Positions 1 through 37,837 of a stretch of DNA of 37,837 nucleotides are shown piece after piece. Numbering within the stretch: the stretch's first letter is position 1; every line of letters starts with the position of its first letter. The position numbers were made by a program, and so were the translations under genes. The notes under the pieces are model-generated. The model made no database searches. It was not told the origin of the DNA and saw only the letters and a program-made list of their open reading frames with translations. This stretch comes from a virus, in the IMG/VR virus record IMGVR_UViG_3300025617_000639, positions 1-37,837 of that record, one strand, 5' to 3'.

Positions 1-175
1 CCCAGGTTGCACCAGTTAGCGTATTGGTTGTAACACCACGGAACTGAAACTTAGTGCCGTATTCACCTTTAACCTTGATAATGTCACCAGCATGGATTGG
101 AAATCCATCTGCTTCCATATAGGGCTCCATGGTAAACGGACTGGGCTTAGCAGATACTTTCTTGCGACGAGCCAT
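1..175 (-). CDS. Conserved small phage protein, 3' part cut off by window edge
   Basis: The N-terminal 58 residues of a protein that continues past the left edge. It starts with ATG one base after the stop of the purine enzyme gene, and AAAGGAG lies 4 bases upstream inside that gene's end, so the start is firm. The N-terminus is basic (MARRKKV), followed by a segment with a GDIIKVKGEYG motif that looks like the first strands of a small beta-barrel. From memory, short proteins of this shape (DUF7246-like) are common in actinobacteriophages, but I cannot confirm the family here. No catalytic motif is visible. It is probably co-transcribed with the purine enzyme gene. Function unknown. Confidence 0.7.
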   Translation of the reverse strand, partial: MARRKKVSAKPSPFTMEPYMEADGFPIHAGDIIKVKGEYGTKFQFRGVTTNTLTGATW

Positions 176-176
176 C

Positions 177-1208
177 TTACTCCTTTGCGTGAGGCTTAGT
201 TTCGTTAAGCGAATTACTTGATACTCTATTATACACGCTCTCGGTATGAAAGTCAATGAGATTTTCTACGCCTGTATACGAAAGGGCACTACGGAGACCC
301 GCTTCAAAGTCTTGTAGAACGTTTTCGACCTTACCAACATAAGGTATGGTGGTTGAAATGCCCTCTACGCCCGACACAGAGCCTCTACCGTCCTCTTGAG
401 CCTCCCTAGAAGCCATTCCACGGAAGATCTTTCGACCATCGACTACCTCTCCTGGGCTCTCGTCTGTTCCTGCCAAAATGCGACCTACCATTACAGCATT
501 AGCACCAGCTGCCAAAGCTTTAGCGGCATCTCCAGAATTTCTTATGCCGCCATCAGCAATAATATCTGGGCCATCTCCATACTTATAGTTTTTTCGAATG
601 TCCATAATAGATGCGAGGGTTGGCATACCGTGGCCACTTACAACTCTAGTTGTGCAAGCTGATCCACCACCAATACCAACTCGAACAGAGTCTACACCAG
701 CATCTGCTAGTCTTGCATAGCCTTCCCAGGTAGAAACATTGCCAGCCATAATGTGATGTTGATTTCCCACCATCTGCCTTAGACGCTTTACTGCATCAAT
801 TGCATACTGGCTGTGACCATTGGCAACATCAATAAGTACCATTGACGCACCAGCATCATATAGCAAGCTAGCTTCGGAAAGAAAGTCTCCCCTTGCCCCT
901 ACAGAGCCACCCACCGTTTGACCAGCAGCTACGGCTAGCTTTACCTGCTCCACCTGTTTCTCGATTGGCATATACCTATGAATAATGCCTAAGCCACCAG
1001 ACTTACGCATAGCGGCAGCCATTTCCCATTCGCAAACAGTATCCATTGGTGCTGCAATTAGCGGCAACGATAAGCCAATACTACGCTTTGTTCCAATGCC
1101 AATAGTAGACTTTAGACTAACATCTTTCCTGCTAGCAATGTCGGCGTACTGCGGCACAAGCAAGATGTCGTCGAACGACAGCATTTCTTCTGAATTATAC
1201 TTTCTCAT
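177..1208 (-). CDS. IMP dehydrogenase / GMP reductase family protein, GMP reductase-like
   Basis: A 343-residue TIM-barrel enzyme of the IMPDH/GMPR family, which acts on purine nucleotides in the host cytoplasm using NAD(P). Visible motifs are the N-terminal SFDDILLVP (11-19), APMDTV (53-58), the catalytic cysteine loop [11 protein letters not shown] (178-188, catalytic C185), the phosphate-binding DGGIR (219-223) and the C-terminal RGMAS flap (263-267). It has no CBS domains. Its length and its C-terminus (PYVGKVENV...[10 protein letters not shown]) resemble GMP reductase (about 345 residues) more than cellular IMPDH, but I cannot settle the direction of the reaction. The usual Pro of the loop (GPGS) is Gly here. 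I chose the ATG at 1208 over an in-frame TTG at 1223 because AAAGGAGAG lies between the two and would serve the ATG. It overlaps the preceding gene by 14 bases. Confidence 0.88.
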
Positions 1209-1467
1209 CTCTCTCCTTTGCAATAAGCAGTAGTACCAAGTACCCTACTAGATCAAAAATAGTATCATCTCCAGGGTACTCGTGCCCACGCTGTACCCTA
1301 GAAAGTTTGTCATCAATACGAACATATAGCTGCTCAATAGTATCAGTCTTAGAGAATACCCTGACTGGCTCTAGTGCAGAATCACCGTATGCACGGTTCT
1401 TGGCGATCAGCATCTCTTCGATGCCTCGCATAATTTCTGTTATTTTACTCTCGGTTTGTTTGCTCAT
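1195..1467 (-). CDS. DUF1599-like (nucleotide modification associated domain 1) protein
   Basis: A 90-residue protein that I recognise as DUF1599/NMAD1-like from the block KNRAYGDS (23-30) followed by the spaced pattern IEQLYVRIDDKLSRV. This is an all-alpha family often found in phages near nucleotide-modification or nucleotide-metabolism genes; its biochemical role is not established. An ATG start at 1467 has GGGG about 9 bases upstream. Its 3' end overlaps the purine enzyme start by 14 bases, so the two are probably translationally coupled and may act in the same nucleotide pathway. A distant relation to MazG-type all-alpha pyrophosphohydrolases is possible, but I see no clear EXXE metal site. 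Confidence 0.7.
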   Translation of the reverse strand: MSKQTESKITEIMRGIEEMLIAKNRAYGDSALEPVRVFSKTDTIEQLYVRIDDKLSRVQRGHEYPGDDTIFDLVGYLVLLLIAKERDEKV

Positions 1468-1624
1468 TAGTTGGTACTACCCCTAGTCTCTTCCAACACT
1501 TAACACAGTTAATATAGGTCATGCCCGTGAATGGGCAGGATGCTTCGTGCGAGGTCTCATGCTTGCACGTAATTCTAAGCAGCTGCATCTTTGCTACTTT
1601 AATAAAATGCCTCAATACTCTCAA
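1445..1624 (-). CDS. Small Cys/His-rich (putative zinc-binding) protein
   Basis: A 59-residue frame starting at TTG, which overlaps the TGA stop of the upstream HTH gene as TTGA; AAGGAA lies 9 bases upstream. A shorter version could start at ATG 1588 (47 residues), but that ATG has only a weak ribosome binding site. The conserved-looking part contains C, H, H, C, C and C in the spacing ITCKHETSHEASCPF then INCVKCW, which suggests one or two zinc ions. The 3' end overlaps the DUF1599-like gene by 23 bases. The overlap on both sides and the Cys/His pattern are the reasons to call it a gene. Function unknown; small phage zinc proteins often bind nucleic acid or protein partners. Confidence 0.55.
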   Translation of the reverse strand: MRVLRHFIKVAKMQLLRITCKHETSHEASCPFTGMTYINCVKCWKRLGVVPTNEQTNRE

Positions 1625-1776
1625 CGTTTTGATTTCCTTAATCCAAACTTAGCTAAGTAAACATAGATAGTCTCTACGCTTACCCCGCACTCTTTAGCAA
1701 TATCTTGTGGTGACTTACGATCCAGTTGATACCTTTTCTTAAGCCATGCTTGATTCGTATATAGTTTAGCAGCCAT
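1621..1776 (-). CDS. Small helix-turn-helix protein
   Basis: A 51-residue protein with an ATG start and a strong AAGGAG 5 bases upstream. It consists almost only of a helix-turn-helix: WLKKRY (11-16), then SPQDIAKECGVSVETIYVYLAKFGLR (22-47), with the A-x3-G-V pattern at the turn. This matches the HTH found in front of phage HNH/homing endonucleases and in resolvase-type DNA-binding domains. It could be a free-standing DNA-binding protein or the surviving piece of a homing endonuclease; no HNH or GIY-YIG domain follows. It lies 12 bases after the RuvC-like gene and overlaps the small Cys/His gene by 4 bases. It may regulate transcription locally, which is inference. Confidence 0.65.
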   Translation of the reverse strand: MAAKLYTNQAWLKKRYQLDRKSPQDIAKECGVSVETIYVYLAKFGLRKSKR

Positions 1777-1788
1777 CACTACTCCTTG

Positions 1789-2364
1789 TCAACTTAGTTT
1801 TGCCCAATTGTTGATAGCATAATGTCCGATACCAATAGCATCGGCAACATCATTATCGCTAATGTTTTTATCATATATTGTATTAACAAATCTAATAGTT
1901 CTTTGTTTGCGGAACTCTCGTTCCTTACTCTTGTACCAGGACTCACTTTTTTCTGGACTGCTAGATCTTATTACGGCCTTCTCAGCGTGGGTCAGCCTAC
2001 CGTTTCCAATAAACGTTTGCCAAGCAATGGGATTAATAGACTTAATGTTCTTTACTCCAGCTACCCCCATTGCACCGAGCAACCCACCCTGGACCAAGGC
2101 AAGGTCTGCAGCAGTCTTTGGACTATTCATAAACACCGTGTGTTCAATAATGACTGCGTCTGGAATGCCATACTCTCTGAAGAAAGCCTCGGTCTTGGCA
2201 GCTGCATCGGTTACTTTGTCGTAGGTAGTAGCACCTTTAAAATTGATCTTACCAATAGAGCTAAGCTCTTTATTCTCAAAGATAGAGAAGGCAAGGCTAT
2301 TGGTACTTGCATCAATAGCACAGATCTTAGAGGGCTGTGGGTTAATCTGACTTATCTTTACCAT
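1789..2364 (-). CDS. RuvC-like Holliday junction resolvase
   Basis: A 191-residue RNase H-fold nuclease. The four acidic metal ligands of the RuvC family are all recognisable: D18 in AIDAS, E74 in IIEHT, and D172/D175 in SDNDVADAIG, where the last acidic pair is followed by the usual small-residue helix. Such phage enzymes cut four-way junctions and branched replication intermediates before packaging. The ATG at 2364 has AAGGGG 8 bases upstream and overlaps the preceding zinc-ribbon gene by 23 bases. It sits in a recombination cluster with the Cas4-like exonuclease, a PD-(D/E)XK protein and RecA, which fits a role in resolving recombination structures. Confidence 0.85.
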   Translation of the reverse strand: MVKISQINPQPSKICAIDASTNSLAFSIFENKELSSIGKINFKGATTYDKVTDAAAKTEAFFREYGIPDAVIIEHTVFMNSPKTAADLALVQGGLLGAMGVAGVKNIKSINPIAWQTFIGNGRLTHAEKAVIRSSSPEKSESWYKSKEREFRKQRTIRFVNTIYDKNISDNDVADAIGIGHYAINNWAKLS

Positions 2365-2635
2365 TAGCCAACCCCTTGATCTCTCTCAAAGTTTTTGAAA
2401 CATCTTTTGGATTTACTGTACAAGAGAAGCAGATTGGATCATCGTTATAGGCAGACAACGCCTGTCCACAATCCTTACAAGTTCTCTTTTGACTTATTCT
2501 TTTGTTCCTGCGAGCAATTGCATACCTTTGAGCAATCTTTTCTTTGGTAGCGTCTTCCCTGCATTCAGGAGAACAGTAAATTTGATACTTGATGTTTGAC
2601 TCGAAAGTCTGATCACACCATTGACAATGCTTCAT
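2342..2635 (-). CDS. Double zinc-ribbon protein
   Basis: A 97-residue protein with two Cys4-type zinc sites: CQWC (4-7) with CSPEC (21-25), and CKDC (53-56) with CFSC (70-73). The segment between them is strongly basic (RNKR, KRTCK), which suggests nucleic acid binding. I start it at ATG 2635, preceded by GGAG 8 bases upstream, rather than at the longer in-frame start at 2686, whose extra residues would lie fully inside the exonuclease gene. It overlaps the Cas4-like gene by 23 bases and the RuvC-like gene by 23 bases, so all three are likely translated as a coupled set. The first site resembles the MYM/TRASH-like zinc fingers of small phage proteins. Function unknown. Confidence 0.7.
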   Translation of the reverse strand: MKHCQWCDQTFESNIKYQIYCSPECREDATKEKIAQRYAIARRNKRISQKRTCKDCGQALSAYNDDPICFSCTVNPKDVSKTLREIKGLANGKDKSD

Positions 2636-3401
2636 CGATAGGCTCCAGCGAGTTAATCTTAATTTCTCCCTCACCAGCCTGGTCACACACTGCCCTTAGA
2701 GGACATGTCTTACAGATTTTTGAATTAGATCGATAGTTCTTCTTTGGCAAAACTTTGTCTTCCCAAGATTTGCGAACTGTTCTCATCCATTCAAATGTCT
2801 GGTCTACCCACTTAATATAATAATCATTTACCTCAACAGGTATCGCCAAGAGTTCATGATTATTTTTGTTCTCATATAGTATAACACCCTTACGCTTTTT
2901 AAGTATTTTCATGTAGATAAGCAACTGAATCAAGTGTCCAGTTTTAGCCTTACGACTCTTCTTACGATACTCAAATCCTTCTTGCATAGCTGTCTTGATT
3001 TCGAGCAGAAGCTCTTCACCCTCCCAGTCTACAAGTGCGTCTCCAAACCCAAAGATGGGTGGATCTTCGTATGTGATCTTGAATTCATCTTGGATTAGAA
3101 TGCCAGAATCTTTTATTGCTTGCTGGATTCTTTCATGGCCTTTAATTCCATTAGTCATATTTGCACCAGCAAATGGGTCTGCATAGTCTTCAAAGGTACC
3201 CCCCTCAAAGGCTAGGTACCAGTATCTGGCACACTCTCCGTGACCGTAGGCAATTGTAGAGGGTGCAAAGCTCTTCTTCTGCTGATGCCTTGGACCACGC
3301 TTAGCAATGTATCCAGAGTTAATCTTTTCAATAAGACCATCCAGGCTGTTGTTCTTGGGAGACTGTGCCCCCATAACGTGCTGCAATAAATTTTTTGACA
3401 T
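2613..3401 (-). CDS. Cas4-family / RecB-like exonuclease with Fe-S cysteines
   Basis: A 262-residue PD-(D/E)XK nuclease. Core motifs are KGHE (88-91), GFGDALVDW with D121, LLEIKTA with E134 and K136, and the following helix GHLIQLLIYM (155-164). The four cysteines that bind a 4Fe-4S cluster in the Cas4/AddB group are present: C57 near the N-terminus, and C230, C233 and C239 in CKTCPLRAVC. Relatives are DNA exonucleases that make single-stranded ends, and phages use them in recombination. No CRISPR array or other cas genes are present, so adaptation is not implied. The ATG at 3401 lacks a clear ribosome binding site and lies 6 bases after the previous stop, so it may depend on coupling. Confidence 0.85.
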   Translation of the reverse strand: MSKNLLQHVMGAQSPKNNSLDGLIEKINSGYIAKRGPRHQQKKSFAPSTIAYGHGECARYWYLAFEGGTFEDYADPFAGANMTNGIKGHERIQQAIKDSGILIQDEFKITYEDPPIFGFGDALVDWEGEELLLEIKTAMQEGFEYRKKSRKAKTGHLIQLLIYMKILKKRKGVILYENKNNHELLAIPVEVNDYYIKWVDQTFEWMRTVRKSWEDKVLPKKNYRSNSKICKTCPLRAVCDQAGEGEIKINSLEPIDEALSMV

Positions 3402-3407
3402 ATTAAG

Positions 3408-3710
3408 TTACCGAGTAATATACTTCAGGGCTGACACAAGATTGTTTACTGCCTCAGCTGCTGTATAGTATAGATTCTTTTTCGGCCTATCTCCTTTATC
3501 TACGTTAGCCATCCATGTCGCCCTTAAAGAAAGCTTGGCGGCAATAGACTGCAGTCTAACAATTTCCATAGTGGCTACCTGAATTGGAATATCTGGCTTA
3601 ATGATAAGCTTAGAGATCATGACAAGTGCATGAGTAAGCTCTTCGTCTTCCATGTATTCATTTATTTCTGCTAAACCATTTACTAGATCAATTGTTGTTT
3701 TGTTTTCCAT
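3408..3710 (-). CDS. Hypothetical all-alpha protein, possibly leaderless
   Basis: A 100-residue protein without a family I recognise. The sequence reads as four or five amphipathic helices with no cysteines and no obvious catalytic motif; the C-terminal part is basic (KGDRPKKN). It lies between the exonuclease-domain gene and the Cas4-like gene. Unusually, there is no Shine-Dalgarno sequence before its ATG; instead TGGTATAAT ends exactly 6 bases upstream, which would place the transcription start on or next to the ATG. The gene is likely real because the frame fits the packed layout, leaving 7 bases on the upstream side and 6 on the downstream side. It may be a small accessory protein of the recombination cluster, which is inference. 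Confidence 0.6.
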   Translation of the reverse strand: MENKTTIDLVNGLAEINEYMEDEELTHALVMISKLIIKPDIPIQVATMEIVRLQSIAAKLSLRATWMANVDKGDRPKKNLYYTAAEAVNNLVSALKYITR

Positions 3711-3716
3711 CAGTTA

Positions 3717-3725
3717 ATTATACCA
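3717..3725 (-). promoter_or_regulatory. Extended -10 promoter, candidate leaderless start
   Basis: The nonamer TGGTATAAT overlaps the last codons and stop of the DEDDy exonuclease gene. It is followed by 6 bases (TAACTG) and then the ATG of the 100-residue gene. This spacing puts the expected start of transcription at the ATG itself. No Shine-Dalgarno sequence is present and I see no good -35 element. The same layout recurs at 29988-29996. Confidence 0.55.
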
Positions 3726-4326
3726 CTTTCTCAGTGTCAGAGATTTCACGCTTCTCTTTAATGCTAACGCTACTGGATCCTGGAAGCCATGGTAGCAATA
3801 CCTGATACAGCTCTTCTAGAAGAACTACGTCTTGAACCTGGTACTTCTTCATTTCACGCCAAGCCTTGTCGTCTCCTGCCATGCAGTCAATCCACAGCTC
3901 AAAGCCCGAGTGCTTGAACTTTGCACCTACGCCAAGAGCCTGTGCAACATAGTCTAGCTTGTTAGAAGGGAACTTAAAGTTGGCCTTAACTACACTCATG
4001 AGGTCAAGATCCTTGACTGGTGAAGGTGGTGCCATTCCATTCTCGAGGAACTCTCTCTTGATGTGCTTGTGGTCAAACGCTGCTGAGTTCCAGCCAATGA
4101 GTGCGTCTGCCTCTTCCATCATAGAGTGAAGCTCTTGGAGCATAGCCTCTTTGCCATCGTGGTGGACAGACTTGAAGGTAACCTTCTTTTTGCCCTGCCA
4201 CTTTGCACCAAAGCACATCATTTCGGTAGGCTTGATAATTTGGTTGATTCCAATGTTCTGGTCCCAAAGACCCCAGGTATAAACCTGCATTGGTGTTGTT
4301 TCAATATCCAGCATTAGGATTTTCAT
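3718..4326 (-). CDS. DEDDy 3'-5' exonuclease (DnaQ-like/ribonuclease H-like)
   Basis: A 202-residue exonuclease of the DnaQ-like superfamily. Exo I is LDIETTP with D7 and E9; Exo II is WNSAAFDHKHI with D85; Exo III is YQVQD with Y162 and D166, the Y-x3-D form that defines DEDDy enzymes. The stretch KFPSNKLDYVAQALG (118-132) is typical of family B polymerase exonuclease domains and of the YprB-like group. As a free-standing protein it could proofread for the phage DnaE, which has its own PHP domain, or trim DNA in recombination. The ATG at 4326 overlaps the preceding stop as TAATG, with a GAGAGAGA ribosome site upstream. The C-terminal 20 residues are a charged tail. Confidence 0.85.
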   Translation of the reverse strand: MKILMLDIETTPMQVYTWGLWDQNIGINQIIKPTEMMCFGAKWQGKKKVTFKSVHHDGKEAMLQELHSMMEEADALIGWNSAAFDHKHIKREFLENGMAPPSPVKDLDLMSVVKANFKFPSNKLDYVAQALGVGAKFKHSGFELWIDCMAGDDKAWREMKKYQVQDVVLLEELYQVLLPWLPGSSSVSIKEKREISDTEKVV

Positions 4327-4610
4327 TATTCTCTCTCTTCCAGCAGTTGCTCTAGCAACGATAGCTCGATCACCGCTAGTCTTGTTTTCTGTGTTTCACC
4401 CAGAACTACTACTATAGCAGGATCTGCGTTAGATTTCAAGGCATCAGTTGTAGCTTTTGCCCATACTGTTTTGTTTAAAGTAAAGCTTTTGCCAACCTCT
4501 TTAAAGTCAACTACAAAGTTTTTCCAGGTAGCGTCACCCTTTTTTGTGTTACGCCCACTGTTCTTGTGTTGCTTGGCACCAATTCGCTTACTCTCGCTCT
4601 GTTCGCTCAT
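4326..4610 (-). CDS. Small PD-(D/E)XK nuclease-like protein
   Basis: A 94-residue protein whose core fits the short PD-(D/E)XK phage family often labelled Holliday junction resolvase. KNSGRNTKKGD (16-26) supplies the aspartate, FVVDFKEVGKSF (32-43) supplies the D-x-K motif, and a helix with a KATTDA pattern leads into the hydrophobic strand AIVVVLGE. The N-terminus is polar and basic. Such minimal folds cut branched DNA or act in recombination with RecA-like proteins. The ATG at 4610 follows an AGAGAG site and overlaps the zinc-finger gene by 23 bases. The match is from motif spacing only; the family call is moderate. Confidence 0.6.
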   Translation of the reverse strand: MSEQSESKRIGAKQHKNSGRNTKKGDATWKNFVVDFKEVGKSFTLNKTVWAKATTDALKSNADPAIVVVLGETQKTRLAVIELSLLEQLLEERE

Positions 4611-4776
4611 AGTCTCTCTTTGTTCTCTTGGTTTGCAAGCTTACCACGCTCATGTGGCCTTTTGAACAAAGCCATGTAAGTTTCTTTGAATTAACATAAT
4701 TCCTTAGACTCTTGACATTTTCTTTGCAGGTGTGGCAAACAAAGTCCCCCTGGTAGACCGTGTATCTGTCAGCCAT
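4588..4776 (-). CDS. Small zinc-finger protein
   Basis: A 62-residue protein with CHTC (14-17) and a second half-site CSKGH (37-41), enough for one zinc ion with Cys3His or Cys4-like geometry. The C-terminus is very basic (KRTKRDYER), which suggests DNA or RNA contact. The ATG at 4776 lies inside the 3' end of recA (8-base overlap), with AAGGAG 7 bases upstream, so its translation is probably coupled to RecA. It overlaps the PD-(D/E)XK gene by 23 bases. It is the third small zinc protein in the left part of the window. Function unknown. Confidence 0.65.
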   Translation of the reverse strand: MADRYTVYQGDFVCHTCKENVKSLRNYVNSKKLTWLCSKGHMSVVSLQTKRTKRDYERTERE

Positions 4777-5779
4777 TTAGCTGCTCCTTGATTTGATTGT
4801 AGAGTGCTTCGTCTTCTTTTACCTTATTGATAAACCCATCTCTACCCTGAACCTTATTCCCATCTGGAAGCAGGTACCAGGCACCAGTACGCTCCACAAC
4901 ACCAGCAAGCTCAGCTGTGTCTACAAGATCTGCAATTTCGTCTAAGCCTACCTGGTCACCCCTGAAGTAAAAGTCATACTCTCCAGCCTGGAATCCAGGA
5001 GAAGTCTTAGAGAACTGAAGCTCCCAGCGGATCTTGCGACCAACCTTTTCTTCAATAAGCTTGTCCCCCACTGCAATCTTACCCTTGATGGCCTGGTTGT
5101 CAGACTCAGAGCTAAATAGCTTAATTACTGTAGACGAGTAGAACTTTGTGGCTTGCCCACCAGATGGTTGCTGGCTGGTATACATAGCATTGATGTTGTT
5201 ACGTGACTGAGAAATCAGCACAAACAATGTTGGCTTTACTTTGTTGTTAGCATAGTTAATCATCTTCCAGGCGTTACTAAAGTCTCTAGACTCTGCACCA
5301 ATCTGCTTTGTGTTTTCTAGCTGCTTAAGGTCATCAGTGCCCTTGTCGAAGTAGATTGCAGGTAGCAGGGATGTAATACTATCCACTACAATCATGTCTA
5401 CGCCAGCCTCCATTAGAGCTACGCCAACGTCTACCATTTCATTAATAGTACGGGCCTGAGAGTAGATTAGCTGCTCTGTGTCTACCCCAAGTTTTTGAGC
5501 CCAGTCTTCGGAATAGGACATCTCTGCATCGATCCAGGCACACAGCTTTCCTTCTTTCTGTGCCATTCCAATAGTCTGCAGCAGCATTGATGACTTAGCA
5601 CTTGACTTACTGCCCCAGACAAGAACCTGTCGCCCATATGGCAAGCCACCATTAAGTGCCTTGTTAAGTCCAAAGCTTGGCGTTGGCTGATGCTCAATAC
5701 TAATGCCGACACCACTGCTTAGTGTCTTTCTAATTTTTGGATCTAGCTGAGCTAGTGCCTCTTCTATTGTTACTGTCAA
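4769..5779 (-). CDS. recA: RecA-like recombinase
   Basis: A 336-residue RecA/RadA-type ATPase that would form filaments on single-stranded DNA and drive strand exchange during phage recombination. The Walker A region is GSKSSAKSS (56-64), where the usual second Gly before the Lys (GKT/GKS) is Ala. The Walker B strand is MIVVDSITSL, followed by loop segments with SQSRNN and SGGQATKFYSS, which match RecA L1/L2 surroundings. The C-terminal part carries a DNA-binding-type domain (EIADLVDTAELAGVV...). The start is TTG at 5779, overlapping the MazG stop as TTGA; I see no better start within the first 60 residues. Most likely co-translated with the MazG-like gene. Confidence 0.88.
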   Translation of the reverse strand: MTVTIEEALAQLDPKIRKTLSSGVGISIEHQPTPSFGLNKALNGGLPYGRQVLVWGSKSSAKSSMLLQTIGMAQKEGKLCAWIDAEMSYSEDWAQKLGVDTEQLIYSQARTINEMVDVGVALMEAGVDMIVVDSITSLLPAIYFDKGTDDLKQLENTKQIGAESRDFSNAWKMINYANNKVKPTLFVLISQSRNNINAMYTSQQPSGGQATKFYSSTVIKLFSSESDNQAIKGKIAVGDKLIEEKVGRKIRWELQFSKTSPGFQAGEYDFYFRGDQVGLDEIADLVDTAELAGVVERTGAWYLLPDGNKVQGRDGFINKVKEDEALYNQIKEQLNG

Positions 5780-6099
5780 AACCTAACACCGTGCCTCTCT
5801 GGTCTTGTTTTATTAAAGTTAACCTTTTTATCTAATGCCTCGTCTAAGGAAATATCTGTATAACCATTCTCCCTTAAACCAGCGTATAAGTCAAGTGTGC
5901 GGATGATAATGTCCGCCATCTCGTCTGCAATCTCTTGCTTGCCTTTGTCTTTTCTGATTGCTTCCATCACCTCTACAGCCTCTGACACAACCATCATTAA
6001 CTGCTTGGTAATAAAAATATCATCTACATCATTTGGCCAGAAGCCTTTTTCTGTTGCAACTTGGTGCAGGTAATCTGCCGTCTCATCCAAGTATGTCAT
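5776..6099 (-). CDS. MazG-like nucleotide pyrophosphohydrolase
   Basis: A 107-residue all-alpha protein with the metal-binding pattern of the MazG/dUTPase-2 superfamily: SEAVEVMEA with E40, E43 and E46, and EIADEMADII with E56, E60 and D63, followed by the KVNFNKTRPERHG tail common to phage MazG-like proteins. Relatives hydrolyse (d)NTPs to monophosphates; in phages they are thought to adjust nucleotide pools or the (p)ppGpp alarm response. The ATG at 6099 overlaps the DnaE gene by 17 bases, and its stop overlaps the recA start by 4 bases, so it sits in the replication operon. Confidence 0.85.
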   Translation of the reverse strand: MTYLDETADYLHQVATEKGFWPNDVDDIFITKQLMMVVSEAVEVMEAIRKDKGKQEIADEMADIIIRTLDLYAGLRENGYTDISLDEALDKKVNFNKTRPERHGVRF

Positions 6100-9000
6100 C
6101 TAGTATCACTGTCCCATCTTTTGTTTTTCCAAAGGAGAACTTGTATGCATTCCCCTCCTGAATTTTCATATATGCTTTAGCAAATGTCGTTGGGAACACA
6201 ACAACAGAGTGTAGGTCCCTAGACGTGTCTGCTACTGTTAGCGTTGCCATCTTCTTGCCAGCCTTTGTAACTCGAGGCTTAAAAGATACAACGTACATTT
6301 CTTCTTCTGCAAAAGGCAATTGCTTATAATTTAAGAACTTAACTAATGCAGAATCAGACCCCCTTATCTCGTCAGCAGGAAGAGCAGAGACAATCCTGTT
6401 ATCACTAGCCAAAAGAATATAAGTCTTTCCGCTTTCGATGGACGTTTGCTCCTCATCAAAGATGCCAACCGAGCCAGTCTTGTCCAATATCTCGACACGA
6501 GACCACCCCTTACCTCTCTTGATCCCCTTAACCATGCCCATTAGAACAAAGGAGCCCTTTTCTTCAAAATCATTTACCTCAGAAATAAAGGCGTGATAGT
6601 GTGACGGAACTGTAATGTTAAACTCTGGCAAGTTTAAGTATTCATATAAGTTTTGTTTAATTTCCTCGTCGTTACGAGGGTTGTCTGGGAATGTCGCAGC
6701 ACCCACGGTTCTAAGTGCTTGTAGTGATCTGCTGTTTACACCAGTACCCTTACGCAAAGAAAACTCTTCTAGCTCTGCGTATGAGTTGAATGGCCTTGCC
6801 TCAATAAACTTAGAAGCAATGTTGTCTGAAATAAACTTAATCCCAGAAAGACCAAAGCGAATCCCCTTGCCCTCAATTTTAAAGTCCATGTCAGAATCAT
6901 TTACGTGTGGCAAGCGAATTGGAATATTCATACGCTTAGCCTCAATCAAATAGTCTGTTCGAGTATCCTTGTCCTTTTCATTTTTGAGCAATGCAAACAT
7001 AAACTCAATAGGGTAGTGATACTTAAGCCATGCTGTCCAGTAAGACAATGTAGAGTATGCCACGGCGTGGGACTTGTTGAAAGAATACCCAGCGTGTGCC
7101 TCGAAGTCGTGCCAAAGCTCCTTGGCCAAGTTAGGGGCCATAAACTTAGAGGCACCCTCTACGAACTTGTCTTTAAAGACATCAAACTCTTTGGCATCTT
7201 TCTTCTTACCGATGATCTTACGAACCTTGTCGGCCTCTGCCATAGACATACCACCAAGCTCGACACAGGCTTGCATAACTTGTTCCTGATACAAAATGCA
7301 TCCAAAAGTCTCTGCAGTAAACTGCTTCATTACATCGTGGTGATAAGTAATACCTTGCCTACGGTGTTTACGCTCAATGTAGTCTTTTCCAATTGTGTTC
7401 ATAGCACCAGGTCGAACCAGAGCATTGGAAGCTGCAAGCTCGTCAAAGTTTTTAACACCCATCTTAATCAAGAGGTTGGTATACGGAGTGGCCTCACACT
7501 GAAATACGCCCTTTGTGAATCCATCTGACAACATCCTATAGACATCTTCATCTTCTGTATCAATGTCTAACAAATTAATTTTCTTTTGATGTCTTTCTTC
7601 AACAATGGTAAGCACATCCTTAAGAACACTTAGGGTCTTAAGTCCTAGAGCATCGATCTTAATAAGACCAATACGCTCAGCCTCTTCCATGTCTACCGCG
7701 ACTACTGGGATACGCTCACCAGATCCTGGAGAGTTACGTGTCTCCATTGGTGCGTGACGGAAGATTGGCTCTTTTGATGTAACAACACCAGCAGCGTGAA
7801 TTCCAGTACCGCGAATGCGACCACGGAGCTGTTCTCCATACTCCAAAACTTCTGGATACTTTTCACGGAACCAAGAAGTCTGCTTTGAGGTGCAATACTC
7901 GTCCCAAGTGTCAACCATTTTCAAAACTTTGTTAACATCTGTTAGTGGAATGTGCAGCACCCTTGCAATGTCTCGAACAACACCCTTATCCTTAAACTGC
8001 AGGAATGTGGCAATAGAAGCTACGTGTCGGTACTGTCTAACTAGATAGTCTTTAACCTCTTCACGACGTGAGTCTTGGATGTCTGTATCAATATCTGGAA
8101 AGTCATTACGCTCTGGATTAATAAATCGGAAGAACAAGAGCCCATGCTTAAGTGGATCAATATCAGTGATGCCCAGTGCATAACACAGCAACGAACCAGC
8201 GGACGAGCCACGACCAGGTCCAACAATGATACCCTGTTTCTTTGCCCAGTTAATCATATTGCGTACAACCAAGAAGTAGGGGCCAAAGTTCTTAGCCTCA
8301 ATAATCCCCATCTCTTCTTCGAGTCGTTCCATGTAGCCTTCTGACTTGTACACCCCACGTTCCTTTAGTCCCTCAACGGCTAGGTTGGCTAGCTCCTGCA
8401 TAGGATTTTGATACTGAGCTGGCAGTAGGTCTAGATGGTCCTGAATCTTATACTCTTCTACCTTTTCAGCAATCTCATTGGTGTGCCTGTAGATGTCTTC
8501 TCTATCAATACCCTGAGATCCCATCTGACTACGCATCTCTTCATCCGACAGAAGGTGGATGTCAAAGTTGTCAAAGCTGATGTCACGCTCTCCATAAAGA
8601 TAGTTAAGCCTATCTTTAAGGTTCTCATGCTTCTTGGACTTTTCGTAAGTAGCATCCTTTTGAATCTTGTTGCTATACGTATTAAGAATTAGTTTAAGTT
8701 CTTGAATCTCTTTCTGTCCCGTGTGGGCGTGATGACAATCTGGTGTAGCTACTGCTTTGATTCCAAACTCATCTGCTAGAGCAAGAAGCTGGTGATTCAT
8801 TTCAGCTGGGTTGTGTGGCATTACCTCGATGTAATAGTCATCTCCAAAGACCCTGGAGTGCCACTCAATTTGACGCTTAGCTTCTGCCAGCTCCCCTGCT
8901 TCGATTGCCTTACACACTGTGCCACTGAGACAACCAGAGGTAACAATAATTCCCTCTTTATACTTTTCTAGTACTTCATAATCAATTCGTGGCTTTTTAT

Positions 9001-9355
9001 AAAAGCCTTCCGTCCAGGCGGTCTCATTAAGTTTATTGAGATTCTCTAGACCCTTTTGGTTCTTGGCAAGGAGGACTATATGGTTGTAAACAAGATCCAG
9101 GGGACCTTCTCTACTATCCCGATCGCGTTGATCGAACCTATCTTCGGTTATATAGCCCTCCACGCCTAGAATTGGCTTAATGCCCTTCTCTACGGCAGCC
9201 CTGTACATCTCCCTGTGGCCAGAAAGAGAACCGTGGTCAGTGATCGCTAGTGCGGTCATACCCAGTTCAGCTGCTCTGTCTACATACTCCTGTGGTGTGG
9301 CGATACCATCAAAGAGTGAGTAGTGAGTATGAACATGTAAGCCAATGTACGACAT
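6083..9355 (-). CDS. dnaE: DNA polymerase III alpha subunit (DnaE) with PHP domain
   Basis: A 1090-residue family C replicative polymerase. The N-terminal PHP domain keeps the metal ligands usual for active members: H8 and H10 (HVH), D40-H41, E66, H92, C142 and D206/H208. The palm contains GPGRGSSAGSL (379-389) and the catalytic PDIDTD (420-425); a later KIDALGLKTL segment supplies the third aspartate. A helix-hairpin-helix region and a C-terminal OB-fold domain follow (the last about 200 residues). The length is close to bacterial DnaE (about 1160). The apparently intact PHP site suggests built-in proofreading. The ATG at 9355 follows GAGGT. The gene lies 8 bases after the ssDNA-binding protein gene and probably shares its transcript. 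Confidence 0.95.
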   Translation of the reverse strand: MSYIGLHVHTHYSLFDGIATPQEYVDRAAELGMTALAITDHGSLSGHREMYRAAVEKGIKPILGVEGYITEDRFDQRDRDSREGPLDLVYNHIVLLAKNQKGLENLNKLNETAWTEGFYKKPRIDYEVLEKYKEGIIVTSGCLSGTVCKAIEAGELAEAKRQIEWHSRVFGDDYYIEVMPHNPAEMNHQLLALADEFGIKAVATPDCHHAHTGQKEIQELKLILNTYSNKIQKDATYEKSKKHENLKDRLNYLYGERDISFDNFDIHLLSDEEMRSQMGSQGIDREDIYRHTNEIAEKVEEYKIQDHLDLLPAQYQNPMQELANLAVEGLKERGVYKSEGYMERLEEEMGIIEAKNFGPYFLVVRNMINWAKKQGIIVGPGRGSSAGSLLCYALGITDIDPLKHGLLFFRFINPERNDFPDIDTDIQDSRREEVKDYLVRQYRHVASIATFLQFKDKGVVRDIARVLHIPLTDVNKVLKMVDTWDEYCTSKQTSWFREKYPEVLEYGEQLRGRIRGTGIHAAGVVTSKEPIFRHAPMETRNSPGSGERIPVVAVDMEEAERIGLIKIDALGLKTLSVLKDVLTIVEERHQKKINLLDIDTEDEDVYRMLSDGFTKGVFQCEATPYTNLLIKMGVKNFDELAASNALVRPGAMNTIGKDYIERKHRRQGITYHHDVMKQFTAETFGCILYQEQVMQACVELGGMSMAEADKVRKIIGKKKDAKEFDVFKDKFVEGASKFMAPNLAKELWHDFEAHAGYSFNKSHAVAYSTLSYWTAWLKYHYPIEFMFALLKNEKDKDTRTDYLIEAKRMNIPIRLPHVNDSDMDFKIEGKGIRFGLSGIKFISDNIASKFIEARPFNSYAELEEFSLRKGTGVNSRSLQALRTVGAATFPDNPRNDEEIKQNLYEYLNLPEFNITVPSHYHAFISEVNDFEEKGSFVLMGMVKGIKRGKGWSRVEILDKTGSVGIFDEEQTSIESGKTYILLASDNRIVSALPADEIRGSDSALVKFLNYKQLPFAEEEMYVVSFKPRVTKAGKKMATLTVADTSRDLHSVVVFPTTFAKAYMKIQEGNAYKFSFGKTKDGTVILDDILG

Positions 9356-9363
9356 CTTACCTC

Positions 9364-10020
9364 TTACCAGTCAAGGTTAGAGGTAGATGAAGCAGCAGGT
9401 TGGTCAAAGCCCAAGTAAAAGGCTTCCTGTTCTGCGTAAGGAATCTTGTTGAGTGCCATCTCAATTGGGTATGGCTCAACAGTACTCCAGTTAAAAGGTT
9501 CCGTGTCTGGAACCGAAGGAATGAGCGTGTAGCTTGTTTCAGTACCCTGCCCACTCCTCTTTAGCTTCCACTCAAGATTGGAAATACTTCCAGTCTCAAT
9601 AGCGTACTCACGGATGGTGTTAAACACAGACATCTTGCTAACACCCATTGACCAAATGGCCACGTATGGTTCCTCAATACCATCATCAATAACTACGTTA
9701 CAGTAGAAGCGAAGTCGTCCACGCCATCCAGCCTTGGGATCCTTTTTGTGCATCTCCTCAGCCCAGTCGCGGCCCTCTGTCTCCATGGTATCTACCGCAC
9801 GACGGCGGAAGTCCTTGGGGTTGGTGTGCTCTTTAACTACCATAGCAAGGCCACGGCCTTCTTCGTAGTTGGCAGAGTCTTCGTCAAGCTCTTCGATGAA
9901 GCGGATCTTGACTGATTGTCCATCGGCTAGCTTTAGCCACTTTACTCGTGGCTTGCTTTCGTCGTACTTTGGTTTGTCGAGCAGGGCATTAATGTTTGCT
10001 AGTCCCTTTACTACGCTCAT
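9364..10020 (-). CDS. Single-stranded DNA-binding protein, gp32-like
   Basis: A 218-residue protein that I read as a phage ssDNA-binding protein. The N-terminal block KWLKLADGQSVKIRFIEEL (28-46) matches the opening of T4 gp32-like proteins used by many phages. The middle has alternating hydrophobic and aromatic strands (WRGRLRFYCNVVI, YVAIWSMGVS) as expected for an OB-fold, and the C-terminus ends in a low-complexity tail with a final DW. The tail is less acidic than in T4 gp32 or bacterial SSB. The ATG at 10020 has AAGGAG 6 bases upstream. Its position between primase and DnaE supports the role. The fold call is by pattern and context, not by search. Confidence 0.72.
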   Translation of the reverse strand: MSVVKGLANINALLDKPKYDESKPRVKWLKLADGQSVKIRFIEELDEDSANYEEGRGLAMVVKEHTNPKDFRRRAVDTMETEGRDWAEEMHKKDPKAGWRGRLRFYCNVVIDDGIEEPYVAIWSMGVSKMSVFNTIREYAIETGSISNLEWKLKRSGQGTETSYTLIPSVPDTEPFNWSTVEPYPIEMALNKIPYAEQEAFYLGFDQPAASSTSNLDW

Positions 10021-10048
10021 ATTTTCTCCTTATTGTTTGTTGTGTGTT

Positions 10049-10993
10049 TTATCTTAGCATGGACTCTATGGATTTGTCAAAACTAAAATCTAACGATTTA
10101 ATATCTTCGTCATCCATATCGCCAATATCTTTATATTTACTATTTAGTTTAATTACAGAAACACGAGACCCCAGCCTTTCGACCGCTCTCTCTTTCATGT
10201 TTCCACCCGCTTCGTCATTATCTGCAATAACATAAATGTTATTAAAATACTTACGAAGAAGCTCAATTTGTATGTTAGAAATGTTAGCACCCAGAGTTGC
10301 CACTGCTGGAAAGCCAACCTGTTCTAGCCTAATGGCATCAAAAGATGATTCCACTACGTATATTTTACTAGAAGATTTGTTTCTGTGCAAGTTAAAAAGT
10401 GTTTTTGATTTAGGCATACCTGGAGTGTTCTTAAAGTCTTTGCCCTCCACAGATCGCCCCACAAAGCCGATAGCCATGCCGTCTGGAGAGTGGACTGGGA
10501 TAGTCACCATGTCTCTTTTGTCGGAATAGCCTAAGGCAAACTTACGAACAGAGTCCTCGCTAATTCTACGACCACTGTAATAGGTCATAGCCCTTGGTGA
10601 ATCTAAAGCCTGTTTGTTAAGACGTTGGATTAAAATCTCGTCAAACTGAATATAGTCTGGCTTTTCTACTAGCCTGTTGCTAACCTCATCGGCAATGTTG
10701 CCTTGCTTTTCTTTGCTTTTGATATACCTGGCTGATTCGAAGTAGCTACGTTGAGAAACATGCATCACTAATTCATAAACGTCTGCAACCTTGTGACAAG
10801 AGAAGCAGTAGAATGTGCCGCGAACCTTGTCTACTTCACCAGCTGGAGTTCTGTGATTGCCGTGGAAAGGACAAAAGACAATGTAGTCAGTGTCTACTTC
10901 GGCTTCGATATCAAGACCGATCCCAACAAGGATTCTTTTGGTCTGCTCGGCAGAGAGTGTATTACTTGACTTTTGTTTATTCCTAATATCCAT
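10049..10993 (-). CDS. DnaG-type DNA primase
   Basis: A 314-residue primase that would make RNA primers on lagging-strand template. The zinc ribbon is CPFH (41-44) with CFSC (63-66). The catalytic TOPRIM domain shows VVESSFDA with E215, then ADNDEAGG with D258 and D260. The order and spacing follow bacterial DnaG, but the protein stops soon after TOPRIM, so the C-terminal helicase-binding domain is absent or replaced; a separate helicase gene lies just upstream. The first 100 bases of the gene overlap the end of the preceding gene in another frame; no alternative start exists downstream before the zinc ribbon, and the ATG at 10993 has AGGAAAG upstream. Confidence in function is high. Confidence 0.9.
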   Translation of the reverse strand: MDIRNKQKSSNTLSAEQTKRILVGIGLDIEAEVDTDYIVFCPFHGNHRTPAGEVDKVRGTFYCFSCHKVADVYELVMHVSQRSYFESARYIKSKEKQGNIADEVSNRLVEKPDYIQFDEILIQRLNKQALDSPRAMTYYSGRRISEDSVRKFALGYSDKRDMVTIPVHSPDGMAIGFVGRSVEGKDFKNTPGMPKSKTLFNLHRNKSSSKIYVVESSFDAIRLEQVGFPAVATLGANISNIQIELLRKYFNNIYVIADNDEAGGNMKERAVERLGSRVSVIKLNSKYKDIGDMDDEDIKSLDFSFDKSIESMLR

Positions 10994-11238
10994 TGACTCT
11001 TTTTCTTTCCTACAAATGTGGCATATATTGATAGTTCAAATTCGTAATATTTCTTGTTATGATTATAGCTTATTGTAAAGTCTGTGTCAATATCAAATCT
11101 AGGAACGTAACCAGACATTCTCATTTGATTTAATATTAACTTCACATACTCCATCTTCAGTCTAACAAGATCGGAATCACTTAAAATAACTCCGTCCAAT
11201 CCAAACCTTTTGATGGGTTTGTGGTGTATGTTTTCCAT
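10894..11238 (-). CDS. Hypothetical protein between helicase and primase
   Basis: A 114-residue protein starting at ATG 11238. The middle part reads as a long helix (DLVRLKMEYVKLILNQM) followed by beta strands with aromatic residues (DFTISYN, YYEFELSIYATFVG). From memory, similar proteins occur beside the primase in actinobacteriophages, but I cannot name a function. No Shine-Dalgarno sequence precedes the ATG; TATAAT ends 6 bases upstream, a leaderless-like layout. The last 100 bases overlap the primase gene in a different frame, which is long for this genome, where most overlaps are under 25 bases. Both genes seem real because each has a sensible protein pattern. Confidence 0.6.
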   Translation of the reverse strand: MENIHHKPIKRFGLDGVILSDSDLVRLKMEYVKLILNQMRMSGYVPRFDIDTDFTISYNHNKKYYEFELSIYATFVGKKKSQWILGINKSQVIHSLPSRPKESLLGSVLISKPK

Positions 11239-11244
11239 ACACTT

Positions 11245-11250
11245 ATTATA
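11245..11250 (-). promoter_or_regulatory. Candidate -10 box, leaderless layout
   Basis: TATAAT lies 6 bases before the ATG of the 114-residue gene, right after the helicase stop. It lacks the upstream TG seen at the other sites (the bases before it are AGG) and has no clear -35 element, so it is weaker evidence. The missing Shine-Dalgarno sequence supports it. Confidence 0.4.
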
Positions 11251-11251
11251 C

Positions 11252-12472
11252 CTACATATCTTCAAGATCCTTGTATTTGTACCAGCCTTTGTCAAAGTCT
11301 ACCTGGACCATGAACTCACCCATAAATCCATTACGGTTCTTACGGAACACACACTCAATGACATCGCTATTAGTACCGCGACCCAAGGCAAGCACCCAGT
11401 CGGCGTCATATGCAATCTGACGTGACCAAGCGGTCTGTCCCAGAGTTGGAACAGTGTCCAGCTTGTTTACATCATCTGGCGTAGCGGAAGAGATTGCAAT
11501 AATAGGAACCTCCTCAGAAATCGCCATAAGCTTTAGCTCACGAGATAGGTTCTTCATTCTGACCGTCTCATTGTCTGACTTTTGGTTTGGGCTCATAAGC
11601 TGCAAGTAATCTACAATAACAAAGTCTGGCTTGTACTGATCGATCTTACCGCGTAATACAGAAGGCGTAATTTCTCCACCAGTATCATTCGAGATAATCT
11701 TGAACTCTGGTTTTCCCTCAATCTTGTTTTGGTGCCAACGCTTAAGATCTTCAATTTCAATCTCACCATTGCTAAGCTTTCGGTGTGACCACAACCCCTC
11801 GCCCATAATAGCAAGAGTCCTATTGCGAACCTCTGTCTCTGACATCTCGAGGCTGACTACCATTGGAGACCTGCCCTGCTTCCAAGCCTGTACCGCAAAG
11901 TAAAGAGAGAGCCATGACTTACCAATACCTGGATAAGCCAAGAACACGCCAAGCTGTCCTGGCATAATGCCAGATGGCAGATAGTTGTCAAACCCTGGAA
12001 GCCCAGTCTTAATTCCAACCTGCCCAAGCTCTTGTTGCTCTTTAAGTTGTTGGAAATATGCGACTGCAGAATCAATGTCTGTGGCATCAATATCTCTAAT
12101 TGCAGATGTGTTCTTCTTTAGCTCAGAAGTCTTTGTGATTAGGTTTTCTAGAACCTCCCCCCCAAGGCCACCCTGAACATCAGTAGCTGCCTCTCTTAGG
12201 ATATCCTTAAGGCTATCGTTTAAGTATTCTGCCTGTAGTTCGTCTAAGTGGTGCTTGGTTGACCCCACTCCATCAACTGGAGTAAAGTCTCTAAACTTTT
12301 CAACAACTAGTGAGGTTGGGGGAGCGATACCGTTTTGCTCATAGTAGTTGCGAACAAACTGCCAGATATCACCATGGGTACGCAAGATACCGTCTACGTT
12401 TGCCTGTAGCAAAACGTGTACTTGCTTGTCTGCCAATACTGCAGACATAACCTTTGATTCTGTATTATTCAT
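11252..12472 (-). CDS. DnaB-type replicative helicase
   Basis: A 406-residue RecA-fold helicase that would unwind DNA ahead of the phage DnaE and recruit primase. The N-terminal 130 residues are helical, as in the DnaB N-domain. The linker (IKTGLPGFDNYLP, 154-166) leads into the P-loop AYPGIGKSW (179-187), then VVSLEMSE, and the Walker B strand PDFVIVDYLQLMSP. Downstream motifs include AISSATPDD and SRQIAYDADWVLAL, the latter matching the DnaB H4-type region. It is slightly shorter than cellular DnaB (about 450-470). The ATG at 12472 has AAGGGA 8 bases upstream and overlaps the preceding gene by 8 bases. Confidence 0.9.
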   Translation of the reverse strand: MNNTESKVMSAVLADKQVHVLLQANVDGILRTHGDIWQFVRNYYEQNGIAPPTSLVVEKFRDFTPVDGVGSTKHHLDELQAEYLNDSLKDILREAATDVQGGLGGEVLENLITKTSELKKNTSAIRDIDATDIDSAVAYFQQLKEQQELGQVGIKTGLPGFDNYLPSGIMPGQLGVFLAYPGIGKSWLSLYFAVQAWKQGRSPMVVSLEMSETEVRNRTLAIMGEGLWSHRKLSNGEIEIEDLKRWHQNKIEGKPEFKIISNDTGGEITPSVLRGKIDQYKPDFVIVDYLQLMSPNQKSDNETVRMKNLSRELKLMAISEEVPIIAISSATPDDVNKLDTVPTLGQTAWSRQIAYDADWVLALGRGTNSDVIECVFRKNRNGFMGEFMVQVDFDKGWYKYKDLEDM

Positions 12473-12773
12473 TTAACCATTCCCTTGCCATTTTGCGACG
12501 TTCTGCACGTTCTCTTTGATCTTGATCAAGCTGTGCCTTAGCTTGTACGATGTTGTCTGCGTTGTATGCGAAGTATCCCCAAGTAGGACTTGCTGCTGCC
12601 TCAAAGTAGTATGCCAATAAATCATAACATCCACCAAGAGTGTAGGACTCAATAAGATTATCTGCAGCCCACTGCTCTTTGTTTAAATTGTGCTCTGGTC
12701 TTTGCCCATACTTTGCTGTGTGGTGTTTAGCATAGCGACTGAGCAAAGACATTCGGTCTTTGCGTTGTGCCAC
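12465..12773 (-). CDS. Hypothetical protein upstream of the helicase gene
   Basis: A 102-residue protein starting at GTG, whose first base overlaps the preceding TAG stop (TAGTG), which suggests reinitiation; an ATG at 12752 is the alternative. The N-terminus is basic (RKDRMSLLSRYAKHHTAKYG) and the C-terminus is a charged helix rich in Gln, Arg and Glu (KAQLDQDQRERAERRK). An aromatic segment (YDLLAYYFEAAASPTWGYFAYN) lies between. I do not recognise a family. Its position directly before the DnaB-type gene would suit a helicase accessory or loader, but that is guesswork from context. Confidence 0.6.
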   Translation of the reverse strand: MAQRKDRMSLLSRYAKHHTAKYGQRPEHNLNKEQWAADNLIESYTLGGCYDLLAYYFEAAASPTWGYFAYNADNIVQAKAQLDQDQRERAERRKMAREWLNE

Positions 12774-12979
12774 TATTCACCAACTTCAGTCTTAGCTTCA
12801 TTAATTTTTTCAATCAGCTTGTTCTCTACAAAGCTGTATACGCGGGTAAAGGCTTCTTCAACATGCTCTTCACTTCGAAGTGCATCCTCGACGCCAATGT
12901 CAACGCGAAGCGACTGGAAGTTACCCAAATTAAGTGTGTAACCCAGTGTAACGTTTACCTTAGTTTTGTCGTTTTCCAT
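12773..12979 (-). CDS. Small conserved-looking phage protein
   Basis: A 68-residue protein. I start it at ATG 12979, preceded by a GAGAGAGA purine run, because longer frames would begin with a Cys/Met-rich stretch lying inside the HTH gene; an ATG at 12991 is a second option. The sequence has beta-strand-like segments (KVNVTLGYTLNLG, SLRVDIGV) followed by a charged amphipathic helix (EEAFTRVYSFVENKLIEKI). This alternating strand-then-helix pattern recalls small phage proteins encoded near replication genes, but the family is unknown to me. It lies 19 bases after the HTH gene and its stop overlaps the next start. Confidence 0.6.
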   Translation of the reverse strand: MENDKTKVNVTLGYTLNLGNFQSLRVDIGVEDALRSEEHVEEAFTRVYSFVENKLIEKINEAKTEVGE

Positions 12980-12998
12980 TCTCTCTCTCATATCCTTG

Positions 12999-13520
12999 TT
13001 AAATGGACTCAGTCCACAGTGGAACAAAATCTCCATCTGGAGTCTTTGCATAAGTAAGCATACCATCTCCCATTCTTCTTGTCAACTCCTGTTTTGTAGG
13101 AGTAGTACTATTAGTAATTAGACCGTCTTTGCGAGGCCTACCGTTGTGAATAGAAGCTAAGATGTCTCGTATTTCATGAACCATAGATTCAGAGTAATAC
13201 GATCTAATTCTAAAAGCAGTTTTTCCATCTTTGCTGGCACCTACTGGATAAGGTATTTTACCAGACTCCATGAGTCTTGGCAAGTATTTACGATGGCGAT
13301 TTACAAGCTGTGCCGTTTCGTTAACACTGTAAGCCCTCTCCCTGTTTTTCTTAAAGTCTGCTAAGAAACAACTTTCTAGCCTATCCTTTGTAATATTATA
13401 AACAGAAACAATGCCAGCTGATCTATTAATGTGATGCTTGCGAACAAGATCTCCATTTAAAAACCAAACCCTTTTGCTACCCACAATTACGGGTGCACTG
13501 TTGTATGCCTCTCTATCCAC
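12999..13520 (-). CDS. Helix-turn-helix DNA-binding protein (MerR/excise-like)
   Basis: A 173-residue protein with a winged-helix-like segment at residues 64-110: YSVNETAQLV, then RKYLPRLMESGKIPYPVG, and a basic strand KTAFRIRSYY. This is the order of MerR and Xis-type DNA-binding domains (first helix for the turn, then a wing). The N-terminal 60 residues look like a separate small domain, and the C-terminal 35 residues form another conserved-looking piece. The GTG start at 13520 has AGGAGAG 6 bases upstream. It is the first gene of the replication side, just after the tail module, so it may be a regulator of the downstream operon; that role is inferred from position. Confidence 0.65.
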   Translation of the reverse strand: MDREAYNSAPVIVGSKRVWFLNGDLVRKHHINRSAGIVSVYNITKDRLESCFLADFKKNRERAYSVNETAQLVNRHRKYLPRLMESGKIPYPVGASKDGKTAFRIRSYYSESMVHEIRDILASIHNGRPRKDGLITNSTTPTKQELTRRMGDGMLTYAKTPDGDFVPLWTESI

Positions 13521-13535
13521 CTAAGACTCTCCTAT

Positions 13536-13982
13536 TTAAACTGGTACGCCGACGGCAATCAGGTTGATGCCGACTGAGGAGACGCCAAGAGTATTGAAAC
13601 GAACAACACCATCAACCTTGTTGGTGGTAACAGAAGTTAGGACTACAGAGACGTCCTTGCTTGCATCAGTAGCGACATCTCCAACAAGAATTGGGGTTGC
13701 TGTTACGATTGGAACATATTGGAAGTCTGTAAAGTTGTAAGAAAATGTAGCTTCACTTTCTGTTGTGTTACTATCAGTATTGGTTACAACAACATACCCC
13801 GCAACAATACGAGTGTCTGCTGTTTTAATTAGCTGGGTTGCTGCTGACACGGTATCCACACTGGTATATTTATTGGATGAAGAAGTGACCTGATTCGAAA
13901 GATCGTTCAGGGCATTAGCAATCTGATAAATATACGTTAGGTCAAGTGGCTGACCGCGTTCTGGCAAAGGTACTTTTGACAT
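13536..13982 (-). CDS. Putative tail-tip or structural beta-rich protein
   Basis: A 148-residue protein with an N-terminal helix (LDLTYIYQIANALNDLSNQV) followed by a Ser/Thr/Val-rich beta region (residues 55-148) containing FSYNFTDFQYVPIVTATP. This pattern recalls short H-type-lectin-like or fibre-head domains in phage tail proteins, but the match is loose. The ATG at 13982 has AGGAGA 5 bases upstream and a TGTTATAAT promoter-like site directly before that, so it may be expressed apart from the minor tail genes above it. It is the last gene before the replication module. A host-recognition role is possible but unproven. Confidence 0.5.
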   Translation of the reverse strand: MSKVPLPERGQPLDLTYIYQIANALNDLSNQVTSSSNKYTSVDTVSAATQLIKTADTRIVAGYVVVTNTDSNTTESEATFSYNFTDFQYVPIVTATPILVGDVATDASKDVSVVLTSVTTNKVDGVVRFNTLGVSSVGINLIAVGVPV

Positions 13983-13998
13983 AAATTCTCCTATAGAT

Positions 13999-14007
13999 AT
14001 TATAACA
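13999..14007 (-). promoter_or_regulatory. Extended -10 promoter before the terminal tail gene
   Basis: TGTTATAAT directly follows the stop codon of the 184-residue tail gene and lies 16 bases before the next ATG, leaving room for AGGAGA. I see no convincing -35 element. It sits at the tail/replication border, so it may also feed the helix-turn-helix gene and the replication operon downstream. Confidence 0.55.
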
Positions 14008-14562
14008 CTAAATGTTTTCGCCGTCTAGTTTGAAAACTAATAGCGGGTGGGCGTATTGATTTGGACTAGCCCTAAAAGGGTTAGAGCTTCTCAGGTAGAT
14101 TTCGACAGATAGCTTGTTTGGTGCCTGTGCAACAACAGTTCCATTGGTTAGAGTATAGTCATCTGGGATTCTAAAGCCTTGAGCGGTCCCCTGAACTCTT
14201 TCTTGGAATTCCCAGACACCGCCATCATCTTTGTCCCAGCGAAGCCAAAGATCATACTCGATTGCTTTACGCACTACGTCCCCAGAAACTCTGTCTTTAA
14301 TTGTAATAGGGTCCCAGACCACATTTACATATGGACCATTAGAAATTACCAGGACATCGCTTATTAACTTATTGGACGGCCTTTCAAAAAGATAGTTGGG
14401 GTTTACAGTGTATGTTGGAGAGTAGTGAGAGAACCTGTTCTGGTCCTCAGAAACAATTCTATATCTTGCTAAATAGCCATAGGTTAGATCGTCAAATACG
14501 ATTGGGTATGGAAGATCGTGTTCAACTACCCTTGCCTTTTTGGGTCCACTCACCGTTGCCAT
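14008..14562 (-). CDS. Minor tail protein (beta-sandwich type)
   Basis: A 184-residue protein, probably part of the tail tip. The core (residues 20-130) has alternating strands with aromatic residues (YLARYRIVSEDQNRFSHYSP, YVNVVWDPI, YDLWLRWD) that look like a fibronectin type III or similar sandwich domain. No enzymatic motif is visible. The ATG at 14562 overlaps the previous stop as TAATG, so translation is coupled to the 384-residue tail protein. A promoter-like TGTTATAAT starts right after its stop. The tail assignment comes mainly from location between other tail genes. Confidence 0.6.
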   Translation of the reverse strand: MATVSGPKKARVVEHDLPYPIVFDDLTYGYLARYRIVSEDQNRFSHYSPTYTVNPNYLFERPSNKLISDVLVISNGPYVNVVWDPITIKDRVSGDVVRKAIEYDLWLRWDKDDGGVWEFQERVQGTAQGFRIPDDYTLTNGTVVAQAPNKLSVEIYLRSSNPFRASPNQYAHPLLVFKLDGENI

Positions 14563-15716
14563 TAAAGAACATCCATCCCAAACCTAAACTCAATGGTGTT
14601 AGATGTATTTGCCTCTTTGACAATTGGATTTCCAGTAGCTGTTTTCATCTCGGTGTACCCAACCAAGCCATAGACTGGACTCTTAGATGTGGTGTTCTCA
14701 ATTCTCAAACCATCTATGGCAACAAAGAATGAATCCGATGGGATTGCCAAACCTTGTTCGAATACTGTTGCATAAACCTTCATAGAGTTAACCGCTGACC
14801 ATGTAAACCCAGAACTCTTAACCAGCTCTGAAAGCTTTTTCTTAACAACAATATATCTATTATTAACAAAGTCAATGTCGGGGTCAGACTGATTAAGCTC
14901 TACTTCTAATCTTGCATAATTTGTTGGAGTTGCAACGTCAGCATTTGCAAACTCAATAAGCAGAAGAACTTTTTCTACCAGAACATTTGCCGTTTCGTTT
15001 TCATCAATAACAGAAAATGCTAGCCTCAGCTCGTCATCAAGAGAGTGGGCATCCAGACCTACGCTAATTCCGTTGTAGTGAATGTGTGATCCGTAATATG
15101 CTGATGGATCATCTCTAATGACAAGTTCACCAGTTCCAAAATCTCTTTCAAGCCAAGACAGGTTGCTTTTTAATAGCATAGTTCTGCTTAAGAATCTAGG
15201 CCTTTCGTTTCTTCCGACACGGAGTGGTCCATCTAAAAGGGTGTTGTTTGAATTAGTTCTAAAAACAATATTGTCTACGGCGATTGTTCCACCTGGCTGA
15301 TCTAGGTTTAGTGGCGAAACGATTGTCTCAATAGCTTCCGCTGCGGTCTCTGTGTGATATTCCCAGTTTTCGTTTGTTCCAAAAGTAAATAATGTTCTGC
15401 TAGATCTGCTACCAGCTGCCTGATTTACCCTACCAGGATAAATTCCAACTTCAGTAATCTCATATCTTTCATCACTGGGAATTTCTGCAGTAAATACAAT
15501 GTTTGGGTTTCCATCGTCGTCGTACACAAATCCTCTAGAAACAATTGGAACACGCAACACCTCAAACTCTAAATTCTCTTTTGTGGCATAACTGGGAAAC
15601 GGATCTCCTACTGCCAATGGCTCTGCACCAACTCCAATAGCAATATGAGAAGCATAAGACTGAACCTGCCCAAGCAGATATTTAGCCAAGATGTTTCTTC
15701 CAGTATTAGTAATCAC
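14562..15716 (-). CDS. Minor tail / tail fibre-like protein
   Basis: A 384-residue protein. The N-terminus (MITNTGRNILAKYLLGQ, then ASHIAIGVG) and the later motif EITEVGIYPG (near residue 88) match the attachment domain found at the start of many phage tail fibre and baseplate wedge-like proteins. The remainder is beta-rich with repeated hydrophobic strands and a region like a carbohydrate-binding module (residues 170-340), which would suit receptor contact. The start is GTG at 15716 with AGGAGG 6 bases upstream. It lies 9 bases after the preceding gene and is translationally coupled to the next. Confidence 0.65.
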   Translation of the reverse strand: MITNTGRNILAKYLLGQVQSYASHIAIGVGAEPLAVGDPFPSYATKENLEFEVLRVPIVSRGFVYDDDGNPNIVFTAEIPSDERYEITEVGIYPGRVNQAAGSRSSRTLFTFGTNENWEYHTETAAEAIETIVSPLNLDQPGGTIAVDNIVFRTNSNNTLLDGPLRVGRNERPRFLSRTMLLKSNLSWLERDFGTGELVIRDDPSAYYGSHIHYNGISVGLDAHSLDDELRLAFSVIDENETANVLVEKVLLLIEFANADVATPTNYARLEVELNQSDPDIDFVNNRYIVVKKKLSELVKSSGFTWSAVNSMKVYATVFEQGLAIPSDSFFVAIDGLRIENTTSKSPVYGLVGYTEMKTATGNPIVKEANTSNTIEFRFGMDVL

Positions 15717-15725
15717 AAAATCCTC

Positions 15726-16403
15726 CTAGTATATTGTACCATTTTCAACAGAGCCAGTATCCAAAATTTCTATCTGAACTCTTTCATTTGTTTTCATGTT
15801 GGTGACGTCAACAACGACGTCTCCAGTAGATGGCTCACTATAGACAATGTCTCTTGGTGGAGAGATATTTTCTAGATCAGACAAGGCCTCTTGATAAGTT
15901 AGATAGCAAGCGATAAGCTCATCAGTTGCTTTATCTAAAACTGGATATCCAGCACATCCTGGATCTGCATTAAGAGCACCAACGTAATACTGCAATGGAC
16001 CCGTTCCTACTGATGGAACGTGTGGTGCAAATCTAATACCAAAATTTTTGAATGTTTCTTCGATAGACCCTGGAATTCTAATCAAGTTTGTGGGCTTGTA
16101 GGTTTGGTCGATAATTGAACTATTGGATATTAGGCTGTAAGAAATATTTTGACCATTAATAAGGTCGCTTCTGGCAATGTTAATTAATTCAATTGCACCG
16201 ACATTTTCGAACAAGAGCTTTGTCATTACCTCAGTTGGCAAGACAGAGGTAGATACTTCATTAAACCTGATAAGATCTGGAGTTGCTGGTTTTGTCTTTT
16301 TATATACTACGGTAGTTGGCCTACTGCTCTTTGGTATGTCTGGAGTTGGAGCGACCTTGGGGCCGTCTCGATTGGGGTCATATTCTTTAGTTGTGCCTAC
16401 CAT
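15726..16403 (-). CDS. Putative minor tail protein
   Basis: A 225-residue protein without a family I recognise. The first 45 residues are Pro/Lys/Thr-rich and probably disordered (DGPKVAPTPDIPKSSRP). The rest is mixed, with an Ala/Cys-containing segment GALNADPGCAGYPVLDKAT and a beta-rich C-terminus. The ATG at 16403 overlaps the stop of the large tail protein as TAATG, with GAGGT 9 bases upstream. Placement between the tail hub-like gene and a fibre-like gene makes a structural tip protein likely. Confidence 0.55.
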   Translation of the reverse strand: MVGTTKEYDPNRDGPKVAPTPDIPKSSRPTTVVYKKTKPATPDLIRFNEVSTSVLPTEVMTKLLFENVGAIELINIARSDLINGQNISYSLISNSSIIDQTYKPTNLIRIPGSIEETFKNFGIRFAPHVPSVGTGPLQYYVGALNADPGCAGYPVLDKATDELIACYLTYQEALSDLENISPPRDIVYSEPSTGDVVVDVTNMKTNERVQIEILDTGSVENGTIY

Positions 16404-19400
16404 TATGCGTTGACCTCACTTAGATATACTTTCATTTCTGGCCCCTGTGGGCCACGTTTATAGTCAATACTGTAAACAACAAACCTAGTATCTTCTGAAG
16501 CAATCTCGCTAAACTCATTGCTGCTACTAAAATCAATCTTAACAATATCTCCAAGTTGAATCATTGGGTTTGCAAACAGATCAATACCGACCGATCTGCG
16601 TGGTTTCATAATTTTCTTTACGAACCACCCCATCATTTCCTCTGCAGCGTCCTGGCTCTGAATATACGGAGATTCAAGAGTGAAGGACTTTTGGCCCTGG
16701 CTTAATCTACTAAGTTTAATATCTTCAAATTGTTTTCTACTAACCAAAGGAGCCTGTACATTGGTTTCAAGATTAAATATGTTCTGATCAAAGTTAGAAA
16801 CCTTTTCGAAGTATTCGTCCACGCTTAGCTCGTGCTGTGATTCTTGGGTGAACGTTACGCCCTGAATTCTTAAGTAATTACCACTAGTAGAATCTAGATT
16901 TAGAATTGTGTCTGTATTATTAAATATTAGGAACTCTGCACCGTAGGAGCCAGCAACAAATCCAGAAACCGTGAACCCCTTAATCTTATTTGGTGTTGGG
17001 GCAAGCTGAGCCAATAGTGCTGGGTATGCTTTATCATATCTGATATTAAAATAAGAAGCCTCTCTCATTATTGTTCCAAACTCTTCAAAATAAATATTAT
17101 ATTTTGGAGGCTGGTCTTGACCAATTCCGCTAAGATAGGTTGACTGGATCAATCCGCTCATTGCGTACTTTTGGAAAGCCTTGTCTGCAGTAATTTGATC
17201 TGCACCAAAGACAGACTTTGCTGGTGCGTCTAAACTAAATGTGGTGTTTTGGCTTACGTTATCGGCTAGAGCATATACGTTTTCAAACATTACCTTAGCG
17301 TTACCGCGTACAAATAGGGCCATGTTGTTGTAAACTGGTAGTGGGTCAAGGTCGGTAACAAAGCCTACCTGGACATTGTTGACGTATAGGTAGAATCTTC
17401 TTCCACCTTCAAAGTTTTCGTACTCTACTGCAAGGTCATAGACTGTTGGGTTCTCTTCTGCTGCCATCCTGGCTTGACCAGCAAACTGACCAGTATCAGT
17501 TAAGATATTGCCAATTCCAGCCCAGAGCCTTACTGGAATTGCAGCTGCAGAATCGTCAGCTGCGGATTGGTCTCTCATTAGTTTATAAAAAATCATATTA
17601 TATAACGGAGTATCTTCTGAAGAAGCTCCAGTTTGAGCTAGCGAAAGAATTTCAAAGAAGTATCCGTTATTAGTTTCTGGGTTTACCATTACTCCCAGAC
17701 CACCAGAAGATCCAGAAATTGATGGGGACTCTCCAGCTTTAATGTTGCTTAGATTATAGTAAACTGATGCTCCCTCTGGTGACTGTCCTCTATAACTATT
17801 ATTTTCTACCCTGCCAACAATACGCATTCTGGTTCCAAAGTGCTTAAAGCTTTTCTCTGAACTTTGCAAGGACTTGTAGACATAAGAGATGTAATTGTTT
17901 GGTCTTTTATTTGATCCGCTAACGTTTCCCTTAAAGATAAAAGCTGACGACTGTACCGCTCCTGGCTGAAGAACATTGCTAGTAATCTCTTCAACGAACC
18001 TATCGCTAAACATGTTTTTGATTAGTCCAGTTCTAATGCTGTTTTTTAAAACAGTATTTTCTTGGCCAGCAACACCTTGCGTTACGCTTGGAACATCGCT
18101 GTAAAATTCTAGATTAAGATATATCGTTCCAGCACTGTCGTCAAAATCGGTTAGCGGTGCACTTAGAGTTATTGTGTTTGTGTCTGCATCAATTTCAGAT
18201 ATAACGGTCCTAGCTGGGATTTCGTTTCGCTGCACTGCAAGTTCGATCTGACCAGGAAGAGTTGCCTTGCGAACAAAAAGACCAACAGATAAAGATTGTG
18301 GCGAGTCAATGACGAATGTTGCTACTGGATCGTTTGATGTTAGCTCTGCATTTTCCACAACAACAATGTTTTGTGGATCTTGGAATGCGTACCTTGAGTT
18401 CATAAAACAGCCTCGTAGATTTGACTCATCGGTCCAGTAGTCAGACAGCCCTGCACTGTGGGCTACCAGTTCTGTGCCAAACTGACCCCTTCCGTGCTGG
18501 GCAACGGCACCGTCGTGGAGTACTGCAGCTCCTGGAATTTCTACATAGTTGGGCTCTGCATATATTCTTACAAGTCCAGTGGGATACATCTTTCCATTAA
18601 ATGGAATTTTTGCAAAATACTTTTGATATTCTTGAACACTAGAGATCCAAACATTGTCATCATCGATGCCCTCTTCGAGCCTTTGGTCAGCAGATAGACC
18701 AGGAATGTTGTACTGCACTGCATCAAAGCGGATTATTTCCCCGTTGGCAAAGAAGTACCCCTTATATCTTCCCAAGTAATATACAGCATCTCCAAAGTCA
18801 ATGGTGTTATTAATTATCCTACCATTAAGTACTGATGGTGCTACGCCCACGAGGTCCGAGTTAATTGGAATTGCAGCAAGTGCATAATCACTTTGCGTAG
18901 AGGCTTCTTCGTTAACAGATTTTGTAGTGCTGCCGCCAGTAACTTCCCAGAGCAATGCTGGCTTATATACCCAAGACTTATCTTTGTCTAATAAACTAAA
19001 CTGTCTAATTGTAGAATACTGTTTTTGAATTGATCTGGTTGTATAGTTAATCGATCCGCCATTATAGATTTTATTATCTACAGAAGCAATACCCAAAATA
19101 TTAGCAAGATTGGTGTTTATTGATTCATTTCTAACAATACCATTTTTTTGCAAGTCGTTTGTTCCGTAGAAAGAAATGTCTGTAGACCTTTCTTCTTCTG
19201 TTGGCATAATGTAGTTTTTACTCATCATAACAAAATTATTAAACTCATCAAAGAACATTGCTGTCTGCGTTGACCTTGCAATATCGTTTAGAACTTCTGC
19301 GACGGAAGCGTCTGGCTCTACAAAGAAATATGGAATGATATCTTCGTTTTCATTTGGATTTCTTTTAAAGGAATAGTTTGCAAACCCAATGGAGTCTAAT

Positions 19401-21016
19401 AGCAATGCAACCGCAGAGCTTACCGATGCGTCTTGAATTAGTATTTGTGGGGCTAGTGTTGACTCTAGATAGAAGAACAAGTCTCTTAGCTCCATCGATG
19501 CCATTCTGTCATTACTGTTTAGTGCAGGGAAGTCTTCAGAATACATCGTTTTCATTGGAACATAGTAAGACCCCTTATCGGGAACGTTGACAATTTCATA
19601 GAATTTAAACTGAATGTTTTGTGACAAAAAACTAGAAATTATACTATTTGTGTTTTCTGGAAAAAATGCTTGGTCATAATCAAACAGCTCAATAGAACCA
19701 GTAGAAGCCAATAGCTGGCCAACTGGCAATCCACTAACTCCTAGATCGGAAGCGTTCTTGCTCATGCTGAACTGGGTAACTCTTTCTGAAAGATCTACAG
19801 TTAGTCGTGGAGAAAGCTCAATAAGGTCTAAGGTTGAATCAAAGGCATTCATTGTTTCCACCACAACTCTCAGACCCTTAATGTACTGAAACTCTCTATA
19901 ATATTTTTGCTGATTGCTTGCTCTAATAAAAGAAGGAGGATTGGTTAAGTTTGTAACAAAATTAGTACTAGAGGCAACATCCTCTGTATCTAGGAACCAT
20001 CCATATTCTGCCGCTACCTCTACGTATTCGTTATTGTCTGCAATGTAAAGAGTTCCCGCTTCGTTTTCTGCAGCCACCAAATAAGCTGATCCAGTTGGCA
20101 GTCCGCTAGCAGATGGAAGCAATCCAACAACAGAGTACTGGTTTAGGACGGCAAAGCTATCCTTATACTTTTCTGGAACCTTTAGGCCATAGAATAATTC
20201 GACATACCCATCATCTCCAAAAACGGGAGAACCATCTGACCTCGTTGATGACTCATTGAAATCAGCTACAGTGATCCAGTTGTTAGAAGAGTCTAGGTAC
20301 TGCATTTGCCATTTAGCTGGAACTGCCTTGTTTGCCTCTCCGTAAAATGGATCTTGAATAATAGATCCATCACTTTGGAATGGCCCAAGGTCTACTTGTC
20401 CGACATGAGTTTGAACCTTAAAAACAATCCTGTTTGCGGGGACCTCATTGTTATAAATAACAAACGGAGCTGCATCGTCAATGTAGTGTTGGTTATTAAG
20501 TGTTTGGTTAGCAACGCCTCGCTCAATACCTTCCTCTGTTCTGTATGAGGTCCAGTATTTAAATGTGTCATCTTTGCTAGCCATGTAGTATCTTGGCCTA
20601 TAGCTCATGTCTGGATTAACAAAGTGCGAAAACTTAGAGTCGAAGTACCTAAGCTTGTTGATACCAGATCTTGGTCTAAATTTACCGAAACAATCTTCTA
20701 GAGAATACAGAAGCTTTTCTTTATCCTTTTTACTAATAAAGGCAATTGGATTATCTTCATCGTCATACCCGCCGTCAATAACAATATCTGCATCTGTGGC
20801 GTCAGTATAGAATCTATTTATATTGTCCTGTAAGCTAAACGACTGAGAGATGTAATTGTATTCTGGATTGTCTGTGCTTAGTGGCCTAAACCTATAGTTG
20901 CCAATCTTTAGAATATTCTCTGCAATATTCATATTCCATTCTGCAATAACAGCAGAATTTAGCTTTATGGTAGAAGATGTTTCAAGATGACTTTGAAGGG
21001 TATCGTTAACAAACAT
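16403..21016 (-). CDS. Large minor tail protein (tail hub/tip-like)
   Basis: A 1537-residue structural protein, the second largest in the window. Residues about 430-620 resemble the hub-type region of siphovirus tail proteins (RMASMELRDLFFYLE, then SVAEVLNDIARSTQTAMFFDE). Residues about 1040-1240 look like a LamG/concanavalin-like sandwich (RRFYLYVNNVQVGFV near 1210). The C-terminal 100 residues (IDLFANPMIQLGDIVKIDF) resemble the last domain of hub or Tal-like proteins, including the typical LGD-V-I-F turn. No peptidase or hydrolase motif was found. The ATG at 21016 overlaps the previous stop as TAATG, with GAAGAGG upstream. Likely part of the tail tip, downstream of the tape measure and a Dit-like protein. 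Confidence 0.7.
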   Translation of the reverse strand: MFVNDTLQSHLETSSTIKLNSAVIAEWNMNIAENILKIGNYRFRPLSTDNPEYNYISQSFSLQDNINRFYTDATDADIVIDGGYDDEDNPIAFISKKDKEKLLYSLEDCFGKFRPRSGINKLRYFDSKFSHFVNPDMSYRPRYYMASKDDTFKYWTSYRTEEGIERGVANQTLNNQHYIDDAAPFVIYNNEVPANRIVFKVQTHVGQVDLGPFQSDGSIIQDPFYGEANKAVPAKWQMQYLDSSNNWITVADFNESSTRSDGSPVFGDDGYVELFYGLKVPEKYKDSFAVLNQYSVVGLLPSASGLPTGSAYLVAAENEAGTLYIADNNEYVEVAAEYGWFLDTEDVASSTNFVTNLTNPPSFIRASNQQKYYREFQYIKGLRVVVETMNAFDSTLDLIELSPRLTVDLSERVTQFSMSKNASDLGVSGLPVGQLLASTGSIELFDYDQAFFPENTNSIISSFLSQNIQFKFYEIVNVPDKGSYYVPMKTMYSEDFPALNSNDRMASMELRDLFFYLESTLAPQILIQDASVSSAVALLLDSIGFANYSFKRNPNENEDIIPYFFVEPDASVAEVLNDIARSTQTAMFFDEFNNFVMMSKNYIMPTEEERSTDISFYGTNDLQKNGIVRNESINTNLANILGIASVDNKIYNGGSINYTTRSIQKQYSTIRQFSLLDKDKSWVYKPALLWEVTGGSTTKSVNEEASTQSDYALAAIPINSDLVGVAPSVLNGRIINNTIDFGDAVYYLGRYKGYFFANGEIIRFDAVQYNIPGLSADQRLEEGIDDDNVWISSVQEYQKYFAKIPFNGKMYPTGLVRIYAEPNYVEIPGAAVLHDGAVAQHGRGQFGTELVAHSAGLSDYWTDESNLRGCFMNSRYAFQDPQNIVVVENAELTSNDPVATFVIDSPQSLSVGLFVRKATLPGQIELAVQRNEIPARTVISEIDADTNTITLSAPLTDFDDSAGTIYLNLEFYSDVPSVTQGVAGQENTVLKNSIRTGLIKNMFSDRFVEEITSNVLQPGAVQSSAFIFKGNVSGSNKRPNNYISYVYKSLQSSEKSFKHFGTRMRIVGRVENNSYRGQSPEGASVYYNLSNIKAGESPSISGSSGGLGVMVNPETNNGYFFEILSLAQTGASSEDTPLYNMIFYKLMRDQSAADDSAAAIPVRLWAGIGNILTDTGQFAGQARMAAEENPTVYDLAVEYENFEGGRRFYLYVNNVQVGFVTDLDPLPVYNNMALFVRGNAKVMFENVYALADNVSQNTTFSLDAPAKSVFGADQITADKAFQKYAMSGLIQSTYLSGIGQDQPPKYNIYFEEFGTIMREASYFNIRYDKAYPALLAQLAPTPNKIKGFTVSGFVAGSYGAEFLIFNNTDTILNLDSTSGNYLRIQGVTFTQESQHELSVDEYFEKVSNFDQNIFNLETNVQAPLVSRKQFEDIKLSRLSQGQKSFTLESPYIQSQDAAEEMMGWFVKKIMKPRRSVGIDLFANPMIQLGDIVKIDFSSSNEFSEIASEDTRFVVYSIDYKRGPQGPEMKVYLSEVNA

Positions 21017-21651
21017 TATACCTCTTCCAGGCTCAAGCTTATATTCCAGAAATCAAAATTGCTACCGCCACGTTTTTCAACAGAATACTGGAAGTCGGCA
21101 AAATACATTTCAACCACTTCGTTATACTGAAAAAGACCACTCTTGCTTTCGCCCTCTAAATTTTTATAATTGTCATAAGCCAAGTAGACCCAGAAAGAAC
21201 CTTGGTTATTTTCATACCAGCTAAGCAACTCTACTCCACCAGCACCTTTATCAGTTGTAAAAAGTTCGTCTGAAAGAACTGGATTCCCAGGATTTCTCAA
21301 ATTCCTTTCATTGATTCCTTCGCCAGTTGTCAAAAATCCATCTGCATTAAATGATGCATCTACATTAAAAGCTCTTGATGGCAACAGGTTCCAAGAGACA
21401 TCGATGTTAAGCTTGTCTGCAATATGGTAAGATCTCATCCTGCCATTTACGGTACGAACTCTTTTTTCAATTCTGTCCATTTTCATATTCATAGAGTCTC
21501 TGTTGTCATCAGACAAAACAATAAAATCTGTAAGCTCGTCTCCGTATGGGGCAATAACTCCGTTGGTAACAATGCCAGGATTGTTTGCAAACAAGATTGC
21601 CTGTGGTCTAGCGTACTTACGCCTATTAGCCATATAGATACTGTTTACCAT
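21016..21651 (-). CDS. Putative distal tail (Dit-like) protein
   Basis: A 211-residue protein directly after the tape measure gene, the position where distal tail proteins are usually encoded. It has strands with aromatic residues (SFWVYLAYDNYKN, FDFWNISLSLEEV) and a conserved-looking NIDVSWNLLPSRAF segment (about 84-97). The ATG at 21651 overlaps the tape measure stop as TAATG; a second ATG at codon 7 is an alternative. Dit proteins form the ring at the tail end that holds the hub. The assignment rests on position and size more than on motif, so the family call is moderate. Confidence 0.55.
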   Translation of the reverse strand: MVNSIYMANRRKYARPQAILFANNPGIVTNGVIAPYGDELTDFIVLSDDNRDSMNMKMDRIEKRVRTVNGRMRSYHIADKLNIDVSWNLLPSRAFNVDASFNADGFLTTGEGINERNLRNPGNPVLSDELFTTDKGAGGVELLSWYENNQGSFWVYLAYDNYKNLEGESKSGLFQYNEVVEMYFADFQYSVEKRGGSNFDFWNISLSLEEV

Positions 21652-24600
21652 TAGAACCTGCTGTCCCTAATCCTCTTGTTCTCAATTTGTCGAATGCTAG
21701 ACATTACACTACGTGCAATCTGGTTAGGATCGGACTCAGATCTAACATTAACATTCAAGTTATAATTATACACGCTACCGCTAACATTTTCACCACGATT
21801 AAGCTTTTCAAGGTTCTTAACGCCCAGGCCCTGAACGGCTGGTCTACGAATGACAAATTCACCAGGAGTTAGCAGTGCTGGAATAGAGTCAGAGCCCATA
21901 TATTGTCCACCATTAGCCATTGTGCTAAGGTAATTAGAAACCAATCCCCCCATTGCAAACTGCTGTCTTGGGCCAGACATTGCTTTACGAACAAATCCCC
22001 CCATAGAATACTTGGGGACAAGTCCACCACTGCTAATTGGAATTCTTGTACCACCAATATAAATATATTTTTGCGGCGTTTTAGTTTGATTAGGTGGTCC
22101 CGAACTATAGGTTTTAGTCCTATTAGGTGGTTCCGCACTATAGGTTGTAGTCTTGGTGCGATTTGGTGGCTCACCCCTAACTGGTGGCGGGGTGACGCTT
22201 ACAATAGTCTTTCCGTTTTTTGTGGAAACCCTTACGTCTGGCTTCGGTGCTGGTCTTGGATCAGGATCTGGATCTCTGGGACGGGGGTCTGGAGCAGGAG
22301 CTGGAGCAGGAGCTGGAGAAGACTTCTTACTGGAAGAGGAAGAACGTCCACCGCCGCCAGAAGAAGGTACTGGCTGAATACTAATTGGCCTACCCCCGTT
22401 GAGTGAGTCTATGAGCTTCTCAACAATATCAAGTCCTTCTTTAATTGCATCAACAAACTTGTAGTTGTTTATTCTGGCCTCGTCAATACGTTGTGAGATT
22501 GCCTCCCACTCTTTTTTGGTCTTGCCCAAAACTTCTAGCGCTTCAATGTCTGCTTCTTTTTGAATCTCTGCAAGACGCATTGCCTCTTGTGCTGGCTCTA
22601 GCCTGTCTTCCTCGATGCGGAAGATTTGCTCCTGAATTCCCCTGACTCTGTCGTCCAGCTCATCTCTTGTCAGACCACCTCTGGAGGTCAGTCCAGCAAC
22701 CTGAGAAGCTTGTGCCCTTTCGAGTCTTGCTCTTTCATCTTCTACAGAGGCTTCTGCTGCTGCCGCTCTGGCTTCTTGAATTGCTCTAGCTGCAGCTGCA
22801 ATGTCACCACGGGATAGAGCATCTGCAATGTCGAGCTGGCTTTGTTGTTGCTGTGTAATTCTTTCATTAGCTTCAGCAATTTTATCTAGAGCCTCGTACC
22901 TCTTGTCATATGCATCATTGATAACTTGCTCTTGCTGATCAATCTCTTCTAGACCAGCCTCATAGTCATCGAGCATAAACTCAAGCTTGGCAATATCCTG
23001 CTCTGCGACATCGATGATGGATTGGTCCTTAGACATCTTAGCTTCAAACTCAAGCTCGATCTTGTTTTCCTGAACATTGAAAGACTCCATTGCCTTGCCG
23101 AATCCCTCTTCAAAAATTTCTTCTTGTCCAGATGTGGTAAGCTTTTTAATCTTAAGCTCTAGCTCGGCTTGCTTGTTTGCATTGTCAAGTGCTGTTTGTA
23201 GTGCCTTGGGGTTAATGCTTGGCTCTAGAACTAGTGCCTGTAGGTCTTTGTCGGAAAGAATACTTTCAATCTGTGCCTCGGAAAGCTTGCTTCTATTCTT
23301 GTTAATGTAATTAATAATCTTAGCTTGGTTTGAGAACTGCTTGTTCTGCTCTTTAACGGCATCAGAGATTCTATTCTTACGCTGCTCTTCTTCATCAATC
23401 TCTTCAAATTTATCCATCATCTCTTGAGCTTGCATAGCTGCCTCGGCAGCAGCCTGAATCTCAGCCGAACTCTTAGCAGTAGCAATAGCTGCAGCTAAAG
23501 CAGTGTTTTGTACTGCACGATATGCCGCTTCGTAGCTTGCACCAGCCGAAGTTAGCCTACTAAGAGCAGTAATCTGGTTTCCAACACTAACTGTAATGTT
23601 GTTTTGTTCATTAATAAATTCTCCAATAGTGGCCATGTTAAGAGCATCATTAAGAGACTGCAACTTAGAAGTCATGCCGACAATAGAACCTTGATCGTCA
23701 AATACGAATAGATCATTCTTACGCTTTTCATATTCATCTGGGTCCATGCCAACAATCATCTCAATGAGGTTTTCATTAAGACCAAGACTATTTAGCTGTT
23801 TGTTTAATCCGTTAAAGCTACCGCCAAGCCTATTAGAAACGCTCATAAACTTTTGCACTTCACTAATCGTGTCGTCAAATCCTTGAGTTACACTAACTTG
23901 GGCATCGGCAAAGTTTCTTAGACTTGATGTAATGCTATCAAATGAACTTGTATCGACTACACTAGCACCAGAAGATGATGGACTAAAGCCAGCAAATTCT
24001 TTTTCAAGAGCTAGGCCTTCTTTAACGGTGTTAATAAAATCTACAAAGTCAGTGCTAGCAGTATTAGCAGCACCAGCTGCACCAAGCTGTTGATATGTGG
24101 CATAAAGGGCTGCATCGCCAACAATCTTATAGGCTACTGCAGCATCTACCCCAGCATCAACAAGGTCATAGTATGCTTGAATTTGATCGGCCAACTCGGC
24201 GTTGGCAATTTGCATGTTTTGAATTTCTTGCTGTGCAGTTTGTAACTTAGTAACTTCAAGCTCTTGTGCTCTTGCAGCTGTAGCTTCATTAATAAGACCA
24301 ATCTGCTCTCGTCTCATCGTGTTGAGCTTAGTCTGAGTCTTCTCAGAAACTGTACCATTCTTTTCTAATTCAACATTTGCTTGAGCAATTGTGTCAGCGT
24401 ATTCTGGATCAACCTCTAAACCAAGGGTCAAGCCTTTAGAAAGGATCTCTAGGTCTTCCATGTCTTTAATGTTCTTGGCGAACTCTTGCATGTCTTCGCC
24501 AGAATCCTTGAACAGCTTCTCTGCCGCGTTTTGTACTGCTAGCATTTGAGTTTCTTGATCGGCAATTCCTCGAAGACCGCTCAAAGCTGCGTCAACGCCG

Positions 24601-27600
24601 TTTTCGAATTGATCTGCATCAATAGCTCCACGAGAAAAGGCAGAGCTAACAGCCTTGATACTATTAGAAGTTGCAGCACCAATCTCATTAAGTGGTGCCA
24701 TAATGGCATCCATGTTTTCAGCAGAAGGCATGAATGCATCTTTATAAGTAGAGATTTGACTAGCAGCAAGAGCAAGCCTCTGCTGCTCTCCAAACGCACC
24801 TGCAAACTCGTTAGCAGCCTGTTGACCAGATTGTCTAATTGCATTTACATCAAACCCGCCGTCTTCTCCAAACGGATTAAGTGCTTCAACGTCAATACCC
24901 TCAAAAATATCAAGCTTGCCGCTAGCAATTCCAAGAGCTGCAACAGCTTCCTTTACCTGATCTGCAGTAAAGCCCTCTCCAAACATACGAACGATAAGTG
25001 CTTGCAAAGCAGAAACGGCATTGTCACCAGTTGCCCTAGTAATAGCATTAATCTCATCTTCATACTGCTCTTTAAACTCTTCTAAACCACCAGCTTGATT
25101 AATAGCAGATTCGCCAGCAGCAAATTGCTGGGCATCCATACCTGCAGAACCAACCTTAATATCTTGCTCAAAGACGGAGCCAGTTCTACTAGCACCGACA
25201 AGCTCTGCCAAGCCAGCCATCTTTTCTGAAGTCATATCAACTACAGAGGAAAGCCCCTGAAGACTCTTCTGATATTCGACATGCTGCTGGTAGACTTTCC
25301 AAGCAATACCACCCAAAGCTACCAATCCAGAAATAACCAGACCAGGAATACCAAGGAACTTGGTAAATGCACTAAAGCCAATTCTAATTGCAGTAAAAAG
25401 TTTAGTAAAAATACCAGAAACTTTTTTAACACTAACAGCAGCTCTTATTAAGCCAAGCTGGAAGACTTTAAATCTTCCTAAAAATGCATTACTAAAAGCT
25501 GTCCCCTCAAGAAGTTGCAGAGCCATAGTAGCTCCCGTAATAGCACTAACAAATGGGAACATCTTGCTAGCAGTATCTCCAATTACCCCGTCAAACATGG
25601 ACATTGTTCCAATAAGCCCAGAAAGTCCAAACGTTACACCCATCACCTTGCCACTAAAATTCTTTGTGGCTGCAGCTGACCTAGCTGTTGATTTAGTTGA
25701 CTCTTTAGTTGCTTGTGTCTGAGATTGCTCTGCCACTGTTTGCTGTTTAGTAGCAACAGTCTCTTCTCTCTTGGCTGTAGATTGTCTTACGGACTCGAAG
25801 TCTCCGCTCACACCAGCTCTCTGGTTCCTTCTTTGAGTTCCTTCTGAGGTTGTTCCCAGCCCCGCTAGCAATGCCCTGCCCTCTTCGCTTTGTTGCAAAA
25901 TTGCTATAGACTCATTAGTTAGGTCATACCTAAGCTCTGTAAGAGTGTTGCCAGCAATTTCAAAAATTTGACGAAGCTCGTCTTGCATTTCTGTGACGCC
26001 CTCAAGAGCCTCTCTTTGAATTTCTTCAAAAACCACATATAGTTTAGGATCAAAGGCGTCGCCCTGGGCCTGTTTAATTCTTTGCAAATCTTCCTGAGTG
26101 TCAACAACAAACTGTGCCCCAGCCTTGCTTGCCTTTTGGAGACCAATCTTAATATTATTTTGTAGTTGCTTTAGACCAGGTGCTAATTCGCCAAGGCTTC
26201 CTCCAGCAAGCTGAACAGAACTACGGAATGACTCAATTCCTCTTGAAGCGATGTCTGACGTAAGAGCTTTAATACCTGCACCCTGCTTTGACATTGCTGC
26301 CTGAAGACTTCCTGTAATAGTTTGCCCCATTCCGTGGTAAAGCCTAATAACCTGATCTGGAACATGTCTTGACAAGACCTCTATTTGTTGCTGTACCGCT
26401 GGCGTCAAAGTAATGTTAGGAATAGAAGAAACTTGAGAAGCAGCTACATCAACCCTTCCCCCAACGTGTGCAAAATTACCAGCTTCTTTAGGATATTTTG
26501 CCATTAGTTGTTTGTTTGCCTTCAGTGCTTTTTCTAGCACAGTTTTAGTCAGATTTTCGCTTCCATTTGCTACGCCAGTAATAAATTCTTTAAATTCTTG
26601 TTGCACTTCTTTGCTTGCTGTACCAAGCCTGTCAAGCTCTTTGTACAAGAACGCCTCAATAGCTGCTTGTGATCTGCCACTTCTACCTTGACCAGCAACA
26701 CCAGAAACAAATCCCGCTACCCCCTTGCCTCCAGCAAATCCAGGAATGTTACCAGAAATCATTGCATTGATTAGCGGAGCATACTTTTTAGCCATCTTGG
26801 CTGGGATTACTGCCTCCCCTGGCGTAAGCATTGCTGGTTCCGTATCTTTGTTTCCACTTCCAGGAACAGAGACAACTCCTTCTGCATAACCAGGAACCTT
26901 ACGACCCTTAGAAAGACCCTTAGCCTTCATGGTCTTTCCACCATCAGTTACAATTGGACCTCTGAATTGACGGGCAGCATTGTTTGCCCTCTCGTATGCC
27001 GCCGTCAGCTTGCCCAGTGCCGATGCCTCTACGGTAAAGGTTTGGCTCAAAGTCTGGTGCACCTGGTCAAGGGATGCGGCAATAGCAGCGGATTCAATCT
27101 GCTCAGAATTCATGTAGCTTGTTTGCTCAGCAAGATTCTGACTTCCATTTCTAAATCTTTGCATGAACTGATTAATTGTTGCGATACCTTTAATAAAGTT
27201 AGCGATAAGGTTTGCCGTCAAACCTATGACCATTAGCAGAACTGGGGCAACTGCACCAATAGCGGCAGCAAGAAGTACTATAAACTTTTTGCCACCATCG
27301 CCAAGATCATTAAATCTTTGCAAAAGGTTAGTCACCCACTCAATAACTGGTGTGGCTAGCCTTAAGAACTCTTCTCCAATCGGTGCAAGAGCTGCCTGGA
27401 ATCTTTCTAGAGCTGCAGTAAACTTTGTTGCTGCAGATTCTTCTACCCTGCCAAGCTCCCTACCTGCAATTGTTGCCAAGTCAGAAGAGCTGCTGTTGAT
27501 AAGCTCTAGAACTGTTGCTGCCTGACTTCCATCCTTAACAACATTCTGAAACAGAGTAGACATTCTAGCAAACTGGAACTTACCAAACAGAGTTTCAATC

Positions 27601-28910
27601 GCCCTTGCCTTTTCAAGTGGCTCAAGGGTATCTAGTGCATTTGCAAGCTCTAAGATTGTGCCACGAAGATTTCCAGTATTTCTCTCAACAATGCCAGTAA
27701 CATCAATTCCATAGCCCCTCAAAGCGTCTTTTGCTCTTTGTGTTGGGTTAATCAATCGACCAAGAGATGACTTTAGAGCGTTGGCACCCTGTGCTGCATT
27801 AATTCCACCTTCACGCATAGCCGTTAGGAAGAATGCAAGATCTTCTACGCTACCGCCAAGCTGTGCAACAACACTACCAGCACGAGGAACTGCTTCGTTG
27901 AAGTCGTCAATAGAGAGAATAGTTTGGTTCTCAGCTGCGTTAAGGAAGTTGACCTTGTTGGTTAGATCTTCAACTGAAATACCAAAAGCATTTGTAAGAC
28001 CAATGGTTGTATTAAGTGCTTCCTCCTGACTCATACCACCAAGCACTGAAAGCCTTGTTGCTTCTGTTACCTGTGCGGTTAGGTCTGCACCAGTTTTACC
28101 CATCTGAGCAACGGTAGAGGCTAGACCAATTGTTTCTTCTACAGCAACACCAAACTTTGTAAACTCAGTAGCAAGCTCACGCATATCGCTAAGGGCTTGC
28201 TCTGTCTGTGCCCCCGTTGTAAACAGATCTCCATATACACGCTTAAACTTAATTGCCTGTTGCTCAAGCTGCATAAATGATTTACCAGCTTGAGTAGCAA
28301 AAATTGCTAGCGGAATAGTAAAACCAACCATAAGCTGACGACCAGCCCACTGTGTATTCTTACCCCAGTTTAGAAGATTGGTAGACCCTTGCTTAATAAG
28401 TTGATTAAAGATTTGTTGTTTCTGGGCAGCAATCGCGGTCTGTGTACCCAGATTAGTCATGTCAAGTGTAGTTGGCCTTACGGCAATGGCCTTCATCGCA
28501 CCGTTAGCGTCACGACCCATCTTGATGTATTGGGTCTGAAGATCCTTGACTCGTTCTCTGGCTACCTTCTCAATAGTGTTGAACTCAGAGGTGAATACCT
28601 TACCAAATCGTTTGGTAGAGGCTGTCCCGTATTTAAAATACTGCCCCAGAGAAAGCTTATTTTTCTCCAGGGCAGTAGTAAATGCTTCAGTTGTTGTTTT
28701 TACCGTAGTTAGCCTAGCGGTAAATTGACCAGTAGCATTAATGCTATTAACTAAGTTTTGTTGATATCCAGCAACAGAGGCTTGGGCAGCAGCACTGCCC
28801 TTTGCCATGTTGGTGTAGAGCTGAGAGAGAGATCTCTGAAGATTTTTGATGGCCGCTAATGCTTGCGACGTATCCGCATTTATGTTAATGTTGGCATTAG
28901 TTTCAGCCAT
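21651..28910 (-). CDS. Tail tape measure protein
   Basis: A 2419-residue tape measure, the largest gene in the window. It sets tail length and is ejected before DNA; by the usual rule of about 1.5 angstrom per residue the tail would be near 360 nm. Residues 170-700 match the TP901-type core, with GFTIPLAIFA near 195 and long coiled helices. Hydrophobic segments occur near 565-600, 1115-1150 and 1210-1230. The motif LTPGEAVI (near 695) recurs as LLTPGEFVI near the C-terminus. A Pro/Ala/Asp-rich linker and three PPNRTKT-type repeats lie at about 2190-2280. The ATG at 28910 has AAGGGTG upstream. No lysozyme or peptidase motif was seen. It follows the tail chaperones, as expected. Confidence 0.93.
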   Translation of the reverse strand: MAETNANININADTSQALAAIKNLQRSLSQLYTNMAKGSAAAQASVAGYQQNLVNSINATGQFTARLTTVKTTTEAFTTALEKNKLSLGQYFKYGTASTKRFGKVFTSEFNTIEKVARERVKDLQTQYIKMGRDANGAMKAIAVRPTTLDMTNLGTQTAIAAQKQQIFNQLIKQGSTNLLNWGKNTQWAGRQLMVGFTIPLAIFATQAGKSFMQLEQQAIKFKRVYGDLFTTGAQTEQALSDMRELATEFTKFGVAVEETIGLASTVAQMGKTGADLTAQVTEATRLSVLGGMSQEEALNTTIGLTNAFGISVEDLTNKVNFLNAAENQTILSIDDFNEAVPRAGSVVAQLGGSVEDLAFFLTAMREGGINAAQGANALKSSLGRLINPTQRAKDALRGYGIDVTGIVERNTGNLRGTILELANALDTLEPLEKARAIETLFGKFQFARMSTLFQNVVKDGSQAATVLELINSSSSDLATIAGRELGRVEESAATKFTAALERFQAALAPIGEEFLRLATPVIEWVTNLLQRFNDLGDGGKKFIVLLAAAIGAVAPVLLMVIGLTANLIANFIKGIATINQFMQRFRNGSQNLAEQTSYMNSEQIESAAIAASLDQVHQTLSQTFTVEASALGKLTAAYERANNAARQFRGPIVTDGGKTMKAKGLSKGRKVPGYAEGVVSVPGSGNKDTEPAMLTPGEAVIPAKMAKKYAPLINAMISGNIPGFAGGKGVAGFVSGVAGQGRSGRSQAAIEAFLYKELDRLGTASKEVQQEFKEFITGVANGSENLTKTVLEKALKANKQLMAKYPKEAGNFAHVGGRVDVAASQVSSIPNITLTPAVQQQIEVLSRHVPDQVIRLYHGMGQTITGSLQAAMSKQGAGIKALTSDIASRGIESFRSSVQLAGGSLGELAPGLKQLQNNIKIGLQKASKAGAQFVVDTQEDLQRIKQAQGDAFDPKLYVVFEEIQREALEGVTEMQDELRQIFEIAGNTLTELRYDLTNESIAILQQSEEGRALLAGLGTTSEGTQRRNQRAGVSGDFESVRQSTAKREETVATKQQTVAEQSQTQATKESTKSTARSAAATKNFSGKVMGVTFGLSGLIGTMSMFDGVIGDTASKMFPFVSAITGATMALQLLEGTAFSNAFLGRFKVFQLGLIRAAVSVKKVSGIFTKLFTAIRIGFSAFTKFLGIPGLVISGLVALGGIAWKVYQQHVEYQKSLQGLSSVVDMTSEKMAGLAELVGASRTGSVFEQDIKVGSAGMDAQQFAAGESAINQAGGLEEFKEQYEDEINAITRATGDNAVSALQALIVRMFGEGFTADQVKEAVAALGIASGKLDIFEGIDVEALNPFGEDGGFDVNAIRQSGQQAANEFAGAFGEQQRLALAASQISTYKDAFMPSAENMDAIMAPLNEIGAATSNSIKAVSSAFSRGAIDADQFENGVDAALSGLRGIADQETQMLAVQNAAEKLFKDSGEDMQEFAKNIKDMEDLEILSKGLTLGLEVDPEYADTIAQANVELEKNGTVSEKTQTKLNTMRREQIGLINEATAARAQELEVTKLQTAQQEIQNMQIANAELADQIQAYYDLVDAGVDAAVAYKIVGDAALYATYQQLGAAGAANTASTDFVDFINTVKEGLALEKEFAGFSPSSSGASVVDTSSFDSITSSLRNFADAQVSVTQGFDDTISEVQKFMSVSNRLGGSFNGLNKQLNSLGLNENLIEMIVGMDPDEYEKRKNDLFVFDDQGSIVGMTSKLQSLNDALNMATIGEFINEQNNITVSVGNQITALSRLTSAGASYEAAYRAVQNTALAAAIATAKSSAEIQAAAEAAMQAQEMMDKFEEIDEEEQRKNRISDAVKEQNKQFSNQAKIINYINKNRSKLSEAQIESILSDKDLQALVLEPSINPKALQTALDNANKQAELELKIKKLTTSGQEEIFEEGFGKAMESFNVQENKIELEFEAKMSKDQSIIDVAEQDIAKLEFMLDDYEAGLEEIDQQEQVINDAYDKRYEALDKIAEANERITQQQQSQLDIADALSRGDIAAAARAIQEARAAAAEASVEDERARLERAQASQVAGLTSRGGLTRDELDDRVRGIQEQIFRIEEDRLEPAQEAMRLAEIQKEADIEALEVLGKTKKEWEAISQRIDEARINNYKFVDAIKEGLDIVEKLIDSLNGGRPISIQPVPSSGGGGRSSSSSKKSSPAPAPAPAPDPRPRDPDPDPRPAPKPDVRVSTKNGKTIVSVTPPPVRGEPPNRTKTTTYSAEPPNRTKTYSSGPPNQTKTPQKYIYIGGTRIPISSGGLVPKYSMGGFVRKAMSGPRQQFAMGGLVSNYLSTMANGGQYMGSDSIPALLTPGEFVIRRPAVQGLGVKNLEKLNRGENVSGSVYNYNLNVNVRSESDPNQIARSVMSSIRQIENKRIRDSRF
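22080..22175 (-). repeat. Three imperfect tandem repeats in the tape measure gene
   Basis: Three units of about 31 to 36 bases that encode PPNRTKT/PPNQTKT followed by a Tyr-Ser linker, next to a Pro/Ala/Asp-rich stretch at about 22230-22330. The copies differ at several bases, so the array is not a fresh duplication. Likely a flexible linker in the C-terminal part of the tape measure; it may vary in copy number between relatives. Confidence 0.7.
28639..28677 (-). other. Strong RNA hairpin inside the early tape measure coding region
   Basis: On the sense strand, arms of 16 bases (outer TACTGCCC with GGGCAGTA, inner GAGAAA with TTTCTC) pair across a 7-base loop; the two central positions form G-U wobbles in RNA, so the stem is continuous. 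TTTT follows directly. It lies about 230 bases after the tape measure start. It resembles an attenuator or mRNA stability element, but could be chance; the run of T is short for an intrinsic terminator. Confidence 0.5.
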
Positions 28911-28934
28911 TCAGAGCACCCTTCAAATAACTTA

Positions 28935-29252
28935 TTAGGCGTTGTTCAAAACATTGCCCATGTTAGTCATGTTGATACCCGAAGCCTCTTCAACAATTTC
29001 GTAGACGGTAGGAAGATCAATGTTGTCTTCCAGTGTCTTAACATCATCAGCCAGTTCTGGCTTGTACTGCTTCATAGCGATTTGTACACACTCCATAAGA
29101 AGTGTCATTGACTTATCGTTATCTTCTGCTACATCTGCAATCTTTGCAAACTTGGACATAAATTCTCTGAGTAGTGAGACCTTTAGTGGTCTTACAACAA
29201 TCTCTGTCCCATCAATTAGCTTTACTTGCTTAGCTTCATTTGTCGTTGCCAT
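28935..29252 (-). CDS. Tail assembly chaperone, short G-like paralog
   Basis: A 105-residue protein immediately before the tape measure gene, where tail assembly chaperones are encoded. It is a clear paralog of the N-terminal half of the neighbouring 226-residue protein: both share LIDGTE, RPLK, LREFM, MKQ and IDLPT-Y in the same order and spacing. It lacks the C-terminal T-like part. G-type chaperones coat the tape measure and recruit tail tube subunits before assembly. The ATG at 29252 has GAAAGGGAAA about 6 bases upstream. Its own TGTTATAAT promoter-like site lies about 33 bases upstream. Confidence 0.82.
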   Translation of the reverse strand: MATTNEAKQVKLIDGTEIVVRPLKVSLLREFMSKFAKIADVAEDNDKSMTLLMECVQIAMKQYKPELADDVKTLEDNIDLPTVYEIVEEASGINMTNMGNVLNNA

Positions 29253-29284
29253 TTTACTGTTTCCCTTTCATAAGAACACTATTA

Positions 29285-29293
29285 ATTATAACA
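29285..29293 (-). promoter_or_regulatory. Extended -10 promoter before the short chaperone
   Basis: TGTTATAAT lies in the 48-base gap between the two chaperone genes, about 33 bases before the ATG at 29252, leaving space for the GAAAGGGAAA ribosome site. There is no clear -35 hexamer. It would let the short chaperone and the tape measure be transcribed separately from the long chaperone. Confidence 0.55.
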
Positions 29294-29300
29294 TAATAGA

Positions 29301-29981
29301 CTAATTAATTTTTTCATATTTTAGCCCTATGCCAAGGCCAAATCCGTTCTGTTCGGCTTTTGTACCCTGAAAAGATAGTATATCATTAGGATCGTTAGTT
29401 TGTCCACCACTAAATACTCTTGCCTTCATTTCTTCCCAAGCGTTGCTTTCTTTTCCAGATTCTTTGTCAAGGTCTACCCCCTGCATTGCTGCCATAAATT
29501 TCTTTTCTTGATAGTCTAAGTCTCTCTTGGAGCCCAGTGTTGCAATAAGCTCTGGCATGGAAAGTGAAAGCTCTAGCTCCTCATAGTCTTTCCAAATACC
29601 AAGCAAAAAGACTTCCGACTCTAGCTCTGCCAAATCAAGGTCTTCCCAAGTAGACCCACTATCAGTAGCTTGTTTTTTTACCTCTTCGTCTGGATTATCA
29701 ATTTTAATTCCAGCAGAAATATCCAAGAGTTTATAAATAGTTGGCAAGTCTATGCTATCTTCTAGATCGTCAATTGTTTTTATTTCTGGATAAAATTGTT
29801 TCATGGTTACCCTGGCACATTCAGCTAGCAACCGAATAGCTTGCTCATCATTAACGGCTATTTTGATAAGCTCAAAGATTTCCATAAACTCCCTAAGATA
29901 TTTAATCTTTAGGGGCCTTATCTCAAGCTCAGTTCCGTCTATTAGCTCAATTACCGCTGTGTCATAAATTTTAGTTGCCAT
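29301..29981 (-). CDS. Tail assembly chaperone, long G-T fused form
   Basis: A 226-residue protein in one reading frame. Residues 1-92 are the G-like domain shared with the 105-residue neighbour. Residues 111-175 (TWEDLDLAELESEVFLLGIW and SMPELIATL) look like the T-like extension that other phages add by a -1 frameshift. Here it is fused without a shift. A run of seven A's reading A-AAA-AAA-C lies at codons 101-103 just at the domain border, a classic slippery heptamer; a -1 slip would give a stop three codons later. The ATG at 29981 has no Shine-Dalgarno sequence, and TGCTATAAT ends 6 bases upstream, suggesting a leaderless mRNA. It follows the major tail gene and its terminator. Confidence 0.82.
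   Translation of the reverse strand: MATKIYDTAVIELIDGTELEIRPLKIKYLREFMEIFELIKIAVNDEQAIRLLAECARVTMKQFYPEIKTIDDLEDSIDLPTIYKLLDISAGIKIDNPDEEVKKQATDSGSTWEDLDLAELESEVFLLGIWKDYEELELSLSMPELIATLGSKRDLDYQEKKFMAAMQGVDLDKESGKESNAWEEMKARVFSGGQTNDPNDILSFQGTKAEQNGFGLGIGLKYEKIN
29673..29679 (-). other. A7 slippery run at the G/T domain border
   Basis: On the sense strand seven A's in the frame A-AAA-AAA (codons GTA AAA AAA CAA) at residues 101-103 of the long chaperone. After a -1 slip the ribosome would read ACA AGC TAC and then stop at TGA, giving about 106 residues, close to the 105 of the separate short paralog. Polymerase slippage is also possible. Seen directly; function is inferred. Confidence 0.55.
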
Positions 29982-29987
29982 CTAATT

Positions 29988-29996
29988 ATTATAGCA
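29988..29996 (-). promoter_or_regulatory. Extended -10 promoter, candidate leaderless start
   Basis: TGCTATAAT is followed by 6 bases (AATTAG) and then the ATG of the long chaperone. No Shine-Dalgarno sequence is present. It lies just after the terminator of the major tail gene, so the chaperone would restart transcription on its own, at lower or differently timed levels. The same arrangement is seen at 3717-3725. Confidence 0.6.
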
Positions 29997-30001
29997 AAAC
30001 A

Positions 30002-30032
30002 AAACAGCCCAGGGGTTTAACCTGGGCTGTTT
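30002..30032 (-). terminator. Rho-independent terminator after the major tail gene
   Basis: A perfect 12-base-pair stem (AAACAGCCCAGG and its complement) closes a 7-base loop. On the minus strand it is followed by TGTTTTGC after the stem's own TTT, giving a T-rich tail. It lies about 28 bases after the stop of the major tail gene and limits read-through into the chaperone genes. This is the clearest terminator in the window. Confidence 0.88.
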
Positions 30033-30059
30033 CTATTAAGTTATGACTAGTTAGTAGTC

Positions 30060-30704
30060 TTATGATACTAGGTCTAGTGTGCGGTCAACGATCTTACCGT
30101 AAGATGCGTCATCGTTTGGAAGCAAACGGAACGAAACCTCAAACATAGTGGGTTCGTCACGCTTAGCCGAAACGGTAACGCTCTCGATGGAAAGAGCACG
30201 GTATGCAACGTAAATACGCTCAATACCTTGACCAATTGCACAGTCACCTGTACCTGGACCAACAGCAACGAGACCACGCTCAACTGGACATTCACCGATG
30301 TCACCAGCTGACATGTTCATTACTGGGTTTGCTTCTGCAAACTCTCCTACACCAGCTGTGGCAAGATCTGCATCTTTACCAGCAACAGCGAACAAAAGGT
30401 TCTCGAGTGTGGACTCTGCGAAAGCGGTGTTTAGATTAACCTGCATACCCTGCTTGTAAAGCTTGGCAACGTCGAGTAGCTGGTCAACCTGAACTTCACC
30501 GAAGTCGGGCTGGAACACGATCTCAAGACCGTTCATGGTGTAACCAACGTTACGGAAGTCTGCGTCATCCTGGAGAGTATCCTTGAATGTAGTGTCTTCC
30601 ACAACGTCTGGCAGGTCAGCATCAGTAAGTGTTCCACCATCGTAAGTGAACAAAGCTGCTGCACCAACGATGATATTCGCACTTGATCCGCGTGAATATG
30701 CCAT
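30060..30704 (-). CDS. Major tail protein (tail tube subunit)
   Basis: A 214-residue protein identified as the major tail tube subunit by its place after the tail terminator gene and before the chaperone pair, and by its composition: Gly/Ala/Val/Thr-rich beta strands, few Lys, and a typical start AYSRGSSANIIVGAA. The strand IERIYVAYRALSIESVTVSAK is followed by a block (EPTMFEVSFRLLPND) common in phage tail tube proteins. I use the ATG at 30704; the in-frame GTG at 30713 is part of the GAGGTG ribosome binding site. It has its own upstream promoter and downstream terminator, as expected for a protein needed in many copies. No Ig-like extension is attached. Confidence 0.85.
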   Translation of the reverse strand: MAYSRGSSANIIVGAAALFTYDGGTLTDADLPDVVEDTTFKDTLQDDADFRNVGYTMNGLEIVFQPDFGEVQVDQLLDVAKLYKQGMQVNLNTAFAESTLENLLFAVAGKDADLATAGVGEFAEANPVMNMSAGDIGECPVERGLVAVGPGTGDCAIGQGIERIYVAYRALSIESVTVSAKRDEPTMFEVSFRLLPNDDASYGKIVDRTLDLVS

Positions 30705-30755
30705 AGTTGTCACCTCTTCTTTCTATTGAAGTAGTAGGCGCGTTTCCTCGCTATA

Positions 30756-30764
30756 AGTATACCA
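30756..30764 (-). promoter_or_regulatory. Extended -10 promoter of the major tail gene
   Basis: TGGTATACT lies in the 69-base gap between the tail terminator gene and the major tail gene, about 50 bases before the ATG. No good -35 element is seen. A dedicated promoter for the highly expressed tail tube gene fits with the terminator that follows the gene. Confidence 0.55.
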
Positions 30765-30782
30765 GCCGTTTTAAAAAAATAA

Positions 30783-31385
30783 TTATTTAGATGCTGGGTG
30801 GTGCCAGTCATAATTAATAATCATTTTATTACCAGCCCAGGTTCTAGCGGTACCAAAATCAATAATGTCTCTGGCCTCTTCTAGTTGAAAAATCTTAAAT
30901 TCGTGGAAATATGGAAGAAGAAAGTCGTCAGTATAGAAACTAATCACGTCGAAGGTTTCATCTGCTCCAGTTACGATATTTCTTTTAGTCGTAGTATTCT
31001 TACCCTGAGTAATCCACTTTTGCCTTACCCATTCGTTAAGCTCTTGAGCTGTTTCGTCTCCCCTGTCCATAAGTTCCTGAACAAGCTGAATTGTCTCAAT
31101 AAGTTCTTTCATTCCATTGGCTTTTTTATAAAAATAGTAAAGCACTTGTTCTTGCTTAATATGAGGGAAGGCTTCTCTGCGAAGTCTAAACATTCTGTCG
31201 TATACAACAAATACATTATCTACAGCATCTGGAAAGCTTTCCGTTAGGTCGTCAATGTTTGTTGGACCAGTTGGAAAAAACTTAAGGTCGTAGTCGTCTG
31301 ATCCAGCAAAGTATCCGCCAATCTTATCTTTAAGATACTCATTAATAATTGTTGGAGGATGTGAAATTGGTAAGGTATCTGTCAT
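30783..31385 (-). CDS. Tail terminator protein
   Basis: A 200-residue protein located between the gp10-like gene and the major tail gene, the standard place for the tail terminator that caps the tube and binds the head connector. The sequence has the mixed alpha/beta makeup expected (DAVDNVFVVYDRMFRLRREAFPHIKQEQVLYYFYK), and a late beta segment MIINYDWHHPA near the end. Identification is chiefly by gene order. The ATG at 31385 overlaps the previous stop as TAATG, with AGGAG 8 bases upstream. A 69-base gap with a promoter follows. Confidence 0.7.
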   Translation of the reverse strand: MTDTLPISHPPTIINEYLKDKIGGYFAGSDDYDLKFFPTGPTNIDDLTESFPDAVDNVFVVYDRMFRLRREAFPHIKQEQVLYYFYKKANGMKELIETIQLVQELMDRGDETAQELNEWVRQKWITQGKNTTTKRNIVTGADETFDVISFYTDDFLLPYFHEFKIFQLEEARDIIDFGTARTWAGNKMIINYDWHHPASK

Positions 31386-32059
31386 TATTTAACTCCTGCC
31401 TGGGCTACCCATCGATATCCAGCAGCAATACCAGCAGCTCTGCCAGATCTTTTACCCTTAACCAAGTTCTTTGCATATTCATCTGGAACTGAAAGATGCT
31501 GCATCACCTTGCTTTGAAGCAAGAATGCCTGGGTGAAGTATTGATTAAAGAATTGCTCAAACACTCTTTCAAACGATCCCTTAGTATCTCTACCGCCAGG
31601 GTTATCGATAGTGATTGGTTTACGTGTAAAAACTTGCTGTCCATTGTCATCAAAGGCAAGGACGGAAGAATAGGTCGGGGAAATTGTTACAGGAATTCCA
31701 TTTTCCATAACGTATGCTTTATTATAAAAGGGAACCTTAGAACCTTCTTTAATTGATTTAGACTGAGTAAAGGTTCCGCTAATAGATATACCATTATTCT
31801 TGATAACGCAATCAAGATCGAAGAGTCGTGCTTTGGGGGAACCAGCCTCGTTCCATTCATAGACGTGGTGTAGTGCACTAGGGTTTACCCTGGCACTAGC
31901 GTCAATAAACTCTTTAAGTGCCTCTTTTACTTCAGATGCAAAGTTTGACATCATCTTTTCTTTGCCTCGTTCAATCCCTTGCATGAAGCCTTCGCTATAA
32001 GCAACAATGTTGTTCATATCTTTTTTAAACTGTTCAATCTGAAAATCTAGAGTGATCAT
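31385..32059 (-). CDS. HK97 gp10-like head-tail completion protein
   Basis: A 224-residue protein. The N-terminal helix (IEQFKKDMNNIVAYSEG, then ERGKEKMMSNFASEVKEALKEFI) followed by a Tyr/Trp-containing strand is typical of HK97 gp10-like neck or tail completion proteins, encoded between the stopper and the tail terminator. The C-terminus is basic (KGKRSGRAAGIAAGYRW), which may contact DNA or neighbouring proteins. The ATG at 32059 overlaps the previous stop as ATGA, with GGAGG just upstream, so it is coupled to the stopper. The family is called from pattern and order. Confidence 0.6.
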   Translation of the reverse strand: MITLDFQIEQFKKDMNNIVAYSEGFMQGIERGKEKMMSNFASEVKEALKEFIDASARVNPSALHHVYEWNEAGSPKARLFDLDCVIKNNGISISGTFTQSKSIKEGSKVPFYNKAYVMENGIPVTISPTYSSVLAFDDNGQQVFTRKPITIDNPGGRDTKGSFERVFEQFFNQYFTQAFLLQSKVMQHLSVPDEYAKNLVKGKRSGRAAGIAAGYRWVAQAGVK

Positions 32060-32508
32060 AGGTCCTCCGATTGATTCTCAGATCTACGCAAGATTATTCT
32101 GTAGTGTTCAATTTTTCCAAATGGATTTACGAAAGGTTGCTGTGTTGCTAGCTCAAAGAGTGTTGGCTCTCCTCTTCTGGACCCATCTGTTTCTTTGTAA
32201 AGAACAACGCCATCTTTATCTCTAATGTTGGTAACAAGAACATTGGTTAGTCCATAGTCTTCACCATCGGCATCGGCGTATCTAAGATCTACTTTTACCC
32301 TGCCAATCATTAATGAGTCTTGACTAATGTCAACATTAATAACAAGCTCTTCTTTAATATCTGATCCCGCAGGAGTAAAGCTACCAATAACAGTTTTATC
32401 TAAAGTCCAAGCTTTTGCGATTTGCCCATAAGCATCCTGAGAAACTACTGGATAATAAATATCCGCAAGCATAGGAAACTGAATGTTTGGCACATCGCAA
32501 TTTGTCAT
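32056..32508 (-). CDS. Head-to-tail stopper (head closure) protein
   Basis: A 150-residue beta-rich protein between the adaptor and the gp10-like gene, matching the head closure protein position. Visible features are PMLADIYYPVVSQDAYGQIAKAW near the N-terminus, the strands DSLMIGRVKVDLRY and the late YRIILRRSENQ. Stopper proteins sit under the adaptor ring and keep the DNA in place after packaging. The ATG at 32508 has GGAG 7 bases upstream and overlaps the adaptor stop as TAATG. Confidence 0.68.
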   Translation of the reverse strand: MTNCDVPNIQFPMLADIYYPVVSQDAYGQIAKAWTLDKTVIGSFTPAGSDIKEELVINVDISQDSLMIGRVKVDLRYADADGEDYGLTNVLVTNIRDKDGVVLYKETDGSRRGEPTLFELATQQPFVNPFGKIEHYRIILRRSENQSEDL

Positions 32509-33383
32509 TATAAAACTCCGATAATACGAATTGACTTGGCATACTTAGAAAGAATCTTATCTACAATCATGTTGCCAGTGCCCTCGAACACCCTGCCGTC
32601 AAACCTAATCTTGTATTGATCAGTATTGTAGTCTTTAATATACCTTTCAACATACTCTAGCTTTCCACAAGCAATGTCGTCAACTAGCATCTCTGCGGCT
32701 CTTGCAATTTCTGAAGGAACCTTTTTATACCCCACCTCAACGTGCAGAGCATAGTCAAATGTTTTAGCAAAGCCACGATAACCAAACTTCATGTCCCAAA
32801 GATCAGACATAGCCTGTGGAACGATAAGGTCTGCACTTTCTGATCTATTGTACAGACCATCATAGTCAATTGTAATTGCAGTCTTGTCTTCTGTCAGCTT
32901 ATAGTTAATGGAATATGCTGTGGGGTCTGAGGCATCGTAAACAAGCGTGTTGTTTTCGTACAACTTGTTAAGCTTTCTTACTCTGTCCCATAGTGGAAGG
33001 TAGTCGGCACCCAAACCTACTGTTTCAATTACCTTTTTCTTGTAATAAAATCCTTCGATGACTACCGAGTCAATAATCGCTCGTGCCAGCTCTTCGTGTC
33101 TGGTGTAAGCGTCTAGCTCACCAGCTGGTGCAATATCGCTGGGGTTAATATATGGCCTAACTACAGTAAAGAAATGTTCAGAGCCATCAATAGTTACCAT
33201 GTACTCTGCATCATAGTCAGAGGAAAAGGTTAGGGTTACTTCTGAGTTTACGTCTGAAGTGACGTTGCCAGTGGTAGTTGAGGCATCTGCTAGATCTAAG
33301 ATCGTGTAACCATACTCGGTACTTGGATCAGTTACTTCAATCGTAGCCTGTGGCTGACTTGTAGAAAGTCTTAGTATTTCCAT
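32508..33383 (-). CDS. Head-to-tail adaptor (connector) protein
   Basis: A 291-residue protein with a beta-sandwich-like N-terminal part (ATIEVTDPSTEYGYTILDL to about 90), then mostly helix. The helical region (EELARAIIDSVVIEGFYYKKKVIETVG, and DYALHVEVGYKKVPSEIARAAEMLVDDI) fits the gp6/gp15-type adaptor that binds under the portal. The N-terminal domain is larger than in the minimal family (about 100-120 residues), so this looks like a fused form. The ATG at 33383 has GGAG 8 bases upstream. It lies 3 bases after the preceding gene. Confidence 0.72.
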   Translation of the reverse strand: MEILRLSTSQPQATIEVTDPSTEYGYTILDLADASTTTGNVTSDVNSEVTLTFSSDYDAEYMVTIDGSEHFFTVVRPYINPSDIAPAGELDAYTRHEELARAIIDSVVIEGFYYKKKVIETVGLGADYLPLWDRVRKLNKLYENNTLVYDASDPTAYSINYKLTEDKTAITIDYDGLYNRSESADLIVPQAMSDLWDMKFGYRGFAKTFDYALHVEVGYKKVPSEIARAAEMLVDDIACGKLEYVERYIKDYNTDQYKIRFDGRVFEGTGNMIVDKILSKYAKSIRIIGVL

Positions 33384-33386
33384 ATG

Positions 33387-33818
33387 TTATGCTCCGTATT
33401 CTGAAGCAACCTCTTCTGGCGTAGCCTCTCTCACATGCTTACGTGTTAGCCACTTCTCAGCCGCTTCTGAAGATACAATGTTATACCCCTTTGAAATCTC
33501 TCCCACTTCATTCCATCGCATATTGCGTTCTGAATAAATGGCAACGGTTGCCTTTTTTGGCCCCGCTTTAGCGGTTGGCTTTTTGGTAGGCTTTTCGTCT
33601 ACCAAACCAATAGTATCACCATTGGCTACTCCCCCCAAAGAAGACTTTACTTTTCCACCCTTACCAGGTTTATTGGGTGCTGTAATAGCAGTAGAGTCTT
33701 CCGAGCCCTCGGAAATCTTTACATTATTTAAATATTCTTTTGCAGCTTCTGCCATCTCTTTTGAAATGACTGGCTCACCAACTGATAGCATAGCTGGTGA
33801 AATTTTTTCTGACGACAT
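33387..33818 (-). CDS. Hypothetical capsid-adjacent protein with Lys/Pro-rich linker
   Basis: A 143-residue protein between the capsid and adaptor genes. Residues 1-45 are helical, 46-90 are a low-complexity Gly/Lys/Pro/Ala linker (NKPGKGGKVKSS, PTKKPTAKAGPKKA), and 91-143 form a compact C-terminal domain (IYSERNMRWNEVGEISKGYN). The linker suggests a flexible connection, for example a decoration or head-vertex protein, but the family is unknown. The ATG at 33818 has GGGAGGA upstream and a TGTTATAAT promoter-like site directly before that, after the capsid terminator. This makes it the first gene of the connector transcript. Confidence 0.6.
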   Translation of the reverse strand: MSSEKISPAMLSVGEPVISKEMAEAAKEYLNNVKISEGSEDSTAITAPNKPGKGGKVKSSLGGVANGDTIGLVDEKPTKKPTAKAGPKKATVAIYSERNMRWNEVGEISKGYNIVSSEAAEKWLTRKHVREATPEEVASEYGA

Positions 33819-33834
33819 ATGTTCCTCCCTCTAT

Positions 33835-33843
33835 ATTATAACA
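33835..33843 (-). promoter_or_regulatory. Extended -10 promoter of the connector operon
   Basis: TGTTATAAT lies 16 bases before the ATG at 33818, close to a GGGAGGA ribosome site and just after the capsid terminator hairpin. No -35 element is seen where one would be expected; that place is taken by the terminator arm. It fits a restart of transcription after the capsid gene. Confidence 0.6.
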
Positions 33844-33856
33844 GAATAAATTAGAA

Positions 33857-33884
33857 GGGGGCAGAGGAATTAACCCCTGCCCCC
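33857..33884 (-). terminator. Terminator after the major capsid gene
   Basis: Arms GGGGGCAG and CTGCCCCC pair over 8 bases, extended by two pairs beyond one mismatch, with a 6-base loop. On the minus strand it is followed by TTCTAATTTATT, a weak T-rich tail. It lies about 17 bases after the capsid stop and may limit expression of the connector genes relative to the capsid. Confidence 0.72.
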
Positions 33885-33901
33885 AACTAATGATCTAGTG
33901 A

Positions 33902-35029
33902 TTAAGAAGCGTCTGCTGCTGCATCAGCGTATGCAATAGCGTCCTCTTCCTCCCACTGGATGCCGAAACGAACGAATACAGTGTACTCGACGGTGTCTTT
34001 CTTTGCAACATATTCACGGTTGACCGTGATGTCGCGCTGGAAGCCCCAAATACGGTTAGCAGGGAATGTAAGGTCTACATAACCAGCTGGGTAGTAAGGA
34101 ACCTCCATGACGTCAATACCCAAGACACGGGTGGTGCGAGCACCGCCGAATGTCTGACCAGCACCGTCAAGGTATGACTGAGTGTTGGCCTGGGTGTTAC
34201 CGTTGGAGCCAAGGGCTTCAGCGATAGCGTCAGATAGAGTACCGTTGTTCTTGACAATACCCTGGAATGCGTCAGTACCAGCGTAGAACTTAAGGTTGTT
34301 CTTAAGTGCACGGTACTTACGTGGCATAGCTAGAATAATGTCTTGCATAACGCTAGGAGCCCATTCATCGTTAGTAACAGTTACAACAGACTCGTGAGCG
34401 TCTCCGCTTGTAGCCTTGTTAACAAACCCGTCCATGATGGAGAGGAAGTTACCTGTTGTACCGTCACCATTAATGGCTAGGTCTTCGATATCGTTAGCAA
34501 AGGCGTTGGTCATTAGACGAACCAAGTGGTCCTCTAGTGCAGCACCTTCGATGTTGTCTTCGAGAGCTTCAGCCGAAACCTCCCAGTCGAGACGAATTTT
34601 CTTTGTAGTCAATTCGACCTTGCTGAAAGTTGCTCCAGTGTTGGTGTAGTCACCAATACCTTGAGCGGCAGCGCGAATAACACGCTCCCCGACATTTACC
34701 TTCTCGAGTTCCATTGTGTTGGCTCGCATAGTTACGCGACGACCATCCTTGGCGAGAACAGTGCCATCCCACACGTAGTCGATAAAACGACGTGCTTGCT
34801 CGGGACGGAGAATACCACTAGCTGCATCACCCGAAGGGTTTACTGCGTTTGGACCAGTAGCTACACCGAACTCGGCGGTAGGAATGTTACCAAGAGTAGA
34901 AGCACCTGGATCTGTTACTCCTCCAACACCACCAGATGCGAATCCACCCTGGGCTTGGAAGTTACCAGGATTTGGGTCTCCTAGCTCGCCAGCCTCTGAA
35001 GGCTGGTTCTTCTTGATTTCTTCCGACAT
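33902..35029 (-). CDS. Major capsid protein (HK97 fold)
   Basis: A 375-residue capsid subunit. Residues 1-70 are Gly/Pro/Asn-rich and probably disordered. The core from about 72 has the HK97-like plan: RRFIDYVWDGTVLAK (N-arm), VELTTKKIRLDWEVS (E-loop-like strands), EDHLVRLMTNAFANDIEDLAINGDG (spine helix), the P-domain strands, and the A-domain with GIDVMEVPYYPAGY. The C-terminal DTVEYTVFVRFGIQWEEEDAIAY closes the fold. GGAGGTGA 4 bases before the ATG is the strongest ribosome binding site I noticed, fitting high expression. It follows the protease/scaffold gene and is ended by a terminator. Confidence 0.92.
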   Translation of the reverse strand: MSEEIKKNQPSEAGELGDPNPGNFQAQGGFASGGVGGVTDPGASTLGNIPTAEFGVATGPNAVNPSGDAASGILRPEQARRFIDYVWDGTVLAKDGRRVTMRANTMELEKVNVGERVIRAAAQGIGDYTNTGATFSKVELTTKKIRLDWEVSAEALEDNIEGAALEDHLVRLMTNAFANDIEDLAINGDGTTGNFLSIMDGFVNKATSGDAHESVVTVTNDEWAPSVMQDIILAMPRKYRALKNNLKFYAGTDAFQGIVKNNGTLSDAIAEALGSNGNTQANTQSYLDGAGQTFGGARTTRVLGIDVMEVPYYPAGYVDLTFPANRIWGFQRDITVNREYVAKKDTVEYTVFVRFGIQWEEEDAIAYADAAADAS

Positions 35030-35052
35030 TTGTCACCTCCTAAGTGATTTAC

Positions 35053-35658
35053 TTAATTAAATAAGTCGGCAGTTTTGAGGAAACGACCGCCCCATAGGGA
35101 TTTTTGAACCATTTCTGGCTCTTCCTGCACGATCTCGCCTAGATCGCCAGACTTGCGGAAAGCGGTGTCGTGCTCTACAGCATCGACTCTCTTTCCAAAC
35201 TCATCAAACTGGCCCTTTGTTTCTGAAATCTCCTGCTTGGCTGCAGAGACTTCCTCGGATACTCCAGTAATTGACTTCTTTAGTGCATCTACCTCGGCAT
35301 GTAATGCTTTGACGGTATCTGCTAGATCGCTAAAGGCTGATGTAATTGTGTCTTTGATATCGGCAACTGCGTCAACAGCAACTTCATCTGACTTAGACAC
35401 TTCAGCAGCTTCTTCGACAACCTCGTCAGCCTTTTCGACTGCTTCAGCGTCATCAGTAGTTTCGGCCTTTTCAACCTCAACCTCTGCTTCAGCATCGTCT
35501 GCCTTCTCAACGTCAGCCTCTACGGCCTCAGCTTCGTCAGCAGCTTCGCTTTCAGCTGCGGCATCTGCCTCTGGAGCGACCTCATCTGATTTTTCTACGA
35601 TCTCTTCGATTACAGCTTCATCAGCCTTCTCGACGATTTCTGTGGTTTCATCAGTCAT
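35053..35658 (-). CDS. Nested scaffold protein (internal in-frame start of the protease gene)
   Basis: In-frame ATG at codon 253 of the protease gene, preceded by a full Shine-Dalgarno AAAGGAGG with an 8-base spacer, far better than the site at the gene's own start. It would give a 201-residue protein made of the acidic region, coiled coil and C-terminal tail, without the protease domain. This repeats the lambda gpC/Nu3 arrangement, where a scaffold is made from an internal start of the protease gene. The start and ribosome site are seen directly; production of the protein is inferred. Confidence 0.7.
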   Translation of the reverse strand: MTDETTEIVEKADEAVIEEIVEKSDEVAPEADAAAESEAADEAEAVEADVEKADDAEAEVEVEKAETTDDAEAVEKADEVVEEAAEVSKSDEVAVDAVADIKDTITSAFSDLADTVKALHAEVDALKKSITGVSEEVSAAKQEISETKGQFDEFGKRVDAVEHDTAFRKSGDLGEIVQEEPEMVQKSLWGGRFLKTADLFN

Positions 35659-36414
35659 AGGACTTACCTCCTTTGTTATCTTAGTGTTAATGCCTTTAGC
35701 ACTATCAACCAAGAACTTTACCATGTCCTGTTTTTCATTGTCGTTTTTCTCGACAAATCCAATATTGGCCATTGGGTTTCCAGAAGCTGGGCTGACCTCA
35801 ACCTCATTTTCTGAAATCATGACCAAACCATTTGCTTCATCCCAAAATACATTTTCGAGAACTGTCTCGACGCCATCACCTTTGATAACGTCTACTCCAT
35901 CAACCTTCTCTACAGAAAGGATGCTGGCAAATTGGTTTGCTGGGGAATCGACAAGTGAAAGCTCTACTAAATCGTAATCTTTGATTACTCTGATCTGTGC
36001 ATCCATCTTCTCGTCGTATGCATCGTCCCAGTCATTCATCTTACCACCAATTGAAAAACCAGAAAGAGTGCCGTCCAGAACCTTTTCCCAAGTGTCCTGT
36101 GCACCCTTAGATACATATGCGGAAACATAAACACCGCTATAGAATTTCTTTGATTCTGGATCAAAGTACTTGTCCTGCTTAAAGTTAACCATTTTACCAA
36201 CAGCTGTAGGCTGGTGCATCTCACGAATGTTACCGCGAAACTTTTCAAATGCTTTAAGAGAAGCGTCCTGGGTAACAATGTCATTCTGACGATCTACGTT
36301 ATCCAGGGTCGCAAAACCAGAGACCATACGTCTCTCTTCATCAACTTTATTGAATGGCATCGAAAGGCGAACGGCATCGCCTTCCGTATTCCAATGGGCT
36401 TTAAACATAGTCAT
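35053..36414 (-). CDS. Capsid maturation protease (XkdF/HK97-type) fused to scaffold domain
   Basis: A 453-residue protein. The N-terminal 170 residues match the prohead serine protease fold: NVDRQNDIVT near 38-47, the His in IREMHQPTAVG (near 66), and the Ser in GTLSGFSIGG (near 120), followed by DLVELSLVDSPAN. Residues about 253-400 are extremely acidic (Glu/Ala/Asp/Val-rich), then a coiled-coil region (about 365-420) and a short C-terminal tail; this is the scaffold (delta-domain) part. The first ATG is at 36414, with a second at codon 3 (36408); AGGAT sits better for the second. A strong internal start at codon 253 is annotated separately. Confidence 0.85.
   Translation of the reverse strand: MTMFKAHWNTEGDAVRLSMPFNKVDEERRMVSGFATLDNVDRQNDIVTQDASLKAFEKFRGNIREMHQPTAVGKMVNFKQDKYFDPESKKFYSGVYVSAYVSKGAQDTWEKVLDGTLSGFSIGGKMNDWDDAYDEKMDAQIRVIKDYDLVELSLVDSPANQFASILSVEKVDGVDVIKGDGVETVLENVFWDEANGLVMISENEVEVSPASGNPMANIGFVEKNDNEKQDMVKFLVDSAKGINTKITKEVSPMTDETTEIVEKADEAVIEEIVEKSDEVAPEADAAAESEAADEAEAVEADVEKADDAEAEVEVEKAETTDDAEAVEKADEVVEEAAEVSKSDEVAVDAVADIKDTITSAFSDLADTVKALHAEVDALKKSITGVSEEVSAAKQEISETKGQFDEFGKRVDAVEHDTAFRKSGDLGEIVQEEPEMVQKSLWGGRFLKTADLFN
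35667..35674 (-). promoter_or_regulatory. Internal ribosome binding site for the nested scaffold
   Basis: AAAGGAGG on the sense strand, 8 bases (TAAGTCCT) before the in-frame ATG at 35658. Perfect match to the anti-Shine-Dalgarno core inside a coding region that would not need it. It encodes Lys-Glu-Val of the protease, so it might be constrained by codon choice, but the match length argues against chance. Confidence 0.7.
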
Positions 36415-36423
36415 ACTATCCTA

Positions 36424-36452
36424 ATTATAGCACCTTTTTATAATCTTTACAA
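36424..36452 (-). promoter_or_regulatory. Promoter of the protease/scaffold/capsid transcript
   Basis: A -10 TGCTATAAT (36432-36424) with a -35-like TTGTAA (36452-36447) at exactly 17 bases, in the short gap after the portal gene. It is the most complete promoter in the window. Its -10 ends 9 bases before the first ATG (36414), so the transcript would have a very short leader or none; the protease may be expressed near-leaderless. Confidence 0.65.
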
Positions 36453-36461
36453 AAATGTTAC

Positions 36462-37837
36462 TTATTGTGAAGATCTGCCCTCACCCTGTGCGTTTCTGCC
36501 AGAGATCGTGCTTGGGCTATCTGATTGGTTATTACTACGCTCAGCATCTCTTGCCCTGTTGCCCTGCTGGTTAGCAATAGCATCAGTAGCCCTTCTGCCA
36601 GTCAGCTCGAATGGACTATCGCCGTCTTGTCGCTGTGGCAAACCTAAAATTTCTCTTGCTTCGTTTGGAACCATGATCTGATTCTTTACGTAACGTTCTA
36701 GAATTTGTGACTGTGCAATCTCATCTGTCAGGGTCAGTTCGTTAAACTTGAATTCAATAATGTCAGTTTTTTCACGAACAATTTTATTAATAATTTTTTC
36801 AATACTCTTCTGAGCTGGTCTAGCAACCTGTTCCTTAAAAGTACGGTCTTGTGCTAGGGCTGCAGCAATGTTAGAAGAATCTGCACCACCGATTTTTGAT
36901 AGTGGTACCTGGTGTGCCATCAAAACATTGTCTCTGTTTTGTTTAGAGTACTCGCGGAATGATGCTTCCTGAATACCGTTTTCGATTGGCTCCATCTTAA
37001 ACTCTACCTTGTTCCCATCAGAGTCGCCAGGTAGCGGGATGTACAAGGTTCTATGTGACTGCCCCTTTAGGTTAGTCTGCAAGAATCTAAACATCTTGTC
37101 TTCTGCATCTGCGGAAAGCTTTGCACCCTTAAGGGTTACAACATAACGAGGCACTGCCTTGTTGCTGAAGTAGTCAATGTTGTACTGAGAAGCAAGCTGA
37201 TCACCGTGAACAGACGTAATGGCAGACATGATATCGGGGATACCATAGAATGTGTTCAAAGGAGAGTATTCTTTAAAGTGAATAATCTCGTTTGGTCGTG
37301 GGTCAGTAGTGATTGGGTTTTTATTTGTTGCACCAAAGTTGCGGAAGTAAACAACCTTCTGACCAATAATTTGAACGTAACCGTCCTTAAGTCTACGGAC
37401 ACGCATTGTAGTTGCTGGAATGTGACCGAGATAGCCGATCTCTCCATTTACAGTCCTACCAACTTCAAGGTATCCGTTACCAGTTGCCTGAACATCTGTG
37501 TAGAACTTCATCATTGTGTTAGTAAACGAGTCGTCGTCATTAAGATTCTCGACCCAGTCACGAAGCTCGATCTTGGCTCTCTCTAATCTTTTTCGAGCAC
37601 GTTCTACTGCGTCACCATCTGGGTTGGACTCAAGCCTAAGCATTGTTCTCTTAGAAACCTCAAAATCATAACCTAGGCCAACAATGTTTTCTACCTTAGC
37701 GTCAATAGCTGCGTGGTTGGCAAATGAAGTGTCATAGTAGTTAGCAAGCTCGTATAGGTTCCAGGGAGGGGTGATGACATCAAACATGCCGTACCCGTTT
37801 CTAAATACGGTGCCTGGATTAATTTCTTTTGACTTTG
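36462..37837 (-). CDS. Portal protein (PBSX/gpQ-like), N-terminus beyond the window
   Basis: A portal protein whose frame stays open to the right edge, with residues such as INPGTVFRNGYG before the first internal Met at 37787; that Met is therefore not the start. The sequence has the phage portal pattern of the PBSX family: DVITPPWNLYELANYY, NHAAIDAKVENIVGLGY, the YLEVGRTVNGEIGYL and PNEIIHFKEYSP strands, GIPDIMSA, and the late QVPLSKIGGADSSN loop. The C-terminal 50 residues are polar, Gln/Asn/Ser-rich and likely disordered. It forms the dodecameric DNA channel and the docking site for the terminase, which is not in the window. Confidence 0.9.
   Translation of the reverse strand, partial: KSKEINPGTVFRNGYGMFDVITPPWNLYELANYYDTSFANHAAIDAKVENIVGLGYDFEVSKRTMLRLESNPDGDAVERARKRLERAKIELRDWVENLNDDDSFTNTMMKFYTDVQATGNGYLEVGRTVNGEIGYLGHIPATTMRVRRLKDGYVQIIGQKVVYFRNFGATNKNPITTDPRPNEIIHFKEYSPLNTFYGIPDIMSAITSVHGDQLASQYNIDYFSNKAVPRYVVTLKGAKLSADAEDKMFRFLQTNLKGQSHRTLYIPLPGDSDGNKVEFKMEPIENGIQEASFREYSKQNRDNVLMAHQVPLSKIGGADSSNIAAALAQDRTFKEQVARPAQKSIEKIINKIVREKTDIIEFKFNELTLTDEIAQSQILERYVKNQIMVPNEAREILGLPQRQDGDSPFELTGRRATDAIANQQGNRARDAERSNNQSDSPSTISGRNAQGEGRSSQ

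Follow-up and report, generated by a model that had tools for sequence, protein, structure and literature searches.

A phage tail assembly chaperone locus in which gene duplication has probably replaced programmed frameshifting

The ribosomal frameshift linking the tail assembly chaperones G and GT is a textbook example of a conserved recoding event, thought to be kept because the ratio between the two products must be fixed. Here we describe a phage locus in which this programmed -1 frameshift has very probably been replaced by a gene duplication, with a continuous GT gene and a free-standing short paralog, G2, dividing the long and the short roles between them. The locus lies in a stretch of viral DNA of 37,837 nucleotides (IMG/VR record IMGVR_UViG_3300025617_000639), called the window throughout. 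There is, in addition, a reasonable likelihood that the frameshift has been resolved into two genes whose stoichiometry is now set by split initiation, with a leaderless GT gene under a mostly degenerate promoter on one side, and a G2 gene with a consensus promoter and a Shine-Dalgarno sequence on the other. The locus would then be an independent parallel to the two-gene chaperones of T4-like phages, with the ancestral state still present in close relatives.

The gene order on the minus strand is major tail protein, GT, G2, and tape measure protein (Table 1), so that the pair occupies the same place between the major tail and tape measure genes as G/GT in lambda. A sequence-only reading of the window had taken the long form for a single open frame and the second gene for a copy of the G part only, and both points stand. 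The 226-residue frame is open in 99 distinct relatives, and GT and G2 share a common N-terminal domain (BLASTP: 44% identity and 74% positives over 88 aa, E=1e-25), in which the motifs LIDGTE, RPLK, LREFM, MKQ, and IDLPT-Y are present. The G profile phrog_10504 matches both residues 1-106 of GT (E=1e-22) and G2 (E=3e-16), whereas the T profile phrog_10474 matches residues 129-214 of GT (E=4e-16), the part aligning with the separate T frame of relatives; of these two PHROGs, G2 matches phrog_10504 only. At the gene level, the G domain is thus present in the short and the long products, and the T domain only in the long one.

Both profiles are listed in PHROGs as being of unknown function. The Streptomyces phage counterparts of these genes carry a tail assembly chaperone annotation, and six relatives of G2 reach phrog_1932, a tail assembly chaperone family. 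The 105-residue product has, then, both the profile homology and, through the annotation of its relatives, the link to tail assembly on which the earlier reading had staked itself. A Pfam search returned nothing useful for GT or G2, and a sequence search of solved structures with the chaperone proteins found no chaperone. The predicted structures of GT and G2 are of moderate confidence (mean pLDDT 76 and 77), and they point weakly to the HK97 tail assembly chaperone 2ob9: among PDB structures it ranks first for G2 in Foldseek (E 0.79), and VIA-align ranks it first for GT (Z 4.3) and second for G2 (Z 4.1). In a library of viral models, the leading named matches are tail assembly chaperones.

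Table 1. Features of the chaperone locus and its neighbours, in window coordinates.
Feature	Position	Strand	Evidence
GT, fused G and T tail assembly chaperone, 226 aa, one frame	29301-29981	-	ORF and PHROG profiles; 99 distinct fused relatives
G domain of GT, residues 1-106	29664-29981	-	phrog_10504
T domain of GT, approx. residues 117-226	29304-29633	-	phrog_10474 at 129-214; aligns with separate T frames of Streptomyces phages
G2, free-standing short G paralog, 105 aa	28935-29252	-	BLASTP and phrog_10504; 89 distinct relatives
Extended -10 box TGCTATAAT, predicted leaderless GT promoter, ends 6 nt before GT ATG	29988-29996	-	
Intrinsic terminator-like hairpin, 3' of major tail protein gene, directly 5' of GT promoter	30001-30033	-	
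Extended -10 box TGTTATAAT, predicted G2 promoter in GT-G2 gap	29285-29293	-	Exact TGnTATAAT in 92/92 relatives
AAAGGG, Shine-Dalgarno of G2	29263-29268	-	
A7 run, A_AAA_AAA in frame, in GT linker; chance-level heptamer, no conserved frameshift site	29673-29679	-	
Major tail protein, Ig-domain type	30060-30713	-	phrog_2175 E=1e-28; position matches annotated major tail protein of relatives
Tape measure protein, 2419 aa, start 24 nt past G2	21651-28910	-	phrog_10030 E=5e-101; PF10145 E=2e-28

Relatives were gathered by scanning IMG/VR with the long protein, a Streptomyces phage G, and T and G profiles, together with annotated phage records, and all forward frames of the resulting 257 loci, including the window, were scanned by HMM. 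The layouts are bimodal. In 113 loci, among them those of cultured Streptomyces phages (Stanwilliamsviridae), T lies downstream of G in the -1 frame and a second G is absent, while in 138 loci G and T share one frame and a second G follows. Five more are fused with no second G, their contigs ending before or inside it (two still show its first codons), and one locus has T only. None of the 257 combines a frameshift with a second G; rarer layouts could have escaped, since the loci were drawn from the best-scoring matches of each scan. After the removal of identical proteins, 99 fused GT, 89 G2, and 79 frameshift sequences remain, and these distinct counts are the reliable ones, some contigs appearing under several locus ids. 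The pairwise alignment and the search for one-gene and two-gene forms that had been suggested as checks have thus given homology on one side and, on the other, single-G relatives using a -1 frameshift locus. Wherever it is found, G2 comes after GT and before the tape-measure gene. At the level of sequence, the two-gene arrangement of the window is confirmed as real, and its reading as a duplicated tail chaperone holds.

The fused-layout relatives are all uncultivated contigs and form a large group of freshwater-type phages; the frameshift layout is found in the Streptomyces phages and in some freshwater-type relatives. Regarding the host, only an actinobacterial kinship can be inferred. A scan of 84,980 species genomes gave one match (CAINGU010000031.1), a frameshift-type locus with a CCCAAAC site on a 110 kb contig assigned to the bin of an uncultured cyanobacterium; it may be a phage placed in the wrong bin, and it does not decide the host. 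A further contig (IMGVR_UViG_3300008110_002846) lacks the G domain at 2900-3300, where the first G codons run into T and the tape-measure gene follows directly, representing either a natural deletion or a chimeric assembly.

A canonical slippery heptamer, mainly CCCAAAC/T, AAATTTA, or GGGAAAC, is present in 61 of the 76 frameshift linkers, and the sister group would thus make its long form through a programmed -1 frameshift, as lambda does. In the fused group, where the 99 distinct relatives are all single-frame, heptamers of mixed kinds occur in 19 of 98 linkers, against a mean of 24 under synonymous codon shuffling. Judged from these linkers, the slippery site has been lost in the fused GT group. 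The window itself carries an A_AAA_AAA run just past the G domain, with a stop in the -1 frame three codons on, which could be taken for a reversed, dnaX-like frameshift: GT would be the product of the zero frame, slippage on the run would lead to the nearby stop and yield a short G, and G2 would have some other role. However, the heptamers of the fused linkers stay at chance level and vary between relatives in kind and place, and the closest relative, L003, has none. Therefore, the A7 run is not evidence of frameshifting, and this reading, which we consider highly improbable, was rejected. The same homopolymer at the junction, in a window taken from a metagenome-derived virus collection, might also raise the suspicion that an ordinary frameshift locus was turned into one open frame by a sequencing or assembly error. 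Against this, the 99 distinct fused sequences come from many metagenomes, most of them have no A7 run, and all are open across the junction; the two-gene layout, moreover, recurs in 138 of the 143 fused loci, the other five being the truncated contigs mentioned above. Artefact or chance is refuted by these numbers, and the probability we would leave to it is negligible.

The relationship between the copies was analyzed in trees resting on about 100 columns. In the careful tree, from which four loci (L117, L087, L115, and L132) were left out, the fused-gene G domains form one clade (100/100) and the G2 proteins another (99/95), with the frameshift Gs surrounding both. Measured in changes per column, the fused-gene clade has a fivefold longer stem (0.82) than the G2 clade (0.16). 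G2 is closer to the nearest frameshift Gs than the G domain of GT is (56% vs 41% identity), in 99 of 99 genomes, and is also the more conserved within its group (67% vs 55%). Thus, the free-standing copy would be the one keeping the old G, whereas the G domain inside GT has diverged. These separate, well supported clades fit the old duplication followed by specialisation that the sequence-only reading had suggested. In a quick tree, L117 falls beside the fused genes on a very long branch, and in a tree of the T domain the frameshift locus L121 (2560-3410) nests among the fused loci with weak support, on too few columns to lean on.

Rather than by tandem duplication of the resident gene, G2 could have been acquired by recombination from a related frameshift phage, with the same function as proposed here. 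The frameshift Gs of L114, L121, and L167 join G2 in the careful tree (85/55), apart from the long fused-gene branch, and two of these near frameshift relatives, L114 and L121, carry an extended -10 promoter downstream of T and ahead of the tape-measure gene, a position that G2 and its promoter now occupy. Left unconstrained, the tree keeps the fused-gene Gs and G2 apart; however, a tree forced to join them is not rejected (AU p=0.44), and the place of the long fused branch is unsure. Acquisition is therefore a tenable but rather unlikely origin for the second copy. What became of G2 afterwards admits another account, in which it took a new function, for instance in the baseplate or in regulation, and GT alone does tail assembly. 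The two G sequences are only about 39% identical on average, so that some specialisation is certain. However, it is G2, and not the G domain of GT, that has stayed closest to the ancestral short G and most conserved, always before the tape-measure gene and with its consensus promoter and strong Shine-Dalgarno sequence kept, and a new function seems improbable to us. The preferred reading remains a division of the long and short roles between GT and G2.

The start signals of GT and G2 are opposite, and this is what is new here. The median Shine-Dalgarno energies are -10.2 kcal/mol for the frameshift G genes, -2.9 for fused GT, and -10.3 for G2, and the sequence is stronger for G2 than for GT in 96 of 98 genomes. 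In the frameshift G genes, an extended -10 box lies ~31 nt before the start. The GT box has its modal position at -12, six bases from the ATG, in 62 of 93 loci, and falls within one 4-nt window in 86 of 93 (at most 9 and 21 in shuffles), a spacing from which transcription is predicted to begin at the ATG itself. In 24 of the 93 loci the distance is slightly larger (-13 to -15), and a leader of 1-3 nt could remain. Leaderless starts are known to favour AUG (PMC9031893), and the start codon is ATG, as would be expected of them, in 52 of 53 non-redundant fused genes vs 28 of 45 frameshift Gs. A terminator-like hairpin stands just upstream of GT in 50 of the 53 non-redundant fused loci (1.75 when shuffled), while no terminator-like hairpin is found in the 60 nt before G2. 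With its fixed -10 spacing and no Shine-Dalgarno sequence, GT is probably leaderless.

Contrary to this, all 92 loci have an exact TGnTATAAT ahead of G2 (shuffle mean 0.5), and the box lies wholly inside the GT-G2 gap in 88 of 94 pairs. Its match to the consensus is better than that of the GT box in 73 of 94 genomes, equal in 21, and worse in none. The window belongs to the 21 with equal matches, TGCTATAAT before GT being as good as TGTTATAAT before G2, and its Shine-Dalgarno energies are +1.0 for GT and an only moderate -5.5 for G2; the difference between the two genes would here rest on the type of start and on the two transcripts of G2. The earlier suggestion that separate genes and promoters could set the ratio is backed in so far as GT and G2 are each preceded by a conserved extended -10 box of their own and differ in the type of translation start. 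Such opposite signals would favour the short over the long form, as frameshifting does elsewhere. Across the window, 14 extended -10 boxes lie on the gene strand and 1 on the other. Two of them, at 3717-3725 and 36424-36432, end 6 and 9 nt before gene starts at 3710 and 36414, both on the minus strand, which suggests that these genes are also leaderless or near-leaderless.

In the mechanism we propose, an ancestral G/T frameshift locus would have gained another G, placed ahead of the tape-measure gene. The first copy would have become the continuous GT gene, with the loss of the slippery site and the Shine-Dalgarno leader, and the second, G2, would have retained an ancestral-like G and a strong leader. 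In lambda, about 30 gpG are needed per gpGT, both products attach to the tape measure protein, and tail-tube subunits are brought in by the T part (PMC5009743). From the homology and co-occurrence of the two genes, the loss of the slippery site, and the differing promoter and start signals, all of which can be read in the sequences, we infer the roles and the ratio of their products: the tape measure protein would be coated by G2, the abundant short chaperone, while GT, made in small amounts, would act as an adaptor that recruits tail-tube subunits through its T domain. GT would be kept low by its degenerate, usually weaker -10 box and by leaderless translation, while G2 would be read twice, from its own consensus promoter and on the GT transcript, and translated from a strong Shine-Dalgarno sequence. 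However, the translation of leaderless mRNAs in actinobacteria and mycobacteria is not always weaker (PMC7148126), and the scarcity of GT may therefore owe more to the difference in promoters and to G2 being read from two transcripts.

A frameshift-free lineage with frameshifting sisters offers a direct test of whether tail assembly needs the frameshift itself or only the ratio, and a ready experimental case of leaderless vs Shine-Dalgarno initiation setting the stoichiometry of subunits. It is also a warning for annotators, since the main chaperone may be encoded by a separate short gene preceding the tape-measure gene.

The tape-measure gene itself may have an unusual start in other phages. 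In Stanwilliamsviridae Streptomyces phages and Rhodococcus phage Trina (L083-L089, L094, L095, L101, L105, and L108), its reading frame stays open on the 5' side of the ATG that is annotated or comes first. This extension encodes a conserved N-terminus (I-E/D-N-I-Q/N-I-R-F in the Streptomyces phages) and reaches a conserved ATA codon; it contains no ATG, GTG, or TTG, and the CTG found in many of these phages is absent from L095 and L087. Thus, the annotated tape-measure starts of these phages are probably too far downstream, and a start at AUA (or CUG) is possible.

The closest known systems include lambda gpG/gpGT and the HK97 gp13 family: there too, the short and the long form have an N-terminal domain in common with each other, the order is tail tube, chaperones, and tape measure, and T is restricted to the long form. 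Contrary to lambda, it has no frameshift, but a continuous long gene and a separate short paralog with its own promoter and Shine-Dalgarno sequence. The Stanwilliamsviridae, represented by the Streptomyces phages BillNye, Genie2, Braelyn, and Moab, are closer, with homologous G and T (about 35-43% identity), the same gene order, and the same extended -10 type of promoter; their G and T, however, are in -1 frames with a mostly conserved slippery heptamer, and a single G carries a Shine-Dalgarno leader. As in actinobacterial leaderless genes (PMC3898074), transcription is predicted from the -10 spacing to begin at the ATG, whereas here the gene concerned is one member of a stoichiometric phage assembly pair. 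In the open-access literature searched, we found no description of a duplicated chaperone in siphophages. The two-gene solution is already known from T4-like phages, whose chaperones work without frameshifting (Vladimirov, Gautam and Davidson 2022, as described in PMC10885494). According to that description, a short gene is accompanied by a long gene fusing the short part and a downstream part, which is also the arrangement found here. The leaderless GT start, the frameshifting relatives, and this T4-like precedent had all escaped the sequence-only reading. The T4-like phages are myoviruses of another lineage, and the siphophage case is a separate one, in which the change can be followed through frameshifting relatives, and signals that could set the ratio can be read at the gene starts.
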